Source of the DNA: an uncultured Gemmatimonadota bacterium
Lineage (GTDB): Bacteria; Gemmatimonadota; Gemmatimonadetes; Gemmatimonadales; Gemmatimonadaceae
Direction of reading: 5' to 3'
DNA: 64,000 nt
NCBI GenBank assembly: GCA_902826615.1
Contig: CADEFN010000005.1
Coordinates: forward strand, 62,001 to 126,000
Shown here: in pieces, positions 1 through 64,000 of the stretch
Position numbering within the stretch: the first letter of the stretch is position 1
Layout of the letters: the number at the start of each line of letters is the position of its first letter
Notes under the pieces: model-generated
What the model saw: only the letters and a program-made list of their open reading frames with translations
Databases searched by the model: none
What the model was told of the DNA's origin: nothing
Made by a program: the position numbers and the translations under genes

Positions 1-323
1 CGGCAAGTCTGTATCAGCGTTTGCAGGCGCGCGCGATCATGCGCGGCGAGAGCCGCCAGATTACGGTGTACCTCACCGACGGGACGGTCGAGCAGGGCAC
101 CCCACGACGCCCGCTGAGCCTCATTGGTGCGACGAGCCGCTTTGTTTTTCTCTTTCGGACTGAAACGTGGCGCGTCGAGATTGTACCTACCGACAATGTG
201 TTGCGGATGGTGCCCGTCGGGGCGCTTCCTGACGACATGGTAAAGGCGCGCGACCGTACGCTGCGTCGGCTCGACAGCCTCACGGCGCCCACAAGCGGGG
301 GCAAGGACTCGTCAGGCAGGTAG
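1..323 (+). CDS. 3' part of a small hypothetical protein
   Basis: The reading frame is open to the left edge, so the gene may begin outside the window. Internal starts also exist (TTG at 21, ATG at 39), and the latter would give about 94 residues. The middle of the protein alternates short beta-like stretches (ITVYLTDGTVEQG, RFVFLFRTETWRVEIVP), which suggests a small beta-barrel such as an LSm/SH3-like fold. That is a shape impression, not a family match. The tail is charged and Gly/Ser rich. It converges on the histidine kinase gene, with only 9 bases between the stops. I do not recognise the family. Confidence 0.55.
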   Translation, partial: ASLYQRLQARAIMRGESRQITVYLTDGTVEQGTPRRPLSLIGATSRFVFLFRTETWRVEIVPTDNVLRMVPVGALPDDMVKARDRTLRRLDSLTAPTSGGKDSSGR

Positions 324-332
324 CGGGGCGGG

Positions 333-1673
333 TCAGCGCGGCACCCGGAGACGAGCCACGGCGCCGCGGGCATCGCTACGGTTTTCGATGATCAGGGTGC
401 CGCCGTGTCCCTCTGCGATCTGGCGTGACAGCACCAGGCCGATGCCCGATCCGTCGGGTTTGGTGGTGAAAAACGGAATGAAGAGATTGGTGGTCCCTCC
501 GATACCGGGCCCTTCGTCGGTCACCAGCACCTCGGCCCAGCCCTCGTCTCCCTGCCAGGTGACATGGACGGCGCCCCGTTCGCTCAGGCACGCGTCGATC
601 GCATTGCGCACGAGATTGATCAGCACCTGCTCCAATTGATCCGCGTCGGCGCGGACCTCCATCGACGGACCGGGGTCGACCGTGACCGGAAGGCGGGCAT
701 CGAGCGCGGCGATGCGCCGCACCAGCGCCCCGAGGTCAAAGGCCCGCTTGTTAGGCGCCGGGAGGCGGGCGAGCCGCGCGTACGACGACATGAAACGCGA
801 CAACGAGTCGGCGCGCGCGGCGATGATATCGAGCCCGCGCCGCAGATCGTCGTCGCTGTCGGCGGCGCCGCCCGCGCGCACCGCCACCTCCTGCAGACTC
901 CCCGCGAGTGACTTGATCGGGGCAAGGGAGTTGTTGATCTCGTGGCTCAGCACACGCACCAGTCGCTGCCAGGCCTGGAGTTCTTCCTCACGCAGGCTCT
1001 TGGTCACGTCCGTGATCACCAGCAGGGTGTGGGGACGTCCCTCCTGACGAAAGGCGGTGCGCCGCACTTCCCATCGCCCGCTGCGCTCGGGAAATGTGCG
1101 GTCGTGGACCCGTGGGGAGTCACTCTGCAGGAGTTCCGCCAGACCTAACGATTCGGCACTGCGCCCGGCGATTCGCTCGAAGCGTTGCGCCAGCAGCCGC
1201 TCCCCGGCGCGATTGGAAAGCCGCAGTTGCCGGCTGTCGTCGAAGGCAAAAATCGCGACATCGATTTCCGACATCACCGCGCGCAGAAGGGAGGTGGCCT
1301 CGAGCGCGCCCAGCCGCTGCGACCGAAGCGTTTCGCCCAGCATGTTGATCTCCATGAGCGCCAGGCCCAGCGCATCATCGGAGTGGCTCATCCGCGCGCG
1401 CAGGGAAAAATCGCCCTCGCGGAGTGCCGCCAGCATGTTGGACAGGGTCTGCAATGGCCGGATGATCCGTTCACGCAGAATGGCGGTGCCCACGATCCAT
1501 GCTCCCACCGCGAACCCCCCAACGGTCCACACGGTCCGGGCCGGGTAGTCGCCCACATTCAGCAACACCAGTGTTGCCGCCACACCAGGAAGACCGGCGG
1601 CCAGTGCGAGGAGAAAGACCCGCCGTTCATGTGGCGGCGGGGGCCGTGGCGGGGTCACGCGAGGCGCCGTCAC
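333..1673 (-). CDS. NtrY-like sensor histidine kinase
   Basis: Membrane histidine kinase of 446 residues. Two N-terminal membrane segments lie at about residues 19-40 and 47-66. A HAMP-like linker follows (about 67-120), then a PAS-like domain (about 130-225). The HisKA helix carries the phospho-acceptor His244 in VLSHEINNSLAPIKSL. The HATPase domain has an N box (NLVRNAIDAC), a G1 box (VTDEGPGIGG) and a G2 region (GSGIGLVLSRQIAEGHGG). The HEINNSLAP form of the H box is typical of NtrY-like kinases. The ATG lies 6 bases after the stop of the NtrC-type regulator, so the two form an operon with the regulator first. The predicted role is to phosphorylate that regulator. The stimulus is unknown, because the short loop between the two membrane segments leaves almost no periplasmic sensor. 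Confidence 0.93.
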   Translation of the reverse strand: MTAPRVTPPRPPPPHERRVFLLALAAGLPGVAATLVLLNVGDYPARTVWTVGGFAVGAWIVGTAILRERIIRPLQTLSNMLAALREGDFSLRARMSHSDDALGLALMEINMLGETLRSQRLGALEATSLLRAVMSEIDVAIFAFDDSRQLRLSNRAGERLLAQRFERIAGRSAESLGLAELLQSDSPRVHDRTFPERSGRWEVRRTAFRQEGRPHTLLVITDVTKSLREEELQAWQRLVRVLSHEINNSLAPIKSLAGSLQEVAVRAGGAADSDDDLRRGLDIIAARADSLSRFMSSYARLARLPAPNKRAFDLGALVRRIAALDARLPVTVDPGPSMEVRADADQLEQVLINLVRNAIDACLSERGAVHVTWQGDEGWAEVLVTDEGPGIGGTTNLFIPFFTTKPDGSGIGLVLSRQIAEGHGGTLIIENRSDARGAVARLRVPR

Positions 1674-1679
1674 GAGGCG

Positions 1680-3053
1680 TTACTCGGCGGCGGTCTCGAT
1701 GTGGTAGTACTCCAGCCGCCGATAGAGCGCACTCCGGCTGAGCCCCAGCGCTTTGGCGGTCTTTGACACATTCCCGCCCGATTTGTCGAGCGCCTTGCGG
1801 ATGAGTATGCGCTCCACGTCTTCGAGGGGGAGGTCTTCGAGTCGGGTCAGGCCTGCTGCCGCTGGTTTGAGCGCCAGATCGGCGGCGCGAATGGCGTCAC
1901 CGGTGGCCAGCAGCACGGCACGTTCCACCACATGACTCAGCTCGCGAACGTTGCCGGGCCAGGGATGATCGAGGAGGGCCTGCATGGCCGCCGGCTCCAG
2001 GGTGCGCGCACTCTTCCGGTACCGGGACCCGTGCCGTTCGAGGTAGGCGTGCGCGAGTGGGGCGATGTCCTCGCGCCGGTCGCGCAGGGGCGGCAGGTGA
2101 ATCTCGATGGTATTGATCCGGAAGAGCAGATCCTCGCGAAAACGTCCCTCGCGCACCTCGGTGGTCACCTCGGCGTTGGTGGCGGAGAGCACACGCACGT
2201 CGGCCTTGCGCACCCGCGAGGACCCCACGCGTTCGAACTCCCCCGTTTGCAGCACCCGCAGGAGACGGGCCTGCTGACCTAACGAGACGTTGGCGATTTC
2301 ATCGAGAAAGAGCGTGCCCCCGTCGGCGATTTCAAAGCGACCGGCCCGATCGGTGCGGGCATCGGTGAAGGCCCCTTTCACATGGCCGAACATCTCACTT
2401 TCGAACACCCCTTCGGCGAGTCCGCCCAGGTTCACAGCGATAAAGGCACGAGCCGCCCGAGCCGACGCGCGGTGCAGGAGTGTCGCGACCAGCTCTTTTC
2501 CGGTGCCATGTTCGCCGGTGATGAGCACATTGGCGTCTGAGGGGCCCACCCGTTCGATCAGCTGCAGGACAGGACGCATGGCCGGGGACTGCGCGACAAA
2601 GAGACCGGTGGCGCGGCGCAGGACCTGATTCTCCCCTTCGAGCCGCTGATTGCGGCGCAGGGCGCGCGCCAGTTCCACGGCATTGCGCACGATCGACAGC
2701 AGCCGGCCGTTATCCCATGGTTTTTCGATGTAGTCGTGGGCCCCGCGCCGCATGGCGGCCACCGCGGTGTCGATGCTGGCCCAGGCTGTCATCACGATCA
2801 CGGGCAGCGTGGCGTCGACCCCCACCATCTGCTGCACCAGGTCGAGCCCCTCACTCCCCGAGGTAGTGTCACGCGAGTAGTTGAGATCGACGAGTGCGCC
2901 ATCGTACTCCCGCGCGCCGAGCTGGGCGAGCGCGTCAGCCGGCGACTGGGCCGCGTCGATCGCGTAGCCGTCGTGTTTGAGAAGGAGCCGCAGGGCCTCG
3001 ATGATGTCGGCCTGGTCGTCGACGATCAGGAGGCGCGGGGAGGGGCTGGCCAT
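1680..3053 (-). CDS. NtrC-family sigma-54 response regulator
   Basis: Response regulator of 457 residues. The receiver domain (about 1-125) has Asp12/Asp13, phospho-acceptor Asp56 and Lys111. The AAA+ sigma-54 activation domain (about 150-390) has Walker A GEHGTGKE at 180-187, the sigma-54 contact loop GAFTDA at 227-232 in place of the usual GAFTGA, and Walker B LFLDEI near 248-253. A Fis-type helix-turn-helix lies near the C-terminus (NVSKTAKALGLSRSALYRRL). The loop after Asp56 is longer than usual and Ser/Thr rich. It is transcribed just ahead of its partner kinase. It should activate sigma-54 promoters, but no target is evident in the window. Confidence 0.94.
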   Translation of the reverse strand: MASPSPRLLIVDDQADIIEALRLLLKHDGYAIDAAQSPADALAQLGAREYDGALVDLNYSRDTTSGSEGLDLVQQMVGVDATLPVIVMTAWASIDTAVAAMRRGAHDYIEKPWDNGRLLSIVRNAVELARALRRNQRLEGENQVLRRATGLFVAQSPAMRPVLQLIERVGPSDANVLITGEHGTGKELVATLLHRASARAARAFIAVNLGGLAEGVFESEMFGHVKGAFTDARTDRAGRFEIADGGTLFLDEIANVSLGQQARLLRVLQTGEFERVGSSRVRKADVRVLSATNAEVTTEVREGRFREDLLFRINTIEIHLPPLRDRREDIAPLAHAYLERHGSRYRKSARTLEPAAMQALLDHPWPGNVRELSHVVERAVLLATGDAIRAADLALKPAAAGLTRLEDLPLEDVERILIRKALDKSGGNVSKTAKALGLSRSALYRRLEYYHIETAAE

Positions 3054-3112
3054 CCCGACAATATGTCAGCCCCGCACCCCCGAGGGAGGGCTCCACACCT
3101 CCTGAGGCGCTT

Positions 3113-3616
3113 TCAGGCGTTGCACACAATCAGCGCGCTTCTCGCCAGCTCCACATAACACGACAGCTGACCAAGCAACTGCGGCACCGGCGCGCGCATA
3201 TCCCACTCCACACTCCAGCGTCGCTGCGCCGTGACTACGACGAGCTTGTAGTGCTGCACGTCCGGCGGCCGAATGCCTCCTTCGAAGTCGTACGATGATC
3301 TCAGTGAACGCCCCTCCCCGGAGGTCGCCTTCCGGAAGACCTCTTCGAGCCACCGGCGGTCCACGCCGCCCGTGACGGGATTCCCCGGTGTGCATGGTCC
3401 CTCGGTCGCCCGAAACCGGCACTGACGTTGCTCCCAGGTTCCGGCCGACGAGTCGAAGGTGGTGACGACGATTTGTCCATTGCCGCCGGCCACCTGCGTT
3501 GAGGTCGCCGTGATCGAGGCCGACTGGCCCGGCGCGGCTTCGCCAAAGGGCGTATCGTTCTCCGAGAGGCGGCATGCGCCAAGGGGCAACAAGAGGAGGA
3601 GCTTGATCAGTCTCAT
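3113..3616 (-). CDS. small lipoprotein, function unknown
   Basis: A 167-residue protein. The N-terminus is a clear lipoprotein signal: [11 protein letters not shown] followed by lipobox LGAC, with the lipidated Cys near residue 15. The frame stays open much further upstream, but that extension runs antisense across the FmdB gene and into dacB, so ATG 3616 is the sensible start. The mature part is hydrophilic, contains several Cys, and ends [15 protein letters not shown]. No family is recognised. It is divergent from the FmdB gene, with about 130 bases between them, and lies about 60 bases beyond the two-component operon start. Confidence 0.75.
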
Positions 3617-3745
3617 GTGGAGGAAACACCCGGGAGACTCGCCGCCCCCGATCAGCTGGTCACAGACGCGGTCCTTTCGGCACTGGTCCCATCCCACCAC
3701 CTCCAACGATACTTCGTTACGAATCGTCTGAGCCTGGGGAGTGCC

Positions 3746-3994
3746 ATGCCAATTTACGAGTACGCCTGCACGTCGTGCGGGCATCAGTTCGAGCGGCTTG
3801 TTCTGCGCGGGCAGGAGCCCAAAGCCTGCGCCTCGTGCGGCGCCGAGGGCATCGAACGGAAGCTCTCGCTGCCGGCCATCAAATCCGATTCGACGCACGC
3901 CAAGGCGATGGCGGCTGCGAAACGTCGTGATACGGCGCAGGCCAAGGACAACGCGCACGAGCAACGCAAATACGAGCTGAGCCACGACGACTAG
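3746..3994 (+). CDS. FmdB-type zinc ribbon protein
   Basis: An 82-residue protein starting [16 protein letters not shown], the hallmark of the FmdB family (PF09723). Two CxxC knuckles (Cys8/Cys11 and Cys28/Cys31) form a predicted zinc ribbon. The C-terminal half is Lys/Ala/His rich and ends in a charged tail (KYELSHDD). An upstream in-frame extension exists but would add an unrelated N-terminus, so ATG 3746 is used. The cellular role of such proteins is poorly defined; the name comes from a putative regulator beside formamidase genes. It stands alone between a divergent lipoprotein gene and dacB. Confidence 0.9.
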
Positions 3995-4096
3995 TGGTGC
4001 GTATTTCGCCCATCTGCCCCCTTTGACGCCTGCTTTCCCCGGCGTCATGTTCGGCGTTCTTGTCGGCACTGCACACACACACCCCGGCCCTCGTCC

Positions 4097-5629
4097 ATGT
4101 TTCGCCGTCTTTCCTGTCTCGTCCTCGCCTCCCTGACGACCGCCGCGGGCGCCGTCGCGCAGCCCGCCCCCCACGCGCGCATGCAGGAGGTCATGAACCG
4201 CCCCGAGTTTGTGCACGCACATTGGGGGATGGAGTTCTACGACATCGCCAGCGGCAAGGTGCTCATGTCGCATAACGGCGAGCGTCTCTTTGTGCCGGGC
4301 TCCACCACCAAGGTCGTGACCATGGCGACCGCCATGCAAACGTTAGGCGCGGACCATCGCTTCCGTACACGTGTCTATCGCACCGGTCCGGTGAAGGATG
4401 GCATGGTGCAGGGTGACCTGGTCCTGGTGGCCTCGGGCGACCCCAACATCTCGGGGCGGGTGCGCGACGGTGACCGCTACGCCTTCATCGATCAGGACCA
4501 TTCGTATGGCGGTCAGCCCCTCCCAAGTGACCCGCTGCAGACACTGCGGCAGATGGCACAGCAGGTCGCCGCGAAGGGCATTCGTGGAGTGACGGGTCAG
4601 GTGATTGTGGATGCCTCGCTCTTTCGTGAAGGGGCGCGTGAACTGGGCACACGCATTGTGCTCTCCCCCATGGTCGTAAACGACAATGTGATCGATCTGG
4701 TGGTGACCCCGGGTAAACGGGCGGGGGAGCCGGCGACGGTGACCATGACCCCGAAGACATCGTTGCTCACGGTGCAGGCCTCACTCACCACCACCGACTC
4801 CGGGACTGCCCCGGCGGTTCGCACCATCGAGGACAGCACCAACAAGGATCGCCGGTACCTCGTCATCACGGGGTCGGTGCCCGTGGGACCGCCAAGCAAC
4901 CCGCGCTGGGCGGTGCCATCGCCGGCACGTTTCGGCGAGATCACCTTCACCGAGGTTCTCAACGACGCGGGCGTCTCGGCCATCCCGCGGCTCGCGTCGC
5001 GTCAGGTGGACATGTCGGCGCTTGCCGCTCGTTATGCAGATTCCCTGATGGTGGCCGAACATGTGTCGCTGCCGCTGGCCAAGGAGGCTGTGGTGCTGCT
5101 CAAGACATCGCAAAACCTGCACGCCAGCAACTTTCCCCTCGTGCTGGGCGCGCTCAAAGGTGGCAACAGCAAAAACGGCTTTGACATTGCACGCGAGTGG
5201 CTGGTAGGCGAAGGGCTCGATCTCAACGGCGCGGTGCAGGGCGATGGCGCCGGAGGTGATGCCTACTTTGCTCCGCGTTTCATGACGCGGTTGCTGGCCA
5301 AGGTATGGGGCAAGCCGTGGGCACAGGATTTCAAGATGGCCATGCCTACGCTGGGGAAGGATGGCACCCTTGCCGCGATCCAGGTGAATAGCCCGGGTGC
5401 GGGGAAGGTCTTTGCCAAGACCGGCACCTTCGGATCGTTTGATCCACTCAATCGCCGGCAGCTCATTCATGGCAAGGGGCTGGCAGGCTTCTTCACATCG
5501 AAAAGTGGCCGCGAGATTGCCTTTGCCATTTATGTCAACAACGTCTCCGTCGCGCAGGGTGACCCGGCGATCGTGGCGGGGCAGGCGTTAGGCGAAATTG
5601 CGTCACTGGCCTGGGAGGTCACCAGGTAG
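4097..5629 (+). CDS. dacB: D-alanyl-D-alanine carboxypeptidase/endopeptidase, PBP4 type
   Basis: A 510-residue peptidase S13 protein with a signal peptide (MFRRLSCLVLASLTTAAGAVAQ). It acts in the periplasm on peptidoglycan peptides, removing terminal D-Ala or cutting D-Ala-meso-DAP cross-links. All three penicillin-binding motifs are visible: SxxK at Ser69-Lys72 (STTK), SxN at 338-340 (SQN) and KTG at 441-443 (AKTGTFG). The length and the wide insertion between motifs 1 and 2 match DacB/PBP4 rather than short PBP5-type enzymes. The M1 aminopeptidase gene follows 62 bases later on the same strand, so co-transcription is possible. Confidence 0.93.
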   Translation: MFRRLSCLVLASLTTAAGAVAQPAPHARMQEVMNRPEFVHAHWGMEFYDIASGKVLMSHNGERLFVPGSTTKVVTMATAMQTLGADHRFRTRVYRTGPVKDGMVQGDLVLVASGDPNISGRVRDGDRYAFIDQDHSYGGQPLPSDPLQTLRQMAQQVAAKGIRGVTGQVIVDASLFREGARELGTRIVLSPMVVNDNVIDLVVTPGKRAGEPATVTMTPKTSLLTVQASLTTTDSGTAPAVRTIEDSTNKDRRYLVITGSVPVGPPSNPRWAVPSPARFGEITFTEVLNDAGVSAIPRLASRQVDMSALAARYADSLMVAEHVSLPLAKEAVVLLKTSQNLHASNFPLVLGALKGGNSKNGFDIAREWLVGEGLDLNGAVQGDGAGGDAYFAPRFMTRLLAKVWGKPWAQDFKMAMPTLGKDGTLAAIQVNSPGAGKVFAKTGTFGSFDPLNRRQLIHGKGLAGFFTSKSGREIAFAIYVNNVSVAQGDPAIVAGQALGEIASLAWEVTR

Positions 5630-5691
5630 CGTCCTCTTGCTCGCCGGGGGCGCTGGCACGAGGTTGTGGTACGCCTATTCGGAGTTGATTG

Positions 5692-7314
5692 GTGCTGCCT
5701 GCCCTCGCCTTCGCCCTCAGCGTCACTGGACTTGCCGCGGATACCTACCCTCGGCAACCGCTCGACGTCGAGCATTATCACTTCGCGCTGACGCTCACGG
5801 ATCAGGACGATCGCATCGCAGGTGATGCCCGTGTGCGTCTGCGCTTTACGGCGGCCGGACAAACGTCGCTCTTTCTCGACCTCGGTTCGGCAGTGCCATC
5901 GCGCGCTGGACGGGGGATGACGGTGAGCGGCGTTTCGCTGGGCGCACAAGTGCTGAACTTCACGCACGACAAAGACCGCCTGACGATTACCCTGCCATCG
6001 CCCTCGGCGGTGGGTCAGGTGCTGGAGCTTCGCGTCCGGTACGGCGGTCTCGCGGCTGATGGTCTGCAGATCAAGCCGACGCGCAACGGGGATCGTGCCT
6101 TCTTCTCCGACAACTGGCCCGACAAGGCGCGTCAGTGGCTCCCCACGATCGATCATGTCGGGGACAAGGCCACCATGGAGATGGCCGTGACGGCGCCGGC
6201 ACACTATCAGGTGGTCTCGAATGGGCGCCTGGTGGAGACGAGTGATGTAACCGCCGGGGTAAGGCAAACCGTCTGGAGCCAGGGTATCCCCATTTCTCCC
6301 TGGCTGTTCACGCTTGGTGTCACCCGCTTCGCCGTGCAGCGACTGGGTGACTATCGCGGCGTCCCGCTGGAGAGCTGGGTCTTTGCGCCTGAGCGCGACA
6401 AGGGGTTCCACGACTTCGCGGTGCCGGTGCGCGATGCCATGGCATTCTATTCAGAGTTTGTCGGGCCTTTTGCGTACGAAAAACTTGCCAACATCCAGTC
6501 GGTGGCCACCGGGGGCGGCATGGAGGCCGCCACCGCCATCATGTACGATCAGCGCAGCGTGGACGGGACCCGCTCGCTGCGATGGCGCAACGTCATCATT
6601 CACGAAATCGCCCATCAATGGTTTGGGAATGCGGTCACCGAGCGTGATTGGGACGACGTCTGGCTCAGTGAAGGGTTTGCCACCTACTTCACGCTGCTCT
6701 TCATCGAGCACGCGTATGGCCGCGACGAGTTTGCAAAAGGGTTGCGCGAGTCGCGCAGTACTGTCGTGGACTTTTACGCCAAGCGTCCCGACTATCGCGT
6801 TGTGCACGAGGGATTGGCCGACATGTCGCAGGTGACAACGTCCATGACCTACCAGAAGGGATCATGGGTGCTTCACATGCTGCGTCAGCGCATTGGCGAC
6901 GATCGCTTCTGGACCGGGATTCGCCGGTACTACGCACGGTACATGAACGGGACCACGTCCACCGCCGAGTTCCGCCAGGTGATGGAGGAGGTGTCGGGGC
7001 AGGATTTGCGTCCGTTCTTCGACCAGTGGCTGGTGCGTGGCGGTATCCCGCGTGTGGAAGGCACCTGGCAGTGGGACGCGAGCGCGAAAGCGGTGACGGT
7101 TGAGCTGCGGCAGAGCCAGCCGGGGCCGGCCTGTGCGCTTGACCTCGATGTGGGAGCGGACCTCGCCGATGGTTCAGTCTCGGTGCAGCGTGCCACGTTA
7201 GGCGCCGAGCCGGTGCGACTCCGGTTTGACGCTCCGGAACGGCCGCGTGCGGTTCGGCTCGACCCGCACACGCGTGCGCTCTTTTCCGGGGAGCTCGAGC
7301 TCCGCAGTCGTTAG
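5692..7314 (+). CDS. exported M1-family metallo-aminopeptidase
   Basis: A zinc aminopeptidase of about 540 residues. Counting from the TTG at 5689, HEIAH at 305-309 with Glu328 18 residues later gives the gluzincin HExxH-x18-E site. GGMEA near 276-280 replaces the canonical GAMEN exopeptidase motif. Start choice: GGAG at 5681-5684 sits 7 bases before GTG 5692, better spaced than the in-frame TTG three bases earlier. The N-terminus (LPALAFALSVTGLAADTYP) reads as a signal peptide, so the enzyme is probably periplasmic or secreted. It lacks the long C-terminal domain of PepN and resembles the short bacterial M1 group. It ends in a TAG within CGTTAGG. Confidence 0.9.
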   Translation: MLPALAFALSVTGLAADTYPRQPLDVEHYHFALTLTDQDDRIAGDARVRLRFTAAGQTSLFLDLGSAVPSRAGRGMTVSGVSLGAQVLNFTHDKDRLTITLPSPSAVGQVLELRVRYGGLAADGLQIKPTRNGDRAFFSDNWPDKARQWLPTIDHVGDKATMEMAVTAPAHYQVVSNGRLVETSDVTAGVRQTVWSQGIPISPWLFTLGVTRFAVQRLGDYRGVPLESWVFAPERDKGFHDFAVPVRDAMAFYSEFVGPFAYEKLANIQSVATGGGMEAATAIMYDQRSVDGTRSLRWRNVIIHEIAHQWFGNAVTERDWDDVWLSEGFATYFTLLFIEHAYGRDEFAKGLRESRSTVVDFYAKRPDYRVVHEGLADMSQVTTSMTYQKGSWVLHMLRQRIGDDRFWTGIRRYYARYMNGTTSTAEFRQVMEEVSGQDLRPFFDQWLVRGGIPRVEGTWQWDASAKAVTVELRQSQPGPACALDLDVGADLADGSVSVQRATLGAEPVRLRFDAPERPRAVRLDPHTRALFSGELELRSR

Positions 7315-7334
7315 GTAGCCGAACGGCATCGCAG

Positions 7335-7365
7335 GCGGTGCGCATTCGGGACGTTCGCGCACCGC
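7335..7365. terminator. hairpin between convergent genes
   Basis: GCGGTGCGC (7335-7343) pairs perfectly with GCGCACCGC (7357-7365) across a 13-base loop. It lies in the 59-base gap between the convergent aminopeptidase and methyltransferase genes. There is no T-run on either side, so termination in either direction is inferred from position only. Confidence 0.4.
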
Positions 7366-7373
7366 TGCCAGTA

Positions 7374-8120
7374 TCAGGTGGCGACCACGAGCCGTAGTCC
7401 GGCGTCGAATGTGTCGAGCGCTCGCAGATGTCCATGCCGCCTGTCCCACTCACCGCTGTCCAGGTCGCGACGCACTTCAAGAACAACCCGGTCCACGACA
7501 CTGGCCGGCATCCGCGAGAATCCTGACGTCGCCGCTCGTGCGCTCGGATCGAGCACGCGCTCGGGGTGAGCCCAGAACGCACCAAGCATCCAGTCGGTTG
7601 TGTCACGCGGAATCGGCACCGTCTCGACTCGCACCTTACCGCCGAGCCACTCGGCGAGCTGTTCCATCGACGGGAAGATCCGGCGATCCAATGCGGCTAC
7701 TTCGGGCAGGTAGTCTGCCAGCAGCCACATGGCGCTGATGACGGCGACGTCATAAGTCAGGATCACCACGGTGTCTCGTGCGACGCGACGGAGTTCGCGA
7801 ACCCCTTGCTCCCGCTCTTCATCCCAGTGGTGGACGCTGAGGATTGCCATCGCCGCATCGACCGCGCCATCGCGAAGCGGAATGCTGCCCGCGGACGCCC
7901 GAATAGCCGGGGCGAGCTCACGCGGGCGTTGTCCAGCCATCACGTCGCTCGGTTCAACGGCAATCACGTGCCGGTCCAATGGTTCGTAGGCACCGCTGCC
8001 CGCGCCAACGTTGACGACAGTTCGCGCATTGCCCAACGCCGCGTGGATCAGCGCGCGAAAGCGCGGATCTTCGCGGCGAGTCTGGGCGTAGCCCTGTCCA
8101 ATGGTGTCGTAGCGAGCCAA
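7374..8120 (-). CDS. class I SAM-dependent methyltransferase
   Basis: A 248-residue cytosolic methyltransferase. Motif I is VVNVGAGSGAYEP (about residues 35-47), followed by the acidic end of strand 2 (VIAVEPSDVM). A downstream segment (DGAVDAAMAILSVHHW) matches the Methyltransf_11 pattern. The start called here is TTG at 8120 (MARYDTIGQGYAQTRRED), which fits the usual N-terminus of this group; there is no obvious Shine-Dalgarno. The substrate cannot be read from the sequence, and the neighbours do not help. It stands alone, convergent with the aminopeptidase gene. Confidence 0.85.
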   Translation of the reverse strand: MARYDTIGQGYAQTRREDPRFRALIHAALGNARTVVNVGAGSGAYEPLDRHVIAVEPSDVMAGQRPRELAPAIRASAGSIPLRDGAVDAAMAILSVHHWDEEREQGVRELRRVARDTVVILTYDVAVISAMWLLADYLPEVAALDRRIFPSMEQLAEWLGGKVRVETVPIPRDTTDWMLGAFWAHPERVLDPSARAATSGFSRMPASVVDRVVLEVRRDLDSGEWDRRHGHLRALDTFDAGLRLVVAT

Positions 8121-8326
8121 GGGGTTTGAGGCCGTGAGGAACCAGAGTGAAGCCGACTGCGAACGTCCTGTCTCTGCACAACGCTGTCAAGCAGCCAGGT
8201 ACACGTGGGTGCGGTCACGACGGGAAGGGCCCGTCATCCAAAATGGTGGCGTCATTCCCATGCTGACGGTACAATCCCGCGCGCCTGATCGGGCTTCTTT
8301 GCTGGTTCCCCCACCCAAATTCAGAA

Positions 8327-8737
8327 ATGACTCACGCAAGCGCGGCAATCAACGCTACGACACTCGGCTGCTCCATTACCTGCAAGGATCTCGACGCATC
8401 GATCCGCTTCTATCGTGATGCCGTTGGCTTTGCCGTTGAGGCGACCTACGAAACTGAAGGCAAAGTGACCACCGCCGTGGTGGCAGCTGGGAGCTGCCGC
8501 ATTGTACTGAACCAGGACGATGGCAAACTTGGCTGGACCCGTATCAAGGGGCAGGGCTTCTATCTGCAGATCAATGTCGCGAGCCTCGCAGATGTCGACG
8601 CCGCGGCCGCTCGCATCAAGGCGGCGGGTGGGTCGCTCACCGACGAACCGGCCGATCGCCCGTGGGGCGTCCGGATGTTCCAGTTCCGCGACCTCGATGG
8701 TTTCAAACTCGGTGTGTCGGCGCCGCTCCAGGGCTAG
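8327..8737 (+). CDS. VOC (glyoxalase/bleomycin-resistance fold) protein
   Basis: A 136-residue single VOC domain. It begins ATTLGCSITCKDLDASIRFY, the common first beta-alpha unit of the family (xxxxVxDldaaixFY). The second half has DVDAAAARIKAAGGSLTDEPADRPWGVRMFQFRDLDGFKLGV, here described by its pieces: a helix, then a WG-FRDLDG strand carrying the usual late acidic residues. Such proteins act as lyases, dioxygenases or drug binders. The substrate is unknown. A strong hairpin lies just after its stop. Confidence 0.85.
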   Translation: MTHASAAINATTLGCSITCKDLDASIRFYRDAVGFAVEATYETEGKVTTAVVAAGSCRIVLNQDDGKLGWTRIKGQGFYLQINVASLADVDAAAARIKAAGGSLTDEPADRPWGVRMFQFRDLDGFKLGVSAPLQG

Positions 8738-8760
8738 CCGACCACTGCCGGATCTCCAGG

Positions 8761-8792
8761 CGAACCCGGTGACTCGTTGATCACCGGGTTCG
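8761..8792. terminator. 12-bp hairpin at convergent gene ends
   Basis: CGAACCCGGTGA (8761-8772) and TCACCGGGTTCG (8781-8792) are exact reverse complements around an 8-base loop. The right arm contains the stop codon of the minus-strand amidohydrolase gene. On the plus strand the stem is followed by ACCCGTTTCC. A shared bidirectional terminator is likely. Confidence 0.65.
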
Positions 8793-10604
8793 ACCCGTTT
8801 CCTGCAGCAAGGAGAGAATCCTCGGGTGGTTGAGTCGCCGTGCCGTTTCCATCGGCGTCACCCCCCGTGCCGGGATGGTGAGATCGGCCCCCGCCGCGAG
8901 GAGCACGCCTAACGCTTCAACCGCACCGCCCTCCACCGCATGATGCGCCGGGGTGAAGCCGGTGTTGTTTGTGAGGTTGATGTTCGCCCCGCGAGCCAGC
9001 AGCGCACGGACGGCGGCCGCGCGATTACCCGCGGCGGCGTAGTTGAGTGGTCGGCGGTTCCCGATGCCGTCGATGGAATCAATGCGCGCCCCGCGCGCGA
9101 GCGCTCGCGTGATGGCGGCGGTGTCTCCGGAGACCGACGCAATCCAGAGCGCGCTCTGGGCATCGACTTGCGTGGTCGATTCGACACTCGCCAGCATGGA
9201 GTCGAGCGCCGCCCGTCCGAATACCCGCCCACCACGGATGACCGTCCGGATCTTTCTGGTGTTGGCGATGTCGGCGAGCGGATTCGCATCCAGCAGTACG
9301 AGGTCTGCGACCCGTCCGGGCTGCACGCTCCCAAACTCCGAGGTGCGTCCGAGAAACTCGGCCCCACTCAGCGTGGCCGCACGCAGCGCCTCGGCCGGCG
9401 ACAGCCCTGCCTTGACCAGTTCACCCAGTTCGTCGTGCACACTGGCCCCGGGAATGACAAATGAGTCACCCGCGTCGGTGCCGAGCATGACCGGGACGCC
9501 TGCCCGATAGGCTGCATTGGTGAGTTGGAGTCCCTTCGTGTAGAAGTCCATGAAGGACTTGCGCCCGGCTGGTGAGGGATCGCTGGCCACCATGCCATTG
9601 GCATCGGTGTACCATCCCATCTGCTGCCGCATGGGGATGTAGCGCACACGGGCGTCGGCGCGATACGCGTCGTCGTCTGCGAACGCATCCATCTTGCGCG
9701 TCACGTGTGTCGGCGTGATGTACGTCTTGTTGCGTGCGAACGTCCCAAAGACCTCGGCACATGAAGCGGGTGAGTATTCATCCACCATCCGCTGACGTTG
9801 CACCGTCGGGGGAATGGTGAGGAGGCGCTTGCGCATTGAATCGGCCCCCGGCCAGCAGTTGAAGAGGAAGATCCGCGAGTGCTCGATGCTGCGTTGTCCC
9901 GCATTTGAGAGTTCGAGGGCACTCATGGCTGCCGGTTCGTGACCGGCAAACGGCAGACCCAGGAGTCGCGCTTCGGATGTCAGGCCGAGGTACCCCGCGC
10001 GTGGGATGCCGTTGTAGATCTTGATGAAATCGTATCCCGCGGTCTTGATGTGCCGAGCAAGCTGGCGTCCCTCCTCTTCGGTAGCCGTCTTGTAGTACTG
10101 CGGCATGGTGTTGGGCACACCGGCGGCGCCATTCACGCTCCAGCTGCCGATCGAGAGGATGCGTGGCCCTGTCAGCGCCCCGGTATCGATCTGCGCCGCC
10201 ACATCCCGGTAACGGGCAAGGGCGCCACTCAGCATGGGCGTATTCATGACCCGTATGCCTGTTACACCGAACGCCGTGAAGAGGGGGAGCTGCTGGCGAA
10301 TCGGGTCGAACTGCATGAACAGGTGGGCATGCATGTCCCACAGCCCCGGGATTACGAATGCGCCACGGCCGTCGATGGTACGGGCACCAGCGGGAAGCCG
10401 CGTTCGTCCGGCCGTCGCCACGTCCACGATCCGGTCACCCTTGAGGAGCACGTCGCGATTTGCGAGGGTGCGGCCTGTGGTGACATCAACCACGGTGACA
10501 TTCCGGATCGCGAGATCGGCGTCACTGGCGATGGTGGCCCTGGGATTCGTCGCACACGCTGCGAGCACGAGGCCGGCGATCAGAGTCGGGAAGGGCCGAC
10601 ACAT
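8781..10604 (-). CDS. lipoprotein amidohydrolase with C-terminal ankyrin repeats
   Basis: A 607-residue protein from ATG 10604. The upstream in-frame extension lacks a signal, whereas MCRPFPTLIAGLVLAAC gives lipobox LAAC with Cys17. Residues 28-480 form a metal-dependent amidohydrolase (imidazolonepropionase-like): His92 and His94 in DMHAHLF, Lys195 (DFIKIYNG) as the likely carboxylated bridging Lys, His222 (AGHEP), His242 (IEHSR), and a late Asp in LGTDAGDSF. Residues 484-607 form about three ankyrin repeats (IASVSGDTAAITRALARGA; NYAAAGNRAAAVRALLARGANIN; HHAVEGGAVEALGVLLAAGADL). The family often includes dipeptidases and amino-acid or cyclic amide hydrolases; the substrate here is unknown. 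The stop lies inside a strong hairpin. Confidence 0.9.
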   Translation of the reverse strand: MCRPFPTLIAGLVLAACATNPRATIASDADLAIRNVTVVDVTTGRTLANRDVLLKGDRIVDVATAGRTRLPAGARTIDGRGAFVIPGLWDMHAHLFMQFDPIRQQLPLFTAFGVTGIRVMNTPMLSGALARYRDVAAQIDTGALTGPRILSIGSWSVNGAAGVPNTMPQYYKTATEEEGRQLARHIKTAGYDFIKIYNGIPRAGYLGLTSEARLLGLPFAGHEPAAMSALELSNAGQRSIEHSRIFLFNCWPGADSMRKRLLTIPPTVQRQRMVDEYSPASCAEVFGTFARNKTYITPTHVTRKMDAFADDDAYRADARVRYIPMRQQMGWYTDANGMVASDPSPAGRKSFMDFYTKGLQLTNAAYRAGVPVMLGTDAGDSFVIPGASVHDELGELVKAGLSPAEALRAATLSGAEFLGRTSEFGSVQPGRVADLVLLDANPLADIANTRKIRTVIRGGRVFGRAALDSMLASVESTTQVDAQSALWIASVSGDTAAITRALARGARIDSIDGIGNRRPLNYAAAGNRAAAVRALLARGANINLTNNTGFTPAHHAVEGGAVEALGVLLAAGADLTIPARGVTPMETARRLNHPRILSLLQETGRTR

Positions 10605-10665
10605 TATGGGTTCGCTCCTGGGAGAAATCGATGCCGAGGTTGGCGCGGGCTCCAGGTACACTACG

Positions 10666-10705
10666 ACAACGCCCCCCGCCGGTTTTAGACGGCGGGGGGC
10701 GTTGT
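10666..10705. terminator. 15-bp GC-rich hairpin terminator
   Basis: ACAACGCCCCCCGCC (10666-10680) is the exact reverse complement of GGCGGGGGGCGTTGT (10691-10705), with an AT-rich loop between them. It lies 15 bases beyond the stop of the duplicated susD 3' fragment. No comparable hairpin follows the stop of the intact susD at 13271. It therefore looks like the original terminator of the SusCD operon, left behind by the insertion. The T-rich side is on the plus strand (TTGTTTGG), so direction is not certain. Confidence 0.65.
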
Positions 10706-10718
10706 TTGGTTGGAACCG

Positions 10719-10889
10719 ATCAGGCGTCCCGATTCGTACAGGCCTTCCAGGTCGGGTTGTTTCGTTCGGCAATTGCGGGCGTGATGTTCATGTCCGTGCC
10801 GTACGTGCCGCCCTTGAAGTACGCACCCGTCGGCCAGATGGCGTTCGGCTGCCGGTTGTACTGACGGACGAGCCGATGCAAGTCGCCCA
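10719..10889. repeat. direct repeat, distal copy (susD 3' end)
   Basis: This is the copy near the terminator. It pairs with 13270-13440 at a constant offset of 2551 bases. No gaps are needed in the alignment. Confidence 0.92.
10720..10889 (-). pseudogene. duplicated susD 3'-end fragment
   Basis: This stretch repeats the last 56 codons of the susD gene at 13271-14653. By hand alignment it differs at 7 of 170 bases, all transitions. The reading frame and stop are kept, and only two residues change (Arg to His, Val to Ile) in a peptide that runs LHRLVRQYNRQPNAIWP ... WKACTNRDA. Homology ends abruptly at 10889. Beyond it the frame runs on for about 23 unrelated codons to an ATG, giving a 79-residue open frame with no signal peptide that is unlikely to be functional. 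It lies directly upstream of the hairpin at 10666-10705. Confidence 0.92.
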
Positions 10890-11451
10890 GTATGCACCCC
10901 GACCTCAGATCGTGGCTCAGCAACTTGAGATTCTGGTTTGAGAAGATCAAACGGGCCACGCGCCTTCGGTGTCACCTGCTCGGACAAGCCTGCCGTCCCG
11001 TTTCGCCGGACGCTCTACCCCACTCAATACGTCCTGAAGGAATCCAAACTCACTACCCAGTGTGCGCTAACCGAACGCAGCTTCGACAGGGGATGAGTCT
11101 TCCCTTTTGCACGCAGGGAGCTGACAGGTGCATATCGTTCGGCCTGCGACACGCGTGTTTCCAGCAGCCGAGCCCAGCAACTTGTCGGCAGTAGACACGC
11201 TACGCAGGAGGGCGACGACTCTCTCGGCGGGTGAGAGTGCAGGTCGAGATTCGTCGTCCTCCTATGGTCTCGCCAGACGGGATACCTAGGCTGGGCGGGG
11301 GGAGTGGCATGCACTAGCTCCGCGTGGCACAAAAGCAGAGTCTGCTACCTAACCAAGGAGAGCTTGACAAGCTGATGACAGAGTGGCATAGTTACCGCGA
11401 CGCAGTCTTAACCTACCAACGCGGCACCTGAAGTGTGTCGTGGGAGGCGCA
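10890..11451. other. non-coding stretch at the left end of the insert
   Basis: About 560 bases with no convincing gene. The short frames here have no signals, family motifs or coherent codon use. Only a promoter-like element near 11364-11392 is supported, in front of the propeller gene. I see no inverted repeats, integrase fragment or tRNA. Confidence 0.6.
11364..11392 (+). promoter_or_regulatory. sigma-70-like promoter
   Basis: A perfect -35 box TTGACA (11364-11369), a 17-base spacer, and CATAGT (11387-11392) as the -10 box. The predicted start of transcription is near 11399, about 50 bases before the ATG at 11452. It is the best consensus match I noticed in this GC-rich window, and it would let the insert be expressed independently of the opposing SusCD operon. 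Confidence 0.6.
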
Positions 11452-12546
11452 ATGCGCTTTGGTCATGATCTCGCTCTCTGGCCCGTTGCCGCAGTGATCG
11501 CCGGGCATCTTCCCGCGCAGCCGGTCAAAAGCGTTCGTGACAACGTTGGTTGCGCACGATGTCGCGTAGACATTGTTGCACACGCACGACTGCCGATTAC
11601 CGATCAGACCGGTCCCGTTGATGTCCGTGTCCGCGTTGCGGTGCGCAGGGACGGCGGCTTCATTGTGGCGCCGACGGGAGGCGGGAGTGCCCTCGCGGCG
11701 TTTGACGGTCGAGGTCGAATCGCGAAGATCGTAGGCAAGGTGGGTCAGGGTCCCGGAGAATTTCAAGGTATCACGAGGGCGATCGTCACGGTCGGAGACT
11801 CTGTCCGCGTCTTTGACGGAGGCAACCGTAGAGAGACAGTATTCTCGCCGACGCTTACATTTGTTAGATCGCGAACGCTTGGGCTCATGCCCACGGACGC
11901 TAGGTTTTTGGCTGGTGGTCGCCTGCTTGTCAATGCAGAGGTAATGACGCAAGACCGTGCCGGACTTCCTCTGCACATAATCGGCCTTAATGGCGACATC
12001 GAGCGCTCCTTCGGCTCGACGGAGGCAGACCTCCTGCCCGGCCGGACACCCTCCTCGATACGCCGCCTCGGCTCGATAGATGGAGGTACAGTATGGCTGT
12101 CCCACCTGGTGAGATACCGAGCGGAGCGATGGAGTTTGGACGGAAAGTTGCTTGAGGTGGTCCAGCGCGAAACGAAATGGTTTCCCTCAGATGCGGCTCG
12201 AGCAACGAATGATCCCCTTGCTATTCGCCCGGAGCCCGTGCTCCTCGGGACATGGATCGACTCTGCCCGCACGCTCTGGACCGCGTCTCTGGTTGCCGAT
12301 GAGAGGTGGAGACCCCGGCGACCCAAGGGTGGCGGTCGCGAGGTAGGGCCGCCCGATATTGCGGAGCGTGACGAGATATACGATACGGTAGTGGAAGCCA
12401 TCGATCCGGCTTCGGGAATCTTGCTCGCGTCCCTTAGAGTGCCTGAGGCCGCGCTGCTGCTGGATGCGCCAGGCTGGATTGCGACGTACAAGACTGAGAG
12501 CGGTGGTGAACGACTGGTGCTTTGGCGGGTGCGGCTCGTTCGTTAG
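11452..12546 (+). CDS. secreted 6-bladed beta-propeller-like protein
   Basis: A 364-residue protein. ATG 11452 has GGGAGG at 11442-11447 with short spacing; GTG 11440 is an alternative. The N-terminus (RFGHDLALWPVAAVIAGHLPAQ) reads as a signal peptide. The body repeats propeller-like blades: a strand ending in a Gly-rich turn, then a new strand, for example FIVAPTGGGSALAAFDGRGRI, VGKVGQGPGEFQG and VRVFDGGNR. GxGPGEFxG is a signature I associate with the 6-bladed propeller proteins common in Gemmatimonadota and Bacteroidota. CARC sits just after the leader. Function is unknown, probably binding at the cell surface or in the periplasm. It reads opposite to the SusCD operon that the insert interrupts, and its codon use looks less GC-biased than that of its neighbours. 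Confidence 0.75.
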   Translation: MRFGHDLALWPVAAVIAGHLPAQPVKSVRDNVGCARCRVDIVAHARLPITDQTGPVDVRVRVAVRRDGGFIVAPTGGGSALAAFDGRGRIAKIVGKVGQGPGEFQGITRAIVTVGDSVRVFDGGNRRETVFSPTLTFVRSRTLGLMPTDARFLAGGRLLVNAEVMTQDRAGLPLHIIGLNGDIERSFGSTEADLLPGRTPSSIRRLGSIDGGTVWLSHLVRYRAERWSLDGKLLEVVQRETKWFPSDAARATNDPLAIRPEPVLLGTWIDSARTLWTASLVADERWRPRRPKGGGREVGPPDIAERDEIYDTVVEAIDPASGILLASLRVPEAALLLDAPGWIATYKTESGGERLVLWRVRLVR

Positions 12547-12578
12547 GTCACTTCTTCGAAGGAGGAAAAAGGTCTACT

Positions 12579-13043
12579 CTGCACGCTTTCGCGCTTGCCA
12601 CTCTGGTCGCAACGAGCCGAGTGGAGCAGCCGATCAACATGCTCGACTTGGCCCCGGCCGCCTCCGGCTGCAAATATTGCCAGTACTGGGATGCTCCCGA
12701 TGGTTATGTCCATCAGTTCCTCGGTCAAAGCTGCTCCGAGATCGGGAACGGGTGCTTCGACTGCTTTAGTTTCAACGCGTGCCATAGCAATATCCAAGAT
12801 GGGACGTGCTGGAGTGGTCACAATTACTGCAGCGGGGGCGATGACTTCGCCGCGATCCACGGGATTGAGGGCCTGCCGGGGCTTGAGAAGGGCGCTACCC
12901 TAGGTAAGCTGGTGAGCCTGCAGCAACGCTTCCCTGCAAGCCTTGTTCTCAATCGGAGTCGAGGCCTTATGCAGGTCATCGACTGCAGGGGTCAGGTGGC
13001 GGCGCAGGTTTCTGTGCGAGCCATACGGATGCGTGCCGCCTAG
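12579..13043 (+). CDS. Cys-rich small exported protein
   Basis: A small protein immediately after the propeller gene (stop 12546). A strong GGAGG lies at 12561-12565, but no ATG follows at normal distance. In-frame candidates are CTG 12579 (154 residues, with a leader-like HAFALATLVATSRVEQ), GTG 12621 and ATG 12639 (134 residues, no leader). The core holds eight Cys spaced C-x2-C-x17-C-x6-C-x2-C-x5-C-x8-C-x6-C, with His and aromatic residues between them (KYCQYWDAP, GCFDCFSFNACH, CWSGHNYC). A Cys-poor tail follows, with one Cys in QVIDCRGQ. The spacing suggests a disulfide-knotted or metal-binding secreted domain. I do not recognise the family. Start and function are uncertain; coding status is supported by the Cys regularity and by linkage to the propeller gene. 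Confidence 0.6.
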   Translation: MHAFALATLVATSRVEQPINMLDLAPAASGCKYCQYWDAPDGYVHQFLGQSCSEIGNGCFDCFSFNACHSNIQDGTCWSGHNYCSGGDDFAAIHGIEGLPGLEKGATLGKLVSLQQRFPASLVLNRSRGLMQVIDCRGQVAAQVSVRAIRMRAA

Positions 13044-13269
13044 GATCCCCTCGCAAGGCTCAAGCTAGCGCCTGTCCACGATGCCGCACTCGCCATGCCT
13101 TCGGACCCGGCACGCTCGCTAGGATCAGCACGACCTGACCGTAGTAACAAGCTGTCAAGCGCCATCTGAAAGTCCCTAGGTGTCGGCCCGTTCAAGTCCC
13201 ATCCGCGTTTTCCGCGGCGCGGCCAAGCCCCCTCCCTTCTTCCCATGAGGAGGCTCGGCTCACACCTGC

Positions 13270-13440
13270 ATCAGGCGTCCCGATTCGTGCAGGCCTTCCA
13301 GGTCGGGTTGTTTCGTTCGGCAATTGCGGGCGTGATGTTCATGTCCGTGCCGTACGTGCCACCCTTGAAGTACGCACCCGTCGGCCAAACGGCGTTCGGC
13401 TGCCGGTTGTACTGACGGACGAGCCGACGCAGATCGCCCA
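13270..13440. repeat. direct repeat, proximal copy (susD 3' end)
   Basis: This is the 3' end of the intact susD gene and matches 10719-10889 at about 96 percent identity by hand count. The two copies bracket about 2.38 kb of unrelated DNA (10890-13269). Confidence 0.92.
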
Positions 13441-14653
13441 CACGATGGGCCTGCAGGTACATCCAGAACCCACGCTCGCGGAAATGGAGATCCTCGCGAG
13501 CCGCGGCGGTGCCCGGATCGGTGAGAGCAGGGAGCACGTCGGGCGTGGCGTTGGAAATATTCCGCGCCGTCCGGGCCCCTGCGTCCGCACGGGCCGCATT
13601 GAGCGACGCGAGCCAGCCGGCGGCATTGTTGGCGGCGAGATCTGCCTCCGCCTCGATCAGGCGTGCTTCCACTCCGGACGCGAGAATGGTTGGGGCTCCG
13701 CCCGCCGGGTAGCCGAGGATCGTGAAGACCTGCGTTGAACCGTCCTGGCCGAGTCGCGAGGTGCTGCTGATGGGCACACGAGCGTCACCGGCAGAACGCC
13801 AGTTCAGCCCGTTGACCCCTTCACGCTCTGACGGGCCGAAGTTCGCCGTGTTCACCATCCAGTCGAAGATGGTGTTCACGAGCGTCGTGGCTGAGTACTC
13901 CTGATTGTAGACAAACGATGTCGGAACTGCCGCCGAGCCCGCGCCATCGCCACCGGCGCGTGTGACGGTGGCTGCATCGGCGAAGCGGCGGAGGTTCACC
14001 AGAGCCCTCGCCTTGCCAATCCGCGCCGCGTTCCGCTGCGTGAGATCGGCGCCGGACGTGGCCAGAATGGCCAACCCGCTGTCCTGTGACGCAATGGCGC
14101 GATTCTGCAGATCGTTGTTTGTCACTGTCACAAACGCCGGGCTCGCGTCATTCACATCGGAGAGCGGCACGCCATTGCAGAAGAGTTCGCCCGCGATGGT
14201 GAGTGCGTACCCGCGCAGCACATACAACTGGCCGAGCTGGGAATTTCTGGTCGCCCCGGCCGGATAGAACTGATTGACCGCCTTGATGGCGCGGACAATG
14301 GCCGTGTACGACTGCGAGAAGTTGTTCCACGCCGCCGCCGGGAAGACGTTTTCGTTGAACGACCGGATGTCGATGTGGTCGGCACCCGGGCGAGCATTGA
14401 TCAGCTCGTCGGAGAGCAGCCCGACGTAGAGGTTCACGCCGACGTTGGTGGTGCCCCCATAGAAATTGGAGAACAATCCGACGGCCGAGGCGCGCAAGGC
14501 CTGTGCGCCGGCAAAGGAGTTCACCGCGTCCGGAGTGATCTGGTCGGGTGTGGAGACGTTCAGGAGTTCATCGCGCGAGCACGAGGCGCTGGCCACGAGG
14601 GCCAGCACACCCGCCAGCCCGGCGCGCACTCTGTTGTAGTAGGCGTTAGGCAT
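13271..14653 (-). CDS. SusD/RagB-family outer-membrane nutrient-binding lipoprotein
   Basis: A 460-residue lipoprotein from ATG 14653 (MPNAYYNRVRAGL...), with lipobox SASC giving a lipidated Cys near residue 25. The body is helical and TPR-like. Family features include LRGYALTIAGELFCNGVPLSDV in the middle (seen as pieces LRGYALTIAGE and FCNGVPLSD), a late EARLIEAEADLA helix, and the REDLHFRERGFWMYLQAHRVGDL region before the conserved tail. It should form the surface lid of the SusC transporter encoded 4 bases upstream (SusC stop 14658). The last 57 codons occur a second time at 10720-10889. No clear terminator follows its stop, unlike the remnant copy. Confidence 0.93.
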   Translation of the reverse strand: MPNAYYNRVRAGLAGVLALVASASCSRDELLNVSTPDQITPDAVNSFAGAQALRASAVGLFSNFYGGTTNVGVNLYVGLLSDELINARPGADHIDIRSFNENVFPAAAWNNFSQSYTAIVRAIKAVNQFYPAGATRNSQLGQLYVLRGYALTIAGELFCNGVPLSDVNDASPAFVTVTNNDLQNRAIASQDSGLAILATSGADLTQRNAARIGKARALVNLRRFADAATVTRAGGDGAGSAAVPTSFVYNQEYSATTLVNTIFDWMVNTANFGPSEREGVNGLNWRSAGDARVPISSTSRLGQDGSTQVFTILGYPAGGAPTILASGVEARLIEAEADLAANNAAGWLASLNAARADAGARTARNISNATPDVLPALTDPGTAAAREDLHFRERGFWMYLQAHRVGDLRRLVRQYNRQPNAVWPTGAYFKGGTYGTDMNITPAIAERNNPTWKACTNRDA

Positions 14654-14657
14654 GTGT

Positions 14658-17600
14658 TTAGAAGCTGAGGTTGACGCGAGCCAGCCAGTAGCGCAACGGT
14701 GGCGCCGCAAAGAAGTCGTTGTTGGAACCAGCGGTGTTGTTGACCGCCGAGTTCATTTCCGGGTCGATCCCGGGGTACTTGGTCCAGAGGACGCCGATGT
14801 TGCGGCCCGCCAGCACCAGCGTGGCGTTCTGCGACTTGACGTATCGTGCCCACGAGGACGGCAGGTTGTACGACAGCGACAACTCTCGGAAGCGGATGAA
14901 GTCGTTGGGGACAAAGAAGCCCCACACCGTCCGCTTGGCCGCGCTGTTGGTCGTGACCGCCGCGGCCTGGTCTTCCAGCGGCGCCTTGGGATCGTTGGCG
15001 GCCTGACAGTTCCCGGAGATGCAGCGCTGGTTCTCGAAGCCCCACTGATTGTAGAAGCCACCACGGTAGTCCATCACGGTCGTGATGCGCAGCTTGTCCT
15101 TGAAGAACCCGAAGTTGTTGGAGAAGCCCGCCTCCCACACCGGGGCCGTCGGACCCGCGTACTCGTCCGTCGACGAGATGTTGATCTCGGCTTCGGTCAG
15201 GATACCGTCACCATTGGCGTCGGCAAACGAGGTGATGCGGCGATCCCAGAGACCGAAGAGGGGATAGCCCACCACGTTCCGGCCTCCCGGCGTGACTGTG
15301 AGCACCGCACTGCCGGCATCCACCAACTCATTCTGGATGTGAGAGCCGTTCAGCTGTGAGCTCCACGACACCTTGTCGTTCTGGAAGATCTGTGCAGCAA
15401 TCGTCAGCTCCTGACCCCAGTTGCGCACCTCGGCCAGGTTCTGCCACACGCCACCCTGCTGCTGCCCGATCGAGGGAGCAATCGGGTTGAAGAAGAGCGC
15501 GTCCCGGCTCTGCTTGGTGAAGTAGGTGGCCTCGATATTCACCCGGCTGTCGAACAAGCCGATGTCGAACCCGAACTCCGTCTCGGTGGTGACTTCGGGC
15601 TTGAGATCGGCATTGCCGATGTTGGCCAGACGCAATGCCGGCTGCTCCGTCCCGCCAATGGGCGCGGTGAAGGCAGACTGGAATTGCAGCGCGGCGGTCG
15701 TGGTCGGCTGCACGCCGGCCTGTCCGTACGCTGTTCGCAGACGGAGGTTGGAGATGCCGAAGCGACCCTTGGGGAACCAGTCTTCGTCGGAGATGACGTA
15801 CGAGAGCGAGGCGCCAGGGTACGTGGTGTTACCGGCGCCGCGACCGAACGCCGAGGCCTGGTCGGTCCGCAACTGGAGCTTGAGGAAGAGTTTGTCGCGA
15901 TGCGCGATGGACTGCTCGACAAATGCGCCGTAGAAGGCGTTCTCTTCGGTGTTCTCCTGCGAAATCTGGATCGCGCCGGCATTCGGCGTGGTCACACCGG
16001 GCGGAATCGAATATCCGCGTCCGATGGTCTGGTACTGCGTGTCCTTGAACCACTGGACGCCGACGGAGGTACGCAGGTTGATCGTCGAGAAGGGGTCGAA
16101 GGTGGCATTGGCGCCCAGGTCGACCGAATACCGCGAGAAGTTGTTGCGGTTGAGGTCCTTGCCGCCCGTCTGACCCGGCGGGCCCCAGCCCGTGATGGTG
16201 CCTTCGCCAAACCGCGCAAAGCGAGTGGAGTATCCCTGGTTCTGGTCGAGCCCCACCACCGCGCGGGTCTGCAGCCAGCTGAGGGGCTGGTAGGAGAGCG
16301 TGGAGGTCATGATCGCGCGCTGATCGCGCATCGTCTGCTCCACCGACATGATGTCGCCGATGTGCTGCGCCGACGTCCCGTTGGTCACCGTGCGGAAGCC
16401 CGGGGCGAAGTAGCTCTGGAACGAGAGACCGGCAAAGAAGCCGCCGTCAAAAAGCGAGTTGAGCGACCGGTCGATGTATCCGCTGGTGACGCTCAGTTCC
16501 ATGTCGGGCCGCAGCGCCATGTTGAAGTTGCCGCGGATCGACGTCTGGTTCAGCTGGTTCGGCCGGATCTGACCGGGGCGCGGACGGGTGCCACGCAGCG
16601 TGGTCAGTCGTGTGATTTCGGCGGCCGGCATTTCGTAGGGGCCGGTTTCTTCTTCGCGATCGCCGGAGATGAAGAAACGCAGCTTGTCGTTACCGCCCGA
16701 CGCACTCACGCCGAGGTTGTAGCGCGGCTGCGTGGAGAATGGCGTGGTTTCCGGATTCTCCAGCGGGTTGAACGTGGTGAGCGAGTCGATGCGGCACCGG
16801 TTGAGCGCCGAGTCGGAGATACGGCACAACACCGCCGCCGTTCCGAGCTGACCGTTGGCGCCGACGTTACGCCCCCAGCTGCGATAGTTGTCGAAGAACT
16901 GCGCCGGCTGTTGCACCTGGCCCTGCTCGTAGTTGGTGCGCCATTCGGTGCGGCCTGCACGGCCACGTTTGGTCTTGATCACCACCACGCCATTGGCGGC
17001 GGCAGTGCCGTACAGCGCGGCGGCCGAGGGTCCCTTGATGATGTCGATCGACTCGACGTCCTCGGGATTGAACGCGGCGAAGCGATTGATGCGCTGCGTG
17101 GAGAAGTTGCCCGGCGCGGCCGAGTTGTCGGCACGTACGCCGTCAATGATGACCAGCGGCTCGTTGGACAGCGAGAGCGAGTTCACACCCCGGATGCGAA
17201 CCGAGGGGGCGGATCCGGTCTGACCCGAACCGAGCTGCACCTGCACACCGGCAGTCCGAGCCGTCAAGGCGTCGTTGATGCTGGTCAGCGGCTGCTGGCC
17301 GACGAGTGAGTCGACCTTCACCGTGGCTACCACGTTTCCAACCGACTTGCGGCTCTGCTCTCCAGTGGCCGTCGTAACGACCGCCTCGAGCTGAATGGCC
17401 GTCTTGACCAGGGAGAAGTCGGCGACCGCTTCTCCTCCGTCGGTGACGGTGACCGCGCGTGTCAGCGGCTGATACCCAAGGCGAAGGGCGCGCACCTGCA
17501 CCGCACCGGCCGGGACTCCCCGAATGATGTAGGTACCATCCTGGCCGGCCACGGCGCCGATCCGAGTGCCCACGACGGTCACTTGTGCGCCGGCGACAGG

Positions 17601-17777
17601 GGCGTTGGACCCCTCCTCGGTCACGCGTCCCCGAATGGCCCCTTCCATGGACGTCTCGGCAGCGGGGGTGCCTCCTGACCCGAGCTCCGCCGCCACCACC
17701 GGCGCAGGTGACCAGAGCAGGGCGGCGGCGATCATCAGCCCTGATCGTGGTATTCGGTTTCTGACAACGATCCGCAT
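14658..17777 (-). CDS. SusC/RagA-family TonB-dependent receptor
   Basis: A 1039-residue outer-membrane transporter. ATG 17777 is preceded by a perfect GGAGG at short spacing, and the protein opens with a signal peptide (SGLMIAAALLWSPAPVVAAE), so longer upstream starts are rejected. A carboxypeptidase-regulatory-like beta domain (GAIRGRVTEEGSNAPVAGAQV, about 45-130) is followed by the plug (VRIRGVNSLSLSNEPLVIIDG; VESIDIIKGPSAAALYG), then a 22-strand barrel ending in a terminal Phe (ARVNLSF), as expected for BAM-dependent insertion. With the downstream SusD it forms a TonB-driven importer for an oligosaccharide or peptide. The substrate is not evident: no glycosidase lies nearby, whereas an amidohydrolase does. 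Confidence 0.95.
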   Translation of the reverse strand: MRIVVRNRIPRSGLMIAAALLWSPAPVVAAELGSGGTPAAETSMEGAIRGRVTEEGSNAPVAGAQVTVVGTRIGAVAGQDGTYIIRGVPAGAVQVRALRLGYQPLTRAVTVTDGGEAVADFSLVKTAIQLEAVVTTATGEQSRKSVGNVVATVKVDSLVGQQPLTSINDALTARTAGVQVQLGSGQTGSAPSVRIRGVNSLSLSNEPLVIIDGVRADNSAAPGNFSTQRINRFAAFNPEDVESIDIIKGPSAAALYGTAAANGVVVIKTKRGRAGRTEWRTNYEQGQVQQPAQFFDNYRSWGRNVGANGQLGTAAVLCRISDSALNRCRIDSLTTFNPLENPETTPFSTQPRYNLGVSASGGNDKLRFFISGDREEETGPYEMPAAEITRLTTLRGTRPRPGQIRPNQLNQTSIRGNFNMALRPDMELSVTSGYIDRSLNSLFDGGFFAGLSFQSYFAPGFRTVTNGTSAQHIGDIMSVEQTMRDQRAIMTSTLSYQPLSWLQTRAVVGLDQNQGYSTRFARFGEGTITGWGPPGQTGGKDLNRNNFSRYSVDLGANATFDPFSTINLRTSVGVQWFKDTQYQTIGRGYSIPPGVTTPNAGAIQISQENTEENAFYGAFVEQSIAHRDKLFLKLQLRTDQASAFGRGAGNTTYPGASLSYVISDEDWFPKGRFGISNLRLRTAYGQAGVQPTTTAALQFQSAFTAPIGGTEQPALRLANIGNADLKPEVTTETEFGFDIGLFDSRVNIEATYFTKQSRDALFFNPIAPSIGQQQGGVWQNLAEVRNWGQELTIAAQIFQNDKVSWSSQLNGSHIQNELVDAGSAVLTVTPGGRNVVGYPLFGLWDRRITSFADANGDGILTEAEINISSTDEYAGPTAPVWEAGFSNNFGFFKDKLRITTVMDYRGGFYNQWGFENQRCISGNCQAANDPKAPLEDQAAAVTTNSAAKRTVWGFFVPNDFIRFRELSLSYNLPSSWARYVKSQNATLVLAGRNIGVLWTKYPGIDPEMNSAVNNTAGSNNDFFAAPPLRYWLARVNLSF

Positions 17778-18062
17778 CGAACACCTCCGTGAAATTGGGG
17801 AACACAGACACGGCAAACGCGGGCGCGCAGCAGCCACAGGCGTCAACCATCCCGCAACGATTGACCGAGGACCCCCGGGGCGCAAGGTGCGAGAGGATGA
17901 AGGGCGTGATCGTTTTTTGGATCTGCGGTCGTCGTAGTGACGATGGATCGCGCGCCTCACTCCACCACACCCGCCGAACCGAACCCGGGTGAGCGCTAAA
18001 GCGGCCCTGGGCCGTGGCCGAAACTACCAGGGTATTCCTCACCTGCCACGAGGCCTCCGCCC

Positions 18063-18380
18063 ATGGACGCAACGCGTACGAAGCGAGTACAACGGGTTCT
18101 CGACATACAGCTCCGCGATGTCGACAACGAACCGCTGCTTGATTTGCGGTCACAGACCCTGAATCTGGGGCTGAACGGAATTCTCATGTACGTCCCCCTT
18201 CCGTGTGAGGCGGTGGAGGGCGAGGAAGTTGTTGCCACACTCACCTGGAATGGTGGGGAGTTCACCTCAAAGGGCCGCATCGTTCGGTTCGAGAGTCCGT
18301 ATCGGGGCGATCCATCGCAGAGTGTCATGGGTGTGCACCTCGACTCGGAGCTGCCGGGCGAACTCCTGGCACAGTCGTAA
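18063..18380 (+). CDS. PilZ-like domain protein
   Basis: A 105-residue protein with the PilZ layout. A basic N-terminus (RTKRVQRVLDIQLRDV) is followed by NLGLNGILMYVPLPC, where the usual D/NxSxxG is NxGxxG, and then strands VEGEEVVATLTW, TSKGRIVRFE and VMGVHLD. The first c-di-GMP motif RxxxR is only approximate (KxxxR), so ligand binding is doubtful. A DUF2164 gene follows 59 bases later on the same strand and may be co-transcribed. About 285 bases upstream, up to the susC start, show no clear promoter. Confidence 0.65.
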   Translation: MDATRTKRVQRVLDIQLRDVDNEPLLDLRSQTLNLGLNGILMYVPLPCEAVEGEEVVATLTWNGGEFTSKGRIVRFESPYRGDPSQSVMGVHLDSELPGELLAQS

Positions 18381-18439
18381 GCGAGCGGGCTCTGGATGGC
18401 GGCTGTAAGTTGGCGGTCCACCCGGTCGCCCCACCGCAC

Positions 18440-18703
18440 ATGAACAAAACTCAGCTTGCTTTCCCGGAAGAGTTTCGCACACGCGCCATCGCGTCGCTCA
18501 AGCGATACGTCGATGATGAACTTGAAGTGAAGATGAGCGACCTCAAGGCAGGCTTGCTGCTCGACTATCTCACCACCGAGCTCGGCCCGACGATTTACAA
18601 CATGGCGATCGCGGATGCGCGAGGCTTCTTTGAGGAGCGCGCCGCCGATCTCGATGCGGCCTGCCATCGCGCGGAGTTCACCTACTGGCCGCGATCACGC
18701 TGA
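18440..18703 (+). CDS. DUF2164 family protein
   Basis: An 87-residue cytosolic protein. It contains the family pattern: FPEEFRTRAIASLKRYVDDE, then LLLDYLTTELGPTIYNMAI and ADARGFFEERAADLDA. ATG 18440 starts MNKTQLAFPEE; the frame extends ten codons further upstream without support. DUF2164 members are small helical proteins of unknown function. It is downstream of the PilZ-like gene and convergent with the PQQ-repeat gene. Confidence 0.88.
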   Translation: MNKTQLAFPEEFRTRAIASLKRYVDDELEVKMSDLKAGLLLDYLTTELGPTIYNMAIADARGFFEERAADLDAACHRAEFTYWPRSR

Positions 18704-18724
18704 CGGACACTCGGCCCGCGCAGC

Positions 18725-20035
18725 CTAACGAACGGCGTACACGTGCCCGTCCGTGCTGCCAAAGTACACGACCCCATCCACCACCACTGGCGACGAGAGG
18801 ACCGAGCCGAGGGTCATCATCGTACGCATCCCGATCATCATGCCGTCGAGGGTGCCGTCGGGGTACATCAGGTCGGAGCGCATGCGGCCCTTGGCGTCGG
18901 TATAGCGCGCGCCGTTCCGCCTTGAACCGTCGGTGCGGAAGGTGGCCTTGAGGCGTCCCGTGCTGATGTCGACGGCGTTGAGGTAGCCGTCGGACGAACC
19001 GTAGAAGGCAACCGTGCCCGCAAGCGCCGGCGATGAAAAGGAGATCGCCTTGTTCTGGAGGTCAAACTTTACAGAACCTGTTGCCGCGTCGAGGGCCTTG
19101 AATCGGGTGCCGTCCGACGTGGGGAAGTAGACAATGCCGTCTTTCACGGCTGGAGAGGCGATGGTCCAGCCTCCCTTGTTGTTGTGGACCCAGCGGCGCT
19201 CTCCGGTGCGAGCATCGATCGCATGGAAATGGCCATCCCGCCCGCCAACAAACACCATCCCGCCCGCCACCGCCGCCGAACTGGCGATCCCGATCTGATT
19301 GTAAATGGTGGTGTCGTTCCCCGTGGTGTAGCGCCAGCGTTCACGGCCCGTGTCGGCATCGAGGGCGTACACGTTTCGATCCCAGCTTCCGATGTACACC
19401 ACCCCGTCGGTGACGGTGGGGGAGGCATGGACCACATCACCCGTGGGGAAGGCCCATCGGAGTGTCCCGGAAGCGGCGTCGACTGCGTACACGTGCTGAT
19501 CGCCACTGCCGAAGTAGACCACGCCGTTGCTCACGGCCGGCGATGACAGGAAGACATCGAAGGGATCCGGCATTCGCTCCGTTCGCGGGACCGCGCCATG
19601 GATGCCGGGTGCCGTAAAGCGACGCTCGCCTTTGGTCGCAAAGACCCATCGCTGCTTCCCGCTTTCGGCGTCAATCGCGTAGGCGTTGCCGTCGGCGCTG
19701 AGAATGTAGACCACACCGTCGACCACCGCCGGTGATGACGCGACGGCACCCCGCGTCGCGAATTTCCAGCGCAGGGAGCCAGTGGCCCGGTGCACGGCGT
19801 AGACGGCCCCATCCGTGCTTCCGACAAACACTGACGTGCCGCTGACAGCCGGTGAGGAAATCACTCGTCCCCCGGTCTTGAACTTCCACTGGACCACGGA
19901 GAGTGACGGTGCCGGCGACGCGTAGATGCCGTTGTTCGCGCCCCCGCCCCTGAACATCGAAGCCTGGGGAGCTGCCGTGCGTGTCGTCGCGAGTAGCGCG
20001 GCGGTGATCAGGGGAAAGCGGACAAGAGAACGCAT
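18725..20035 (-). CDS. exported PQQ-repeat (BamB-like) beta-propeller protein
   Basis: A 436-residue protein with signal peptide MRSLVRFPLITAALLATTRTAAPQ. At least seven PQQ-like blades repeat the pattern SSPAVxxGVVYxGSxDGxVYAxDAxTGxxRWxF, for example GSTDGAVYAVHRATGSLRW, GSGDQHVYAVDAASGTLRW and GSWDRNVYALDADTGRERW. No dehydrogenase active-site residues or heme motif are present, so it is more likely a scaffold or ligand binder than a quinoprotein enzyme. It is divergent from the second SusCD pair, sharing the 312-base gap 20036-20347. The stop is a TAG in the context CGTTAGG. Confidence 0.92.
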   Translation of the reverse strand: MRSLVRFPLITAALLATTRTAAPQASMFRGGGANNGIYASPAPSLSVVQWKFKTGGRVISSPAVSGTSVFVGSTDGAVYAVHRATGSLRWKFATRGAVASSPAVVDGVVYILSADGNAYAIDAESGKQRWVFATKGERRFTAPGIHGAVPRTERMPDPFDVFLSSPAVSNGVVYFGSGDQHVYAVDAASGTLRWAFPTGDVVHASPTVTDGVVYIGSWDRNVYALDADTGRERWRYTTGNDTTIYNQIGIASSAAVAGGMVFVGGRDGHFHAIDARTGERRWVHNNKGGWTIASPAVKDGIVYFPTSDGTRFKALDAATGSVKFDLQNKAISFSSPALAGTVAFYGSSDGYLNAVDISTGRLKATFRTDGSRRNGARYTDAKGRMRSDLMYPDGTLDGMMIGMRTMMTLGSVLSSPVVVDGVVYFGSTDGHVYAVR

Positions 20036-20347
20036 CAGGATTCAGTGGGGTGAATGCGGTGCCCGAAGGTGCGGCTGAAGTCGCTGGAGGACCGGCTTTG
20101 CGGGGCGGAAGGCCACAGCGCCGGGCCGGACCGTCCATGACAGGTGCGTGCGAGGCGCACGCATGCCATGCTGCGCGCCCGGAGATCAACCACATCCGTA
20201 ACCTGCAACTGGCCCCTGTACAGCAGCGTTTGGGCCACTCCCCTCGCCCTCTGGCGTCATCGACAGAAGGCAGAGTGCGCGTGGCAGGCCATGCTGATCG
20301 TGCGCCCCGGCCCCCGCCGAGGTGACACGCTCTCGCAGGAGGATGCA
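20036..20347. other. divergent intergenic region
   Basis: 312 bases between the start codons of the PQQ-repeat gene and the second susC. It should hold both promoters. I can point only to the AGGAGG Shine-Dalgarno just before ATG 20348; no confident -35/-10 pair or operator was found. Confidence 0.5.
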
Positions 20348-23300
20348 ATGCACATCATGCGTAGGAACGCAGTGGCCGTGCTGACAATGTTGTTCAGCCC
20401 TGTTTGTCTCATCGCGCAGTCTGGCGCCCGAATCACCGGTGTCGTGACCGATCAGGAGACCCGGCAACCCGTGCCGGGGATTCAAGTGCTCGTGACCGGC
20501 ACCAGTCGTGGGACTGTCACCAATGACCTGGGCCGCTACACCCTGGTGAATGTCGGGCCGGGACTGGTGCGTATCCGGTTCTTGCGACTCGGGTATGTCT
20601 CCCAGGCGGACAGCCTCGTGGTCGAAACGGGCGCGACCATGACACGCGACGTCGCCATGACCCGCACAGTGACACGGCTCGATGAAGTGGTGGTGAGCGC
20701 CACCGGAGAGTCGGAGCGACGACGGGAAACGGGAAACACCGTGGCCACCATTCAAGGTGATGCGGTGCCCAAGGCCGTGATCACCGATGTCAGCGATCTG
20801 CTCGCGGCGCGCGCGGCAGGGGTGGTCGTCACGCAGGCGAGTGGCACCACCGGTGGCGGCTCCCGCATTCGTATTCGTGGCTCCAACTCCGTGTCGCTGA
20901 GTAACGAGCCCCTCATCATCATCGACGGCATTCGCGCCAACGCTGACCCCGCTGGTTCATCGATTCCCGTGGGTGGGCAGAATCCCACTCGCCTCGATGA
21001 CCTCAACCCGGCTGACATCGAGAACATCGAGGTCATCAAGGGGCCGGCAGCGGCCGCGTTGTACGGCACCGCCGCGGCCAACGGAGTCATCCAGATCACC
21101 ACCAAGCGTGGCCGATCGGGACGCACGAATTGGCAGGCGTACGCCGACGGCGGCCGGGTCCGCGAAATCACGGCCTGGCCGGGCAACTACCAGCAGATCG
21201 GCACGCTGCCTAACGGTTCAGGGCGTGTCAGCCGTTGTAACCTCCTGCTGCAGGGCACTGGCGCCTGCCGCCCCAAGGCCGACTCCCTTCTCGTCTACAA
21301 CCCCCTCGAGGACAACTCGCCCTTTGTGGAGGGATGGCGCGAGCAGTACGGCCTCTCGGGCGCCGGCGGCAACGACCAGGTGCAGTACTTCCTCGGTGGG
21401 GACTACAACCGCGAGCAGGGCGTCTACGCCAACAATTCGGCCCGTCGCGTGAATCTGCGGTCCAACCTGACGGCGCAGTTCACCCCCAAGCTCGACGTGG
21501 CGGTCCGGCTGAGTTACAACCAGCTGCGGCTGGGGCTCCCCAACAACGACAACAGCGATCAGGGGGCGTTAGGCAACGGTCTCCTCGGCCGGAACCCCAT
21601 CACCTCCGCCAACGGCGGCTACCTCAGCTTCCCCCGCAACGTTTACGAGCAGATCACCACGCGGCAAACCAACGACCGGGTCACTGCCGCCCTCGATGCC
21701 CGCTGGCGTCCCACGAGCTGGTTCAACCTGAACGCTGTGAGCGGTGTGGACTACGCGGGAAGAACTGATGTGGCCATCACACCACCCGACCTGGTCCCGG
21801 CACCTGACCGGCGCAGCATCGGGAACGCCACGTCCAACCCCTACGGGTTGTATGCCTACACCACCACCGTCACCGGCACGGCGACGTGGCGACCACTGCG
21901 CGATGTGGAGGCCACCACCACGGTCGGCTCGCAGTTTGCCGACGAGCTGGTGCGTGGCACCCTCGCCTTTGGTGAAGGGCTGGCGAATGGGACGGCTTCT
22001 GTTGGCGGAACGACCAGTGGTTTTGCCGTGACGTCGCAGAACAACGAGATCGTCACCATCGGCGGCTTTGCGCAGCAGAAGTTCGGGTGGCGCGACAAGG
22101 TGTTTGTGACGGGCGCCCTGCGTGGCGATGACAACAGCGCCTTCGGTCAGGACTTCGCCCTCATCTACTATCCCGCGGCCTCGTTGTCGTGGGTGATTGG
22201 CGAGGAGTCCTTCTTCCCGAAGAACCGCTACCTCTCGTCGCTGCGTCTGCGCTCGTCGTGGGGGCAGTCGGGGCAGCGGCCCGGGTTCCGCAATGCCGTC
22301 ACCTTCTACACCGCGGCAGCCGTGCGGCGTGCGGGCACCGACCTGGGCGCCGTCACCATCGGCAATCCCGTCGGCAACGCCGCACTCAAGCCCGAGCTCT
22401 CCAGCGAGTACGAAGTAGGCTTCGACGCCGGGCTGCTCGGCGAACGGGTGAATGTGGAGCTGACACGATACAGCAAAACCACCACCGATGCCCTGATTCA
22501 GCGCAACCTCCCGCCATCGAGCGGAGCGGCAACACGTTTCGAAAACCTCGGTGAGATGACCAACGAAGGCCTCGAGGCCAGCATCACCGCGCGGCTTGCC
22601 GACCGCAGGTGGGTGCAGTGGGAAGTGTCCGCCAACGGCTCGACCAACACCAACAAGCTGGTGAAACTCGGCCAGGATGTGGACACCATCTTCTTCGGTT
22701 TGGGTTCGAACAGCGGTGAGTTCACGCAACGTCACGCCGAAGGGTATCCCGCCGGTGGCTACTGGCAGCGCCCGCTCAAGGGCTTCAATGACGCCAACGG
22801 CGACGGCATCATCTCGTACAATGAGGTCGAGGTGGGCGATGATGCGGTGTACCTCGGCCAGCCCCTGCCCACGCGGCAGATGAACCTGAGCACCAGCCTC
22901 ACGCTGTTCCGCAACATCCGGGTGACCGGGCTGCTGGATCATCGGGGCGGGTACAAGGTGTACAACGCCACCGAGCAGTTTCGCTGTGCCGTGTTTGTCA
23001 ATTGCCGCAGCCTCAATGATCCCCGGGCGTCGCTCAAGGATCAGGCGCGTGCCGTGGCCAGCGCCCGAATCAACGTCGGGGAGGCCAGCACCGACGCCGG
23101 CTACATCGAAGACGCCTCGTTCTGGAAGCTGCGAGAAGTGGCGGTGACCTTCACCGCACCCTCCAGCTGGGCCAAACGCGCCCGGTCGCAGGCACTCAGC
23201 CTCACATTCGCCGGACGCAACCTCGGTGTCTGGACGAAATACACGGGCTTCGATCCGGAAGTGAACTTCAACGGCACCAGCAACTTCTCCACGGCCGAGT

Positions 23301-23356
23301 TTCTCACGCAACCACAGGTGCGCTACTTCACGGCGCGCATGAACATCTCCTTCTGA
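20348..23356 (+). CDS. SusC/RagA-family TonB-dependent receptor (second pair)
   Basis: A 1002-residue outer-membrane receptor. ATG 20348 follows AGGAGG with 5 bases spacing and gives signal peptide RRNAVAVLTMLFSPVCLIAQ. The N-terminal regulatory-like domain (ARITGVVTDQETRQPVPGIQV) is followed by a plug (RIRIRGSNSVSLSNEPLIIIDG; IENIEVIKGPAAAALYG), then a barrel ending ARMNISF. It differs clearly from the first SusC in the barrel, so the two are old paralogues, not recent copies. Its stop overlaps the start of the susD partner by one base (TGATG), which indicates translational coupling. Confidence 0.95.
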   Translation: MHIMRRNAVAVLTMLFSPVCLIAQSGARITGVVTDQETRQPVPGIQVLVTGTSRGTVTNDLGRYTLVNVGPGLVRIRFLRLGYVSQADSLVVETGATMTRDVAMTRTVTRLDEVVVSATGESERRRETGNTVATIQGDAVPKAVITDVSDLLAARAAGVVVTQASGTTGGGSRIRIRGSNSVSLSNEPLIIIDGIRANADPAGSSIPVGGQNPTRLDDLNPADIENIEVIKGPAAAALYGTAAANGVIQITTKRGRSGRTNWQAYADGGRVREITAWPGNYQQIGTLPNGSGRVSRCNLLLQGTGACRPKADSLLVYNPLEDNSPFVEGWREQYGLSGAGGNDQVQYFLGGDYNREQGVYANNSARRVNLRSNLTAQFTPKLDVAVRLSYNQLRLGLPNNDNSDQGALGNGLLGRNPITSANGGYLSFPRNVYEQITTRQTNDRVTAALDARWRPTSWFNLNAVSGVDYAGRTDVAITPPDLVPAPDRRSIGNATSNPYGLYAYTTTVTGTATWRPLRDVEATTTVGSQFADELVRGTLAFGEGLANGTASVGGTTSGFAVTSQNNEIVTIGGFAQQKFGWRDKVFVTGALRGDDNSAFGQDFALIYYPAASLSWVIGEESFFPKNRYLSSLRLRSSWGQSGQRPGFRNAVTFYTAAAVRRAGTDLGAVTIGNPVGNAALKPELSSEYEVGFDAGLLGERVNVELTRYSKTTTDALIQRNLPPSSGAATRFENLGEMTNEGLEASITARLADRRWVQWEVSANGSTNTNKLVKLGQDVDTIFFGLGSNSGEFTQRHAEGYPAGGYWQRPLKGFNDANGDGIISYNEVEVGDDAVYLGQPLPTRQMNLSTSLTLFRNIRVTGLLDHRGGYKVYNATEQFRCAVFVNCRSLNDPRASLKDQARAVASARINVGEASTDAGYIEDASFWKLREVAVTFTAPSSWAKRARSQALSLTFAGRNLGVWTKYTGFDPEVNFNGTSNFSTAEFLTQPQVRYFTARMNISF

Positions 23357-24702
23357 TGCATACTCCCATGACACACATCCATCTCCGTACCAGCCGGCGA
23401 TGGCTCGGGGCCGTGTTCTGCGCCGTGAGCCTCACGGGGTGCGATCCGTCTGATGCATTGACGGTAGAGGACGTCGACGTCCTCACACCCGACTTGCTCA
23501 ACTCCAAGCAGGGACTCCCCGCCCTGGTCGCCGGTACCGCCGCTGCGTTCCAGATTGCCTACAGCGGGGGAGCGGACCTGACCAACGGGGGTCACGAGGG
23601 AATCGTGAACCTGTCGGGGCTCTTTGCCGACGAATTTCTGCACGCCGAGACCTTCCCCGACCGGCAGAGCATCGACCAGCGCAGCATCGATGCAGGGAAT
23701 GGATCGATGAAGGGCGTATTCTTTGACATGTCGCAGGCGCGCGCCTTTGCCGATCTCGCCTCGGCGCGATTCAACACCTTCGACAAAGGTGGCACTGGGC
23801 ATGCGGACGTGCTCAATCTTGGCGGCTACCTCTACCTCCTGTTTGCCGAAACCTTCTGTTCAGGCGTGCCGTTCAGCACCCTGACGGACGATGGCGTCAT
23901 TTTCGGTGAGCCGCAGACACGCGACCAGATGCTGCAGTCGGCGCTGGCACGCTTCGACACGGCTGCCGGTTTTGCCGCGTCAAAGGGGAACACGGCCCAG
24001 CAGCGCCTTGCACTCCTCGGCCGGTCGCGCGCCCTCATCAACCTCGGCCGGTTCCCCGAAGCGGCGCAGGCGGTGGCCACCGTCCCCACGGGATATGTCT
24101 ACGAGGTGGAGTCATCCACCAACTCCACGCGGCAGAACAATGGCGTCTGGAACTACACCCTCAACTTCTTCGGGTTTGGTGTGCCTGATCGCGAAGGGAG
24201 CAACGGCATGCCGTGGGTGAGTGAGCATGATGGACGCACGCCCAATGCTGACACCGAGGACGTGGGGTTTGACGGCGAAACGCCATACGTCGCCCAGCAG
24301 AAGTATCCCGACAAGGCATCCGCGGTACTCCTCGCATCGGGAACCGAGGCGCGTATTGCGGAGGCAGAGGCGGCGCTGCGTGCCGGAAACTCGTCAGGCA
24401 TGCTGAGTGCGCTCAACGCTCTGCGTGAGTCGGCGGGGCTCGAGGCGCTCACCGACCCCGGCACTGCTCGTAGCCGAGAAGCACTGCTGTTTGGCGAGCG
24501 CGCCTACTGGACCTGGCTTACTGGTCAGCGTATGGGATCACTGCGCCGCATGGTGCGGCAATACGGCTACCGGCAGGACCAGGTATTCCCGAGTGGCTCG
24601 TACCGCAAGGGCGGCAACTACGGGAGCGACGTGAACTTTCCCGTCTCCGCCGACGAGAAGAACAACCCGAAGTTTGCCGCGTGTCTCGACCGGAATCCCT
24701 GA
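23356..24702 (+). CDS. SusD/RagB-family lipoprotein (second pair)
   Basis: A 448-residue protein. ATG 23356 overlaps the susC stop; ATG 23368 (MTHIHLRTSRR) is an alternative. Lipobox LTGC gives a lipidated Cys near residue 29. The body shows YLYLLFAETFCSGVPFS and ASGTEARIAEAEAALRAG, as in SusD. The tail LRRMVRQYGYRQDQVFPSGSYRKGG, seen in shorter pieces, is the same conserved end that is duplicated in the first susD. It binds the substrate of the second transporter at the cell surface. A strong hairpin follows the stop. Confidence 0.92.
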   Translation: MHTPMTHIHLRTSRRWLGAVFCAVSLTGCDPSDALTVEDVDVLTPDLLNSKQGLPALVAGTAAAFQIAYSGGADLTNGGHEGIVNLSGLFADEFLHAETFPDRQSIDQRSIDAGNGSMKGVFFDMSQARAFADLASARFNTFDKGGTGHADVLNLGGYLYLLFAETFCSGVPFSTLTDDGVIFGEPQTRDQMLQSALARFDTAAGFAASKGNTAQQRLALLGRSRALINLGRFPEAAQAVATVPTGYVYEVESSTNSTRQNNGVWNYTLNFFGFGVPDREGSNGMPWVSEHDGRTPNADTEDVGFDGETPYVAQQKYPDKASAVLLASGTEARIAEAEAALRAGNSSGMLSALNALRESAGLEALTDPGTARSREALLFGERAYWTWLTGQRMGSLRRMVRQYGYRQDQVFPSGSYRKGGNYGSDVNFPVSADEKNNPKFAACLDRNP

Positions 24703-24712
24703 CGTAACCGCC

Positions 24713-24746
24713 GACGAGTCGGGTGGAAGTGTCCACCCGGCTCGTC
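24713..24746. terminator. 15-bp hairpin at convergent gene ends
   Basis: Left arm 24713-24727 (GACGAGTCGGGTGGA) pairs with 24732-24746 (TCCACCCGGCTCGTC), with one T-G wobble, around the loop AGTG. It starts 10 bases after the susD stop, and its right arm overlaps the stop codon of the decarboxylase gene on the other strand. There is no T-run, so bidirectional termination is inferred. Confidence 0.65.
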
Positions 24747-26169
24747 AGGCACGCAGGACCGCGAGCGCTTTCGCCACGGCAGCCACGGAACGTGTGACAT
24801 CGTGTTCGGTGGTGCGCCAGCTGCTGACCGACACACGAACGGCACGGCACCCACGCCAGGTGGTACCGGTAAAGAAGGCTTCCCCGCTGCGCAGCACCTC
24901 GGCCATCACCTGATCGGTCAGCGCATCGTGATCGCGCTCGGATGCATCGGCGCGGGTCGAGCGGAAACGCACGAGCCCCTGATTGATGGTCGGCGTGCAC
25001 AACACCTCGGCGCCGTCGAGGGCACCCAGCCCGGCTACGAGGGCGGTGGCCATCCCACAGCAGCGGTTCACCAGGTCCTCGACACCCTCGCGTCCCAGCT
25101 CGCGCAGCGCGGCCCACGTTGCAAAGCCGCGAGCACGACGTGACCACTCGGGGTTCCAGTCCATCTCGTCGCGCGCTTCGGTAGCGTGGGTCAGGTAGCT
25201 GGCCTGGTAGGTCATGGCCGCGCGATGATGTTCCGGATGTGCGATAAAGGCATACCCGCTGTCATAGGGGACGTTGAGCCACTTGTGTCCGTCGGTCGCC
25301 CAGGAGTCGGCCCATCCCGCACCTCGCATGAGATGTTCGTATTGCCGGCTGGCGGAAGCCCAAAGACCAAAAGCACCATCGATGTGGACCCAGGCCCCGT
25401 AGCGATGTGCGACGGGGATCAGTTCGTCAAAGTGATCGAAGGCACCGGTGTTGATGTCGCCCGCCTGGAGCAGCACAATCGCCGGTGCCTCCGGGTTCTG
25501 CGCCAATGCGGCCTCGAGTGCGTCGGCACGCAGCAGCCCTCTTGCCGTTCCCGTCAGCCGTTCCACCGCACCTGTGCCGATGCCGGCAAATCGAAGGGCA
25601 CGGTCGGTGGAGCCGTGGCGCTCAGGGCCCGCGAGCACGCGAATACGCGGGCTGCCGGAAAGACCATCACGCTCGACGTCCCACCCGCGACGCGAAAGCA
25701 GCGCATGACGGGCGGCAAGGAAGCAGGTGAAGTGCGCCATTTCGCACCCGGTGACAAAGGCCACACTCGCGCTGGCGGGAATACCTAACAAGTCGGCCAG
25801 CCAGGCCCCGGCCACTTCTTCGGCCACGGCAGCGGCTGGTGCTGTGGCATGGAGGGCGGCATTCTGGTCCCACACCGATGTCAGCCAGTCGGCGGCAAGG
25901 GTGGAGGGCAGTGCACCCCCGATCACCCATCCGAAAAAACGCCCGCCGGTGCTGCCCACCAGGCCTCCGGTGCTGGCCGCGACGAGTGCGTCGACTACCT
26001 CGTGCGGGTCCATGCCGCGCTGGCGCAAACCGTCGCCGGCAAATCGCGCCCGCAGGTCGGCGAGTGAGGCCCGCGTGCCGACCGGCATTTCGTCGAGACC
26101 ATCGAGGAATTTCTCAGCGTGTCGCGCCGCGTGCTGGAGGATGCTGCTTGCGGTCATGGTGGCGGACAT
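24745..26169 (-). CDS. PLP-dependent group II decarboxylase family protein
   Basis: A 474-residue PLP enzyme of the aromatic-L-amino-acid/glutamate decarboxylase fold (PF00282). The PLP lysine is Lys296 in TDGHKWLNVPYD. Asp and His partners appear in WVHIDGAFGLWA, and the cofactor-stacking segment is VTGCEMAHFTCFLAARHAL, where the more usual GGS is GCE. The N-terminal part (GGRFFGWVIGGALPSTLAADWL) matches the family's substrate-side region. Reactions in the family include amino-acid decarboxylation to amines and, in some members, aldehyde synthesis; the substrate cannot be assigned. It has its own transcription unit, downstream of the kinase gene on the same strand with a 192-base gap that begins with a hairpin. 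Confidence 0.88.
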   Translation of the reverse strand: MSATMTASSILQHAARHAEKFLDGLDEMPVGTRASLADLRARFAGDGLRQRGMDPHEVVDALVAASTGGLVGSTGGRFFGWVIGGALPSTLAADWLTSVWDQNAALHATAPAAAVAEEVAGAWLADLLGIPASASVAFVTGCEMAHFTCFLAARHALLSRRGWDVERDGLSGSPRIRVLAGPERHGSTDRALRFAGIGTGAVERLTGTARGLLRADALEAALAQNPEAPAIVLLQAGDINTGAFDHFDELIPVAHRYGAWVHIDGAFGLWASASRQYEHLMRGAGWADSWATDGHKWLNVPYDSGYAFIAHPEHHRAAMTYQASYLTHATEARDEMDWNPEWSRRARGFATWAALRELGREGVEDLVNRCCGMATALVAGLGALDGAEVLCTPTINQGLVRFRSTRADASERDHDALTDQVMAEVLRSGEAFFTGTTWRGCRAVRVSVSSWRTTEHDVTRSVAAVAKALAVLRA

Positions 26170-26341
26170 GGTGGTGGAGGGGAGTGACGAGGAAGGTGGG
26201 ACAGCGACGGGGAGGAGTCCACCCGTTCCTTGTCACGCGGATTTCACCGGGACGTCGCGACATCGGCCTCATAGCCCTGATGCACCTACCGGATGTTGCT
26301 CTCGCGCGGCTTGCGCCCCGGCAAGCCGCGCGCCGGGCCGT

Positions 26342-26378
26342 CTGCAGTGGTAGTCGCTCTCCTAGCGAAACACTGCAG
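26342..26378. terminator. hairpin spanning the kinase stop codon
   Basis: CTGCAGTG (26342-26349) pairs with CACTGCAG (26371-26378), and an inner pair TCGCT/AGCGA extends the structure. The TAG stop of the kinase gene (26362-26364) lies in the loop region. It probably acts as a transcription terminator or protects the mRNA end. Confidence 0.45.
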
Positions 26379-29025
26379 GGCCCGCGGGAAGACCGAGATC
26401 GCGAAACGCTGACGCATGTACCCACGCCCAGCCGTTGGCTACCTCGGACAACGCCTGGAGCCGCAGGGTGCGCGCTGTGGCGGTGTCGCCGGCAATCGCT
26501 GCCAGCCGTGATTTGAACAGGGTGTACTCGCCAAGTGCGTGGGAAGGGGCGGGCCCGAGCTGTTCCGCTGCCCCTGCCGTATCACCCATACGCGCGCGCG
26601 ATACCGCGGCCAGCCCGCGATGGACCACACGCTCCGGAAGGTCTCGACTCAGCGAGGTGAAGACGGTGTCGGCATCGGACCAGCGGGCGAGATCGTAGTA
26701 CGCACTCCCCAGCCAGTAGCGGTGATCGCGCCGCCCAGGCTCGCTGCGCAACGCCTGCTGCAGCCAGGTCACCGCCTTCTCCAGATACCGCCGCCCCGTC
26801 ACCGAGTCATGATGGACGAAGAGTTCCTCGCCCGCCGCGACCAGCGCGCCCCCATGCGACCAGTAGGTTCCTGCGGGAAGGGCCGCAGTTTGCGCCAGCA
26901 GGGAATCGAGCGCCGCCGTCTGGCCCAGCGCGCCTGACGCGCGAGCCTCCAGTACCCAGGCCACTCGTGAATCGGGAAAACGTTTCCGCATTTCGCGAGC
27001 GGCGTCACGCTCCGCGGCGTGTGCGCCGGTCAGGTGGCGTGCGTGGGTGAGCTGCGTCCAGTATGACGGCCATCCTTTCATGAGGCCGCGGTCGGGGTTG
27101 ATCCCTTCGAGCACCTGCCGCCCCTCGGCGGCGCGGTCCATGGCGATAAGGTCGCGGCCCAGATGGTACGCTGCGCGGGACTCGGGCGCGATCTCCGCCG
27201 CACGTCGACCAGCCACTAGCGCTCGCGCGCCATCACCCTCCAGCAGCGCCGAGAGGTAGTCGAGCTGGCGCTGGTCGTATTCACTGAGGGTGTGGCGAAA
27301 CCGCGAAGCGGTAGTGATCAGGGTATCCACCCACGTGACGTCTGACTGGTTCCAGTGCGCCATGGCCGCGTAAATCAGCGGGACAGCAAAACTGCTGTCG
27401 GCAATCCACGCCTGGCGGAATTCGGTGGCCGCCGCGGCGTACTCCTGCTCGTTGTACAACGCGAGCCCGCGGTCAAACGACTGATAGGCGGCAAAGGTCG
27501 GCGGGTGTGACGCCAAACCCGGGAGAGCAGACGCGCGTTCGTCGTACGACACCGCCACCCACCCCATGAGACGCTGCCGCACATCACGTAACGCCACCTC
27601 GAGTGACTCGCGGGGCGCCACCACTGGCGGTAACGAGATGATGAGGCCGCCTTTCCTCGCATCCATGACATCGAGCCGGAAGCCGATCCGTCCCTCGGTG
27701 AGGTAGTACGCCCCGCTGATGAGGGTTCCCGCTCCCACCTCGCGCGCGAGGGCGTCGGACGCCGGCGAACCCAGCTGCTCTGTGGCATACCGCACGCTGG
27801 GCCAGGGCACGACCCGCACCAGTCCTGTCTCGTGCAGGCCCTGGGTGAGCCAGTCACCTGCCATCCGCCCCCAGATGGCGAGTGTGGTGTCTCCCGTTTC
27901 GTTCCTGAGGGGAGCCACGGCAATCGGCATCGAGAGCTCGTCACCGCCGGCCGCGTCGCGTTTGGTCCACCAGACGCCAAGCGCCATCACGAGCGCGGCT
28001 GCCGCGACCCACACAACACGAGGTGTGCTGCGGCGCTCTGTGGTCGGGATGCCCTTCGCAGGAGTACCGAGCTGTGCGACGAGTTCCGTCCCGGACGCCG
28101 GTCGCAGCGCAGGGTCCTTCTCGAGCGAACGCGTGACGAGCGCTGCCAGCGCAGCGGGGACACCCCGGGACTGCAGGGAGGTGCTGGTCTCCAGCGGGCC
28201 TTGCCCGGTGAGCATCTCGCGGGCGAGCACGCCCCACGCATACACGTCGCTGGCCGGGCCCACCATGCCACCCCGGGCCTGCTCGGGACTCATGTATCCC
28301 AGCGTGCCGACCACAATCCCTTCCCCCGTCTGGCGCAGGTCGCGCCCTTCCTCGCCCAGCGCGATGCCGAAGTCAAGCAGCCAGGCATGATCGCCGGCAC
28401 AGAGGATGTTGTCAGGCTTCAGGTCGCGATGCACGATGCCCGCCGCATGGGCGGCACCCAAGGCGTCCGCAACATCACGCAGCAGACCGATGGCCTCCCC
28501 GGCCGGGATCGCGCCCTGCCGTTCGAGCCGGGCGCGGAGTGTCTCTCCCTCCTGATGGGGCATCACGTAGTACAGCAGCCCATCCACCTCGCCTGAATCG
28601 ATCAGCGGAAGGATGTGCGGGTGTGATAACTGCGCCGCGATGCGGACCTCGGAGAGGAAACGCTGTACACCCACCAGGGCTGCCACCTCGGGGTGCAGCA
28701 CCTTGAGCACCACGGTGCGGTTGTGCTTGTGCTCGGTAGCGCGATAGACGGTGGCACTGCCCCCGCGCCCGAGGACTTCGGTGATGGTGTAACGCTCTGC
28801 GAGTGCGCGTTGCACTTGTTCGCGTGCACTGGCCGGAGGGGCGAGACGCGGGCGATCGAGAATGCCGTTCGCGCGATCGCTCGCCGCCAGCATCGCCTCC
28901 ACTTCACTCCGAATCTCCTCGCTCGTGATACGCGACAAGACATGCGCGTCGCGATCCGTGCGGTCCACGGCCAGCGCGGCATCAAACAAGCGTTCTACTT
29001 CGTCCCAGTTGCTGTCACCAGCCAT
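26362..29025 (-). CDS. membrane Ser/Thr protein kinase with TPR-rich exported half
   Basis: An 887-residue Hanks-type kinase. Kinase domain about 80-320: glycine loop LGRGGSATVY, Lys108 in VVLKVL, HRDLKPDN with Asp201, DFG at 218-220, and a GTLGYMSPEQA activation/P+1 segment. One membrane segment (VVWVAAAALVMALGVWW) lies near residue 335. The outer half is about 530 residues of TPR-like helices. The N-terminal 60 residues (MAGDSNWDEVERLFDAALAV) are typical of kinases paired with ECF sigma factors in Acidobacteria and Gemmatimonadota. The sigma factor gene ends 50 bases upstream. The likely path is from periplasmic signal to phosphorylation of a cytosolic target, possibly the sigma factor; this is inferred from linkage. 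Confidence 0.93.
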   Translation of the reverse strand: MAGDSNWDEVERLFDAALAVDRTDRDAHVLSRITSEEIRSEVEAMLAASDRANGILDRPRLAPPASAREQVQRALAERYTITEVLGRGGSATVYRATEHKHNRTVVLKVLHPEVAALVGVQRFLSEVRIAAQLSHPHILPLIDSGEVDGLLYYVMPHQEGETLRARLERQGAIPAGEAIGLLRDVADALGAAHAAGIVHRDLKPDNILCAGDHAWLLDFGIALGEEGRDLRQTGEGIVVGTLGYMSPEQARGGMVGPASDVYAWGVLAREMLTGQGPLETSTSLQSRGVPAALAALVTRSLEKDPALRPASGTELVAQLGTPAKGIPTTERRSTPRVVWVAAAALVMALGVWWTKRDAAGGDELSMPIAVAPLRNETGDTTLAIWGRMAGDWLTQGLHETGLVRVVPWPSVRYATEQLGSPASDALAREVGAGTLISGAYYLTEGRIGFRLDVMDARKGGLIISLPPVVAPRESLEVALRDVRQRLMGWVAVSYDERASALPGLASHPPTFAAYQSFDRGLALYNEQEYAAAATEFRQAWIADSSFAVPLIYAAMAHWNQSDVTWVDTLITTASRFRHTLSEYDQRQLDYLSALLEGDGARALVAGRRAAEIAPESRAAYHLGRDLIAMDRAAEGRQVLEGINPDRGLMKGWPSYWTQLTHARHLTGAHAAERDAAREMRKRFPDSRVAWVLEARASGALGQTAALDSLLAQTAALPAGTYWSHGGALVAAGEELFVHHDSVTGRRYLEKAVTWLQQALRSEPGRRDHRYWLGSAYYDLARWSDADTVFTSLSRDLPERVVHRGLAAVSRARMGDTAGAAEQLGPAPSHALGEYTLFKSRLAAIAGDTATARTLRLQALSEVANGWAWVHASAFRDLGLPAGPAVFR

Positions 29026-29074
29026 CGTCCACCCATGTGCTCAAGAACCCTGCTTCTCACTACCGCGGGTCACG

Positions 29075-29665
29075 CTAGGGATACATCTCCTTGTACAACC
29101 ATGCCCGCGCCGTTGCCCAGTCGCGTTGCACTGTGCGCGACGTCACGCCAAGGATCTCGGCAATCTCCTCTTCATTCAGTCCAGCAAAAAAACGCAGTTC
29201 CACCACTTTCGGCAATCGCGGGTTGCGTTTGCCCAGCCGCTCGAGGGCGTCGTCGAGCGCCAGCAGCTCAACGAAATCCAGCTCCACCGCCACCTCGGCA
29301 TTAGTGATCCGCACCGGAGCGCCGACACTTTTGCGCTTGACCGCGCCACGCCGCCGGGCATGATCCACGAGGACAAACCGCATGGCTCGTGCTGCGATGG
29401 CGATCAGATGTGGCCGATTTGTGGCATCGGTCACACCTCCGCCAGCGAGCCGAAGATACGCCTCGTTGACCAGGTCGCCCGGTTGCAATGTGTGGGCCGC
29501 CCGTTCGCGACGGAGGAGCGCACTCGCCGCGCGCTCGAGGTCCCCATACACCAGACCATAGAGCTCGGTTTCAGCGTCTTCATCACCACTGCGCAGCCTG
29601 TTCAGGAGCCCGGTTACGGCCCCACTGCCTGGTGCGCCTGAGTCGGAACGAGGAGCTGGCGTCAC
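29075..29665 (-). CDS. ECF sigma factor of the kinase-linked type
   Basis: A 196-residue sigma factor. Region 2 is LRSGDEDAETELYGLVYGDLERAASALLRRERAAHTLQPGDLVNEAYLRLAG, noted here by its key DLVNEAYLRL. Region 4 is VVELRFFAGLNEEEIAEILGVTSRTVQRDWATARAW, with the helix-turn-helix EEEIAEILGVTSRTVQRDW. It matches the TIGR02999-like ECF group that lacks a membrane anti-sigma factor and sits beside Ser/Thr kinases. It precedes the kinase gene by 49 bases and is divergent from the TPR gene, making that gene a candidate target. No typical ECF promoter could be fixed by eye. Confidence 0.92.
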   Translation of the reverse strand: MTPAPRSDSGAPGSGAVTGLLNRLRSGDEDAETELYGLVYGDLERAASALLRRERAAHTLQPGDLVNEAYLRLAGGGVTDATNRPHLIAIAARAMRFVLVDHARRRGAVKRKSVGAPVRITNAEVAVELDFVELLALDDALERLGKRNPRLPKVVELRFFAGLNEEEIAEILGVTSRTVQRDWATARAWLYKEMYP

Positions 29666-29776
29666 GTGGGTTTGTCGGGATCGGCGGTCAGAGGGCGAAA
29701 TATAGCTCGGAAGCCCGGCACTCGGGCGCTAGCCGCGAGATCGGCTGTCATCTGTCTGTCCATGAAGGGAGTTCTC

Positions 29777-31459
29777 ATGTCGATGTTTCGTGCTCTGTCC
29801 CGTCGTCCACATCACGCGACCCGGGGGTCGCTCATACGTCTACTCAGGGTCGCCTGCGCGCTGGCGCTGCCCCTGCCACTGCTTTCGGCTCAGCATCACT
29901 ACAGTGCCATGGGTTCGAATGGCGCCGTGGAGCTCTACACCAATCTCGGATCGCATCACTACGCCATCACCACGCGCAAACCCATCGCGCAGCAGTACTT
30001 CAACCAGGGACTGCGTTTGACGTGGGCCTTCAACCACGCCGAGGCGGTCCGCGCATTTGAAGAAGCTGAACGACTCGATCCTACCTGTGCGATGTGTTCC
30101 TGGGGTGTGGCCTATGCCCTCGGCCCGAACATCAACGCTGCCATGGAACCGGGCGCAGCCGCCAAGGCCTTCAAGGCCATCGAGCGCGCAAAGGCCCGGC
30201 AGCGCAGGGCATCGGCACGCGAGCGAGCCCTCATCGAGGCGCTCGCCACTCGTTATGCAAAGTCACCTGGCGTCTCTCGTGCCTCACTCGACTCGGCGTG
30301 GGCGGGGGCGGCAGGGGAAGTCGCGCGGCGTTTCCCCGACGACCAGGAGGCTCAGGTGCTGCACGCCGATGCGCTCATGAATCTCTCGCCCTGGAACTAC
30401 TGGAACGGTGACGGGACCGCGCGCTCTGGCACCAGTGTCATCCTGGCTCGTGTCGAGGGCGTGATGCGCACGAATCCCGATCATCCCGGCGCCTGCCATC
30501 TCTACATCCACGCCGTGGAAGCCATGCACCCGGCCCGCGCGCTTCCCTGTGCCGAACGTCTTGCGGCACTCATGCCCGGCGCCGGCCACCTCGTGCACAT
30601 GCCCGGCCACATCTACGTACGTGTAGGGCGTTATCTCGACGCCATCAAGGCCAACGAACATGCCCTGCACGCCGATGGGATGATCATGGAAGGGGCCGGT
30701 GTTGCGCGGCGTGGTATCTACGCCAACGGCTACTACCCGCATAACGCGCATTTCCTCTCCTTTGCCGCGTCGATGCTCGGCATGAGCAAATCGGCGATCA
30801 ACGCCGCCCGAGAGACGGTGCAGCGCCTTGGTAACGATGTGTCGGCCATGCCGGCCTTTGTGGAAGGGGTCACACCTGTGGTGCCGCTCACCCTGGTCAC
30901 GTTCGGAAAGTGGGCGGAGATTCTCGCGCAGCCCGAGCCGGATGAGAAACCGTCCTTCAAATCCGGGATGACCTGGTACGCCCGTGGCGTGGCACACGCG
31001 GCGCAGGGCAACACGGGCCTGGCTTTGCAGGCGTACGACAAGCTTGTCCGCATTGCTGGGTCCTACACCACGGGAGATCTGGGGACCGCGCTGCAGATCG
31101 CCACTCATGCGCTCAGCGGCGAGATCGCACTCCGCTGTGGCGTGGCCGCCGACGCGGTCGAGCACTTCCGCGAGGCAGTGCGACTGGAAGACGGGCTCAC
31201 CTACAACGAACCGCCCACCTGGTATTACCCGATGCGCCAGTCGTTAGGTATGGCGCTGCTCGCCAGCGATGACTTCCTCGGCGCCGAGAAAGCGTATCGC
31301 GAGGACCTGGCGCGATTCCCCCTGAATGGATGGTCCCTGTTCGGGCTGGCCCAGAGCCTCATGCGCCAGGGCCGGGAGGACGACGCCCGGGCGGCATGGG
31401 CCGAATTTGCCAAGGCGTGGAAACATGCCGACGTCACGCTCAAGGCATCGCGTTTCTGA
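29777..31459 (+). CDS. exported TPR-repeat protein
   Basis: A 560-residue protein. ATG 29777 has GGGAG six bases upstream; ATG 29762 is also in frame, five codons earlier. The leader HATRGSLIRLLRVACALALPLPLLSAQ is long but signal-like. The first TPR region is typical of a conserved exported family (QQYFNQGLRLTWAFNHAEAV, AFEEAERLDPTCAMCSWG). More helices follow (ACHLYIHAVEAMHPARALPCAERL; GHIYVRVGRYLDAI), ending with a TPR pair at the C-terminus. HxxH-like and Cys pairs (CAMC) could bind metal or heme, but that is not shown. It is divergent from the ECF sigma/kinase operon. Confidence 0.85.
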   Translation: MSMFRALSRRPHHATRGSLIRLLRVACALALPLPLLSAQHHYSAMGSNGAVELYTNLGSHHYAITTRKPIAQQYFNQGLRLTWAFNHAEAVRAFEEAERLDPTCAMCSWGVAYALGPNINAAMEPGAAAKAFKAIERAKARQRRASARERALIEALATRYAKSPGVSRASLDSAWAGAAGEVARRFPDDQEAQVLHADALMNLSPWNYWNGDGTARSGTSVILARVEGVMRTNPDHPGACHLYIHAVEAMHPARALPCAERLAALMPGAGHLVHMPGHIYVRVGRYLDAIKANEHALHADGMIMEGAGVARRGIYANGYYPHNAHFLSFAASMLGMSKSAINAARETVQRLGNDVSAMPAFVEGVTPVVPLTLVTFGKWAEILAQPEPDEKPSFKSGMTWYARGVAHAAQGNTGLALQAYDKLVRIAGSYTTGDLGTALQIATHALSGEIALRCGVAADAVEHFREAVRLEDGLTYNEPPTWYYPMRQSLGMALLASDDFLGAEKAYREDLARFPLNGWSLFGLAQSLMRQGREDDARAAWAEFAKAWKHADVTLKASRF

Positions 31460-31508
31460 GCTGGAGGGTGGTATGGCAGGGAAGTGATTGTGCGGTAGAT
31501 TCGCCGCC

Positions 31509-32909
31509 ATGGAACCTGGGGTCACCGCACAACTGGCCACCTTCTGCGCCACCACGCGCTACGAACACCTTCCGACCGCCGTCCGTGCAGACACAACACG
31601 CGCGGTGCTGGACTGGCTTGGCTCGGCGCTGGCCGGGTCTCTGGAGACGCCAGCACAAATGGCGCGAGAGGTGGTGGCCTCATTGGGGGCCGCAGATGAC
31701 GCCACGGTCTTCTCGGGTCCGCGCGCGTCCGCGGCGGGAGCGGCCCTCGCCAACGGAGTGGCATCGCACATCCTGGAGCTCGACGACGTTCACAAAGGCT
31801 CCACACTGCATGCCGCGGCACCGGTCATCCCAGCCGCCCTGGCGGTGGCGGAACGGGGGCACGCGACTGGCGAGGCCTTTCTCCTGGCAGTCACGTTAGG
31901 CTACGAGGCGGCGCTTCGGGTGGGAGAGGCGGTGAACCCCGGCCACTATCGGTACTGGCATCCCACCGGTACGGCGGCAACCTTCGGCGCCGCCGCCGCG
32001 GCCGGTTCACTCCTCGGCCTCTCACCACGCCAGATGCTGCACGCCTTTGGGTCGGCCGGTACGCAGGCCGCAGGCCTCTGGGAGTTCAACGCCGACGGGG
32101 CGATGAGCAAACACCTGCATCCCGGGAAGGCCGCCATGAACGGGGTGCTGGCCGCCGACCTTGCCCGCGCCGGATTCACCGGCGCCTCCCGCATTCTCGA
32201 GGGCGACCGGGGGTTCTTTCGTGCGACGACGCCGGCGTCGGACCCCACGCGCATCACGGATGCGTTAGGCACGGCATGGAAGGTGTCGGAGAACTGCTAC
32301 AAAATGCATTCCTGCTGTGGGCATACCCACACCGCCATCGATGTGGCACTGGACTACCGCGCGGCTCGTGGGTGGACCGGGGCCGAGGCTCTGCAGGAAC
32401 TGGCTACGATCGATGTGGCCACGTATGGGCCGGGGTACGAGATTGTGCGCGAGATGAATCCCTCCACGCCCTATCAAGCCAAGTTCAGCCTGGCCTACTG
32501 CGTGGCGGCGGCGCTCCTCGAGGGCAACGTGGGGCTGGCGCAATTCGACCCCTCGCGGTTCGGGACCACTGGGGTGCAACACTCCGCCATCGCCCAGCTA
32601 CTCAAGCGCATCCACGTGCGGGTTGCCCCCGATGTCACCGAGCGCTACCCCGCCGAATGGGGCACGCGGGTGCGGTTCACCGATCGACTGGCGCGCACCG
32701 AGGAGCGGAGTGCGGCCTTCCCGCGCGGTAACCCGGAGAATCCGGTGAGCACGTCCGGGCTGCGGGCCAAGTTCAGCGATCTCGTGGTCCCTCGTTTTGG
32801 CGAAGGCGCGGCCGCCAGGGCGCTCCAGTGGGTCGACACGCTCCCTGGAGCCGGCGACATGCGAGTGCATTCGGAATCGCTCGCCCTGCAGGCCTCGGCA
32901 ACTCACTGA
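31509..32909 (+). CDS. MmgE/PrpD family protein
   Basis: A 466-residue cytosolic protein of the 2-methylcitrate dehydratase / cis-aconitate decarboxylase superfamily (PF03972). Family features: VLDWLGSALAGS near the N-terminus, LANGVASHILELDDVHKGSTLHA (its core is HILELDDVH), GYEAALRVGEAV, and KMHSCCGHTHTAIDVAL in the lid domain. ATG 31509 is chosen because MEPGVTAQLATF starts the conserved domain; the in-frame extension is only 7 codons. It heads a tightly packed set with an acyl-CoA dehydrogenase, a CitE-like lyase and a CoA-transferase. That points to dehydration, hydration or decarboxylation of a branched di- or tricarboxylic acid in the same route. Confidence 0.9.
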   Translation: MEPGVTAQLATFCATTRYEHLPTAVRADTTRAVLDWLGSALAGSLETPAQMAREVVASLGAADDATVFSGPRASAAGAALANGVASHILELDDVHKGSTLHAAAPVIPAALAVAERGHATGEAFLLAVTLGYEAALRVGEAVNPGHYRYWHPTGTAATFGAAAAAGSLLGLSPRQMLHAFGSAGTQAAGLWEFNADGAMSKHLHPGKAAMNGVLAADLARAGFTGASRILEGDRGFFRATTPASDPTRITDALGTAWKVSENCYKMHSCCGHTHTAIDVALDYRAARGWTGAEALQELATIDVATYGPGYEIVREMNPSTPYQAKFSLAYCVAAALLEGNVGLAQFDPSRFGTTGVQHSAIAQLLKRIHVRVAPDVTERYPAEWGTRVRFTDRLARTEERSAAFPRGNPENPVSTSGLRAKFSDLVVPRFGEGAAARALQWVDTLPGAGDMRVHSESLALQASATH

Positions 32910-32957
32910 CGTCCCGAGCATGGCCGCAGTACCGGCCCGGTCGTACCTTTGTGCCCG

Positions 32958-34127
32958 ATGAGTGACATCAACCCACGAGCCAGGGACCACCGCGAGATCA
33001 GGGAAGGGGTGCGCGCGGTGTGCGCCGCTTTCGGTAGCGCCTACTGGCAAGGCATCGAGCGCAACAACGGATACCCGACCGAGTTTGTCCGCGCGCTCAC
33101 CGAGGCAGGGTGGCTCGCCGCACTCATTCCCGAACGCTATGGCGGGGGCGGGCTCTCGCTCACCGAGGCCTCGGTCATTCTCGAAGAAGTGAATCGCTCC
33201 GGTGCCAACAGCGGTGCCTGTCATGCGCAGATGTACATCATGGGCACCGTCCTTCGCCACGGATCTGATGCGCAGAAGGAGCAGTACCTTCCTGCCATCG
33301 CCCGCGGCGAGCTACGGCTGCAGTCTTTTGGTGTGACGGAGCCGACGACAGGGACCGATACCACACGTCTGCGCACCACTGCGGTGCGGCACGGCGACCG
33401 GTATGTGGTCAACGGGCAGAAAGTGTGGATCTCGCGAGTCCTTCATAGCGATCTGCTGCTCCTCCTGGCTCGCACCACCCCACTCGAGCTGGTGACCAAA
33501 CGCTCGCAGGGCCTCTCGGTGTTCATGGTGGATCTGCGTGGTGCAACAGAGCGTGGCCTCACCGTGCGCCCGATTGCCAACATGGTGAACCACGAAACCA
33601 GTGAGCTCTTCTTCGAGGATTTCGAGATTCCCGCTGAGAACCTCATTGGCGAGGAGGGGCAGGGTTTCCGGTACATCCTGGATGGCATGAACGCCGAACG
33701 CATTCTGATTGCCGCCGAGTGTATCGGCGACGGCTACTGGTTCACCGAACGGGCGCGAACCTACGCCTCCGAGCGCATCGTCTTCGAACGGCCGATCGGT
33801 CAGAACCAGGGTGTCCAGTTTCCCATCGCGCAAGCCTACGCCAATGTGCGGGCCGCTGACCTCATGCGTTATGAAGCGGCCCGCCTCTTTGACGAAGGGA
33901 CACCCTGCGGCGCCGAGGCCAACATGGCCAAACTGCTTGCAGCAGACGCCTCCTGGCAGGCCGCCAACACCTGTTTGCAGACCCATGGCGGCTTCGGCTT
34001 TGCCGCCGAGTATGACATCGAACGCAAGTTCCGGGAAACACGACTCTATCAAGTAGCACCGGTGTCGACCAACCTCATTCTCTCCTACCTCGGCGAACAT
34101 GTGCTGGGTATGCCCCGGTCGTTCTGA
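32958..34127 (+). CDS. acyl-CoA dehydrogenase family flavoprotein
   Basis: A 389-residue protein with the full fold: an N-terminal helical domain, FAD/substrate strands (QSFGVTEPTTGTDTTRLRT, YVVNGQKVWIS), and the C-terminal helical bundle (CLQTHGGFGFAAEYDIERKFRETRLYQ, seen in parts). The usual catalytic Glu of YEGT near the C-terminus is absent (YQVAPVSTN). A Glu is present at residue 247 in MNAERILIA, the helix-G site used by isovaleryl- and long-chain-type dehydrogenases. The stop overlaps the next start (TGATG). It probably oxidises the CoA ester made by the downstream CoA-transferase. Confidence 0.9.
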   Translation: MSDINPRARDHREIREGVRAVCAAFGSAYWQGIERNNGYPTEFVRALTEAGWLAALIPERYGGGGLSLTEASVILEEVNRSGANSGACHAQMYIMGTVLRHGSDAQKEQYLPAIARGELRLQSFGVTEPTTGTDTTRLRTTAVRHGDRYVVNGQKVWISRVLHSDLLLLLARTTPLELVTKRSQGLSVFMVDLRGATERGLTVRPIANMVNHETSELFFEDFEIPAENLIGEEGQGFRYILDGMNAERILIAAECIGDGYWFTERARTYASERIVFERPIGQNQGVQFPIAQAYANVRAADLMRYEAARLFDEGTPCGAEANMAKLLAADASWQAANTCLQTHGGFGFAAEYDIERKFRETRLYQVAPVSTNLILSYLGEHVLGMPRSF

Positions 34128-35056
34128 TGACTACCGCTGACGTCCTGTGTCGCAGCATGCTCTTTGCGCCCGCGTCGCGCCCCGAGATGATGGCGAAGGC
34201 ATCGCGGAGCGCCGCCGATGCGGTCTGTCTCGACCTCGAAGACTCCGTGGCACCGGAGATGAAGGACGCCTGCCGCGGGCACGTAGTTCAGGTACTGCGC
34301 GATCTCTCATTTGGGCACCGCCAGCGCATTGTGCGGGTGAATGGGCTGGAGACGTCGTGGACCTATCGGGACCTCATCGAGGTGGTTGAGGGAGCGGGCG
34401 GGCTGCTGGACGCCATCATGCTGCCCAAAACACGGAGTGTGGACGACGTGAAGTTCGTCGACACCATGCTGACCCAGATCGAAGGCCGTATGGGACTGCA
34501 GCGCCGTATTGGCATTCACGCCCAGATCGAAACGGCAAGCGGTTTCCTCAATCTGCGCGAGATCGCAAGCAGCTCGACGCGTCTCCAGGCGCTCATTTTC
34601 GGGGCGGGCGACTACGCCGCCTCCATGCGGATGCCCCTGGTCGACATCGGCGTCAATGACGAGTTCGACGCCGCGGTGCCGGGGCACCGGTGGCACGCAG
34701 TGATGCATGGCATCGTTGCGGCGGCGCGCGCGAATGGGCTCGGCTGTTTTGATGGCCCCTTTGCGAAGCATCAGGACGACGCCGCGTTGCGTCAGGCAGC
34801 CCTGCTCGCCAGGGCGATGGGTTTCGACGGAAAGCAGGCCATCCATCCCGCACAGCTGTCGACGATCAACGAGGTGTTCTCACCCAGTGCGGCCGAGGTC
34901 GCTCGCGCGCGTGGTGTGGTGGCCGCATGCGAAGCGGCGATGGCCGCTGGCCAGGGCGCTGCCAGTGTAAGTGGCACCATGGTGGACGCGGTCAACCTGC
35001 GAATGGCGCGAACGATCCTCTCGGTCCACGAAGCCATCACGCGCCGGGGCAGCTGA
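34127..35056 (+). CDS. CitE-like CoA-ester lyase (HpcH/HpaI family)
   Basis: A 309-residue TIM-barrel lyase. It opens with CRSMLFAPASRPEMMAKA, as in citramalyl-, malyl- and beta-methylmalyl-CoA lyases. It has DAVCLDLEDSVAPEMK, the substrate Arg in RQRIVRVNG, the Mg-binding Glu in HAQIETASG and Asp in FGAGDYAASM, and the late KQAIHPAQL. The family splits 3-hydroxyacyl-CoA esters such as (S)-citramalyl-CoA into acetyl-CoA and a 2-oxoacid. The start overlaps the preceding stop by one base, and the CoA-transferase follows 3 bases later, so the three genes are translationally linked. Confidence 0.9.
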   Translation: MTTADVLCRSMLFAPASRPEMMAKASRSAADAVCLDLEDSVAPEMKDACRGHVVQVLRDLSFGHRQRIVRVNGLETSWTYRDLIEVVEGAGGLLDAIMLPKTRSVDDVKFVDTMLTQIEGRMGLQRRIGIHAQIETASGFLNLREIASSSTRLQALIFGAGDYAASMRMPLVDIGVNDEFDAAVPGHRWHAVMHGIVAAARANGLGCFDGPFAKHQDDAALRQAALLARAMGFDGKQAIHPAQLSTINEVFSPSAAEVARARGVVAACEAAMAAGQGAASVSGTMVDAVNLRMARTILSVHEAITRRGS

Positions 35057-35059
35057 ACG

Positions 35060-36202
35060 ATGGGCGCTCTGCCGCTGTCGGGCCTTCGCGTGGTTGCCGT
35101 CGAGCAAGCGGTGAGCGCCCCCTTTTGCACGCGACAGCTGGCCGATCTGGGCGCCGAGGTGATCAAGATCGAACGCCCGGGCGAGGGTGACTTCGCGCGC
35201 GGATACGACAAGGCCATCAAGGGGGAGTCGGCCTACTTTGCCTGGCTCAACCGCGGCAAGAAAAGTGTGGTGCTCGACATTCGCGCCGAGCCGGGTCGAA
35301 CGCAGCTTGCGCAGCTGGTGGACAGCTGTGACGTGTTTGTCCACAATCTCACTCCCGGTGCCATCGAGCGGATCGGGCTTGGCTACGACGAAGTGCATGG
35401 TCGGTCTCCCCGCACCATCTGGGTCGGGCTTTCAGGATACGGGCCCGATGGCCCGCACCGCGATCGGAAAGCATACGACATGCTCATCCAGGCCGAGTCG
35501 GGGATCGTCAGCCTCACAGGGAGTGCAGACGAACCGGCCAAGGTGGGCGTGAGCATCGCCGATATCGGCAGCGGCATGTACGCCTACTCGAGCATTCTCG
35601 CGGCACTGTACGCACGCGAGAAGAGTGGAGAGGGCATGCGGATCGATATCTCGATGCTGGAATGCATGACCGAGTGGATGATGCCGCCGCTGTACACCTT
35701 CCTTGGCGAGGGCCGTGTGTCTGCGCGAGCCGGACTGCGCCACAACATGATTGTGCCCTATGGCGCCTATGCCTGCGCCGACGGACGCGTGTTGTTTGCG
35801 ATTCAGAGCGACGGGGAGTTTCGCCGGTTCTGTGATGGGGTGCTGCAACAACCAGGCGTTGCAGACGACACTGCGTATTCGACAAATGGCGCCAGGTTGC
35901 TGCACCGCGATGCACTCGAGGCACTCATCGATCAGGTGTTCAGCACCCTTCCACTGGCCACGGTGCAGGAGCGGCTCGAGCGCTCCGGTATTGCCAATGC
36001 TGCGGTGAACGATGTGCCGCAGGTGGCAAACCACCCGCAGCTGGCGGCACGCAAGCGGTGGCGTACGGTTCAGGTGCCGGGTGGCGAGATACCCGCGTTG
36101 TTGCCGCCGCACAATCTCGGGGGTGTTGAGCCCGTCATGGGCGCGGTGCCGGCACTCGGTGAACACACCGAAGAGATTCTGAACCGCTTGCCGCGAATCT
36201 GA
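35060..36202 (+). CDS. CaiB/BaiF class III CoA-transferase
   Basis: A 380-residue CoA-transferase. The N-terminus LSGLRVVAVEQAVSAPFCTRQLADLGAEVIKIERPGEGD is the standard class III opening, recognised by LADLGAEVIKIE. Asp168 in SIADIGSGMYA matches the catalytic Asp169 of formyl-CoA transferase. NRGKKSVVLDI and AYDMLIQAESG are further family signatures. It should move CoA between acids, activating the substrate of the operon. Possible reactions include succinyl-CoA:citramalate, itaconate or mesaconate transfer, judged from the neighbouring CitE-like lyase; the sequence does not decide between them. Confidence 0.92.
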   Translation: MGALPLSGLRVVAVEQAVSAPFCTRQLADLGAEVIKIERPGEGDFARGYDKAIKGESAYFAWLNRGKKSVVLDIRAEPGRTQLAQLVDSCDVFVHNLTPGAIERIGLGYDEVHGRSPRTIWVGLSGYGPDGPHRDRKAYDMLIQAESGIVSLTGSADEPAKVGVSIADIGSGMYAYSSILAALYAREKSGEGMRIDISMLECMTEWMMPPLYTFLGEGRVSARAGLRHNMIVPYGAYACADGRVLFAIQSDGEFRRFCDGVLQQPGVADDTAYSTNGARLLHRDALEALIDQVFSTLPLATVQERLERSGIANAAVNDVPQVANHPQLAARKRWRTVQVPGGEIPALLPPHNLGGVEPVMGAVPALGEHTEEILNRLPRI

Positions 36203-36255
36203 CGAGACCATGACACTGTCGCGTGGTGACGTGCCCGCAACCCACACCGCCTGCC

Positions 36256-37530
36256 ATGCGCGGTAGCTCCTGGGCCCCGCGCGAGCGGTTCGACGTGGCA
36301 TGTGAGACACTCGAGGACGCCCTGCAGCAGCCGTGGCGCGAGGAGATCGCCGAGGGTGCGCCGCGTGGATCGGCGGATCCCGCCGCCTGGCTGCGGAACG
36401 GGATGCGGGCGCATCGGTTTCGTGCTGGCGGACGGGTGATCGACCTGTCACGCGCGGTTGGTGAGATGGACGATGCCACGCGCCGCGATGGCTTCCACAT
36501 TCTGCATGCATGGGACCCCGTGGCGCACCGCTTTCGGGAAGACAGCGCCCCGGTCTTACTCCTCACGCATGTGCGACCCGTGGTGGGGCAGAATGTGCGG
36601 CGGGAGCTGGCACTGCAGCTGGACACGTATTTCCTCTTTGTGTTGTCGCTGCTCGTTATGCGCGTCTGGGATGCCGACGATCCCGATGCCGCCATGGACC
36701 GCGTCTCGGCGCTGCTGGAGTTGTTGCAGGGGCCGCGCGGGAGTGGACGCTGGTTTGTTGTGGGGGTGCCCACCTTGCTCAGTCTGGCGATTGCGCAGTA
36801 CCAACCGGACGAGCGTGGCTATGACGAACTCCTGGCTCGGGTGCGTACACTCAATGCACATCACCAGCTGGAGCTGGCGCGTGTCAACGCCGCCAACTTC
36901 GGTGCGCATCTGCGCTGGGGTGCGCGCTGGATGTATGAGCGCGATATGGCCCGCATGCAGGCCGACAACGTGGTCGACTACCCGTGGGTGATGCACTCGG
37001 CATCGGTGCTGGCGCGTGAGTACGACCGCCTTGTCCAGGCCGGGGCCGACGCGTCAGGCACCACAGCGATCGCCGAAGGGTTGCTGCAGATTCTTTCCCC
37101 CGACCCTGGTGCCCTGCTGGACGACGTCGCACCAGCGGTGCTCGCCGCGCTCGAGGAGGAGCATCGCGAATGCCGGGAGACATTGTTCAGGCACAAGGCA
37201 AGACTCATCGGGGAGTTTGTCTCACTGCGCCCGGTGGTGCAGAAGTATTCTCCGCTGGGATTTCATTTCAACTTCCTGCATAACGTGCTCACTGCGGTGT
37301 TGTCACTGACACTGAGTGAGCCCACGCCCAACCTGCCGCTGAATGCGCTGCTGATGGGCGGTGTCCGTGCTGCGCGCCTTGCCGACTCCCCTGAGGTACT
37401 GGTCCACCAGCTGACGGGGTGGGCGAGTCATCCTTCGCGACTCGACACTCGGCGGGCCCCGTTGATGCTGCACGATGTGGCTTGGGGTGCCGAGTGTTGT
37501 GATTCGGTGATCGAGCGGTTGCGGGACTGA
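36256..37530 (+). CDS. unrecognised 424-residue protein after the CoA operon
   Basis: No family is recognised. ATG 36256 starts MRGSSWAPRERFD. The protein is Ala/Leu/Arg rich and looks mainly helical, with a hydrophobic stretch that could be a buried helix (LDTYFLFVLSLLVMRVW) but no signal peptide. Other marked segments are SGRWFVVGVPTLLSL, YSPLGFHFNFLHNVLTAVL and WGAECCDSVIERL. It lies 53 bases after the CoA-transferase on the same strand and may be the last gene of that operon. The base composition matches its neighbours. It is clearly coding; function is unknown. Confidence 0.75.
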   Translation: MRGSSWAPRERFDVACETLEDALQQPWREEIAEGAPRGSADPAAWLRNGMRAHRFRAGGRVIDLSRAVGEMDDATRRDGFHILHAWDPVAHRFREDSAPVLLLTHVRPVVGQNVRRELALQLDTYFLFVLSLLVMRVWDADDPDAAMDRVSALLELLQGPRGSGRWFVVGVPTLLSLAIAQYQPDERGYDELLARVRTLNAHHQLELARVNAANFGAHLRWGARWMYERDMARMQADNVVDYPWVMHSASVLAREYDRLVQAGADASGTTAIAEGLLQILSPDPGALLDDVAPAVLAALEEEHRECRETLFRHKARLIGEFVSLRPVVQKYSPLGFHFNFLHNVLTAVLSLTLSEPTPNLPLNALLMGGVRAARLADSPEVLVHQLTGWASHPSRLDTRRAPLMLHDVAWGAECCDSVIERLRD

Positions 37531-37750
37531 GAGGCGCGTTCATCGCCGCCACCTCGAGCACCGCCACACCGACATATGACGGTGCGTACTCCGAGGTCCC
37601 TGTACCGTCGACAGAGCGGCGCAGTATTCGACCGGTGACGCTCCCGGTCCGGTAACGCGACTCGTCCGTCGCCATTGCGTCCGGTCCCATGGCCGCGCCC
37701 CGGGCGCGGGTGACGAGGGTCGAACGGGCGACCTCTTACAAGGAGCATAG

Positions 37751-38362
37751 ATGCGTCGCGTTGTGTGCGCGTTGTTCGTCGGGATCGCGTCGGTCGCGCA
37801 AGCGCAGGACTCCCTGCCGCCCCCTAGTGCACTGAGCTGGGGCGCAGGGGGTGGTGGTTCGCGTACCGGAGGCCGAGGTGCAAGCGGGGGCGAGTGGTAT
37901 TTTTCGCTCCAGCTGCAGTGGCTTCCCACCGGGAGCAGAAACGGATGGAGGGTGGAGCTGTCAAACGACGTTGAGGACGTGACCTACCGGCACGGGCCAT
38001 CCTGCCCTTCGTGCGTAACCTCCTCCAGCCTGAGCGCGGGTTCCGCTGGCGGCATGGTCAGCTGGGTGCACGAGTGGCGCCCAAACAGCAGGGTGCGGCC
38101 ATACACTGTCCTGGGGATGGGAGTGTTCCAGGGAGACCGCATCCTTCGTCCTGGAAGCTGTGCCGTCCGCCCCTGCCAGCGCTCTGAGTTTCAGCAGCCC
38201 GAGGATCTGCGCGGGATTGGCCTCGCTCGGGCCATGGGTGTCGGGATGAGCGTGTCGGCCAAGCGCATGGTGCTCTTTGGCGAACTCAGGGGATCGTACA
38301 TCGGTGGGGATGGGTCACGCGGTACCGATGGGCTGGTGATCGGGGCGAGGTTCCGTCAGTAA
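37751..38362 (+). CDS. small outer-membrane beta-barrel-like protein
   Basis: A 203-residue protein with signal peptide MRRVVCALFVGIASVAQAQ and a good AAGGAG upstream of ATG 37751. After a Gly-rich segment come alternating amphipathic strands (EWYFSLQLQWLP, GWRVELSNDVEDVTY, RPYTVLGMGVFQG) and a final strand LVIGARFRQ, in the style of OmpA/OmpX-like porin barrels. A Cys pair in GPSCPSC and another in SCAVRPC may form disulfides in loops. No specific role can be assigned. It stands alone, with 220 bases on each side. Confidence 0.7.
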   Translation: MRRVVCALFVGIASVAQAQDSLPPPSALSWGAGGGGSRTGGRGASGGEWYFSLQLQWLPTGSRNGWRVELSNDVEDVTYRHGPSCPSCVTSSSLSAGSAGGMVSWVHEWRPNSRVRPYTVLGMGVFQGDRILRPGSCAVRPCQRSEFQQPEDLRGIGLARAMGVGMSVSAKRMVLFGELRGSYIGGDGSRGTDGLVIGARFRQ

Positions 38363-38585
38363 TTCTGAAACAAACCGTCTCACCTGCTCACCTGCGGCGG
38401 ACACGACGCCAAGCAGGGCCGTACGACCACCCGTGCTCGCCAGATAAAGTGTTCACGGGCAGCGTGGATATCGCAGGATCCGGCCGATTACCAGGCCGTG
38501 CTCGCTTCCCGTAATCACCAGCTCGCTGGCGCGGGTTAGGTCGTCGCGGTAATGTCGTACTATCGCAGTTTCCCCTGTCCCAACG

Positions 38586-40355
38586 ATGCATCGAAGAGCT
38601 GATGGCAGTCTGACTGGTCGGGGAGTCTTCGTGCGTGTGGTGGCGTTTGGCCTCGCCGTTGGACTGCTGGCTGCCGCCTGTCAGGTCGCCTGGCAGGTGG
38701 GGTGGGCGGTACTCGGGCACCGCGTGGTTTTTGTCTCGCGCGACGCCCCGTGGATGGCGCCAATCGGCTGGCTTGTCTTCACCCTCGGTGTGTCGGTGCC
38801 ACTTGGCGCCGTCGCAGCGCTCGTCGCTGCCCGCTGGTCGATCGGCGTTGCGACGGGCGTGCTGGTGGGCCTCGGCGTCCTCGTCTTCATGCTGCGCACC
38901 GACGCCATCGCGCTCTGGGCCTGCTTCCTGGTAGCGGCAGGTGCCGGCGTGCGCTGCGGGACTCTCGTCATGCTGCATCCCGGCACGGCCGGGCGAGTGG
39001 TACGTTGGGCCGCGTTAGGTTCACTGGCGACCCTGGCGACGCTTGAGGGTGCCATGCGATGGCGCGCGAACTCGCCGCCGAGCCGCGAACTCGCCACCAC
39101 GCAGGGCAGGCCGAGCATCGTGCTCATCGTCCTCGATGTCGTTCGGGCCGTCAGCCTCAGCACGTACGGTTTCGATCAGGAGACGTCGCCCTTCCTGAGC
39201 CAACTGGCGAGCGAGGGACTCCTCGTCGAGCGCGCGCTCTCGCCGTCACCGTGGACCCTTCCGTCGCACGCCACGATGTTCACTGGTCGTTACGCTCCCG
39301 CCTCCGGCGTGGGCTTTCGTCAGGCGCTGCCGGAGGAGCTGCCGACGCTGGCAGAGGTGCTGCGGGGACAGGGGTACGCGACTGGTGGTTTTACGGCCAA
39401 TGCGACCTACACGGCGTGGGATTCCGGGCTGTCCCGCGGCTTTGACATCTATCACGATTACCGGCAGACGCTCCTGCAAGCGACTCTGAGCGCATGGGTG
39501 TGGCAGGTTGGCAAACTGCACGATGCGCTTCGGGCCACCGGGGGTCTGCGCAGGCGACTCGGAGGGCTTCGTTATGGCTCCTGGCGGATTCCCCCCAACC
39601 TGTCCTTTGACGTAAAGACAGGCGATCTGGTCGCCGACGACTTCCTCGACTGGCAGCGGCAACTCCCTGCGGGGCGCCCGTTCTTTGCGTTCCTGAACAT
39701 GTTCGATGCCCATGTCCCAAGGCACGCCCCGCCCGAGTACCTGCAGCGGCTGCGGGACTCCGTGCCGGATCGGAAGCAGTATCACGGCGCGATCGCGTAC
39801 ATGGATGCGCAGGTTGAGCGCATCGCCGATTCGCTGCGTGTTCGTGGCGTGCTGGATTCGACGATCTTCGTGGTCGTCGCAGATCACGGCGAACTCTTTG
39901 GCGAGCGGCAGTATTGGGGACACACCTGGGTGGTTGATCGCGACCTGTTGTGGGTTCCGTTGGTGATCCGCTACCCCGGCCGCATCGGCGCGGGGACGCG
40001 GCTCACGGGGCCTGCCTCGCTCCGGGATCTCCCGGCGACCTTGCTCGACCTGGCCAGTACTCCGGGGGGCCTCCCGGGGTCGTCGCTCTTTCGGCCGGTG
40101 GAGCGAAGCCCGGCGTTTGCCTACCTGCATCAGGCCATCAATCCCCACGAGGGCCAACCAAATGCGCCGGGCGCGGTGTCGACGGTGATTCTGGACACGC
40201 TGCAGTACATCCGGTATCCCAGCGGCCAGGAAATGTTCGTCGGCCTCGGGGACATCAGGCACACCGGGAACCTCCTCGGAATGGCCACATTCGCCGACGT
40301 TCTCGCGCGAGCTCGGCACCTGACGGACTCCCTGGCAAGGAACCGGGCGCCGTAA
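38586..40355 (+). CDS. membrane-anchored sulfatase-superfamily protein
   Basis: A 589-residue protein. About five membrane helices occupy residues 12-160 (for example VRVVAFGLAVGLLAAACQV, GWLVFTLGVSVPLGAVAAL). The exported catalytic domain is PF00884-like: VLIVLDVVRAVSLSTYGF with the metal-binding Asp, WTLPSHATMFTG with Thr rather than Cys/Ser at the nucleophile site, and VVVADHGELFGERQYWGH for the second metal site. The Thr and membrane anchor suggest a phosphoglycerol- or phosphoethanolamine-transferase-like enzyme rather than a formylglycine sulfatase. Nearby membrane glycosyltransferases support a surface-glycan role; that is inference. Confidence 0.85.
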   Translation: MHRRADGSLTGRGVFVRVVAFGLAVGLLAAACQVAWQVGWAVLGHRVVFVSRDAPWMAPIGWLVFTLGVSVPLGAVAALVAARWSIGVATGVLVGLGVLVFMLRTDAIALWACFLVAAGAGVRCGTLVMLHPGTAGRVVRWAALGSLATLATLEGAMRWRANSPPSRELATTQGRPSIVLIVLDVVRAVSLSTYGFDQETSPFLSQLASEGLLVERALSPSPWTLPSHATMFTGRYAPASGVGFRQALPEELPTLAEVLRGQGYATGGFTANATYTAWDSGLSRGFDIYHDYRQTLLQATLSAWVWQVGKLHDALRATGGLRRRLGGLRYGSWRIPPNLSFDVKTGDLVADDFLDWQRQLPAGRPFFAFLNMFDAHVPRHAPPEYLQRLRDSVPDRKQYHGAIAYMDAQVERIADSLRVRGVLDSTIFVVVADHGELFGERQYWGHTWVVDRDLLWVPLVIRYPGRIGAGTRLTGPASLRDLPATLLDLASTPGGLPGSSLFRPVERSPAFAYLHQAINPHEGQPNAPGAVSTVILDTLQYIRYPSGQEMFVGLGDIRHTGNLLGMATFADVLARARHLTDSLARNRAP

Positions 40356-40803
40356 GCGCCGCCAGGGAAGCATCCGGTTGTTGGTCCTGCTACGACTGCG
40401 TACCGAGTGTAGGTAGCCGGTCCTGGCTGCGCCGACGCTTGAGCTCCGAGTATGAGGGGCGCTGCCTACACTCCTGAAGCCGCCGTCGGGATCCCGGCGA
40501 CGGTGGGGTCGCCGTACGGCCTGAGGCACGCATGCAGACAATCGGTTGGCCCGCCGTGACGCCGGCGGAACGGCGCGGATAGGCATTTCGCCGTTGGGCG
40601 GCACGGAGTAATTGATGCGAGGAACCAACAGGTTGGCTCGACGTGCGACAGTTGCAGTCCGGCGCTAGTGAGGTCCTCGGGGAATACGTTCCGGGCGAAG
40701 CACCGGCGGCTATGGCAGCTGCCGCTTTGTTCGGGACCCTTCGGGACCCCAAAGAGGCAGAACTGCCGCACAAGCGGGCTCGGCCGCAGAGGTCCGCTTC
40801 TTG
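40356..40803. other. intergenic stretch, no gene seen
   Basis: About 450 bases between the sulfatase-like and GT39-like genes. Open frames on both strands are Arg/Ser/Pro-rich phantoms without motifs. I see no tRNA, terminator with a T-run, or insertion sequence. Confidence 0.55.
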
Positions 40804-40819
40804 CGTGACGTGCGTCACG
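40804..40819. promoter_or_regulatory. perfect inverted repeat before the GT39-like gene
   Basis: CGTGACG (40804-40810), TG, CGTCACG (40813-40819): a 7+7 palindrome ending one base before the ATG at 40821. It could be an operator or a leader hairpin that affects translation. There is no independent support for either role. Confidence 0.3.
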
Positions 40820-40820
40820 T

Positions 40821-42404
40821 ATGTGGCGCGTCAAGACCCCCCAAGTCCCGCTGAGTATCCCGGATGTGGCCGCGCTGGGCGCCATCGGGACTATTCTGGC
40901 TCTTCTCGGGACTGCCTTGGCCGGTTGGCCGCCGCCATTGGTTCACGACGAGTTTGCCTACTTGCTGGCTGGCGAGACGCTGGCGCTTGGCCGCCTCGCC
41001 AACCCTGCGCCGGCCTCGCCGGAGTTCTTCGAGACCTTCCACATCCTTGTCTCGCCGACCTACGCCGCGAAGTACCTCCCCGGATACGGGGTCATGCTTG
41101 GCCTCGGCTACCTGACCACCAACTCGTACCGTGCTGGGCACTTCCTGACGGTCGGCGTGTCCGTCGCCGCTCTCGCCTGGGGCCTGGCGCCATTCGTCCC
41201 TCGCTGGGCGGCACGCGTGGCGACCCTGCTCTTCGCGCTGGCCATCGCGGGCAGTCAGATCGCAACGGGCTTCTGGCCCACCGCTCTTTCCATGGCGGGA
41301 ATCTTTCTCGTCGTGGGCGGATGGCTTCGCCTCAGGCGCGGCGCCGAGGTGACTGCAGCACTGGCGGCGGGCATCGGTGCGTCTTTCGTCGCCCTCACGC
41401 GGCCGTTCGAAGGATTTCTTATCTGCCTCCCGCTGGCCCTCGACATCCTCCGACGGATGTGGCTGTGGTATCGGGAGGGTAAGCCCGCCATGGTGTGGCG
41501 CGTGGCCGGGGCCGCAGGCGCCCCGCTCCTCCTAGCGAGCGCCCTGCTCCTGGCCCACAACCACGCGACGACCGGACGATGGACGTCGCTCGCGTACACG
41601 ACGTACGAGCGCGCCGCCTTCGGCGCGCCGCCCTTCGTTTGGCAGCAGCCAAACCCAGGCCCTGCGCCAACCCGCGTCACGGAGGTCGTCCGAGCAAGGG
41701 AGGATCTCGCTCGGTACGCGGCCTTGCGGCAGGACCCGGCCCGCACCCTGCGCGATCGCGTGCTGCATGCCGCGACCTACTACGGCACAGCGATTACCAT
41801 CGCCCTCGCTCTTTTTTCCGCGGCAGCTCTCGGCCTGCCGGGAAGCATTGCCGTATGGAGTGCCATCGCCCTGGGCTGCGCCGCGGCGATCCTCAGCAGC
41901 AACTTCAATCCGCACTACGTGGGTCCCCTCCTCGCGGTAGTGTGGATTGTGGCCGCCCGAGGCTACGCGCGTGTCGCGCAGCGATGGTCGAGGTTCGCGC
42001 ACGCCTCCGTCGCTGCCTTCCTGATCGTCGCGGCCGCACGGCACGCCTTTGCCACCGCCACCCGGATCGACCCGGTCGCATGGTCGCGCCAACGTGCGGC
42101 GCTCGAGGAGCAGGTGCGCCGTCAGCCCGGGCAGCACGTGATCTTTGTGCGGTACCTCCCTTCCTATTCCTCAAAGATGGAATGGGTTCAGAATGGCGCG
42201 AACCTCGAGGGCACACGGGTCTTGTGGGTGCACGACCGGGGCGACTCGGCTAATGCCGCGCTGCTGGCCCGCATGCAGGGTCGTCAGGGCTGGATCCTAC
42301 CGATGGGTCCGCGAACCGGGAGCGCACCGCAGCCAACGCCCTACTTCGTTGATGGCGGCGGGCCTCACGTGCCTGCGAACCTGAAGTCGCGAACGGGCGG
42401 CTAG
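40821..42404 (+). CDS. GT39/ArnT-like membrane glycosyltransferase
   Basis: A 527-residue polytopic membrane protein with about ten helices (for example ALGAIGTILALLGTALAGW, AARVATLLFALAIAGSQ, ITIALALFSAAALGL). The first outer loop carries VHDEFAYLLAGETLALGRLA with the Asp-Glu pair typical of lipid-linked sugar transferases of the PMT/ArnT clan, followed by HILVSPTYAAKYLPGYG. The C-terminus is a soluble outer domain of about 110 residues. It would use polyprenyl-phosphate sugars to glycosylate an envelope target. Substrate and acceptor are unknown. It neighbours another membrane glycan protein, with a 400-base gap between them. Confidence 0.78.
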   Translation: MWRVKTPQVPLSIPDVAALGAIGTILALLGTALAGWPPPLVHDEFAYLLAGETLALGRLANPAPASPEFFETFHILVSPTYAAKYLPGYGVMLGLGYLTTNSYRAGHFLTVGVSVAALAWGLAPFVPRWAARVATLLFALAIAGSQIATGFWPTALSMAGIFLVVGGWLRLRRGAEVTAALAAGIGASFVALTRPFEGFLICLPLALDILRRMWLWYREGKPAMVWRVAGAAGAPLLLASALLLAHNHATTGRWTSLAYTTYERAAFGAPPFVWQQPNPGPAPTRVTEVVRAREDLARYAALRQDPARTLRDRVLHAATYYGTAITIALALFSAAALGLPGSIAVWSAIALGCAAAILSSNFNPHYVGPLLAVVWIVAARGYARVAQRWSRFAHASVAAFLIVAAARHAFATATRIDPVAWSRQRAALEEQVRRQPGQHVIFVRYLPSYSSKMEWVQNGANLEGTRVLWVHDRGDSANAALLARMQGRQGWILPMGPRTGSAPQPTPYFVDGGGPHVPANLKSRTGG

Positions 42405-42759
42405 GCGATCGCGGCCAGCGCGCGATGGCTGGCAGTCCTACGGAAGCCGTGCTGGTGAGGCAACGTCGCGACTGCCTCGATTCTCCGCAGCCGGCCGAGC
42501 GACCGATGGCATCCCACACGGCAGTGCCAATTGGCATCATCGGCGGGCCGGTCCGGCACGCGATCGTTCGCGACAATGGGCTGCAAAGTTGGTTTATGAC
42601 AAACTGGTACTTGCGGCACTGCGTGCGCGCGCCAAGTTGCAAGGCATGGCAAGCACGGAGACCGTCGACTATCCGCCGTTTGGTGGCAGCGCCCCGCGAC
42701 CGTTCTTCTCGTGGGACGTCCCCTCCCGGGTGCACGCAGAGTCGTTTGCGCGTGTTTGA
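42405..42759 (+). pseudogene. possible gene remnant, frameshifted
   Basis: In the frame ending with TGA at 42757-42759, the last 55 or so codons look coding (WAAKLVYDKLVLAALRARA, DYPPFGGSAPRPFFSWDVPS), but no start precedes them except an internal ATG at 42646, which would give 37 residues. A second frame (ATG 42425) looks plausible only in its first half (SHTAVPIGIIGGPVRHAIV). The two halves would join if there were a frameshift near 42590. I do not recognise the parent protein. It could equally be non-coding spacer. The rest of 42760-42812 holds nothing visible. Confidence 0.3.
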
Positions 42760-42812
42760 AGGTCGCTTACCCGCCCTGTGACAGGCGGAACGGAAGCGGT
42801 GCGGTCGCGTAG

Positions 42813-44747
42813 ATGACCGGCCTCCTCGCACTGGCAGTCTCAGCTGTCGCCGGTCCCACACTCATCATGGGATCGTGGCTTGTGCTGACCCTCGTGATGA
42901 CCGGCCTCGGGCTGCTCGTCCGGCGGCGTCTTGGAGCGACGGATCGTCCCACCCTGCTCGACTGGTGGACCAACGCCTGGGTGGGAGTCGTTGTCAGCCT
43001 CGGCATCCTGCAGTTGTGGCATCTCGCCCGGCCGATCACGCCCCTGGCCACGGCCGTGCTGGGTGTGCTTTCCGTCGTTGGATGGATGCACGCTCCACGT
43101 GAAAGGATCCCTGACGGGCTTCGCACGTTCGTCGTGGGCCATCCGACCTCGACCCTTGCCATTGTCCTGGTGGCCTTTTGGGCGGCCAACCGTTGCACCG
43201 CGGCGGTTAGCCTGTACGACAGCGGCATGTACCACATCCCCGCCGTCGAATGGGCCAAGCAACTCGCCATCGTACCGGGCCTCGGGAACCTCCACGGTCG
43301 CCTCGCCTTCAATGGCTCATCTTTTCTGCTCGCGGCCGCTATCGATCACGGACCTCTGTCCAATGGGGCGAGCCACGTCCTGAACGGCTGGCTCCTCATG
43401 CTGGTGCTGACCGAGGCACTGGTACGGGGCGCCCGCTGCCTGCGCGGTGAAGTGTTCGCGGTCGGGGACGTGATGATGTGCGCGTGGATTCCAGCCCTCA
43501 TTACCACGCTGGCCCGCGACGACGCCGCGAGCCTTTCGACCGACCTCACGGTAAGCCTCCTCCTGATGGCGACGGCGGTTCGATTCGTCGAGGCACTGGG
43601 AAGTCCGCCCGACGTTGTGCGTCGAGACGGTGTCGCTCGCGACATCCTGATCCTCCTCGCTGGGAGCATCGTCATAAAGCTGAGCGCAGTGGTCTTTGCG
43701 GTCGTGGCGGGCGCTATGGTGGTGTGGCGGCACGTACAGGGTCTCGAGGGGTCCGCCCGCCTTCGAGCGGTGACGAATCTGCTCGTGTGGCCGAGCATCT
43801 TAGTGCTCACATGGATGGGCCGCGGCGCCGTCATCAGCGGATATCTCCTGTACCCGTCTTCACTGCTGTCCCTGCCGGTAAGCTGGCGGGTTCCGGCCGA
43901 GCAGGTGGCCGCTGAGGCCGCCTGGGTGGTCCAAAGCGCTCGCCACCTGAACTCGCGAACCTATGGCGTCGGGCTCGACTGGGTTGGTCCCTGGATGCTG
44001 CGCATCTTTTCAAAGGACTTCCTGCTGCTCGATGTGGCGGCCCCCGTCGTACTGGTCGCGGTTGCGCTGGCGTGGGGATCCCTGCTGCGGCGTGCCACAG
44101 GCCCCCGACGCGCGCCATGGTGGTACGCCGTCCCGGTCGGAGCCTCGCTGGCGTTCTGGTTCGTGACCGCTCCACATCCTCGCTTCGGGCACGCCCTGTT
44201 CTGGATCGGCGCCGGGTTGGCCGTCGCATGGGCGTTCGAACGAGGGCGATCGTCCGATCGCCTTGCGGTACCCGCGCGTTGGGGTCTCGGGGTTGGCGTC
44301 GCAATCACGACGGTGGTCCTGTTCTCGGTGCAGGTCCGTGCCAAGGGCCCGTCTCATTTTGAGCCGTATACCTGGAGGTGGCTGGCGTCTCCCGTTTTCG
44401 TGATTCCGGCGCCAGGCGTTGTCCTTCACCCAATGCCAACGGCACGCGTCAGCCAATTCCGTTCTGACTACGGAGTGGAATTGCAGGTCCCCACGAACGA
44501 CAACCTCTGCTGGAACGCCGCGCTGCTGTGCACGCCCCATCCTGCCCCGAACATCGCCTTCCGCCACGGCGCAGCGGTCTCCGGAGGATTTGTCGCACGC
44601 GGGCCCTGGCGCGCGCAGCGGTTCCCGAATCCCGTGACGCCAGGCTTCGTGGAGTTCCTGCGCTGTCGCCAGCGCGCGGGGTCGACAGGGGAGCCGCGGG
44701 CCTGCCTGCGCCTTGCGGCCCGGCCGCCCGCCCTGGGCTCACGTTAG
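42813..44747 (+). CDS. LIC_10190-like polytopic membrane protein
   Basis: A 644-residue membrane protein with ten or more predicted helices. The segment SLYDSGMYHIPAVEWAKQ followed by VPGLGNLHGRLAFNGSSF closely resembles the core of the LIC_10190 family of surface-polysaccharide-linked membrane proteins. The C-terminal 150 residues are exported and contain Cys (NLCWNAALLCTPH). Such proteins are thought to act in lipopolysaccharide or exopolysaccharide assembly, perhaps as lipid-linked sugar transferases. The stop is TAG within CGTTAG. It follows the GT39-like gene on the same strand. Confidence 0.7.
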   Translation: MTGLLALAVSAVAGPTLIMGSWLVLTLVMTGLGLLVRRRLGATDRPTLLDWWTNAWVGVVVSLGILQLWHLARPITPLATAVLGVLSVVGWMHAPRERIPDGLRTFVVGHPTSTLAIVLVAFWAANRCTAAVSLYDSGMYHIPAVEWAKQLAIVPGLGNLHGRLAFNGSSFLLAAAIDHGPLSNGASHVLNGWLLMLVLTEALVRGARCLRGEVFAVGDVMMCAWIPALITTLARDDAASLSTDLTVSLLLMATAVRFVEALGSPPDVVRRDGVARDILILLAGSIVIKLSAVVFAVVAGAMVVWRHVQGLEGSARLRAVTNLLVWPSILVLTWMGRGAVISGYLLYPSSLLSLPVSWRVPAEQVAAEAAWVVQSARHLNSRTYGVGLDWVGPWMLRIFSKDFLLLDVAAPVVLVAVALAWGSLLRRATGPRRAPWWYAVPVGASLAFWFVTAPHPRFGHALFWIGAGLAVAWAFERGRSSDRLAVPARWGLGVGVAITTVVLFSVQVRAKGPSHFEPYTWRWLASPVFVIPAPGVVLHPMPTARVSQFRSDYGVELQVPTNDNLCWNAALLCTPHPAPNIAFRHGAAVSGGFVARGPWRAQRFPNPVTPGFVEFLRCRQRAGSTGEPRACLRLAARPPALGSR

Positions 44748-44864
44748 TTCTGTTGCGGCGCAGTGCCCCGACCAGCCCGCGGGTGATGAGGAACTGCCGG
44801 CGCTTGACGCACTGCCGCTGGAGCGCTCACAGCGGCGGCTTCAACTAGAGCGAGCGAACCCGGT

Positions 44865-46850
44865 TCAGCAGCTCTTGCACTTGTTGCTGTTTTTCGAACC
44901 CAGCTTCTCCAGCTTCTTGACGGTCTCCACAAAAGGCGGAATGCGCTGCACCGGACCATTGGCCATGTCGGCAACCGTCTGGCCCTTGCGGCTCACCGCC
45001 GTCACCTCGACGCCCTTCGACATCAGATAGTCGATCAGCTCGTCGTCGCCGCGCGAGGCCGCGTTGTGCAGCGCGTTGTAGCCATTGAAGTCGCGCTGGT
45101 TGGGATCGTGGCCCAGTTCCTCGATGAGGTACTTCACCGACGCGAGCCAGGAGTCGGGCGCGTGTACGTGTGAGTTGGCCGCGAATCCTTCACCGTACCC
45201 GGCGCCCGAAGCGGCATGCAGGGGAAAGACGCCAGGACCACCAATTGCCGTTGGGGGGAGGCCCGACGGGTCCTTCCCTTCGCCGCCTTCCTCAGCCGGA
45301 GCGTCCTCGGTGCGAATGCGACCCGCCGGACGTGTGGTGGCCACCTTGTGGTCGGCGCCGTACTTCACGAGCAGCTTCATCGCCGGCACGTCGGTCGCGT
45401 ACGCCGCACGCCAGAACGTGTTGGCGCCCTGGGTGTTCACCCCTAACAAGTCGAAGTTGTAGGACATGAACCAGAGATGTTTCGTGAGCCGTGCGTTGAC
45501 GTCGGCGCCGGCCTTGAGCAGGTCTTCCATGTACTGCAGGTAGCCTGTCTGCTGCTGACGCTGCGCTGTGGGCTGCGGGTACATCGACTTGGCGGCCCAC
45601 TGCACGTTGAGCGCAGTATACAGGGGCGTGGCACCAGCGTGATTGGCGAGCTTGGGATTGGCACCACGCTTGAGCAGTGCTTCGCCCAGATCGTAATGAC
45701 CGTTGATGCTGGCCAGGAGGAGGGCCGTCGAGCTGTCACCACCGGTGACCGCATTGATGTCGGCGCCGGCGTCGAGGAGTTTGAGTGCTGCCTCGATGTT
45801 GCCGTCACGCGCCGCAAAGTGGAGCGCATTGAGCCCGCCCCGATTGCCGAGCAGGTCGGTGTAGCCTAACGCGCGGGCAGCGGGGTTGCTCCCGGAGTCG
45901 GCGGGTGTTCTCGGCCGTGCAGCCGAATCGGGCCGCGCACCCGCAGGGCGACCGGCGGAGTCGGGTCGAGCCGTTGTGGCGGGACGTGCCGCCATCTGGC
46001 GGGCCGCGGAGTCTGGACGCGATGTCGTGGGACGCGCAGCGGAATCAGCGCGGGGCTGTGCCGCCGCACGTGCCGCAACCTGGCGAGCTGCCGAGTCGCC
46101 TGCGGGACCTGCGGTTGCCGGTGCACCCGGCGGTCCACCCGCTGGCGGACCACCCGCGCCCGCCTGTGCTGCGGCCGCACCAGGGACGCGCTCAGCGGCC
46201 TTGAGGGCTGCCACACGGCGTGAGCGCGCGAACATGGAATTGCGCTCGGCTGTTTCGCGCGCTTTGGTGTTCTCCACCAGCGACATCGTCTTCACGCTCG
46301 CGCCACGCGCCAGCAGCAGTTCGATCGCTTTGGTCCGGTTGTACGAGGCCGCCCACATCAGCGGCGTCTGCTTCCAGGCCCCTTCGACGGCGTCCACCTT
46401 CGCGCCCTTGTCGAGCAGCAACGAAATGGTCGCCACATCACCTTGCTGGACGGCGAGGTGCAACGGTGTGGCACCACCGGCACGCGTCGGCAGGTTCACG
46501 TCAGCGCCCGCCTCGACCAGCACCTTCACCACCGAGGCCCGTCCCGATCGCGAGGCGAGGTGCAGCGGTGTGAAGCTTCCGTTTCGCGTCACGGCGTCGA
46601 GCCGCGCGCCCGCGAAAATGAGCATGCTGGCCTGATCGGCGTAGCCATGCATCGACGCCCAGTGCAGCGCGGTCATGCCGTCGCCCTGGGCCGCATTCAC
46701 ATCGGCACCCTGCCGCAGGAGTACGCGCACCTTGGACGTGTCGCGCCGCATCACCGCATCAGCGATCGCGGTTTCCGTAGGCGCCGGTGTGGCCGCGCCG
46801 AGGACCGCCACCGCCGCTACCAATCCAGCAAACCATCGCATGCGTGGCAT
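44865..46850 (-). CDS. exported ankyrin-repeat protein with PDSAARP linker
   Basis: A 661-residue protein with signal peptide RWFAGLVAAVAVLGAATPAP. Five or so ankyrin repeats (about 30-190: ADVNAAQGDGMTALHWASMHG, GATPLHLAVQQGDVATISLL) are followed by a 110-residue Pro/Ala/Arg linker containing repeats of the type RPDSAARP, then a second ankyrin block (GGLNALHFAARDGNIEAALKLLDAGADINAV in parts, to the C-terminus). It ends with a CxxC (NKCKSC). It is the last gene of an operon with DUF1592 and DUF1552 proteins (11 bases after the latter), so it probably works with them in the periplasm, as a scaffold or inhibitor. Confidence 0.92.
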   Translation of the reverse strand: MPRMRWFAGLVAAVAVLGAATPAPTETAIADAVMRRDTSKVRVLLRQGADVNAAQGDGMTALHWASMHGYADQASMLIFAGARLDAVTRNGSFTPLHLASRSGRASVVKVLVEAGADVNLPTRAGGATPLHLAVQQGDVATISLLLDKGAKVDAVEGAWKQTPLMWAASYNRTKAIELLLARGASVKTMSLVENTKARETAERNSMFARSRRVAALKAAERVPGAAAAQAGAGGPPAGGPPGAPATAGPAGDSAARQVAARAAAQPRADSAARPTTSRPDSAARQMAARPATTARPDSAGRPAGARPDSAARPRTPADSGSNPAARALGYTDLLGNRGGLNALHFAARDGNIEAALKLLDAGADINAVTGGDSSTALLLASINGHYDLGEALLKRGANPKLANHAGATPLYTALNVQWAAKSMYPQPTAQRQQQTGYLQYMEDLLKAGADVNARLTKHLWFMSYNFDLLGVNTQGANTFWRAAYATDVPAMKLLVKYGADHKVATTRPAGRIRTEDAPAEEGGEGKDPSGLPPTAIGGPGVFPLHAASGAGYGEGFAANSHVHAPDSWLASVKYLIEELGHDPNQRDFNGYNALHNAASRGDDELIDYLMSKGVEVTAVSRKGQTVADMANGPVQRIPPFVETVKKLEKLGSKNSNKCKSC

Positions 46851-46861
46851 GGGTCGTCTCC

Positions 46862-48277
46862 TCAGGAGTTGCCGGGTGCGGTGGTGCTTTCGGCATTCCG
46901 CAGCGAGAGCACACCGGTGCTGTCGCCGAAAGTCTTCATGTCGTCAAAGCCCATCGAGTGCATCGCGGCCAGCAGGGCGTTGGCCATTGGAGTGCCATCG
47001 GCGGCCTTGATATGGGTATTCCCTTCGATCTTGCCGTTGGCGTGGCCCAGCAGGATGAGCGGGCAGCGACGATGGTTGTGCAGGTTGCCGTCGGCCATCG
47101 GCGAGCCATACATGATGAGCGTCTTCTCCAGCATGTTCGATTCGCCATCCTGGATGTTCTTGAGTTTCTCCAGGAAATACGGGAGCAGACTGACGTGGTA
47201 CTTGTTGATCAGCTGGAACTCCTTCACGCCGCGTTCGCTTCCGCCATGGTGCGAGGCCGGGTGGAAGGGGCGCTCCGAACCCGACTCCGGGTACACACGG
47301 CTCGAACCATCACGTCCCATCTTGAACGAGAAGACGCGGGTAATGTCGGCCGCAAAGGCGAGGGCCTGGATATCGAACATGAGCTGCACATGTTCGGTGT
47401 ACGAATCGGGCACACCGGCCGGCGCGCCCGGCAGGGCACGCTCTTCACCGGAGGCGTTGCGCGCCTCGATGCGCTGGATGCGCCGCTCAACCTCGCGGAT
47501 GTCCTCGAGATAGCGATCCATGCGGAGTTTGTCGTCGGCGCCGAGCATGGCCTTGAGCGACGACATCTCGCTCGAGACAAAGTCGAGAATGCTGCGGCGG
47601 GTGCGGCGCCGGGCCGCCCGCTCGTCCGATGAGCCACCCACACCGAAGAGTTTCTCGAACGCCACCCGCGGGTCGCGGATCACCGGCAGCGGATCGGTGG
47701 GCGAGGCCCAGCTGATCGAGTCGGTGTACACGCAGGCGTAGCCATAGGCGCACCCACCGGCCTGATCCACCGGTTCGATGCACAGCTGCATCGAGGGAAT
47801 CGGCGTCTCCTGCCCAAAGCGCTGGGCGTACATCTGGTCCAGCGAAGTGCCGACACGCACATCCGAACCTTCAGTCTGTCGCGGATGGCACTGCGTGAGG
47901 TACACCGCGCTCGACCTGAAGTGGTCACCGCCGATTTCCTTGGCCGTGGTGGGCTCGGCTTCTCTCACATCGGTGTTGCTGATGATCGTGAGGTAGTCGC
48001 GCCACGGTTCCAGGCTGTTGAGCGCAGTCGGAGAGAGGTCGAACTTCCGCCCCGTGGCGGCGGGGGACCAGAAGTTGAGTTTGGCGCCAAGCTCGTTGGA
48101 GCCTGCCGCGCCGTGCACCATTTCGATGGCGACGAGGCGTGTCTTGTCGGATGGGCCGAAACGACTCGCGTTCCGCCCGACCGGGATCATGGCGTCGAGA
48201 TAGGGCAGGGCGACGGTGGCACCCATGCTCTGCAAGAAGGTGCGACGCGGAAGTGGCTTGCCTGCGAGAAAACGCAT
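46862..48277 (-). CDS. DUF1552 protein with Tat signal
   Basis: A 471-residue protein. The N-terminus LPRRTFLQSMGATVALPYLDAM is a twin-arginine signal of the kind found on DUF1552 and DUF1501 proteins. Body motifs include LVAIEMVHGAAGSNELGAKLNFWSP (start VAIEMVHGAAG), SSAVYLTQCHP and a late metal-like region KTLIMYGSPMADGNLHNHRRCPLILLGHANG (key LHNHRRCPLILLGHA). The fold is probably alkaline-phosphatase/sulfatase-like by analogy with DUF1501; activity is unknown. It is encoded 24 bases after the DUF1592 gene, a pairing that recurs in several phyla from general knowledge. Confidence 0.92.
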   Translation of the reverse strand: MRFLAGKPLPRRTFLQSMGATVALPYLDAMIPVGRNASRFGPSDKTRLVAIEMVHGAAGSNELGAKLNFWSPAATGRKFDLSPTALNSLEPWRDYLTIISNTDVREAEPTTAKEIGGDHFRSSAVYLTQCHPRQTEGSDVRVGTSLDQMYAQRFGQETPIPSMQLCIEPVDQAGGCAYGYACVYTDSISWASPTDPLPVIRDPRVAFEKLFGVGGSSDERAARRRTRRSILDFVSSEMSSLKAMLGADDKLRMDRYLEDIREVERRIQRIEARNASGEERALPGAPAGVPDSYTEHVQLMFDIQALAFAADITRVFSFKMGRDGSSRVYPESGSERPFHPASHHGGSERGVKEFQLINKYHVSLLPYFLEKLKNIQDGESNMLEKTLIMYGSPMADGNLHNHRRCPLILLGHANGKIEGNTHIKAADGTPMANALLAAMHSMGFDDMKTFGDSTGVLSLRNAESTTAPGNS

Positions 48278-48301
48278 GTGATCAGATCTCCGGTGCGTGA
48301 A

Positions 48302-50833
48302 CTAGCGTTGACGGCTGCTGGCAGCCGCGTCAGTGGAAGCGTTGCTGGCGTCGGCGGCGACGGGCGCCCGCTTCATGCGGAACGCATCACTGCGCACGAC
48401 ACCCAGGACAAAGTCGCCGAACTTGTATCCGCCGGTTTCCGCGTCGCGGACAATGCGCCGCACGGCCGGCTGGTCAAACGATTCAATGCGACGGCCGATG
48501 GCGTACGCCATGAGATTGGCCGTGAAGTTCCGCACGATCGGCGTCGGGCGCTTGAGCAGCGCCTTCTGCAGTTCGGCGGGCGTGGAGATTTTCGTGCCGT
48601 CGTAGAAGTCACCCCGTGTGTCGAGGGCTTCACCAAACTCGCGAATACGCCAGCGTCCGGTGACGTCGAAGTTGTCGATGGCCAGTCCGATCGGGTCCAT
48701 GAAGAGGTGACACGAACGGCACGACGGGTTGGCGCGGTGGATTTCCATACGCTCACGCGTGGTGAGCATACGCCCCTCTTTCGCCTCTCCCGTTTTCTCG
48801 AGGTCCGGCACATTCGGGGGTGGTGCGGGCGGTGGCGTACCCATCAGCACTTCCATCACCCATTTGCCGCGCAGCACCGGTGAGGTGCGATTGGCATGTG
48901 AGGTGAGAGTCAGCACGCTGGCGTGGCCGAGCAGGCCGCGACGCCGGTCGTCAGGATAGGTCACCTTGCGGAAGTCGTCGCCGGTCACGCCGGAGATGCC
49001 GTAGTGATTGGCGAGCGCTTCGTTGAGGAAGGTGTAGTCGGCTGAAAGCAGGTCGAGCACACTGCGGTTCTCGCGCACGATGTAGCCGAAGAAGCGCTGC
49101 GTCTCCTCCTTCATCGCCTCGGCCAGCTGCTCGTGGAAGTCCGGGAACTGCAGGGCATCGGGGTGGACCTTGTCGATGTCTTGCAGTCGCAGCCACTGCG
49201 CGGCGAAGCGGGTGGCGAGTGCTTCGCTGCGGGGATCGGCCAGCATACGCCGTGTAGTCGCGGCGAGACCGGCGGGCGTCGACAAGGTGCCGGCGCGCGC
49301 CGCGGCCATGAGTTTGTCGTCAGGCGGCGTGCCCCAGAGGAAGAACGAAAGCCGCGAGGCGAGATCGGTGTCGGCGATGGCGTAGCGCTGGCCCGCTTTG
49401 GCACCGGCGGGGAGCTCTTCGAAGCGGAAGACAAAGTGGGGAGAAGCGAGCAACGCTTCGAGTGCCGTGCGCACGCCGGTCTCGAAGCCTTCCTTGGCGC
49501 CCTGATCGTAGAAGGTCATCAGCGCCTTCACATCATTGGCGGTCGCGGGCCGGCGGTAGGCACTCGTCGCGAGGTGTGTCAGGATCTTTTCGGCGCAGGG
49601 GCGGGCTTCAGCGGTCGAGGTCGGCCGGCAGACAAAAATCCGGCGGCGGCTCTCGGTTTCCGACACACCCGTCGGGTTGTAGGGACCGCGCACCGCCATC
49701 GCGCTCAGGTGTGCGACGTTGGTGATCCCCGCTTCGGAACCGATCTGCGTGTCCGCGATGCTGTGCCCGATTTGTGCGATGTTGTCGTTGACCGGGCCTT
49801 CGAAGGTCTGCAGAAAGGCCGCCGTCACGCGATGGGCGCCGGCCCGCACGGGAATGGCTGGTGTCTTGATGTCCATGCCATCGGGGTCGGCCTGCGACAT
49901 CCAGCGATCGATCTCGATGAGTGCGACACGCTCGCCATCCACCGAGACCTCGATCTTCTCGTCGAAGGGTGCATCTGAGCCGTAGAGCTGGCCCGTGGGA
50001 ATGGCATGGAGCGTGACTTCAAAGACGTATTCGCCGTCGGCCGGGAAGGTGTGTGTGGCCGACATGCCACCACGCGTGCCCATCGGGGCGCCTTCAGTCC
50101 GCGTCCACTGCGAGGCCAGACGTGGGAGTTTGTACGTGGTGGTCGACACACTGGCCTTCGGGTCACCCACGGCCAGCCGGGAAATCTCGCTGGCTGCGTC
50201 GAGGTAGGCGTCGAGCGTGGTGGCCGAGGGCATCTGCACATCGGCGATGTTGTCGAAGTTGGCGCTTTTCGTATCGAGTGGCAGCCATTTGTCGGCCTTC
50301 ACCTCGAGTGTCAGCAGGTCCTTGATGGAACGCTCGTACTCGGCAACGTTGAGCCGCTGGAAGGTCTTGGATCCCGGATCAGGCTGTGCGGCGTAGCGCA
50401 GGTCCATCGAGCGCTCGAGTGCGTCAGCCAGCTGGGTCAGCGTGTCGCCGGCGGGCCGGCGCGAACCCGGGGGAGGCATCATCCCGGCGCGCAGCTTGAG
50501 AATGATCTTCTCGGAGACTTCGGGGTCTTTGGTGGCCGCCCCAACATCGAACGCGGCCAGGGAGAGATCTCCTGCCTTGCGACGTTCACTGTGGCACGAG
50601 GCCGCGCAGCTGTTCTTGACCACACCCGTGAGTGCCTCGGGGGCAAGCACCACGCGTGCTGGGAGCGTGTGTGGCAGGCCCGCCAGGGGGCGCCGAACGG
50701 GGGGCGGCGGAGACGCGAGCGGTGTGAGCGCTGGTGCCTTCGCTGCCTGTAGTTGGGGGACCCTTACGCGGCCCGAGGAGGCCACCACCACAGCCGTAAC
50801 GCCGGCGACGGCCACGGCAAGAATCGACTTCAT
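48302..50833 (-). CDS. DUF1587/1592/1588/1585 exported protein with CX3CH motif
   Basis: An 843-residue protein with signal-anchor MKSILAVAVAGVTAVVVASSG and GGAGGGG upstream of the ATG. Near residue 75, NSCAASCHSERR resembles the cytochrome c box of this family but with three, not two, residues between the Cys. MMPPPGSRRP follows, as in DUF1587 (FQRLNVAEYERSIKDLL). Then come DUF1592 (LASPHFVFRFEELP, RLSFFLWGTPPD), DUF1588 (RRGLLGHASVLTLTSHANRTSPV) and DUF1585 (NPSCRSCHLFMDPIGLAIDNFD), where CRSCH is a second, normal CxxCH. It is probably a periplasmic diheme-type redox protein. First gene of the operon with DUF1552 and ankyrin proteins. Confidence 0.92.
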   Translation of the reverse strand: MKSILAVAVAGVTAVVVASSGRVRVPQLQAAKAPALTPLASPPPPVRRPLAGLPHTLPARVVLAPEALTGVVKNSCAASCHSERRKAGDLSLAAFDVGAATKDPEVSEKIILKLRAGMMPPPGSRRPAGDTLTQLADALERSMDLRYAAQPDPGSKTFQRLNVAEYERSIKDLLTLEVKADKWLPLDTKSANFDNIADVQMPSATTLDAYLDAASEISRLAVGDPKASVSTTTYKLPRLASQWTRTEGAPMGTRGGMSATHTFPADGEYVFEVTLHAIPTGQLYGSDAPFDEKIEVSVDGERVALIEIDRWMSQADPDGMDIKTPAIPVRAGAHRVTAAFLQTFEGPVNDNIAQIGHSIADTQIGSEAGITNVAHLSAMAVRGPYNPTGVSETESRRRIFVCRPTSTAEARPCAEKILTHLATSAYRRPATANDVKALMTFYDQGAKEGFETGVRTALEALLASPHFVFRFEELPAGAKAGQRYAIADTDLASRLSFFLWGTPPDDKLMAAARAGTLSTPAGLAATTRRMLADPRSEALATRFAAQWLRLQDIDKVHPDALQFPDFHEQLAEAMKEETQRFFGYIVRENRSVLDLLSADYTFLNEALANHYGISGVTGDDFRKVTYPDDRRRGLLGHASVLTLTSHANRTSPVLRGKWVMEVLMGTPPPAPPPNVPDLEKTGEAKEGRMLTTRERMEIHRANPSCRSCHLFMDPIGLAIDNFDVTGRWRIREFGEALDTRGDFYDGTKISTPAELQKALLKRPTPIVRNFTANLMAYAIGRRIESFDQPAVRRIVRDAETGGYKFGDFVLGVVRSDAFRMKRAPVAADASNASTDAAASSRQR

Positions 50834-51109
50834 GCGATCCCCTCCCTCAGGGAGGCAAGGTTGTTTGACAGACGTCTATAGTGAATGCGGGTCACGCAAC
50901 CAGCAAGGGTAAATCCAAGCGCGGCAATTCTTTGCGCTGATCCGGCAAGAATTGGTGCGGAAAATGGCCCGGTACTGGCGACCTCCCCAATACGGTCAGG
51001 GGGGGCCAAGGGTTGGGTCAGGACGTCCGTCGCCCAAGGGTCCGGCGTTGCCACGGACGGGGACCGCCGGCGCTTACACGGCGGTCAGGTTGACCGGGGA
51101 CCAGCGAAA

Positions 51110-51856
51110 TCAGCCGGTTGGCTGATCCTCGACCACCCAGCCGTCGCGCACGTTGATGATCCGCGACCCGTACCGGGCATTGTCCTCGGAGTGGGTGACC
51201 TGGACGATCGTAGTGCCCTGCTTGTTGAGCTGGACGAAGAGATCCATGATCTCCCGGGCCTGCGAGGAGTGCAGGTTACCCGTCGGTTCGTCGGCCAGGA
51301 GCAGGGAGGGGCGGGCGATGACGGCCCGGGCCACGCCGACCAGCTGTTGCTGGCCGCCACTCAACTGCCTGGGGTAGAGATCCTTCTTGCCCACGATCTG
51401 GAAGCGGTCGAGGGCGTCACCCACGATGGCGGCCCGTTCGTCGCGCGGGACATCGCGATACGAGAGGGGCACGTCCAGGTTTTCGGCCACCGTCAGGTCG
51501 TCGAGCAGGTGATACTGCTGGAAGACGAAGCCGACATACCGGCGGTTGAGCGCCAGCCGCTCCTTGTTCGCCAGCGCGTGCACCGGATGGCCGCGAAAGT
51601 GGAACTCCCCCGTCCATTGTCCATCGAACATCCCGAGGATGGCGAGGAGGGTGGACTTTCCCGCCCCCGACGGCCCCATGATGGTGATGAACTCGCCCGG
51701 CTGGATGTCGAAGGTCACGCGCCGGAGCACATACGAGCGGCCGGCGGCCGTGTCATAGAACTTCTCGAGCCCGCGCAATGATACGAGGGGGCCGACGTGT
51801 GCCGGCTCCTCGACCGGTAATGCGGGCTTGCTGGACTTGAAGAAGGCCATGCGCAC
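51110..51856 (-). CDS. ABC transporter ATP-binding protein, MacB/LolD type
   Basis: A 248-residue ATPase with Walker A GPSGAGKST, Q-loop VGFVFQQYHLL, signature LSGGQQQLVGVARAV, Walker [10 protein letters not shown], and the H-loop seen as QVTHSEDNARYG. The first 25 residues are an extra Pro-rich lead; ATG 51850 (MAFFKSS) is an alternative start. It follows the second ADOP permease by 4 bases, so it ends the efflux operon. The operon holds a second ATPase gene (57999-58706). A short hairpin (ATCAGCC/GGCTGAT, 51109-51126) overlaps the stop. Confidence 0.93.
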   Translation of the reverse strand: MRMAFFKSSKPALPVEEPAHVGPLVSLRGLEKFYDTAAGRSYVLRRVTFDIQPGEFITIMGPSGAGKSTLLAILGMFDGQWTGEFHFRGHPVHALANKERLALNRRYVGFVFQQYHLLDDLTVAENLDVPLSYRDVPRDERAAIVGDALDRFQIVGKKDLYPRQLSGGQQQLVGVARAVIARPSLLLADEPTGNLHSSQAREIMDLFVQLNKQGTTIVQVTHSEDNARYGSRIINVRDGWVVEDQPTG

Positions 51857-51860
51857 GAAT

Positions 51861-54284
51861 CTACTCCGCGCGCATGGCGACAGTCAGCTCGACGCGGGTG
51901 GCCCGTCGCGCAGGGACGAATGTCGCAGTCAGCGCCACAACGGCCAGCACGACGGGGATGACCGCGAAGGTGAGCGGGTCGGTGGCCGTGATACCGTACA
52001 GGCTCCCGCGCAGCAGCTGGGCAAGCCCGAAAGCGGCCGGGACACCGATCAGCACACCCACGGCGAGCAAGCGGGCCCCCGATCCGAGGACCAGCCGCAG
52101 CACATGGCGAGGCCGGGCGCCTAACGCCATGCGCACCCCCATCTCCTGCCGACGCTGTGACACGGTGTACGACATCACACCGTAGAGGCCGATGCTCGCC
52201 AGCAGCAGCGCCGCGAGACCAAAGACCGTGAACATCGCACCAAACACCCGGTCCTGAAACCAGCGATCCCTGATGACCTGATCCATCGTGAAAATGCGGC
52301 TCAGGGGGAGGTCCTTGTCCGTCGCCGTCATGGCGTTGCGAACCGCGCTCACCAGCCCGGACGGGTCGCCGTGGGCGCGCACGACGACGGCCACTCGTGC
52401 CCAGCCAGCCTGCGCCAGCGGCACATAGAGTTGTGCGGCTCGGGTACGTTCGCGGTCGTTCAGCTGCAAGACCACCATATCAGAAACGACCCCCACTACC
52501 GACACAGGCATGGAGTCGCTGCGGATGGTCAGGGTCTGGCCGATCGGGTCGGCACTTCCCCATTCGCGGCGTGCAAGTGTTTCGGACACCACAGCCACGC
52601 GCGCGCTGCCTGCCCGGTCGGCCTCGGTAAACTCGCGCCCTCGCAGCAACCTGGCGTTGAGGGTGCCGAAGTACTCCTCCGACGCCACGTTGAAGATGGC
52701 CGAGGGTTCGCGCCCCGGTTCGTACGTGCGCCCAGGTATGCGATACACGTCGTCGGAGCAACAGCCGGCGATCGGGAGCCATCCGGCAAGGGCCGCCCCA
52801 GCCACGCCAGGTGTGCTTCGCAGTTCCCGCAGCAGAGCGGATTGCGCGTTCAGACGTGCGGAGTCGGAGGCGTATCGCTCCCCCGCAAACACCAGGCGTC
52901 CGGTCAGCAGGCCGCTGCGATCAAAGCCCAGGCGTGCGTTCTGTGTCCGGAGAAAACTCTGCACCATCAGGGCCGCGCCAACCAGAAGCACCAGCGACAG
53001 CGCCAGCTGCGATATCACGAGCGTCGCGCGTGTCCTTCCCAAACTGCCATGTGCGCTCCCCCCACGACTCCCTCCTCCTTCCTTTAGTGTTCGGGAGAGA
53101 TCGGGTCGCGAAAGCTTGAGAGCCGGGGTGATGCCGAACACGAGCCCTGACACGACCGTGATGCCCAGCGTCATGAGGAGAACGGTGCGGTCGATGTCGA
53201 ACGTGAGCCACCACGGCACCTCGCTGGGCATCCCCCACTGCGTGAAAGCGAGTGTGCCCCACGTGCCGAGCAACACACCGGACAGGCCGCCAAGCAACGC
53301 CAGAAGCAGGCTCTCGGTCAGCATCTGGCGCACGAGCCGGCCACGGGTTGCTCCCAACGATAGACGGACCGCAAGCTCACGTTGACGCGAACTTCCGCGC
53401 GCGAGAAGGAGATTGGCCACATTGGAGCAGGCGATCAGAAGGACGAATCCGACCGCTCCAACCATGGTCATGAAGACTCCGCCCACCTGAAACTTGATGT
53501 TGTCGTTGAACGGGAGGATCCAGGCGCTGACCGCGCGATTGGTTGACGGGAATCGTGTGGCCAGGTCGCGCATCAGCGCCTGAACGCGTGCCTCGGCGGA
53601 CTCTTGACTCACCCCGGGAGCGAGGCGGGCCAGGAACTGCCAGGTGCGAGCGTCTCGCCGTTCGCGCTCGTCGACGGACGGATCGGCGGGAATCCAGAGT
53701 TCCTCGATCTCCGGAAAGCGCACCTTCTCCTGCATGACACCGATCACCGTGTAGGGCATGCCGTTGACGGTGACCGCGCGGCCGAGCACCGCGGGGTCAC
53801 TACCGAACTTGCGTTGCCACAATCCATGCCCGATGACCGCCACTCGTCCGCCGACCTCCTCTTCGTCGCGGAAGAAACGGCCCAGCGAGGGCTGCAGTCC
53901 CATCATCGGAAAGAGCGAGGCCGTCACGCGAGCTCCCTCCACCCGCTCGGCCTCCATATTGCCCGCGAGATTCCAGCTCGTGTTGGTGTACGCACCCCAC
54001 TCGCTGAAGACGTCACGACTGGCCCGCTGTACATCCTGGAGATCGGACCACGACCAGCTGAAGTAGGTCTCCTGTTCGCGGTCCGTCGGCCAGGTATTGA
54101 GGTGCATGATCCGGCCCGAGTCCCGGTACGGCAACGGCTTGATGAGGAGCGCATTCACCGGGCTGTACACGAACACATTGACCGCGATGCCTAACGCCAT
54201 GCACGACACGGCGATGCCGGTGAAGCCGGGGGACTTGAGGAGAGACCGGACGGCGAACCGCAGGTCTTGCTTGAAGGTGTCCAT
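51861..54284 (-). CDS. ADOP-type ABC permease (MacB-like), copy 2
   Basis: An 807-residue permease. ATG 54284 gives MDTFKQDLRFAVRSLLKSPGFT, the standard N-terminus of acidobacterial duplicated orphan permeases. The first membrane helix is TGIAVSCMALGIAVNVFVYSPVNALL, read in parts. A MacB periplasmic domain follows (GHGLWQRKFGSDPAVLGRAVTVNG in part), then two FtsX blocks, the first with NVANLLLARGSSRQRELAVRLSLGATRGRLVRQ and the second near the end with SYTVSQRRQEMGVRMALGARP. It is closely similar to the adjacent permease along its whole length, so the two arose by tandem duplication. Confidence 0.93.
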   Translation of the reverse strand: MDTFKQDLRFAVRSLLKSPGFTGIAVSCMALGIAVNVFVYSPVNALLIKPLPYRDSGRIMHLNTWPTDREQETYFSWSWSDLQDVQRASRDVFSEWGAYTNTSWNLAGNMEAERVEGARVTASLFPMMGLQPSLGRFFRDEEEVGGRVAVIGHGLWQRKFGSDPAVLGRAVTVNGMPYTVIGVMQEKVRFPEIEELWIPADPSVDERERRDARTWQFLARLAPGVSQESAEARVQALMRDLATRFPSTNRAVSAWILPFNDNIKFQVGGVFMTMVGAVGFVLLIACSNVANLLLARGSSRQRELAVRLSLGATRGRLVRQMLTESLLLALLGGLSGVLLGTWGTLAFTQWGMPSEVPWWLTFDIDRTVLLMTLGITVVSGLVFGITPALKLSRPDLSRTLKEGGGSRGGSAHGSLGRTRATLVISQLALSLVLLVGAALMVQSFLRTQNARLGFDRSGLLTGRLVFAGERYASDSARLNAQSALLRELRSTPGVAGAALAGWLPIAGCCSDDVYRIPGRTYEPGREPSAIFNVASEEYFGTLNARLLRGREFTEADRAGSARVAVVSETLARREWGSADPIGQTLTIRSDSMPVSVVGVVSDMVVLQLNDRERTRAAQLYVPLAQAGWARVAVVVRAHGDPSGLVSAVRNAMTATDKDLPLSRIFTMDQVIRDRWFQDRVFGAMFTVFGLAALLLASIGLYGVMSYTVSQRRQEMGVRMALGARPRHVLRLVLGSGARLLAVGVLIGVPAAFGLAQLLRGSLYGITATDPLTFAVIPVVLAVVALTATFVPARRATRVELTVAMRAE

Positions 54285-54335
54285 TGAGGCCGAGGGATCG
54301 AGTGGCAAGGCGGGAAAATGGAGTGAGCGGCCCGG

Positions 54336-56756
54336 TTACTCCGCCCGCATGGCGATGGTGGGACTGACGCGTGTGGCGCGTCGGGCCGGCACATACGAGG
54401 CGGCGAGCGCCACCAGGGCGAGCATCACGGGAATCGCCACAAAGGTCACCGGGTCGGTGGTTGAGATGTCGTAGAGATTCCCGCGCAGCAGCTGGGCGAG
54501 GCCCAGGGCCGCGGGGACGCCGATCAGGACACCAAAACCAAGGAGCCGTGCGCCCGATCCGACGATCAGACGCAGCACGTCGCCCGGCTGTGCGCCTAAT
54601 GCCATACGCACCCCCATCTCCTGCCGACGCTGCGAGACGGTGTATGACATGATGCCGTAGAGGCCGATGGTGGCCAGGACCAGCGCGGCAACACCAAACA
54701 CGGCGAACATCATTCCGAACACACGACCCTGGAACCAGCGGTCCTGAATCACCTTGTCCATGGTGTAGAGACTGCTCACGGGAAGGTCCTTGTCGGTCGC
54801 GCTGACCGCGGCGCGTAGCGCCCCGACCAGCGAAGCCGGGTCACCAGCGGACCGCACCACCACTGCAGCTCGTGGCCAGGTGCCCTGCGTGATGGGGATA
54901 TACACCTGAGCGGACTGCGACTTGTCCGAGGGCGATATCGACGACACCACCAGATCGGCCACCACGCCGACGACAGAGGTGGGTGTGGTATCCTGCCCCA
55001 CGAGAATGGTGCGGCCGATGGGGTCTTCGTTTGCCCACTCCCGGCGTGCCAGAGTCTCGGACACAAGGGCCACCCGCGCCGTGGTTCTCCGATCGCCGTC
55101 GTTGAACTCACGCCCGCGCATGACCGGCGTGCCGAGCGTCGCGAAGTACCCCGACGAAACGGCGTTGAACGTGGCGCGCGGTTCGCGGTCGGGTTCGTAG
55201 GATCGGCCGGCCACGCGGAGGATGGTTCCGGTGCAGCACCCGCCAACGGGAAGCCACCCGGCAAGCGCCGCGCCTTGCACGGCCGCATTGCTCTCCAGGT
55301 TGCGCAGCAGGGTCGCGCGTGCTTCATCCCGGGCGGAGTCCGTCGCATAACGAGCCCCGTAAAAAGCCAGCTCTCCGGTGAGGAGTGACGGCGCGTCCAT
55401 CCCGAGCTCGGCGCGCTGTGAGCGCATGAAACTCTGCACCATCAGCGCCGCACCGACCAGGAGTACCAGCGACAGGGCGAGCTGCGTGACCACCAGGGTG
55501 GAGCGCAGCCTGCCCAAACTCCCGTGAGCACTTCCGCCGCGCTCGCCGGACTCCTTGAGCGTTCTGGCGAGTTCGGGTTGCGACAGTTTGAGGGCCGGTG
55601 CCACGCCAAAGATGAGCCCGGAGAGGATCGTGACGCCAAAGGTCATCAGGAGCACGGTCCGGTCGATCTCGAAGGTCATCCACCAGGGCACGTTGGAGGG
55701 AAGCCCCCAGTTGGTGAAGACCACAGTGCCCCAGGTGCCAAGCAGGATGCCTAACGCCCCGCCCAGCACGGCCAGCAGGAGGCTTTCGGTGAGTAGTTGA
55801 CGGATCAGGCGCGGGCGCGTCGCACCCATGGAGAGGCGCACCGCCACTTCACGCTGCCGGGAGGAACCCCGGGCGAGAAGGAGGTTGGCCACATTCGAGC
55901 AGGCGATGAGCAGTACAAAGCCCACGGCCCCGACCATGGTCATGAAGATGCCGCCAACGTAGTACTTCTGATCGTCGCTGATGGGGAGCACCCAGGCTCC
56001 CATGTCACGATTGGTGTCGGGGAATCTCGCAGCAAGGTCGCGCATGATGTCCACAACCCGGGACTCGGCCGCCTCCTGACGAACCTCCGGGGCGAGCCGC
56101 CCGATCAGCTGCCACTGGCGAAGGTCACGCTTCTCTCGTACGTCTGGCGTCGGCTCCGGCGGCAACCAGATGTCTTCCGTGTCGGGGAAGCGCACCTTTT
56201 CCTGCATGACACCGATGATGGTATAGGGTTCACCATCGACGGTGATCGGACGTCCGACGATCGATGTGTCACCGCCGAACTTGCGCTGCCACACACCATG
56301 TCCGATCACCACCACTCGGCCATCGAGGTCTTCGGACGGTTCAAAGAAACGTCCCAGCGCAGGGCGAAAGCCAAGCATGGGGAACAACGACGCCGTGACC
56401 CGTGCGCCGGCCAGGCGCTCGGGCTCGAAATCACCCGCGATGTTCCACGATCTCCAGGTAAAGGCGCCCCACTCGCTGAACATGGCCGCCGCACCAGACT
56501 GCACGTCGGCCATGTCGCGCCACGACCAGCTGCCGAAGACGTTCCGGGTTTCGTCCTTCCGCCATGTGCTCACGTGCATGATACGCGGCGCGTCCTTGTA
56601 GGGCCGCGGCTTGATCAGCAGCGCATTGACCGGGCTGTAGACAAAGACGTTGGCGGCGATGCCTAACGCCATGCAGATCACGGCAATCGCGGTAAACCCC
56701 GGCGACTTGAGGAGCGACCGGAAGGCGAAGCGGAGGTCTTGCGTCAGGGAGTCCAT
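54336..56756 (-). CDS. ADOP-type ABC permease (MacB-like), copy 1
   Basis: An 806-residue permease from ATG 56756 (MDSLTQDLRFAFRSLLKSPG); the upstream in-frame extension has no support. Same architecture as its neighbour: one helix, a large periplasmic domain (WQRKFGGDTSIVGRPITVDG), an FtsX block with ANLLLARGSSRQREVAVRLS, a second periplasmic domain, and a final FtsX block (SYTVSQRRQEMGVRMALGAQ). The gap to copy 2 is 51 bases. ADOP proteins usually lack a fused ATPase and are thought to export small molecules or peptides with MacB-type ATPases; two such ATPases are encoded in this operon. Confidence 0.93.
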   Translation of the reverse strand: MDSLTQDLRFAFRSLLKSPGFTAIAVICMALGIAANVFVYSPVNALLIKPRPYKDAPRIMHVSTWRKDETRNVFGSWSWRDMADVQSGAAAMFSEWGAFTWRSWNIAGDFEPERLAGARVTASLFPMLGFRPALGRFFEPSEDLDGRVVVIGHGVWQRKFGGDTSIVGRPITVDGEPYTIIGVMQEKVRFPDTEDIWLPPEPTPDVREKRDLRQWQLIGRLAPEVRQEAAESRVVDIMRDLAARFPDTNRDMGAWVLPISDDQKYYVGGIFMTMVGAVGFVLLIACSNVANLLLARGSSRQREVAVRLSMGATRPRLIRQLLTESLLLAVLGGALGILLGTWGTVVFTNWGLPSNVPWWMTFEIDRTVLLMTFGVTILSGLIFGVAPALKLSQPELARTLKESGERGGSAHGSLGRLRSTLVVTQLALSLVLLVGAALMVQSFMRSQRAELGMDAPSLLTGELAFYGARYATDSARDEARATLLRNLESNAAVQGAALAGWLPVGGCCTGTILRVAGRSYEPDREPRATFNAVSSGYFATLGTPVMRGREFNDGDRRTTARVALVSETLARREWANEDPIGRTILVGQDTTPTSVVGVVADLVVSSISPSDKSQSAQVYIPITQGTWPRAAVVVRSAGDPASLVGALRAAVSATDKDLPVSSLYTMDKVIQDRWFQGRVFGMMFAVFGVAALVLATIGLYGIMSYTVSQRRQEMGVRMALGAQPGDVLRLIVGSGARLLGFGVLIGVPAALGLAQLLRGNLYDISTTDPVTFVAIPVMLALVALAASYVPARRATRVSPTIAMRAE

Positions 56757-56919
56757 GACGAGCTCGGAAAAGGCGAAGAGATGATACCAGATGGGCGAGC
56801 GTCGACGGGCGCGCGCACCGGACACGAGAGCCGCAGGCGACCGCTGAGCCGGGGCTCGCTGTCGCGACCCGTCTCAACACATCAACGCGACCGTCTACCG
56901 GCCAACGGCGAACCCGCTG

Positions 56920-57998
56920 TCAGCTTAATTTCTTTAGTGCTGCCGAGGCATCCTTGTGCTTCGGGTCGAGACCCAGAGCGGTTTGATACGCGGCGCGTGC
57001 GTCATCCCTGCGGCCCTGCCGCTCGCGGACGATGCCGAGCCGGAACTGTGCGTTGGCCACCGTCGGTTCGGTCGCTTTGGGTGTCTGCGAGAGATACAAC
57101 TGCAGGGCTTCAGCACCGCGCTCCAGCCGCAACCCGGACAGACCGGCAACACGACCGATGGCAAAGAGGGCCGCCCGTTCATCGGGGTGTGCCTTGGCCA
57201 GCGCTTCGTACGTGTCGAGGGACCGCTCGTACTGTCCGCTGGTGGCGTAGAGCAGGCCGAGGCGGAACTGCATGAAGGGACGCTCGGCGGGCAGTGCCGC
57301 AGCGGCAAGGTAGGCCTGCTCCGCTTCATTCCACCGTTTGTCGCGTTCATGGAGTTTGCCGATCTCTTCCCATCCACGAAGCGGGTTCAGTCGCTTGATC
57401 TCTTCGGCCGTGGCAAAGGCCTTCTCCTTGCTTCCGCCCATGAACCCCGGCGCCTGGACGTAGAACTGGATCAGGCTCGCACGGGCCTCGACGGTCTGCG
57501 GGTCGAGCTGGATGGCGGTCTCCCACGCCGCTTTCATGCGTTTGGCCAGAAAGGGCTGGCGCAACTTGCTGGCCGCCCGCGCTTCGTTGCCGAGCGCGTT
57601 GCCGAACCACTCGAAGTAGAGTGACGTTCTGGGGCCGGTCCTGGTCGCGTTCTCGAAATGGCCAGTCGCTTCGCCCCATCGGGATTCGGCGAAGGCCGCC
57701 CGGCCGAGCCAGTAGTGTGCCGCCGCATCGTCAGGGCTGGCCTTGAGCGCGGCCTCGGCAATCTGGCGGGCCGCGCGCGAGTTTCCGGCTCTGATGGCGG
57801 CTTCGGCGGCACTTAGGTCCCCCTGCGCCAGTGCGGGCATGGCCAGCACGGCCGCCGCGGTGGCGAGCACGGCGCCTAACGCAAACCAGGTCACCACCCC
57901 GCGCACCACAAAGCGCCAGCGGGGCACGGTCCTGATGTGTTCACGAGGCAGGAGCCGCAGGTGACGGCCTGCCGGCGCCGAGACCTGCGGCTGTCCAC

Positions 57999-58002
<4 letters not shown>
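56920..58002 (-). CDS. membrane-anchored TPR protein in the efflux operon
   Basis: A 360-residue protein whose start overlaps the upstream ATPase stop by four bases (ATGA). A single membrane segment (RGVVTWFALGAVLATAAAVLAMPALAQ, about 34-60) precedes TPR repeats: AARQIAEAALKASPDDAAAHYWLGRAAF, then AEQAYLAAAALPAERPFMQFRLG, and a last repeat DARAAYQTALGLDPKHKDA. It probably acts outside the inner membrane as an assembly or adaptor factor for the transporter; this is inferred from the operon only. Confidence 0.88.
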
Positions 58003-58706
<704 letters not shown>

Positions 58707-58766
58707 GTCTGGATCAGTAGGGGTGAAAACGTGAACCTTCTCGAGTCTGGTCTGACGTGTCGCGTC

Positions 58767-60014
58767 TTATCGTTGAATCCGTACCTTCTGCACATTGTCA
58801 AACCGCGACATGTCGGACACGATGACACTGTCGCCAGGTTGCAGACCCTGCTGGATTTCGATGGTGCTCACCGAGGCGCGGCCCAGCCGCACACTCAGGC
58901 GTTCCGCCGTCTTGCCGTCAGCGCTCACCTTGAAGAGACCGACCGTGCTCTCCGGCTGTCCGTAGGCGGGACGCGCCACGTGCAGCACGTTGTCGAGTCG
59001 TTCGAGCTCGATGACCCCATCGACTGACAAATCGGCGCGTGCGCCCTTGGGCAGTGCGCCCTCGAGTGCGACTTCAACCGTGACCGTTCCATTCTGCGAG
59101 ATCGGGTCGATACGCATGACACTGCCGGCGATGAGTCCGTTGCGGGTATCGATCGACGCCTTCTGGCCGATGACGACATCCTTGACCTGCGTTTCGGGCA
59201 CCCGCAACACCGCCTTGAGTTTGCCGGGCTGGGCAACGCGCGCCAGCTCCTGGCCGGGATTCACCCACTGGCCAAGTTCCCAGTTGAGGGATTGCAGCAC
59301 GCCATCCTCGCCCGCCAGCACCCGCATCGAGGCGACCCGCTCGAGCTGGAAACGGGCAATGGCACGCAGGCGCTCCACATTGGCGCGGGCCTTTTCCAGC
59401 TGCTCATCCAGCGCGCCGGCGAGCAGGTTGAGGCGCTGCTGTTCGAGGTCCACCCGCATCTCCAGTTCAGCGGCGCTTTCCTTTGCCCGCTGTACCTCGT
59501 TGCGCGATGACAGCCCCTTGGCGTCTAGGCCCTCGAAGACCGAGGCTTCGCGGAGAGCGTTTGCGCGCTGCGTCTTGAGCTGCGCAACCGTCGCGGCTTG
59601 ATTGAGTTTGTTGCTCTCGAGCGAGGTCTTGAGTGTCACGAAGTCCTGCTCGGCCTGCGTGAGCTGACGCTGGGCGTCGAGGGACTGAAGCTGAACCTCG
59701 GGATTGCTCAGCTCGAGGATGACTGTGCCGCGGGTGACCGCGGAGCCGGGGCGTAAAGGACGGGCTTCAACACGACCCGCTGTCACCGCGGCGACAAATC
59801 GCATCTGTTCGGGCACCAGGGTGCCCGGCGCGCGGACCTGACGGATCATCGTGCCGCGCACCACGGAGTCGATCCACAGCTCGGCCCTGGCGACACCCTG
59901 CGGGCGCGCTTCCAGGTTGCTCAGCGCAACAGTCGTCGCCGCGATCGCCGCGACGCCGACCCCGATGAGAATGTTCCGCTTGGTTTTTTTGGGGGGATCT
60001 CGCTTGACGTCCAC
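58767..60014 (-). CDS. HlyD/MacA-type periplasmic adaptor
   Basis: About 415 residues from GTG 60014 (VDVKRDPPKKTKRN). The frame extends 72 codons upstream, but that would start in the terminator of the previous gene and lacks a signal. One membrane segment (ILIGVGVAAIAATTVALS) anchors it. The adaptor domain (VRAPGTLVPEQMRFVAAVTAG) is followed by a long coiled-coil hairpin (LTQAEQDFVTLKTSLESNKL through LDEQLEKARANVERLRAI), then a beta-barrel domain (LKAVLRVPETQVKDVVIGQKASI) and a C-terminal membrane-proximal part. Together with the ATPases and ADOP permeases it forms a MacAB-like efflux system. No Shine-Dalgarno is clear, so the start is moderately sure. Confidence 0.88.
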   Translation of the reverse strand: MDVKRDPPKKTKRNILIGVGVAAIAATTVALSNLEARPQGVARAELWIDSVVRGTMIRQVRAPGTLVPEQMRFVAAVTAGRVEARPLRPGSAVTRGTVILELSNPEVQLQSLDAQRQLTQAEQDFVTLKTSLESNKLNQAATVAQLKTQRANALREASVFEGLDAKGLSSRNEVQRAKESAAELEMRVDLEQQRLNLLAGALDEQLEKARANVERLRAIARFQLERVASMRVLAGEDGVLQSLNWELGQWVNPGQELARVAQPGKLKAVLRVPETQVKDVVIGQKASIDTRNGLIAGSVMRIDPISQNGTVTVEVALEGALPKGARADLSVDGVIELERLDNVLHVARPAYGQPESTVGLFKVSADGKTAERLSVRLGRASVSTIEIQQGLQPGDSVIVSDMSRFDNVQKVRIQR

Positions 60015-60186
60015 GCGTGATTGACTCGGGTGACTCGGAAGGTTCGACAACCGGAATCGTTCCGGGGTTCGAGCCTCACCAAGGGAAGAAGTGTGCCCGA
60101 CTCGCTGACGCTGTAACTCATTCGTCAGGAACCCTTTGCGAGTTTCACAGCTCCGCGGCAGCTGTTCGATGTCGGGATGGAGTGTC

Positions 60187-60222
60187 CGAAAACGAACAGC
60201 GCGACCGTAAAGGGTCGCGCTG
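60187..60222 (-). terminator. rho-independent terminator after the NlpC/P60 gene
   Basis: CAGCGCGACC (60197-60206) pairs exactly with GGTCGCGCTG (60213-60222). Read on the minus strand, the stem is followed by TTCGTTTTCGG (60196 downwards), a T-rich tail. It ends the NlpC/P60 transcript and separates it from the efflux operon. Confidence 0.8.
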
Positions 60223-60247
60223 AAGGGCAAGGCGAAAGATCAGGCCA

Positions 60248-60871
60248 TCATCCGGTGCTGTCGACCGTTTCGGTGGTCGCGAGCAACCGTCGCACGCCCT
60301 TCCAGTTCCGCCGGAACCAGGTGCCCGGCTGATCGATGGAGGCCTCGACCACGCGACGCTGAGTGGTGCTGGCATGAACGAACCGCCCGTCTCCCACATA
60401 CACCCCGATGTGTGTGACGCTGTCCCGCTCGCCGAACGTGAGCAGGTCGCCGGGCCGGAGATGGTTCACCTCGCGAGCGACCTGGAGGCCCCGCTTGGCC
60501 TGCTCGTGTGCGGTGCGAGGGAGGTCGAGGCGGAGGGCCGCCATAACGAACCGAACGAGGCTGCTGCAGTCGAGCGCGCGACCCGGCTGTTCGGCACCGT
60601 AGACGTACCGGGTTCCCAGCTGGGAGCGCGCAGCGGCGAGAATGGTGTCGCGCGCGGCAACCGAGTCGATCGGGATTTTCACCGGCTCTCCGTAGGGAAC
60701 CGCCAGCGAGTTACCAGAACGCAGCGCTTCCTTGAGGCGCTGTGCCGAGCGGCTGAATTCCTCGAACGGCTTCTTGCGCACCCGCTTGGCACGCGTCGAC
60801 TGCCCTTCGGCGACAAACGCCGAGGTGCAGCAGAGGAGTGCGAGGAGCAGAGGGCGAACGCGAAGGGTCAA
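60248..60871 (-). CDS. NlpC/P60-family cell-wall hydrolase
   Basis: A 207-residue exported protein with signal peptide VRPLLLALLCCTSAFVAEG. The C-terminal NlpC/P60 domain has catalytic Cys102 (LDCSSLVRF), His154 (THIGVYVG) and His166 (FVHAS). It would cut peptide cross-links in peptidoglycan (D-Glu-meso-DAP type). The segment before the domain (AKRVRKKPFEEFSRSAQRLKEAL) is basic and helical, with no SH3-like binding domain. It is a separate transcription unit with its own terminator, 86 bases downstream of the queD stop. Confidence 0.92.
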   Translation of the reverse strand: MTLRVRPLLLALLCCTSAFVAEGQSTRAKRVRKKPFEEFSRSAQRLKEALRSGNSLAVPYGEPVKIPIDSVAARDTILAAARSQLGTRYVYGAEQPGRALDCSSLVRFVMAALRLDLPRTAHEQAKRGLQVAREVNHLRPGDLLTFGERDSVTHIGVYVGDGRFVHASTTQRRVVEASIDQPGTWFRRNWKGVRRLLATTETVDSTG

Positions 60872-60957
60872 GGCGTGACGCGAGGCACAGGGTGAAACGC
60901 CGAAGCGAACCAGTCAGCTGAGGGACGCCGGAAAGGTCGGAATGTATCGGCAATCGG

Positions 60958-61326
60958 TCAAAACGGAACCACTTCCCCCCGGTAGATGCACCCCGTGGTG
61001 CAGGTTTCCCTGACCTCGATGGCGGCGAGCGAGGGAAGCGCTTCCTTGAGCCTTCGCCAGAGCCAGACCGCCACCACTTCGGAGGTCGGGTTCTCCAGTC
61101 CGGGGATTTCGTTGAGGTAGCGGTGATCGAGGGAGTCAATCACGGGCTTGGCCACGGCTTTGAGGTCCGCAAAATCGATCACCCAGCCCGAATGGGCGTC
61201 CACAGGGCCATCGACGCTGACCCGGACCTGGAAAGAGTGGCCGTGCAACCGGGCGCACTTGTGGTCGGGGGGCACATTGGGCAGCCGGTGGGCCGCTTCG
61301 AACGAAAAATCCTTGAAAAGGAGCAA
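60958..61326 (-). CDS. queD: 6-carboxy-5,6,7,8-tetrahydropterin synthase
   Basis: A 122-residue enzyme of the preQ0/queuosine pathway that converts dihydroneopterin triphosphate to carboxytetrahydropterin. Starting from TTG 61326 ([15 protein letters not shown]), zinc ligands fall at His13, His28 and His30 (ARLHGHSF), and the catalytic Cys at 24 (DHKCARL), the usual QueD spacing. The frame is open further upstream into queE, without a start that keeps the family length. The gene lies 19 bases after the queE stop and ends the operon. No Shine-Dalgarno is visible, so translation may be coupled to queE. Confidence 0.92.
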
Positions 61327-61345
61327 TGGGGCGTTTGCGAGGGGT

Positions 61346-61981
61346 TCAGCGGAGGCCGAGGAGCTTGTGGGTCTGGAGGCTGAGCCGCCAGCGTGGGTGC
61401 TCCAGGCAATACTCGAGGGCAGCCCGGGTATTGGCCTCGCGGTCGGGGCCGTCCATGGGTTGCAGGGAATGGACCTGGAAGGCGAGCCCCTCAAAGGCGT
61501 GCGGGGGTGCACCCGCCTGCGGAAAGACGAGCTTGAGTTCGTGGCCGCGTGTGACCACCAGCTCCGCCCGGGCCTTGGGGCTCACGCAGACCCAGTCCAC
61601 GCCGTCGGGCACGGGCAAGGTGCCATTGGTCTCGATGGCTACCTCGAAGCCCGCCTCGTGGAAGGCCGCGATGGCCGCGTTGTCCAGCTGGAGGAGGGGT
61701 TCCCCGCCCGTGCAGACCACGAGGGGTTTCGCGTCAGACGGAGCGGAGCGGGGCCACCGCGCCGCCACGGCGCTGGCGAGGTCGGCGCCCGAGGAAAAAC
61801 GCCCCCCGTCGAGACCCACGCCCACGAAATCGGTATCGCAGAACTGGCAAATGGCACTCGGTCGGTCGAGCTCACGTCCCGACCAGAGATTGCAGCCGCT
61901 GAAACGGCAAAAAACCGCCGGTCTGCCGGACTGGGCCCCTTCTCCCTGCAGCGTGTAGAAAATTTCCTTGATGGTGTACAC
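61346..61981 (-). CDS. queE: 7-carboxy-7-deazaguanine synthase (radical SAM)
   Basis: A 211-residue enzyme from GTG 61981 ([19 protein letters not shown]). The iron-sulfur site is the QueE type with a 14-residue insertion: [19 protein letters not shown], that is C-x14-C-x2-[11 protein letters not shown] and ETNGTLPVP are the SAM-binding and following strands. It catalyses ring contraction of carboxytetrahydropterin to carboxydeazaguanine. An upstream in-frame extension overlaps queC in another frame and is rejected. It lies 19 bases after the queC stop. Confidence 0.93.
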
Positions 61982-62000
61982 GGGGTCGGCAGTGGGAGGA

Positions 62001-62702
62001 TCAGGCGGCGGCGTAGCGCGTGGGGTCGGGCACCCCGGCCTGCAGAAACCCCGCGCGTCGAAGCTGGCAGGAGTCGCAATGTCCGCACGCTGCGCCGTTC
62101 GCGTCCGGATCGTAACAGCTGGTGGTCGCGGCGTAGTCCACACCTAACGAGGCGCCGGTGCGGATGATGTCGGCCTTGCTCATCGCCATCAGGGGCGTGC
62201 GCACGGTGATACGACCCGTGTCTTCCACACCAGCTCGCGTCGCGAGGTTGGCCATCTGCTCGTAGGCGGCGATGTACTCGGGCCGGCAGTCGGGGTACCC
62301 ACTGTAGTCGAGTGCATTCACCCCGATAAAGATCTGCCGCGCCTGCAGCACCTCGGCCCAGGCAAGGGCAAACGAGAGAAAGATGGTGTTGCGGGCGGGA
62401 ACATAGGTGACCGGGATCTCCTCCGAGCGCGTGTCGATGGGCCGGTCCTTGGGCACCTCCAGGGCGGAGGTGAGGGCCGACCCGCCAAACATGCGGAGGT
62501 CGATATCGGCCACGATGTGCCGGGCGACACCCCAGGCCTCGGCGGCACGACGCGCGGCGTCAATCTCGTGGCTGTGCCGCTGTCCGTACCGGAACGAGAG
62601 GGCATACACGTCATGTCCCTCGCCCTTGGCAATGGCGAGCAGCGTCGTCGAATCGAGTCCTCCACTCAGGAGGAGCACAACAGGTGAGGTTGGTGCGGTC
62701 AT
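62001..62702 (-). CDS. queC: 7-cyano-7-deazaguanine synthase
   Basis: A 233-residue enzyme from ATG 62702. PP-loop motif [14 protein letters not shown] binds ATP, and [10 protein letters not shown] is the conserved second element. Four zinc Cys lie near the C-terminus (SCYDPD ... [10 protein letters not shown]). It makes preQ0 from carboxydeazaguanine, ATP and ammonia. First gene of the queC-queE-queD operon; QueF and Tgt are not in the window, so the end product (queuosine or a preQ0-based DNA change) is not decided here. It is divergent from the LolA-like gene with 91 bases between the starts. Confidence 0.95.
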
Positions 62703-62793
62703 CGTGTGTCTGCGGGTCCTCCGAAGCGAGTCATCGCGCCCGGCCTTTCCAAAACTAATTGCGCCGGGCTCGGGCCGAGGACATCGTAACCCC

Positions 62794-63585
62794 ATGTTGC
62801 CACGCCCAACTCACGCCCTCCTCGTCACGCTCGCCCTCGTCGGGTGCGCGCCACCGCCCTCCGTCTCCACACCGCCCACCCCAGCTCCACCCCGGGTGAC
62901 GGACGCCCGAGGGGTCGTCACCGCGATGCACACGCGCTACGCGGGCAAGTTCTTTTCTACGCTGCGCTTCAAGCAGAACACCACGACCACCAGCAGCACT
63001 GGTCGTGAGACCAAGGGCATCTGGAACGAGTACATCGTTCTCCCTGGCAAACTGCGCATCGACTATCAGCCGCTCACTACGCGCAGCGGCGTGCTGTACA
63101 CCGACGGACGCATTCACAGTTTTGTCGATGGCAAGGCTCAGCCGGTCCAGCGAGGGTGGAACGCGGCGCTCACGCTTATCGGGGATGTGTACGCGCAGCC
63201 GGTGGACACGACGTTGTTCCAGCTCGATTCCACAGGATTCGATCTGTCCGTGTTCCGCGAGGACGTCTGGGACGGTGCGAAGGTGTGGGTGATTGGCGCC
63301 CGAGCCGGCGACAGCACCAGTTCGCAGTTCTGGATTGATCGCGATTCGCTGCTGCTGCGGCGTATCGTCATGCGTGACACGCGGGGCACACGGCCCACCT
63401 CGACGGATATCCGGATGTACCGCTATCAGGACGTGGGTGGCTACCCGGTGGCCTTTGACGTGCACTTCCATCGCGATGGCCGTCGCTACTTCCGCGAGGA
63501 GTACTTCGACGTGCAGGTGAACACGCCGATTCCCGCCGGGACCTTTGATCCGGCACGGTGGGCGGCGTCGCAGATCAAGTGGTGA
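62794..63585 (+). CDS. LolA-like outer-membrane lipoprotein carrier-like lipoprotein
   Basis: A 263-residue lipoprotein from ATG 62794: [18 protein letters not shown] has lipobox LVGC with Cys near residue 18. The body fits the LolA/LolB half-barrel: [37 protein letters not shown], then [16 protein letters not shown] and late strands [15 protein letters not shown] and [10 protein letters not shown]. Some LolA-like paralogues are lipidated and serve in outer-membrane assembly; substrate and partner are unknown here. The long in-frame upstream extension is antisense to queC and is not real. The last 11 bases overlap the end of the convergent receptor gene. Confidence 0.8.
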
Positions 63586-64000
63586 CGGCGGGCTCCTGGC
63601 CCTGGCCGCCGAGCCCACCCACCAACTCACGAAGCTGAACGGAGCCCTGCAGCAGCTGCGTCGAGGCAGAGCTCATCTGCTCGCACGCTGCACTCTGCTC
63701 CTGGGTGGAAGCGCTCACCTGCTGCGCCGCGGCCGCATACCCTTCGGCGGTGCGCGAGACCGACTCCACACTCCGCGCCGCACTGGCCACAAACTGGGCA
63801 TTGCCGCGCGCGGTGTCGGCGGCGCTGGCGGCGGCACGCCGGGTGCGGGCCGCCGCGAGGGTGATGGTGTTCAGCGCCGAGTCGAGCTCACGTGATACCC
63901 CTTCGATTTCACCCACCTGGCCCACGCTGGCCTCCATGGCGCGGGTGGTGGACTCCACCCGAGACGTCACCAGCCGCGTGAGTTGCGAGACGTCATCCGC
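63575..64000 (-). CDS. C-terminal part of a methyl-accepting chemotaxis protein
   Basis: The gene continues past the right edge; 141 codons are visible. The sequence is a long heptad-patterned coiled coil (EIEGVSRELDSALNTITLAA; AEGYAAAAQQVSASTQEQSAACEQMSSAS), as in the C-terminal arm of a receptor's signalling hairpin. There is no CheR-binding NWETF-like pentapeptide at the end, which is QEPAVTT. Signal domain, ligand and partner genes lie outside the window. It converges on the LolA-like gene with 11 bases overlap. Confidence 0.8.
   Translation of the reverse strand, partial: ADDVSQLTRLVTSRVESTTRAMEASVGQVGEIEGVSRELDSALNTITLAAARTRRAAASAADTARGNAQFVASAARSVESVSRTAEGYAAAAQQVSASTQEQSAACEQMSSASTQLLQGSVQLRELVGGLGGQGQEPAVTT

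What the first reader, a model, noticed from the sequence alone, without database searches (positions are those of the whole stretch)
10719..13440. Insert of about 2.4 kb bracketed by two copies of the susD 3' end
The last 170 bases of susD occur at 13270-13440 (intact gene) and again at 10719-10889, with 7 transitions and no gaps. The strong hairpin expected after the operon (10666-10705) sits behind the remnant, not behind the intact gene. This is the layout left when DNA enters a gene's 3' end and supplies its own copy of that end, so the target gene is kept whole. The insert has its own promoter and two genes, reading against the SusCD operon, but no recombinase. It may be a small non-autonomous cargo unit, or the result of recombination between conserved susD ends; both this and the second susD share the LRR(L/M)VRQY tail.
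Basis: partly seen in the sequence, partly recalled or inferred. Interest (0 to 1): 0.8.

Follow-up and report, generated by a model that had tools for sequence, protein, structure and literature searches.

The report
Two-gene insert beside duplicated susD end
A foreign-looking piece of DNA with two genes sits at the end of a nutrient-uptake gene and is bracketed by two copies of that gene's last 171 bases, most likely the scar of a single old insertion rather than an active mobile element.

Summary
10719-10889 and 13270-13440 are a 171-bp direct repeat with 7 differences, all transitions, no gaps. It brackets 2,380 bp unrelated to susD. One statement fails: intact susD has its own strong hairpin at 13222-13259.

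Polarised against 67 other susD genes, the intact copy carries three derived silent changes and the remnant four derived changes, two replacing amino acids, one an arginine invariant in all 67. So the remnant is a drifting displaced piece and the intact gene is under selection.

The insert encodes a six-bladed propeller-like protein and a Cys-rich protein. The propeller's GC3 lies in the lowest 3% of 867 genome ORFs, so foreign origin is likely. No recombinase, terminal inverted repeats, second copy or relative with the same insert was found. Forty-nine susD ends and 1.6 Mb of this genome gave no second case. A same-genus relative lacks susCD and insert beside the neighbouring gene, so no empty site is available.

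Best reading: one-off acquisition by recombination at the susD end. The layout matches prophage e14 in icd, but no integrase was found. Modest interest.

The parts
13271..14710 (-). Intact susD (479-aa ORF from the most upstream start; SusD/RagB-type lipoprotein)
   Evidence: Weak Pfam SusD_RagB match, E 0.019; relatives up to 64 % identical lie next to susC
14658..17960 (-). susC (TonB-dependent receptor) of the same operon
   Evidence: Pfam Plug and CarboxypepD_reg
13270..13440 (-). Repeat copy 1: 3' end of intact susD including stop codon plus one base
10719..10889 (-). Repeat copy 2: displaced susD 3' remnant, carrying R to H at an invariant codon
10666..10705 (-). Perfect 16-bp-stem hairpin behind the remnant, probable original susCD terminator
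   Evidence: 71-nt stretch folds at -39.3 kcal/mol, z -5.5; similar AAC/GTT hairpins follow susD in relatives L065, L070
13222..13259 (-). Hairpin behind the intact susD, inside the insert, between two convergent genes
   Evidence: 77-nt stretch folds at -43.6 kcal/mol, z -4.8; coordinates
10890..13269 (.). Insert, 2,380 bp, 60.4 % GC against 64-65 % in flanking genes
11440..12546 (+). Six-bladed (NHL-type) beta-propeller protein, predicted exported; likely start ATG 11452
   Evidence: Weak DUF5128, NHL structure 6d69 E 6e-8, homologues in 99 of 395 genomes of the phylum
12522..13043 (+). Cys-rich small protein; no ATG at the expected signal peptide
   Evidence: Distant homologues in 4 of 395 genomes; C-terminal likeness to a Cys protein behind a propeller in L085
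8781..10604 (-). Amidohydrolase with ankyrin repeats, the gene downstream of the remnant
   Evidence: orthologue 81 % identical in same-genus G001 without susCD beside it

Best explanation
A 2,380-bp foreign segment (propeller gene plus Cys-rich gene) entered once, at the 3' end of susD, by homology-assisted or illegitimate recombination. One end was joined directly behind the stop codon and the other 171 bp further upstream in a second copy of susD (sister chromosome, or a susD end carried by the incoming DNA), which left the 171-bp direct repeat. susD stayed whole and the old 3' end, with the original terminator, was pushed 2.55 kb away, where it drifts without function. Shown: the repeat, its limits, the drift pattern, the uniqueness in what was searched. 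Inferred: foreign origin, direction of displacement, the recombination pathway.
For: Repeat with sharp ends and unrelated flanks. The changes polarise as 3 silent ones in the intact copy and 4 in the remnant, 2 of them amino-acid changing, including H where all 67 other susD have R: one sequence duplicated, then only one copy constrained. Propeller GC3 0.615 against a genome mean of 0.748, lowest 3.1 %. No close homologue of either insert gene in the own genome. No recombinase, no related ends. The remnant's hairpin resembles terminators behind susD of relatives. Insertions with one homologous anchor and one illegitimate joint are documented in naturally transformable bacteria and discussed for such small variable segments (PMC2884548; PMC3784515).
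Against: The repeat ends one base after the stop codon, which a random joint would do only by chance (a few per cent by rough reckoning) or through selection for an intact gene. No empty site or donor is known. The hairpin behind the intact susD weakens the claim that only the remnant keeps the original terminator.
Confidence: 0.55

Rival explanations
1. Scar of a site-specific integrative element of the e14-in-icd kind: the element carried its own copy of the susD 3' end, integrated there by a tyrosine recombinase, then lost the recombinase or was mobilised by one elsewhere.
For: Same layout as e14 in icd: 165-bp duplicated gene end, 12 exchanges, two conservative amino-acid changes (PMC11148124; PMC6379469). 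Homology ends at the stop codon, as expected of an element selected to restore the gene. The genome holds seven matches to the phage-integrase family.
Against: No recombinase or remnant of one in the insert; the nearest integrase-type gene on this contig is about 355 kb away. No other copy of the insert ends in the genome or in 60 relatives; no other susD end used.
Confidence: 0.2
2. Tandem susCD duplication followed by loss: the remnant is what is left of a second susCD operon, the rest having been replaced by the propeller and Cys genes.
For: Tandem susCD pairs occur in the group (L112, L117, L120, L137, L141). Both copies have a hairpin right behind the stop codon.
Against: No trace of any other part of susD or susC beside the remnant. 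Needs two events, and a duplication would normally carry the downstream DNA along with the coding end, yet similarity stops one base past the stop codon.
Confidence: 0.17
3. Assembly artefact joining two sequences at a susD repeat.
For: The genome is a 98-contig assembly of unknown read type.
Against: The copies differ at 7 positions, the longest identical run is 71 bp, each has unique flanks on both sides, and the contig is 446 kb long.
Confidence: 0.04

Closest known systems
Prophage e14 in E. coli icd
   Same: Insert at a gene's 3' end, gene kept whole, displaced pseudo-copy of 163-165 bp on the far side with a few mostly silent exchanges (PMC6379469, PMC11148124).
   Different: e14 is a prophage with its own integrase and known excision; here 2.4 kb, two genes, no recombinase, no empty site known.
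Homology-facilitated illegitimate recombination / merodiploid formation during transformation
   Same: One homologous anchor plus a non-homologous joint, or pairing between sister chromosomes, can leave DNA bracketed by a duplicated stretch (PMC2884548, PMC3784515).
   Different: Shown in other phyla; competence of this organism was not examined.
Tandem susCD operons in relatives
   Same: Repeated susD ends a few kb apart.
   Different: There both susD are full length and 65-72 % alike; here one is a 171-bp fragment 96 % alike.

Membership tests
Gene-end-targeting integrative element (e14/icd type) | Direct repeat made of the target gene's 3' end, gene reconstituted | tested here: met
Gene-end-targeting integrative element (e14/icd type) | Integrase gene in the element | tested here: not met
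Gene-end-targeting integrative element (e14/icd type) | Same site occupied by related elements, or empty, in relatives | tested here: inconclusive
   No other occupied susD end among 49; nearest susD only 64 % identical; G001 lacks susCD at the locus
Transposon / MITE-like unit | Terminal inverted repeats, short target duplication, several copies | tested here: not met
Homology-assisted one-off insertion | Foreign segment with at least one joint lacking homology, no recombination enzymes, single occurrence | tested here: met
Homology-assisted one-off insertion | Donor molecule with matching homologous anchor | tested here: inconclusive
   No nucleotide-level relative of the insert found in 60 relatives

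The most novel reading that the evidence does not exclude
A family of recombinase-less cassettes that move propeller plus Cys-rich protein pairs into the 3' ends of susD genes, reconstituting the gene, using a host recombinase acting on the conserved susD tail.
Probability: 0.05. Interest if true: 0.65.

Novelty: new member of a known kind. Interest (0 to 1): 0.25.

Why it matters
If the site-specific reading were true, susD ends would be a new class of integration target in a little-studied phylum. As it stands, it is a clean example of how a bacterium can gain genes behind an operon without breaking it, and a warning that a susD 3' fragment beside other genes need not be a gene.

Tried and rejected
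Mobile element with copies: own-genome and 60-relative DNA searches show only susD ends (and a palindromic self-match of the terminator hairpin), no insert DNA. Terminal inverted repeats: none convincing. Decayed integrase in the non-coding parts: no Pfam match; insert proteins have no phage-family match. Structured RNA or tRNA as target: none. Extended susD or susC homology beside the remnant: at shuffle level. Recurrence in other susD loci and in 1.6 Mb of the own genome: only full tandem susD pairs, tandem repeats and a paralogue pair; the C5 146-150 kb pair is a duplicated gene. Closer susD relatives: none above 64 % in 179 genomes of the family. Plasmid records: no match for the Cys-rich protein. 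Papers on NVEALA-type peptide/propeller pairs: none found in the library, so that comparison, which I recalled from memory, is not used.

Full report
Observation. The window holds a 171-bp gapless direct repeat, 10719-10889 and 13270-13440, with seven differences, all transitions. The second copy is the 3' end of an intact susD (13271-14710, minus strand) behind susC. Both copies run from the conserved motif GDLRRLVRQYN to one base past the stop codon. Upstream of the remnant and downstream of the intact copy nothing resembles susD, susC or the other flank above shuffle level, so the limits are sharp. The insert is 2,380 bp.

The intact susD also has a strong hairpin right behind it, at 13222-13259 (the 77-nt stretch folds at -43.6 kcal/mol, z -4.8), as the remnant has its own at 10666-10705 (71-nt stretch, -39.3, z -5.5). 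The remnant's hairpin is the one that resembles the AAC...GTT hairpins behind susD in relatives, so it is still the better candidate for the original terminator, but the argument is weaker than stated. The promoter in front of the insert's genes is a single consensus match where 0.5 is expected.

Polarity. Comparing the seven sites with 67 other susD 3' ends, the remnant has the commoner state at offsets 7, 52 and 79 and the intact copy at 8, 12, 50 and 151 (0-based offsets in the repeat, coding strand). At offset 52 the third base of the codon varies (G 33, C 30, T 4), so that call is the softest. The intact copy's three changes are silent. The remnant's four include V to I and R to H, the latter at a codon that encodes R in all 67. 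That is the pattern of one sequence duplicated and then only one copy selected. It argues against the two ends coming from two different old susD genes. The numbers are small, so this is a consistent pattern and not a test with a strong P value.

Cargo. Gene 1 (11440-12546) is a propeller of the NHL / six-bladed type (weak DUF5128), a family with very many members in this phylum. Gene 2 (12522-13043) is a Cys-rich small protein with distant relatives in four of 395 genomes. In L085 a propeller gene is likewise followed by a Cys-rich exported-looking protein whose end matches (27 % over 73 residues, E 3e-5 for a single comparison), so the pair may be functional, but this rests on one example. 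The GC3 of the propeller is 0.615 and of the Cys gene 0.678, against 0.71-0.82 in neighbouring genes; 3.1 % of 867 long ORFs from 1.6 Mb of this genome are as low as the propeller. A foreign origin is likely but not proved.

Recurrence and relatives. No other copy of the insert in the genome or in 60 relatives. Of 49 susD 3' ends in fetched loci (a few fetches overlap, and the count includes the two copies of this window), only this locus has a partial duplicate; the others with repeats of this length are full tandem susD pairs. A self-comparison of 1.6 Mb, 27 % of the genome, shows no other case. The nearest susD is 64 % identical in protein. The same-genus genome G001 has the amidohydrolase at 81 % identity and a shared neighbour (window 4157-5630), but a D-aminoacylase-like gene (named by inspection of its translation, no family search made) stands where susCD and the insert would be. 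Thus susCD itself is variable here and no empty site can be shown.

Mechanism. The layout is that of prophage e14 in icd (165-bp duplicated end, 12 exchanges). Works like it: possibly. Is one: not shown, because the integrase is missing and the site is not seen reused. A single insertion by homology-assisted or illegitimate recombination explains the data with one event and known processes. The one point that favours the site-specific reading is that the homology ends at the stop codon. Tandem duplication with later replacement remains possible. I put 0.55, 0.20 and 0.17 on these, and 0.04 on an artefact.

Noticed in passing
12522-13043: The Cys-rich gene lacks an ATG at its leader: the best start near a Shine-Dalgarno (AGGAGG, 12560-12565) is CTG at 12579; otherwise ATG 12639 without a leader. 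It may use a rare start or be decaying.
   Followed up: partly
L102 6916-7410 (-) and L085 2501-2989 (+): Related Cys-rich proteins: in L102 the core CxxC...CNSFNSCH...QxGSCxSxHxxC and a C-terminal VxDC; in L085 only the C-terminal VxDCxG part, directly behind a propeller gene. Possibly an undescribed exported protein family; no Pfam match.
   Followed up: partly
genus g74: Genomes of one genus gave up to 219 first-look candidates for the propeller, which suggests a very large paralogue family.
   Followed up: no
G000 C5:146614-150841: Tandem paralogue pair, 853 bp at 87 % identity, both genes on the minus strand.
   Followed up: partly
G000 C16:10767-11369 and C2:944680-945282: Two integrase-type genes with identical scores, the C2 one 1.3 kb from the contig end: perhaps copies of one mobile element that broke the assembly.
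   Followed up: no
window 5630-8826 against L233 3640-4520: Between two conserved genes the window carries a peptidase, a methyltransferase and a glyoxalase-like gene where the same-genus relative has one short gene: a further variable segment.
   Followed up: no
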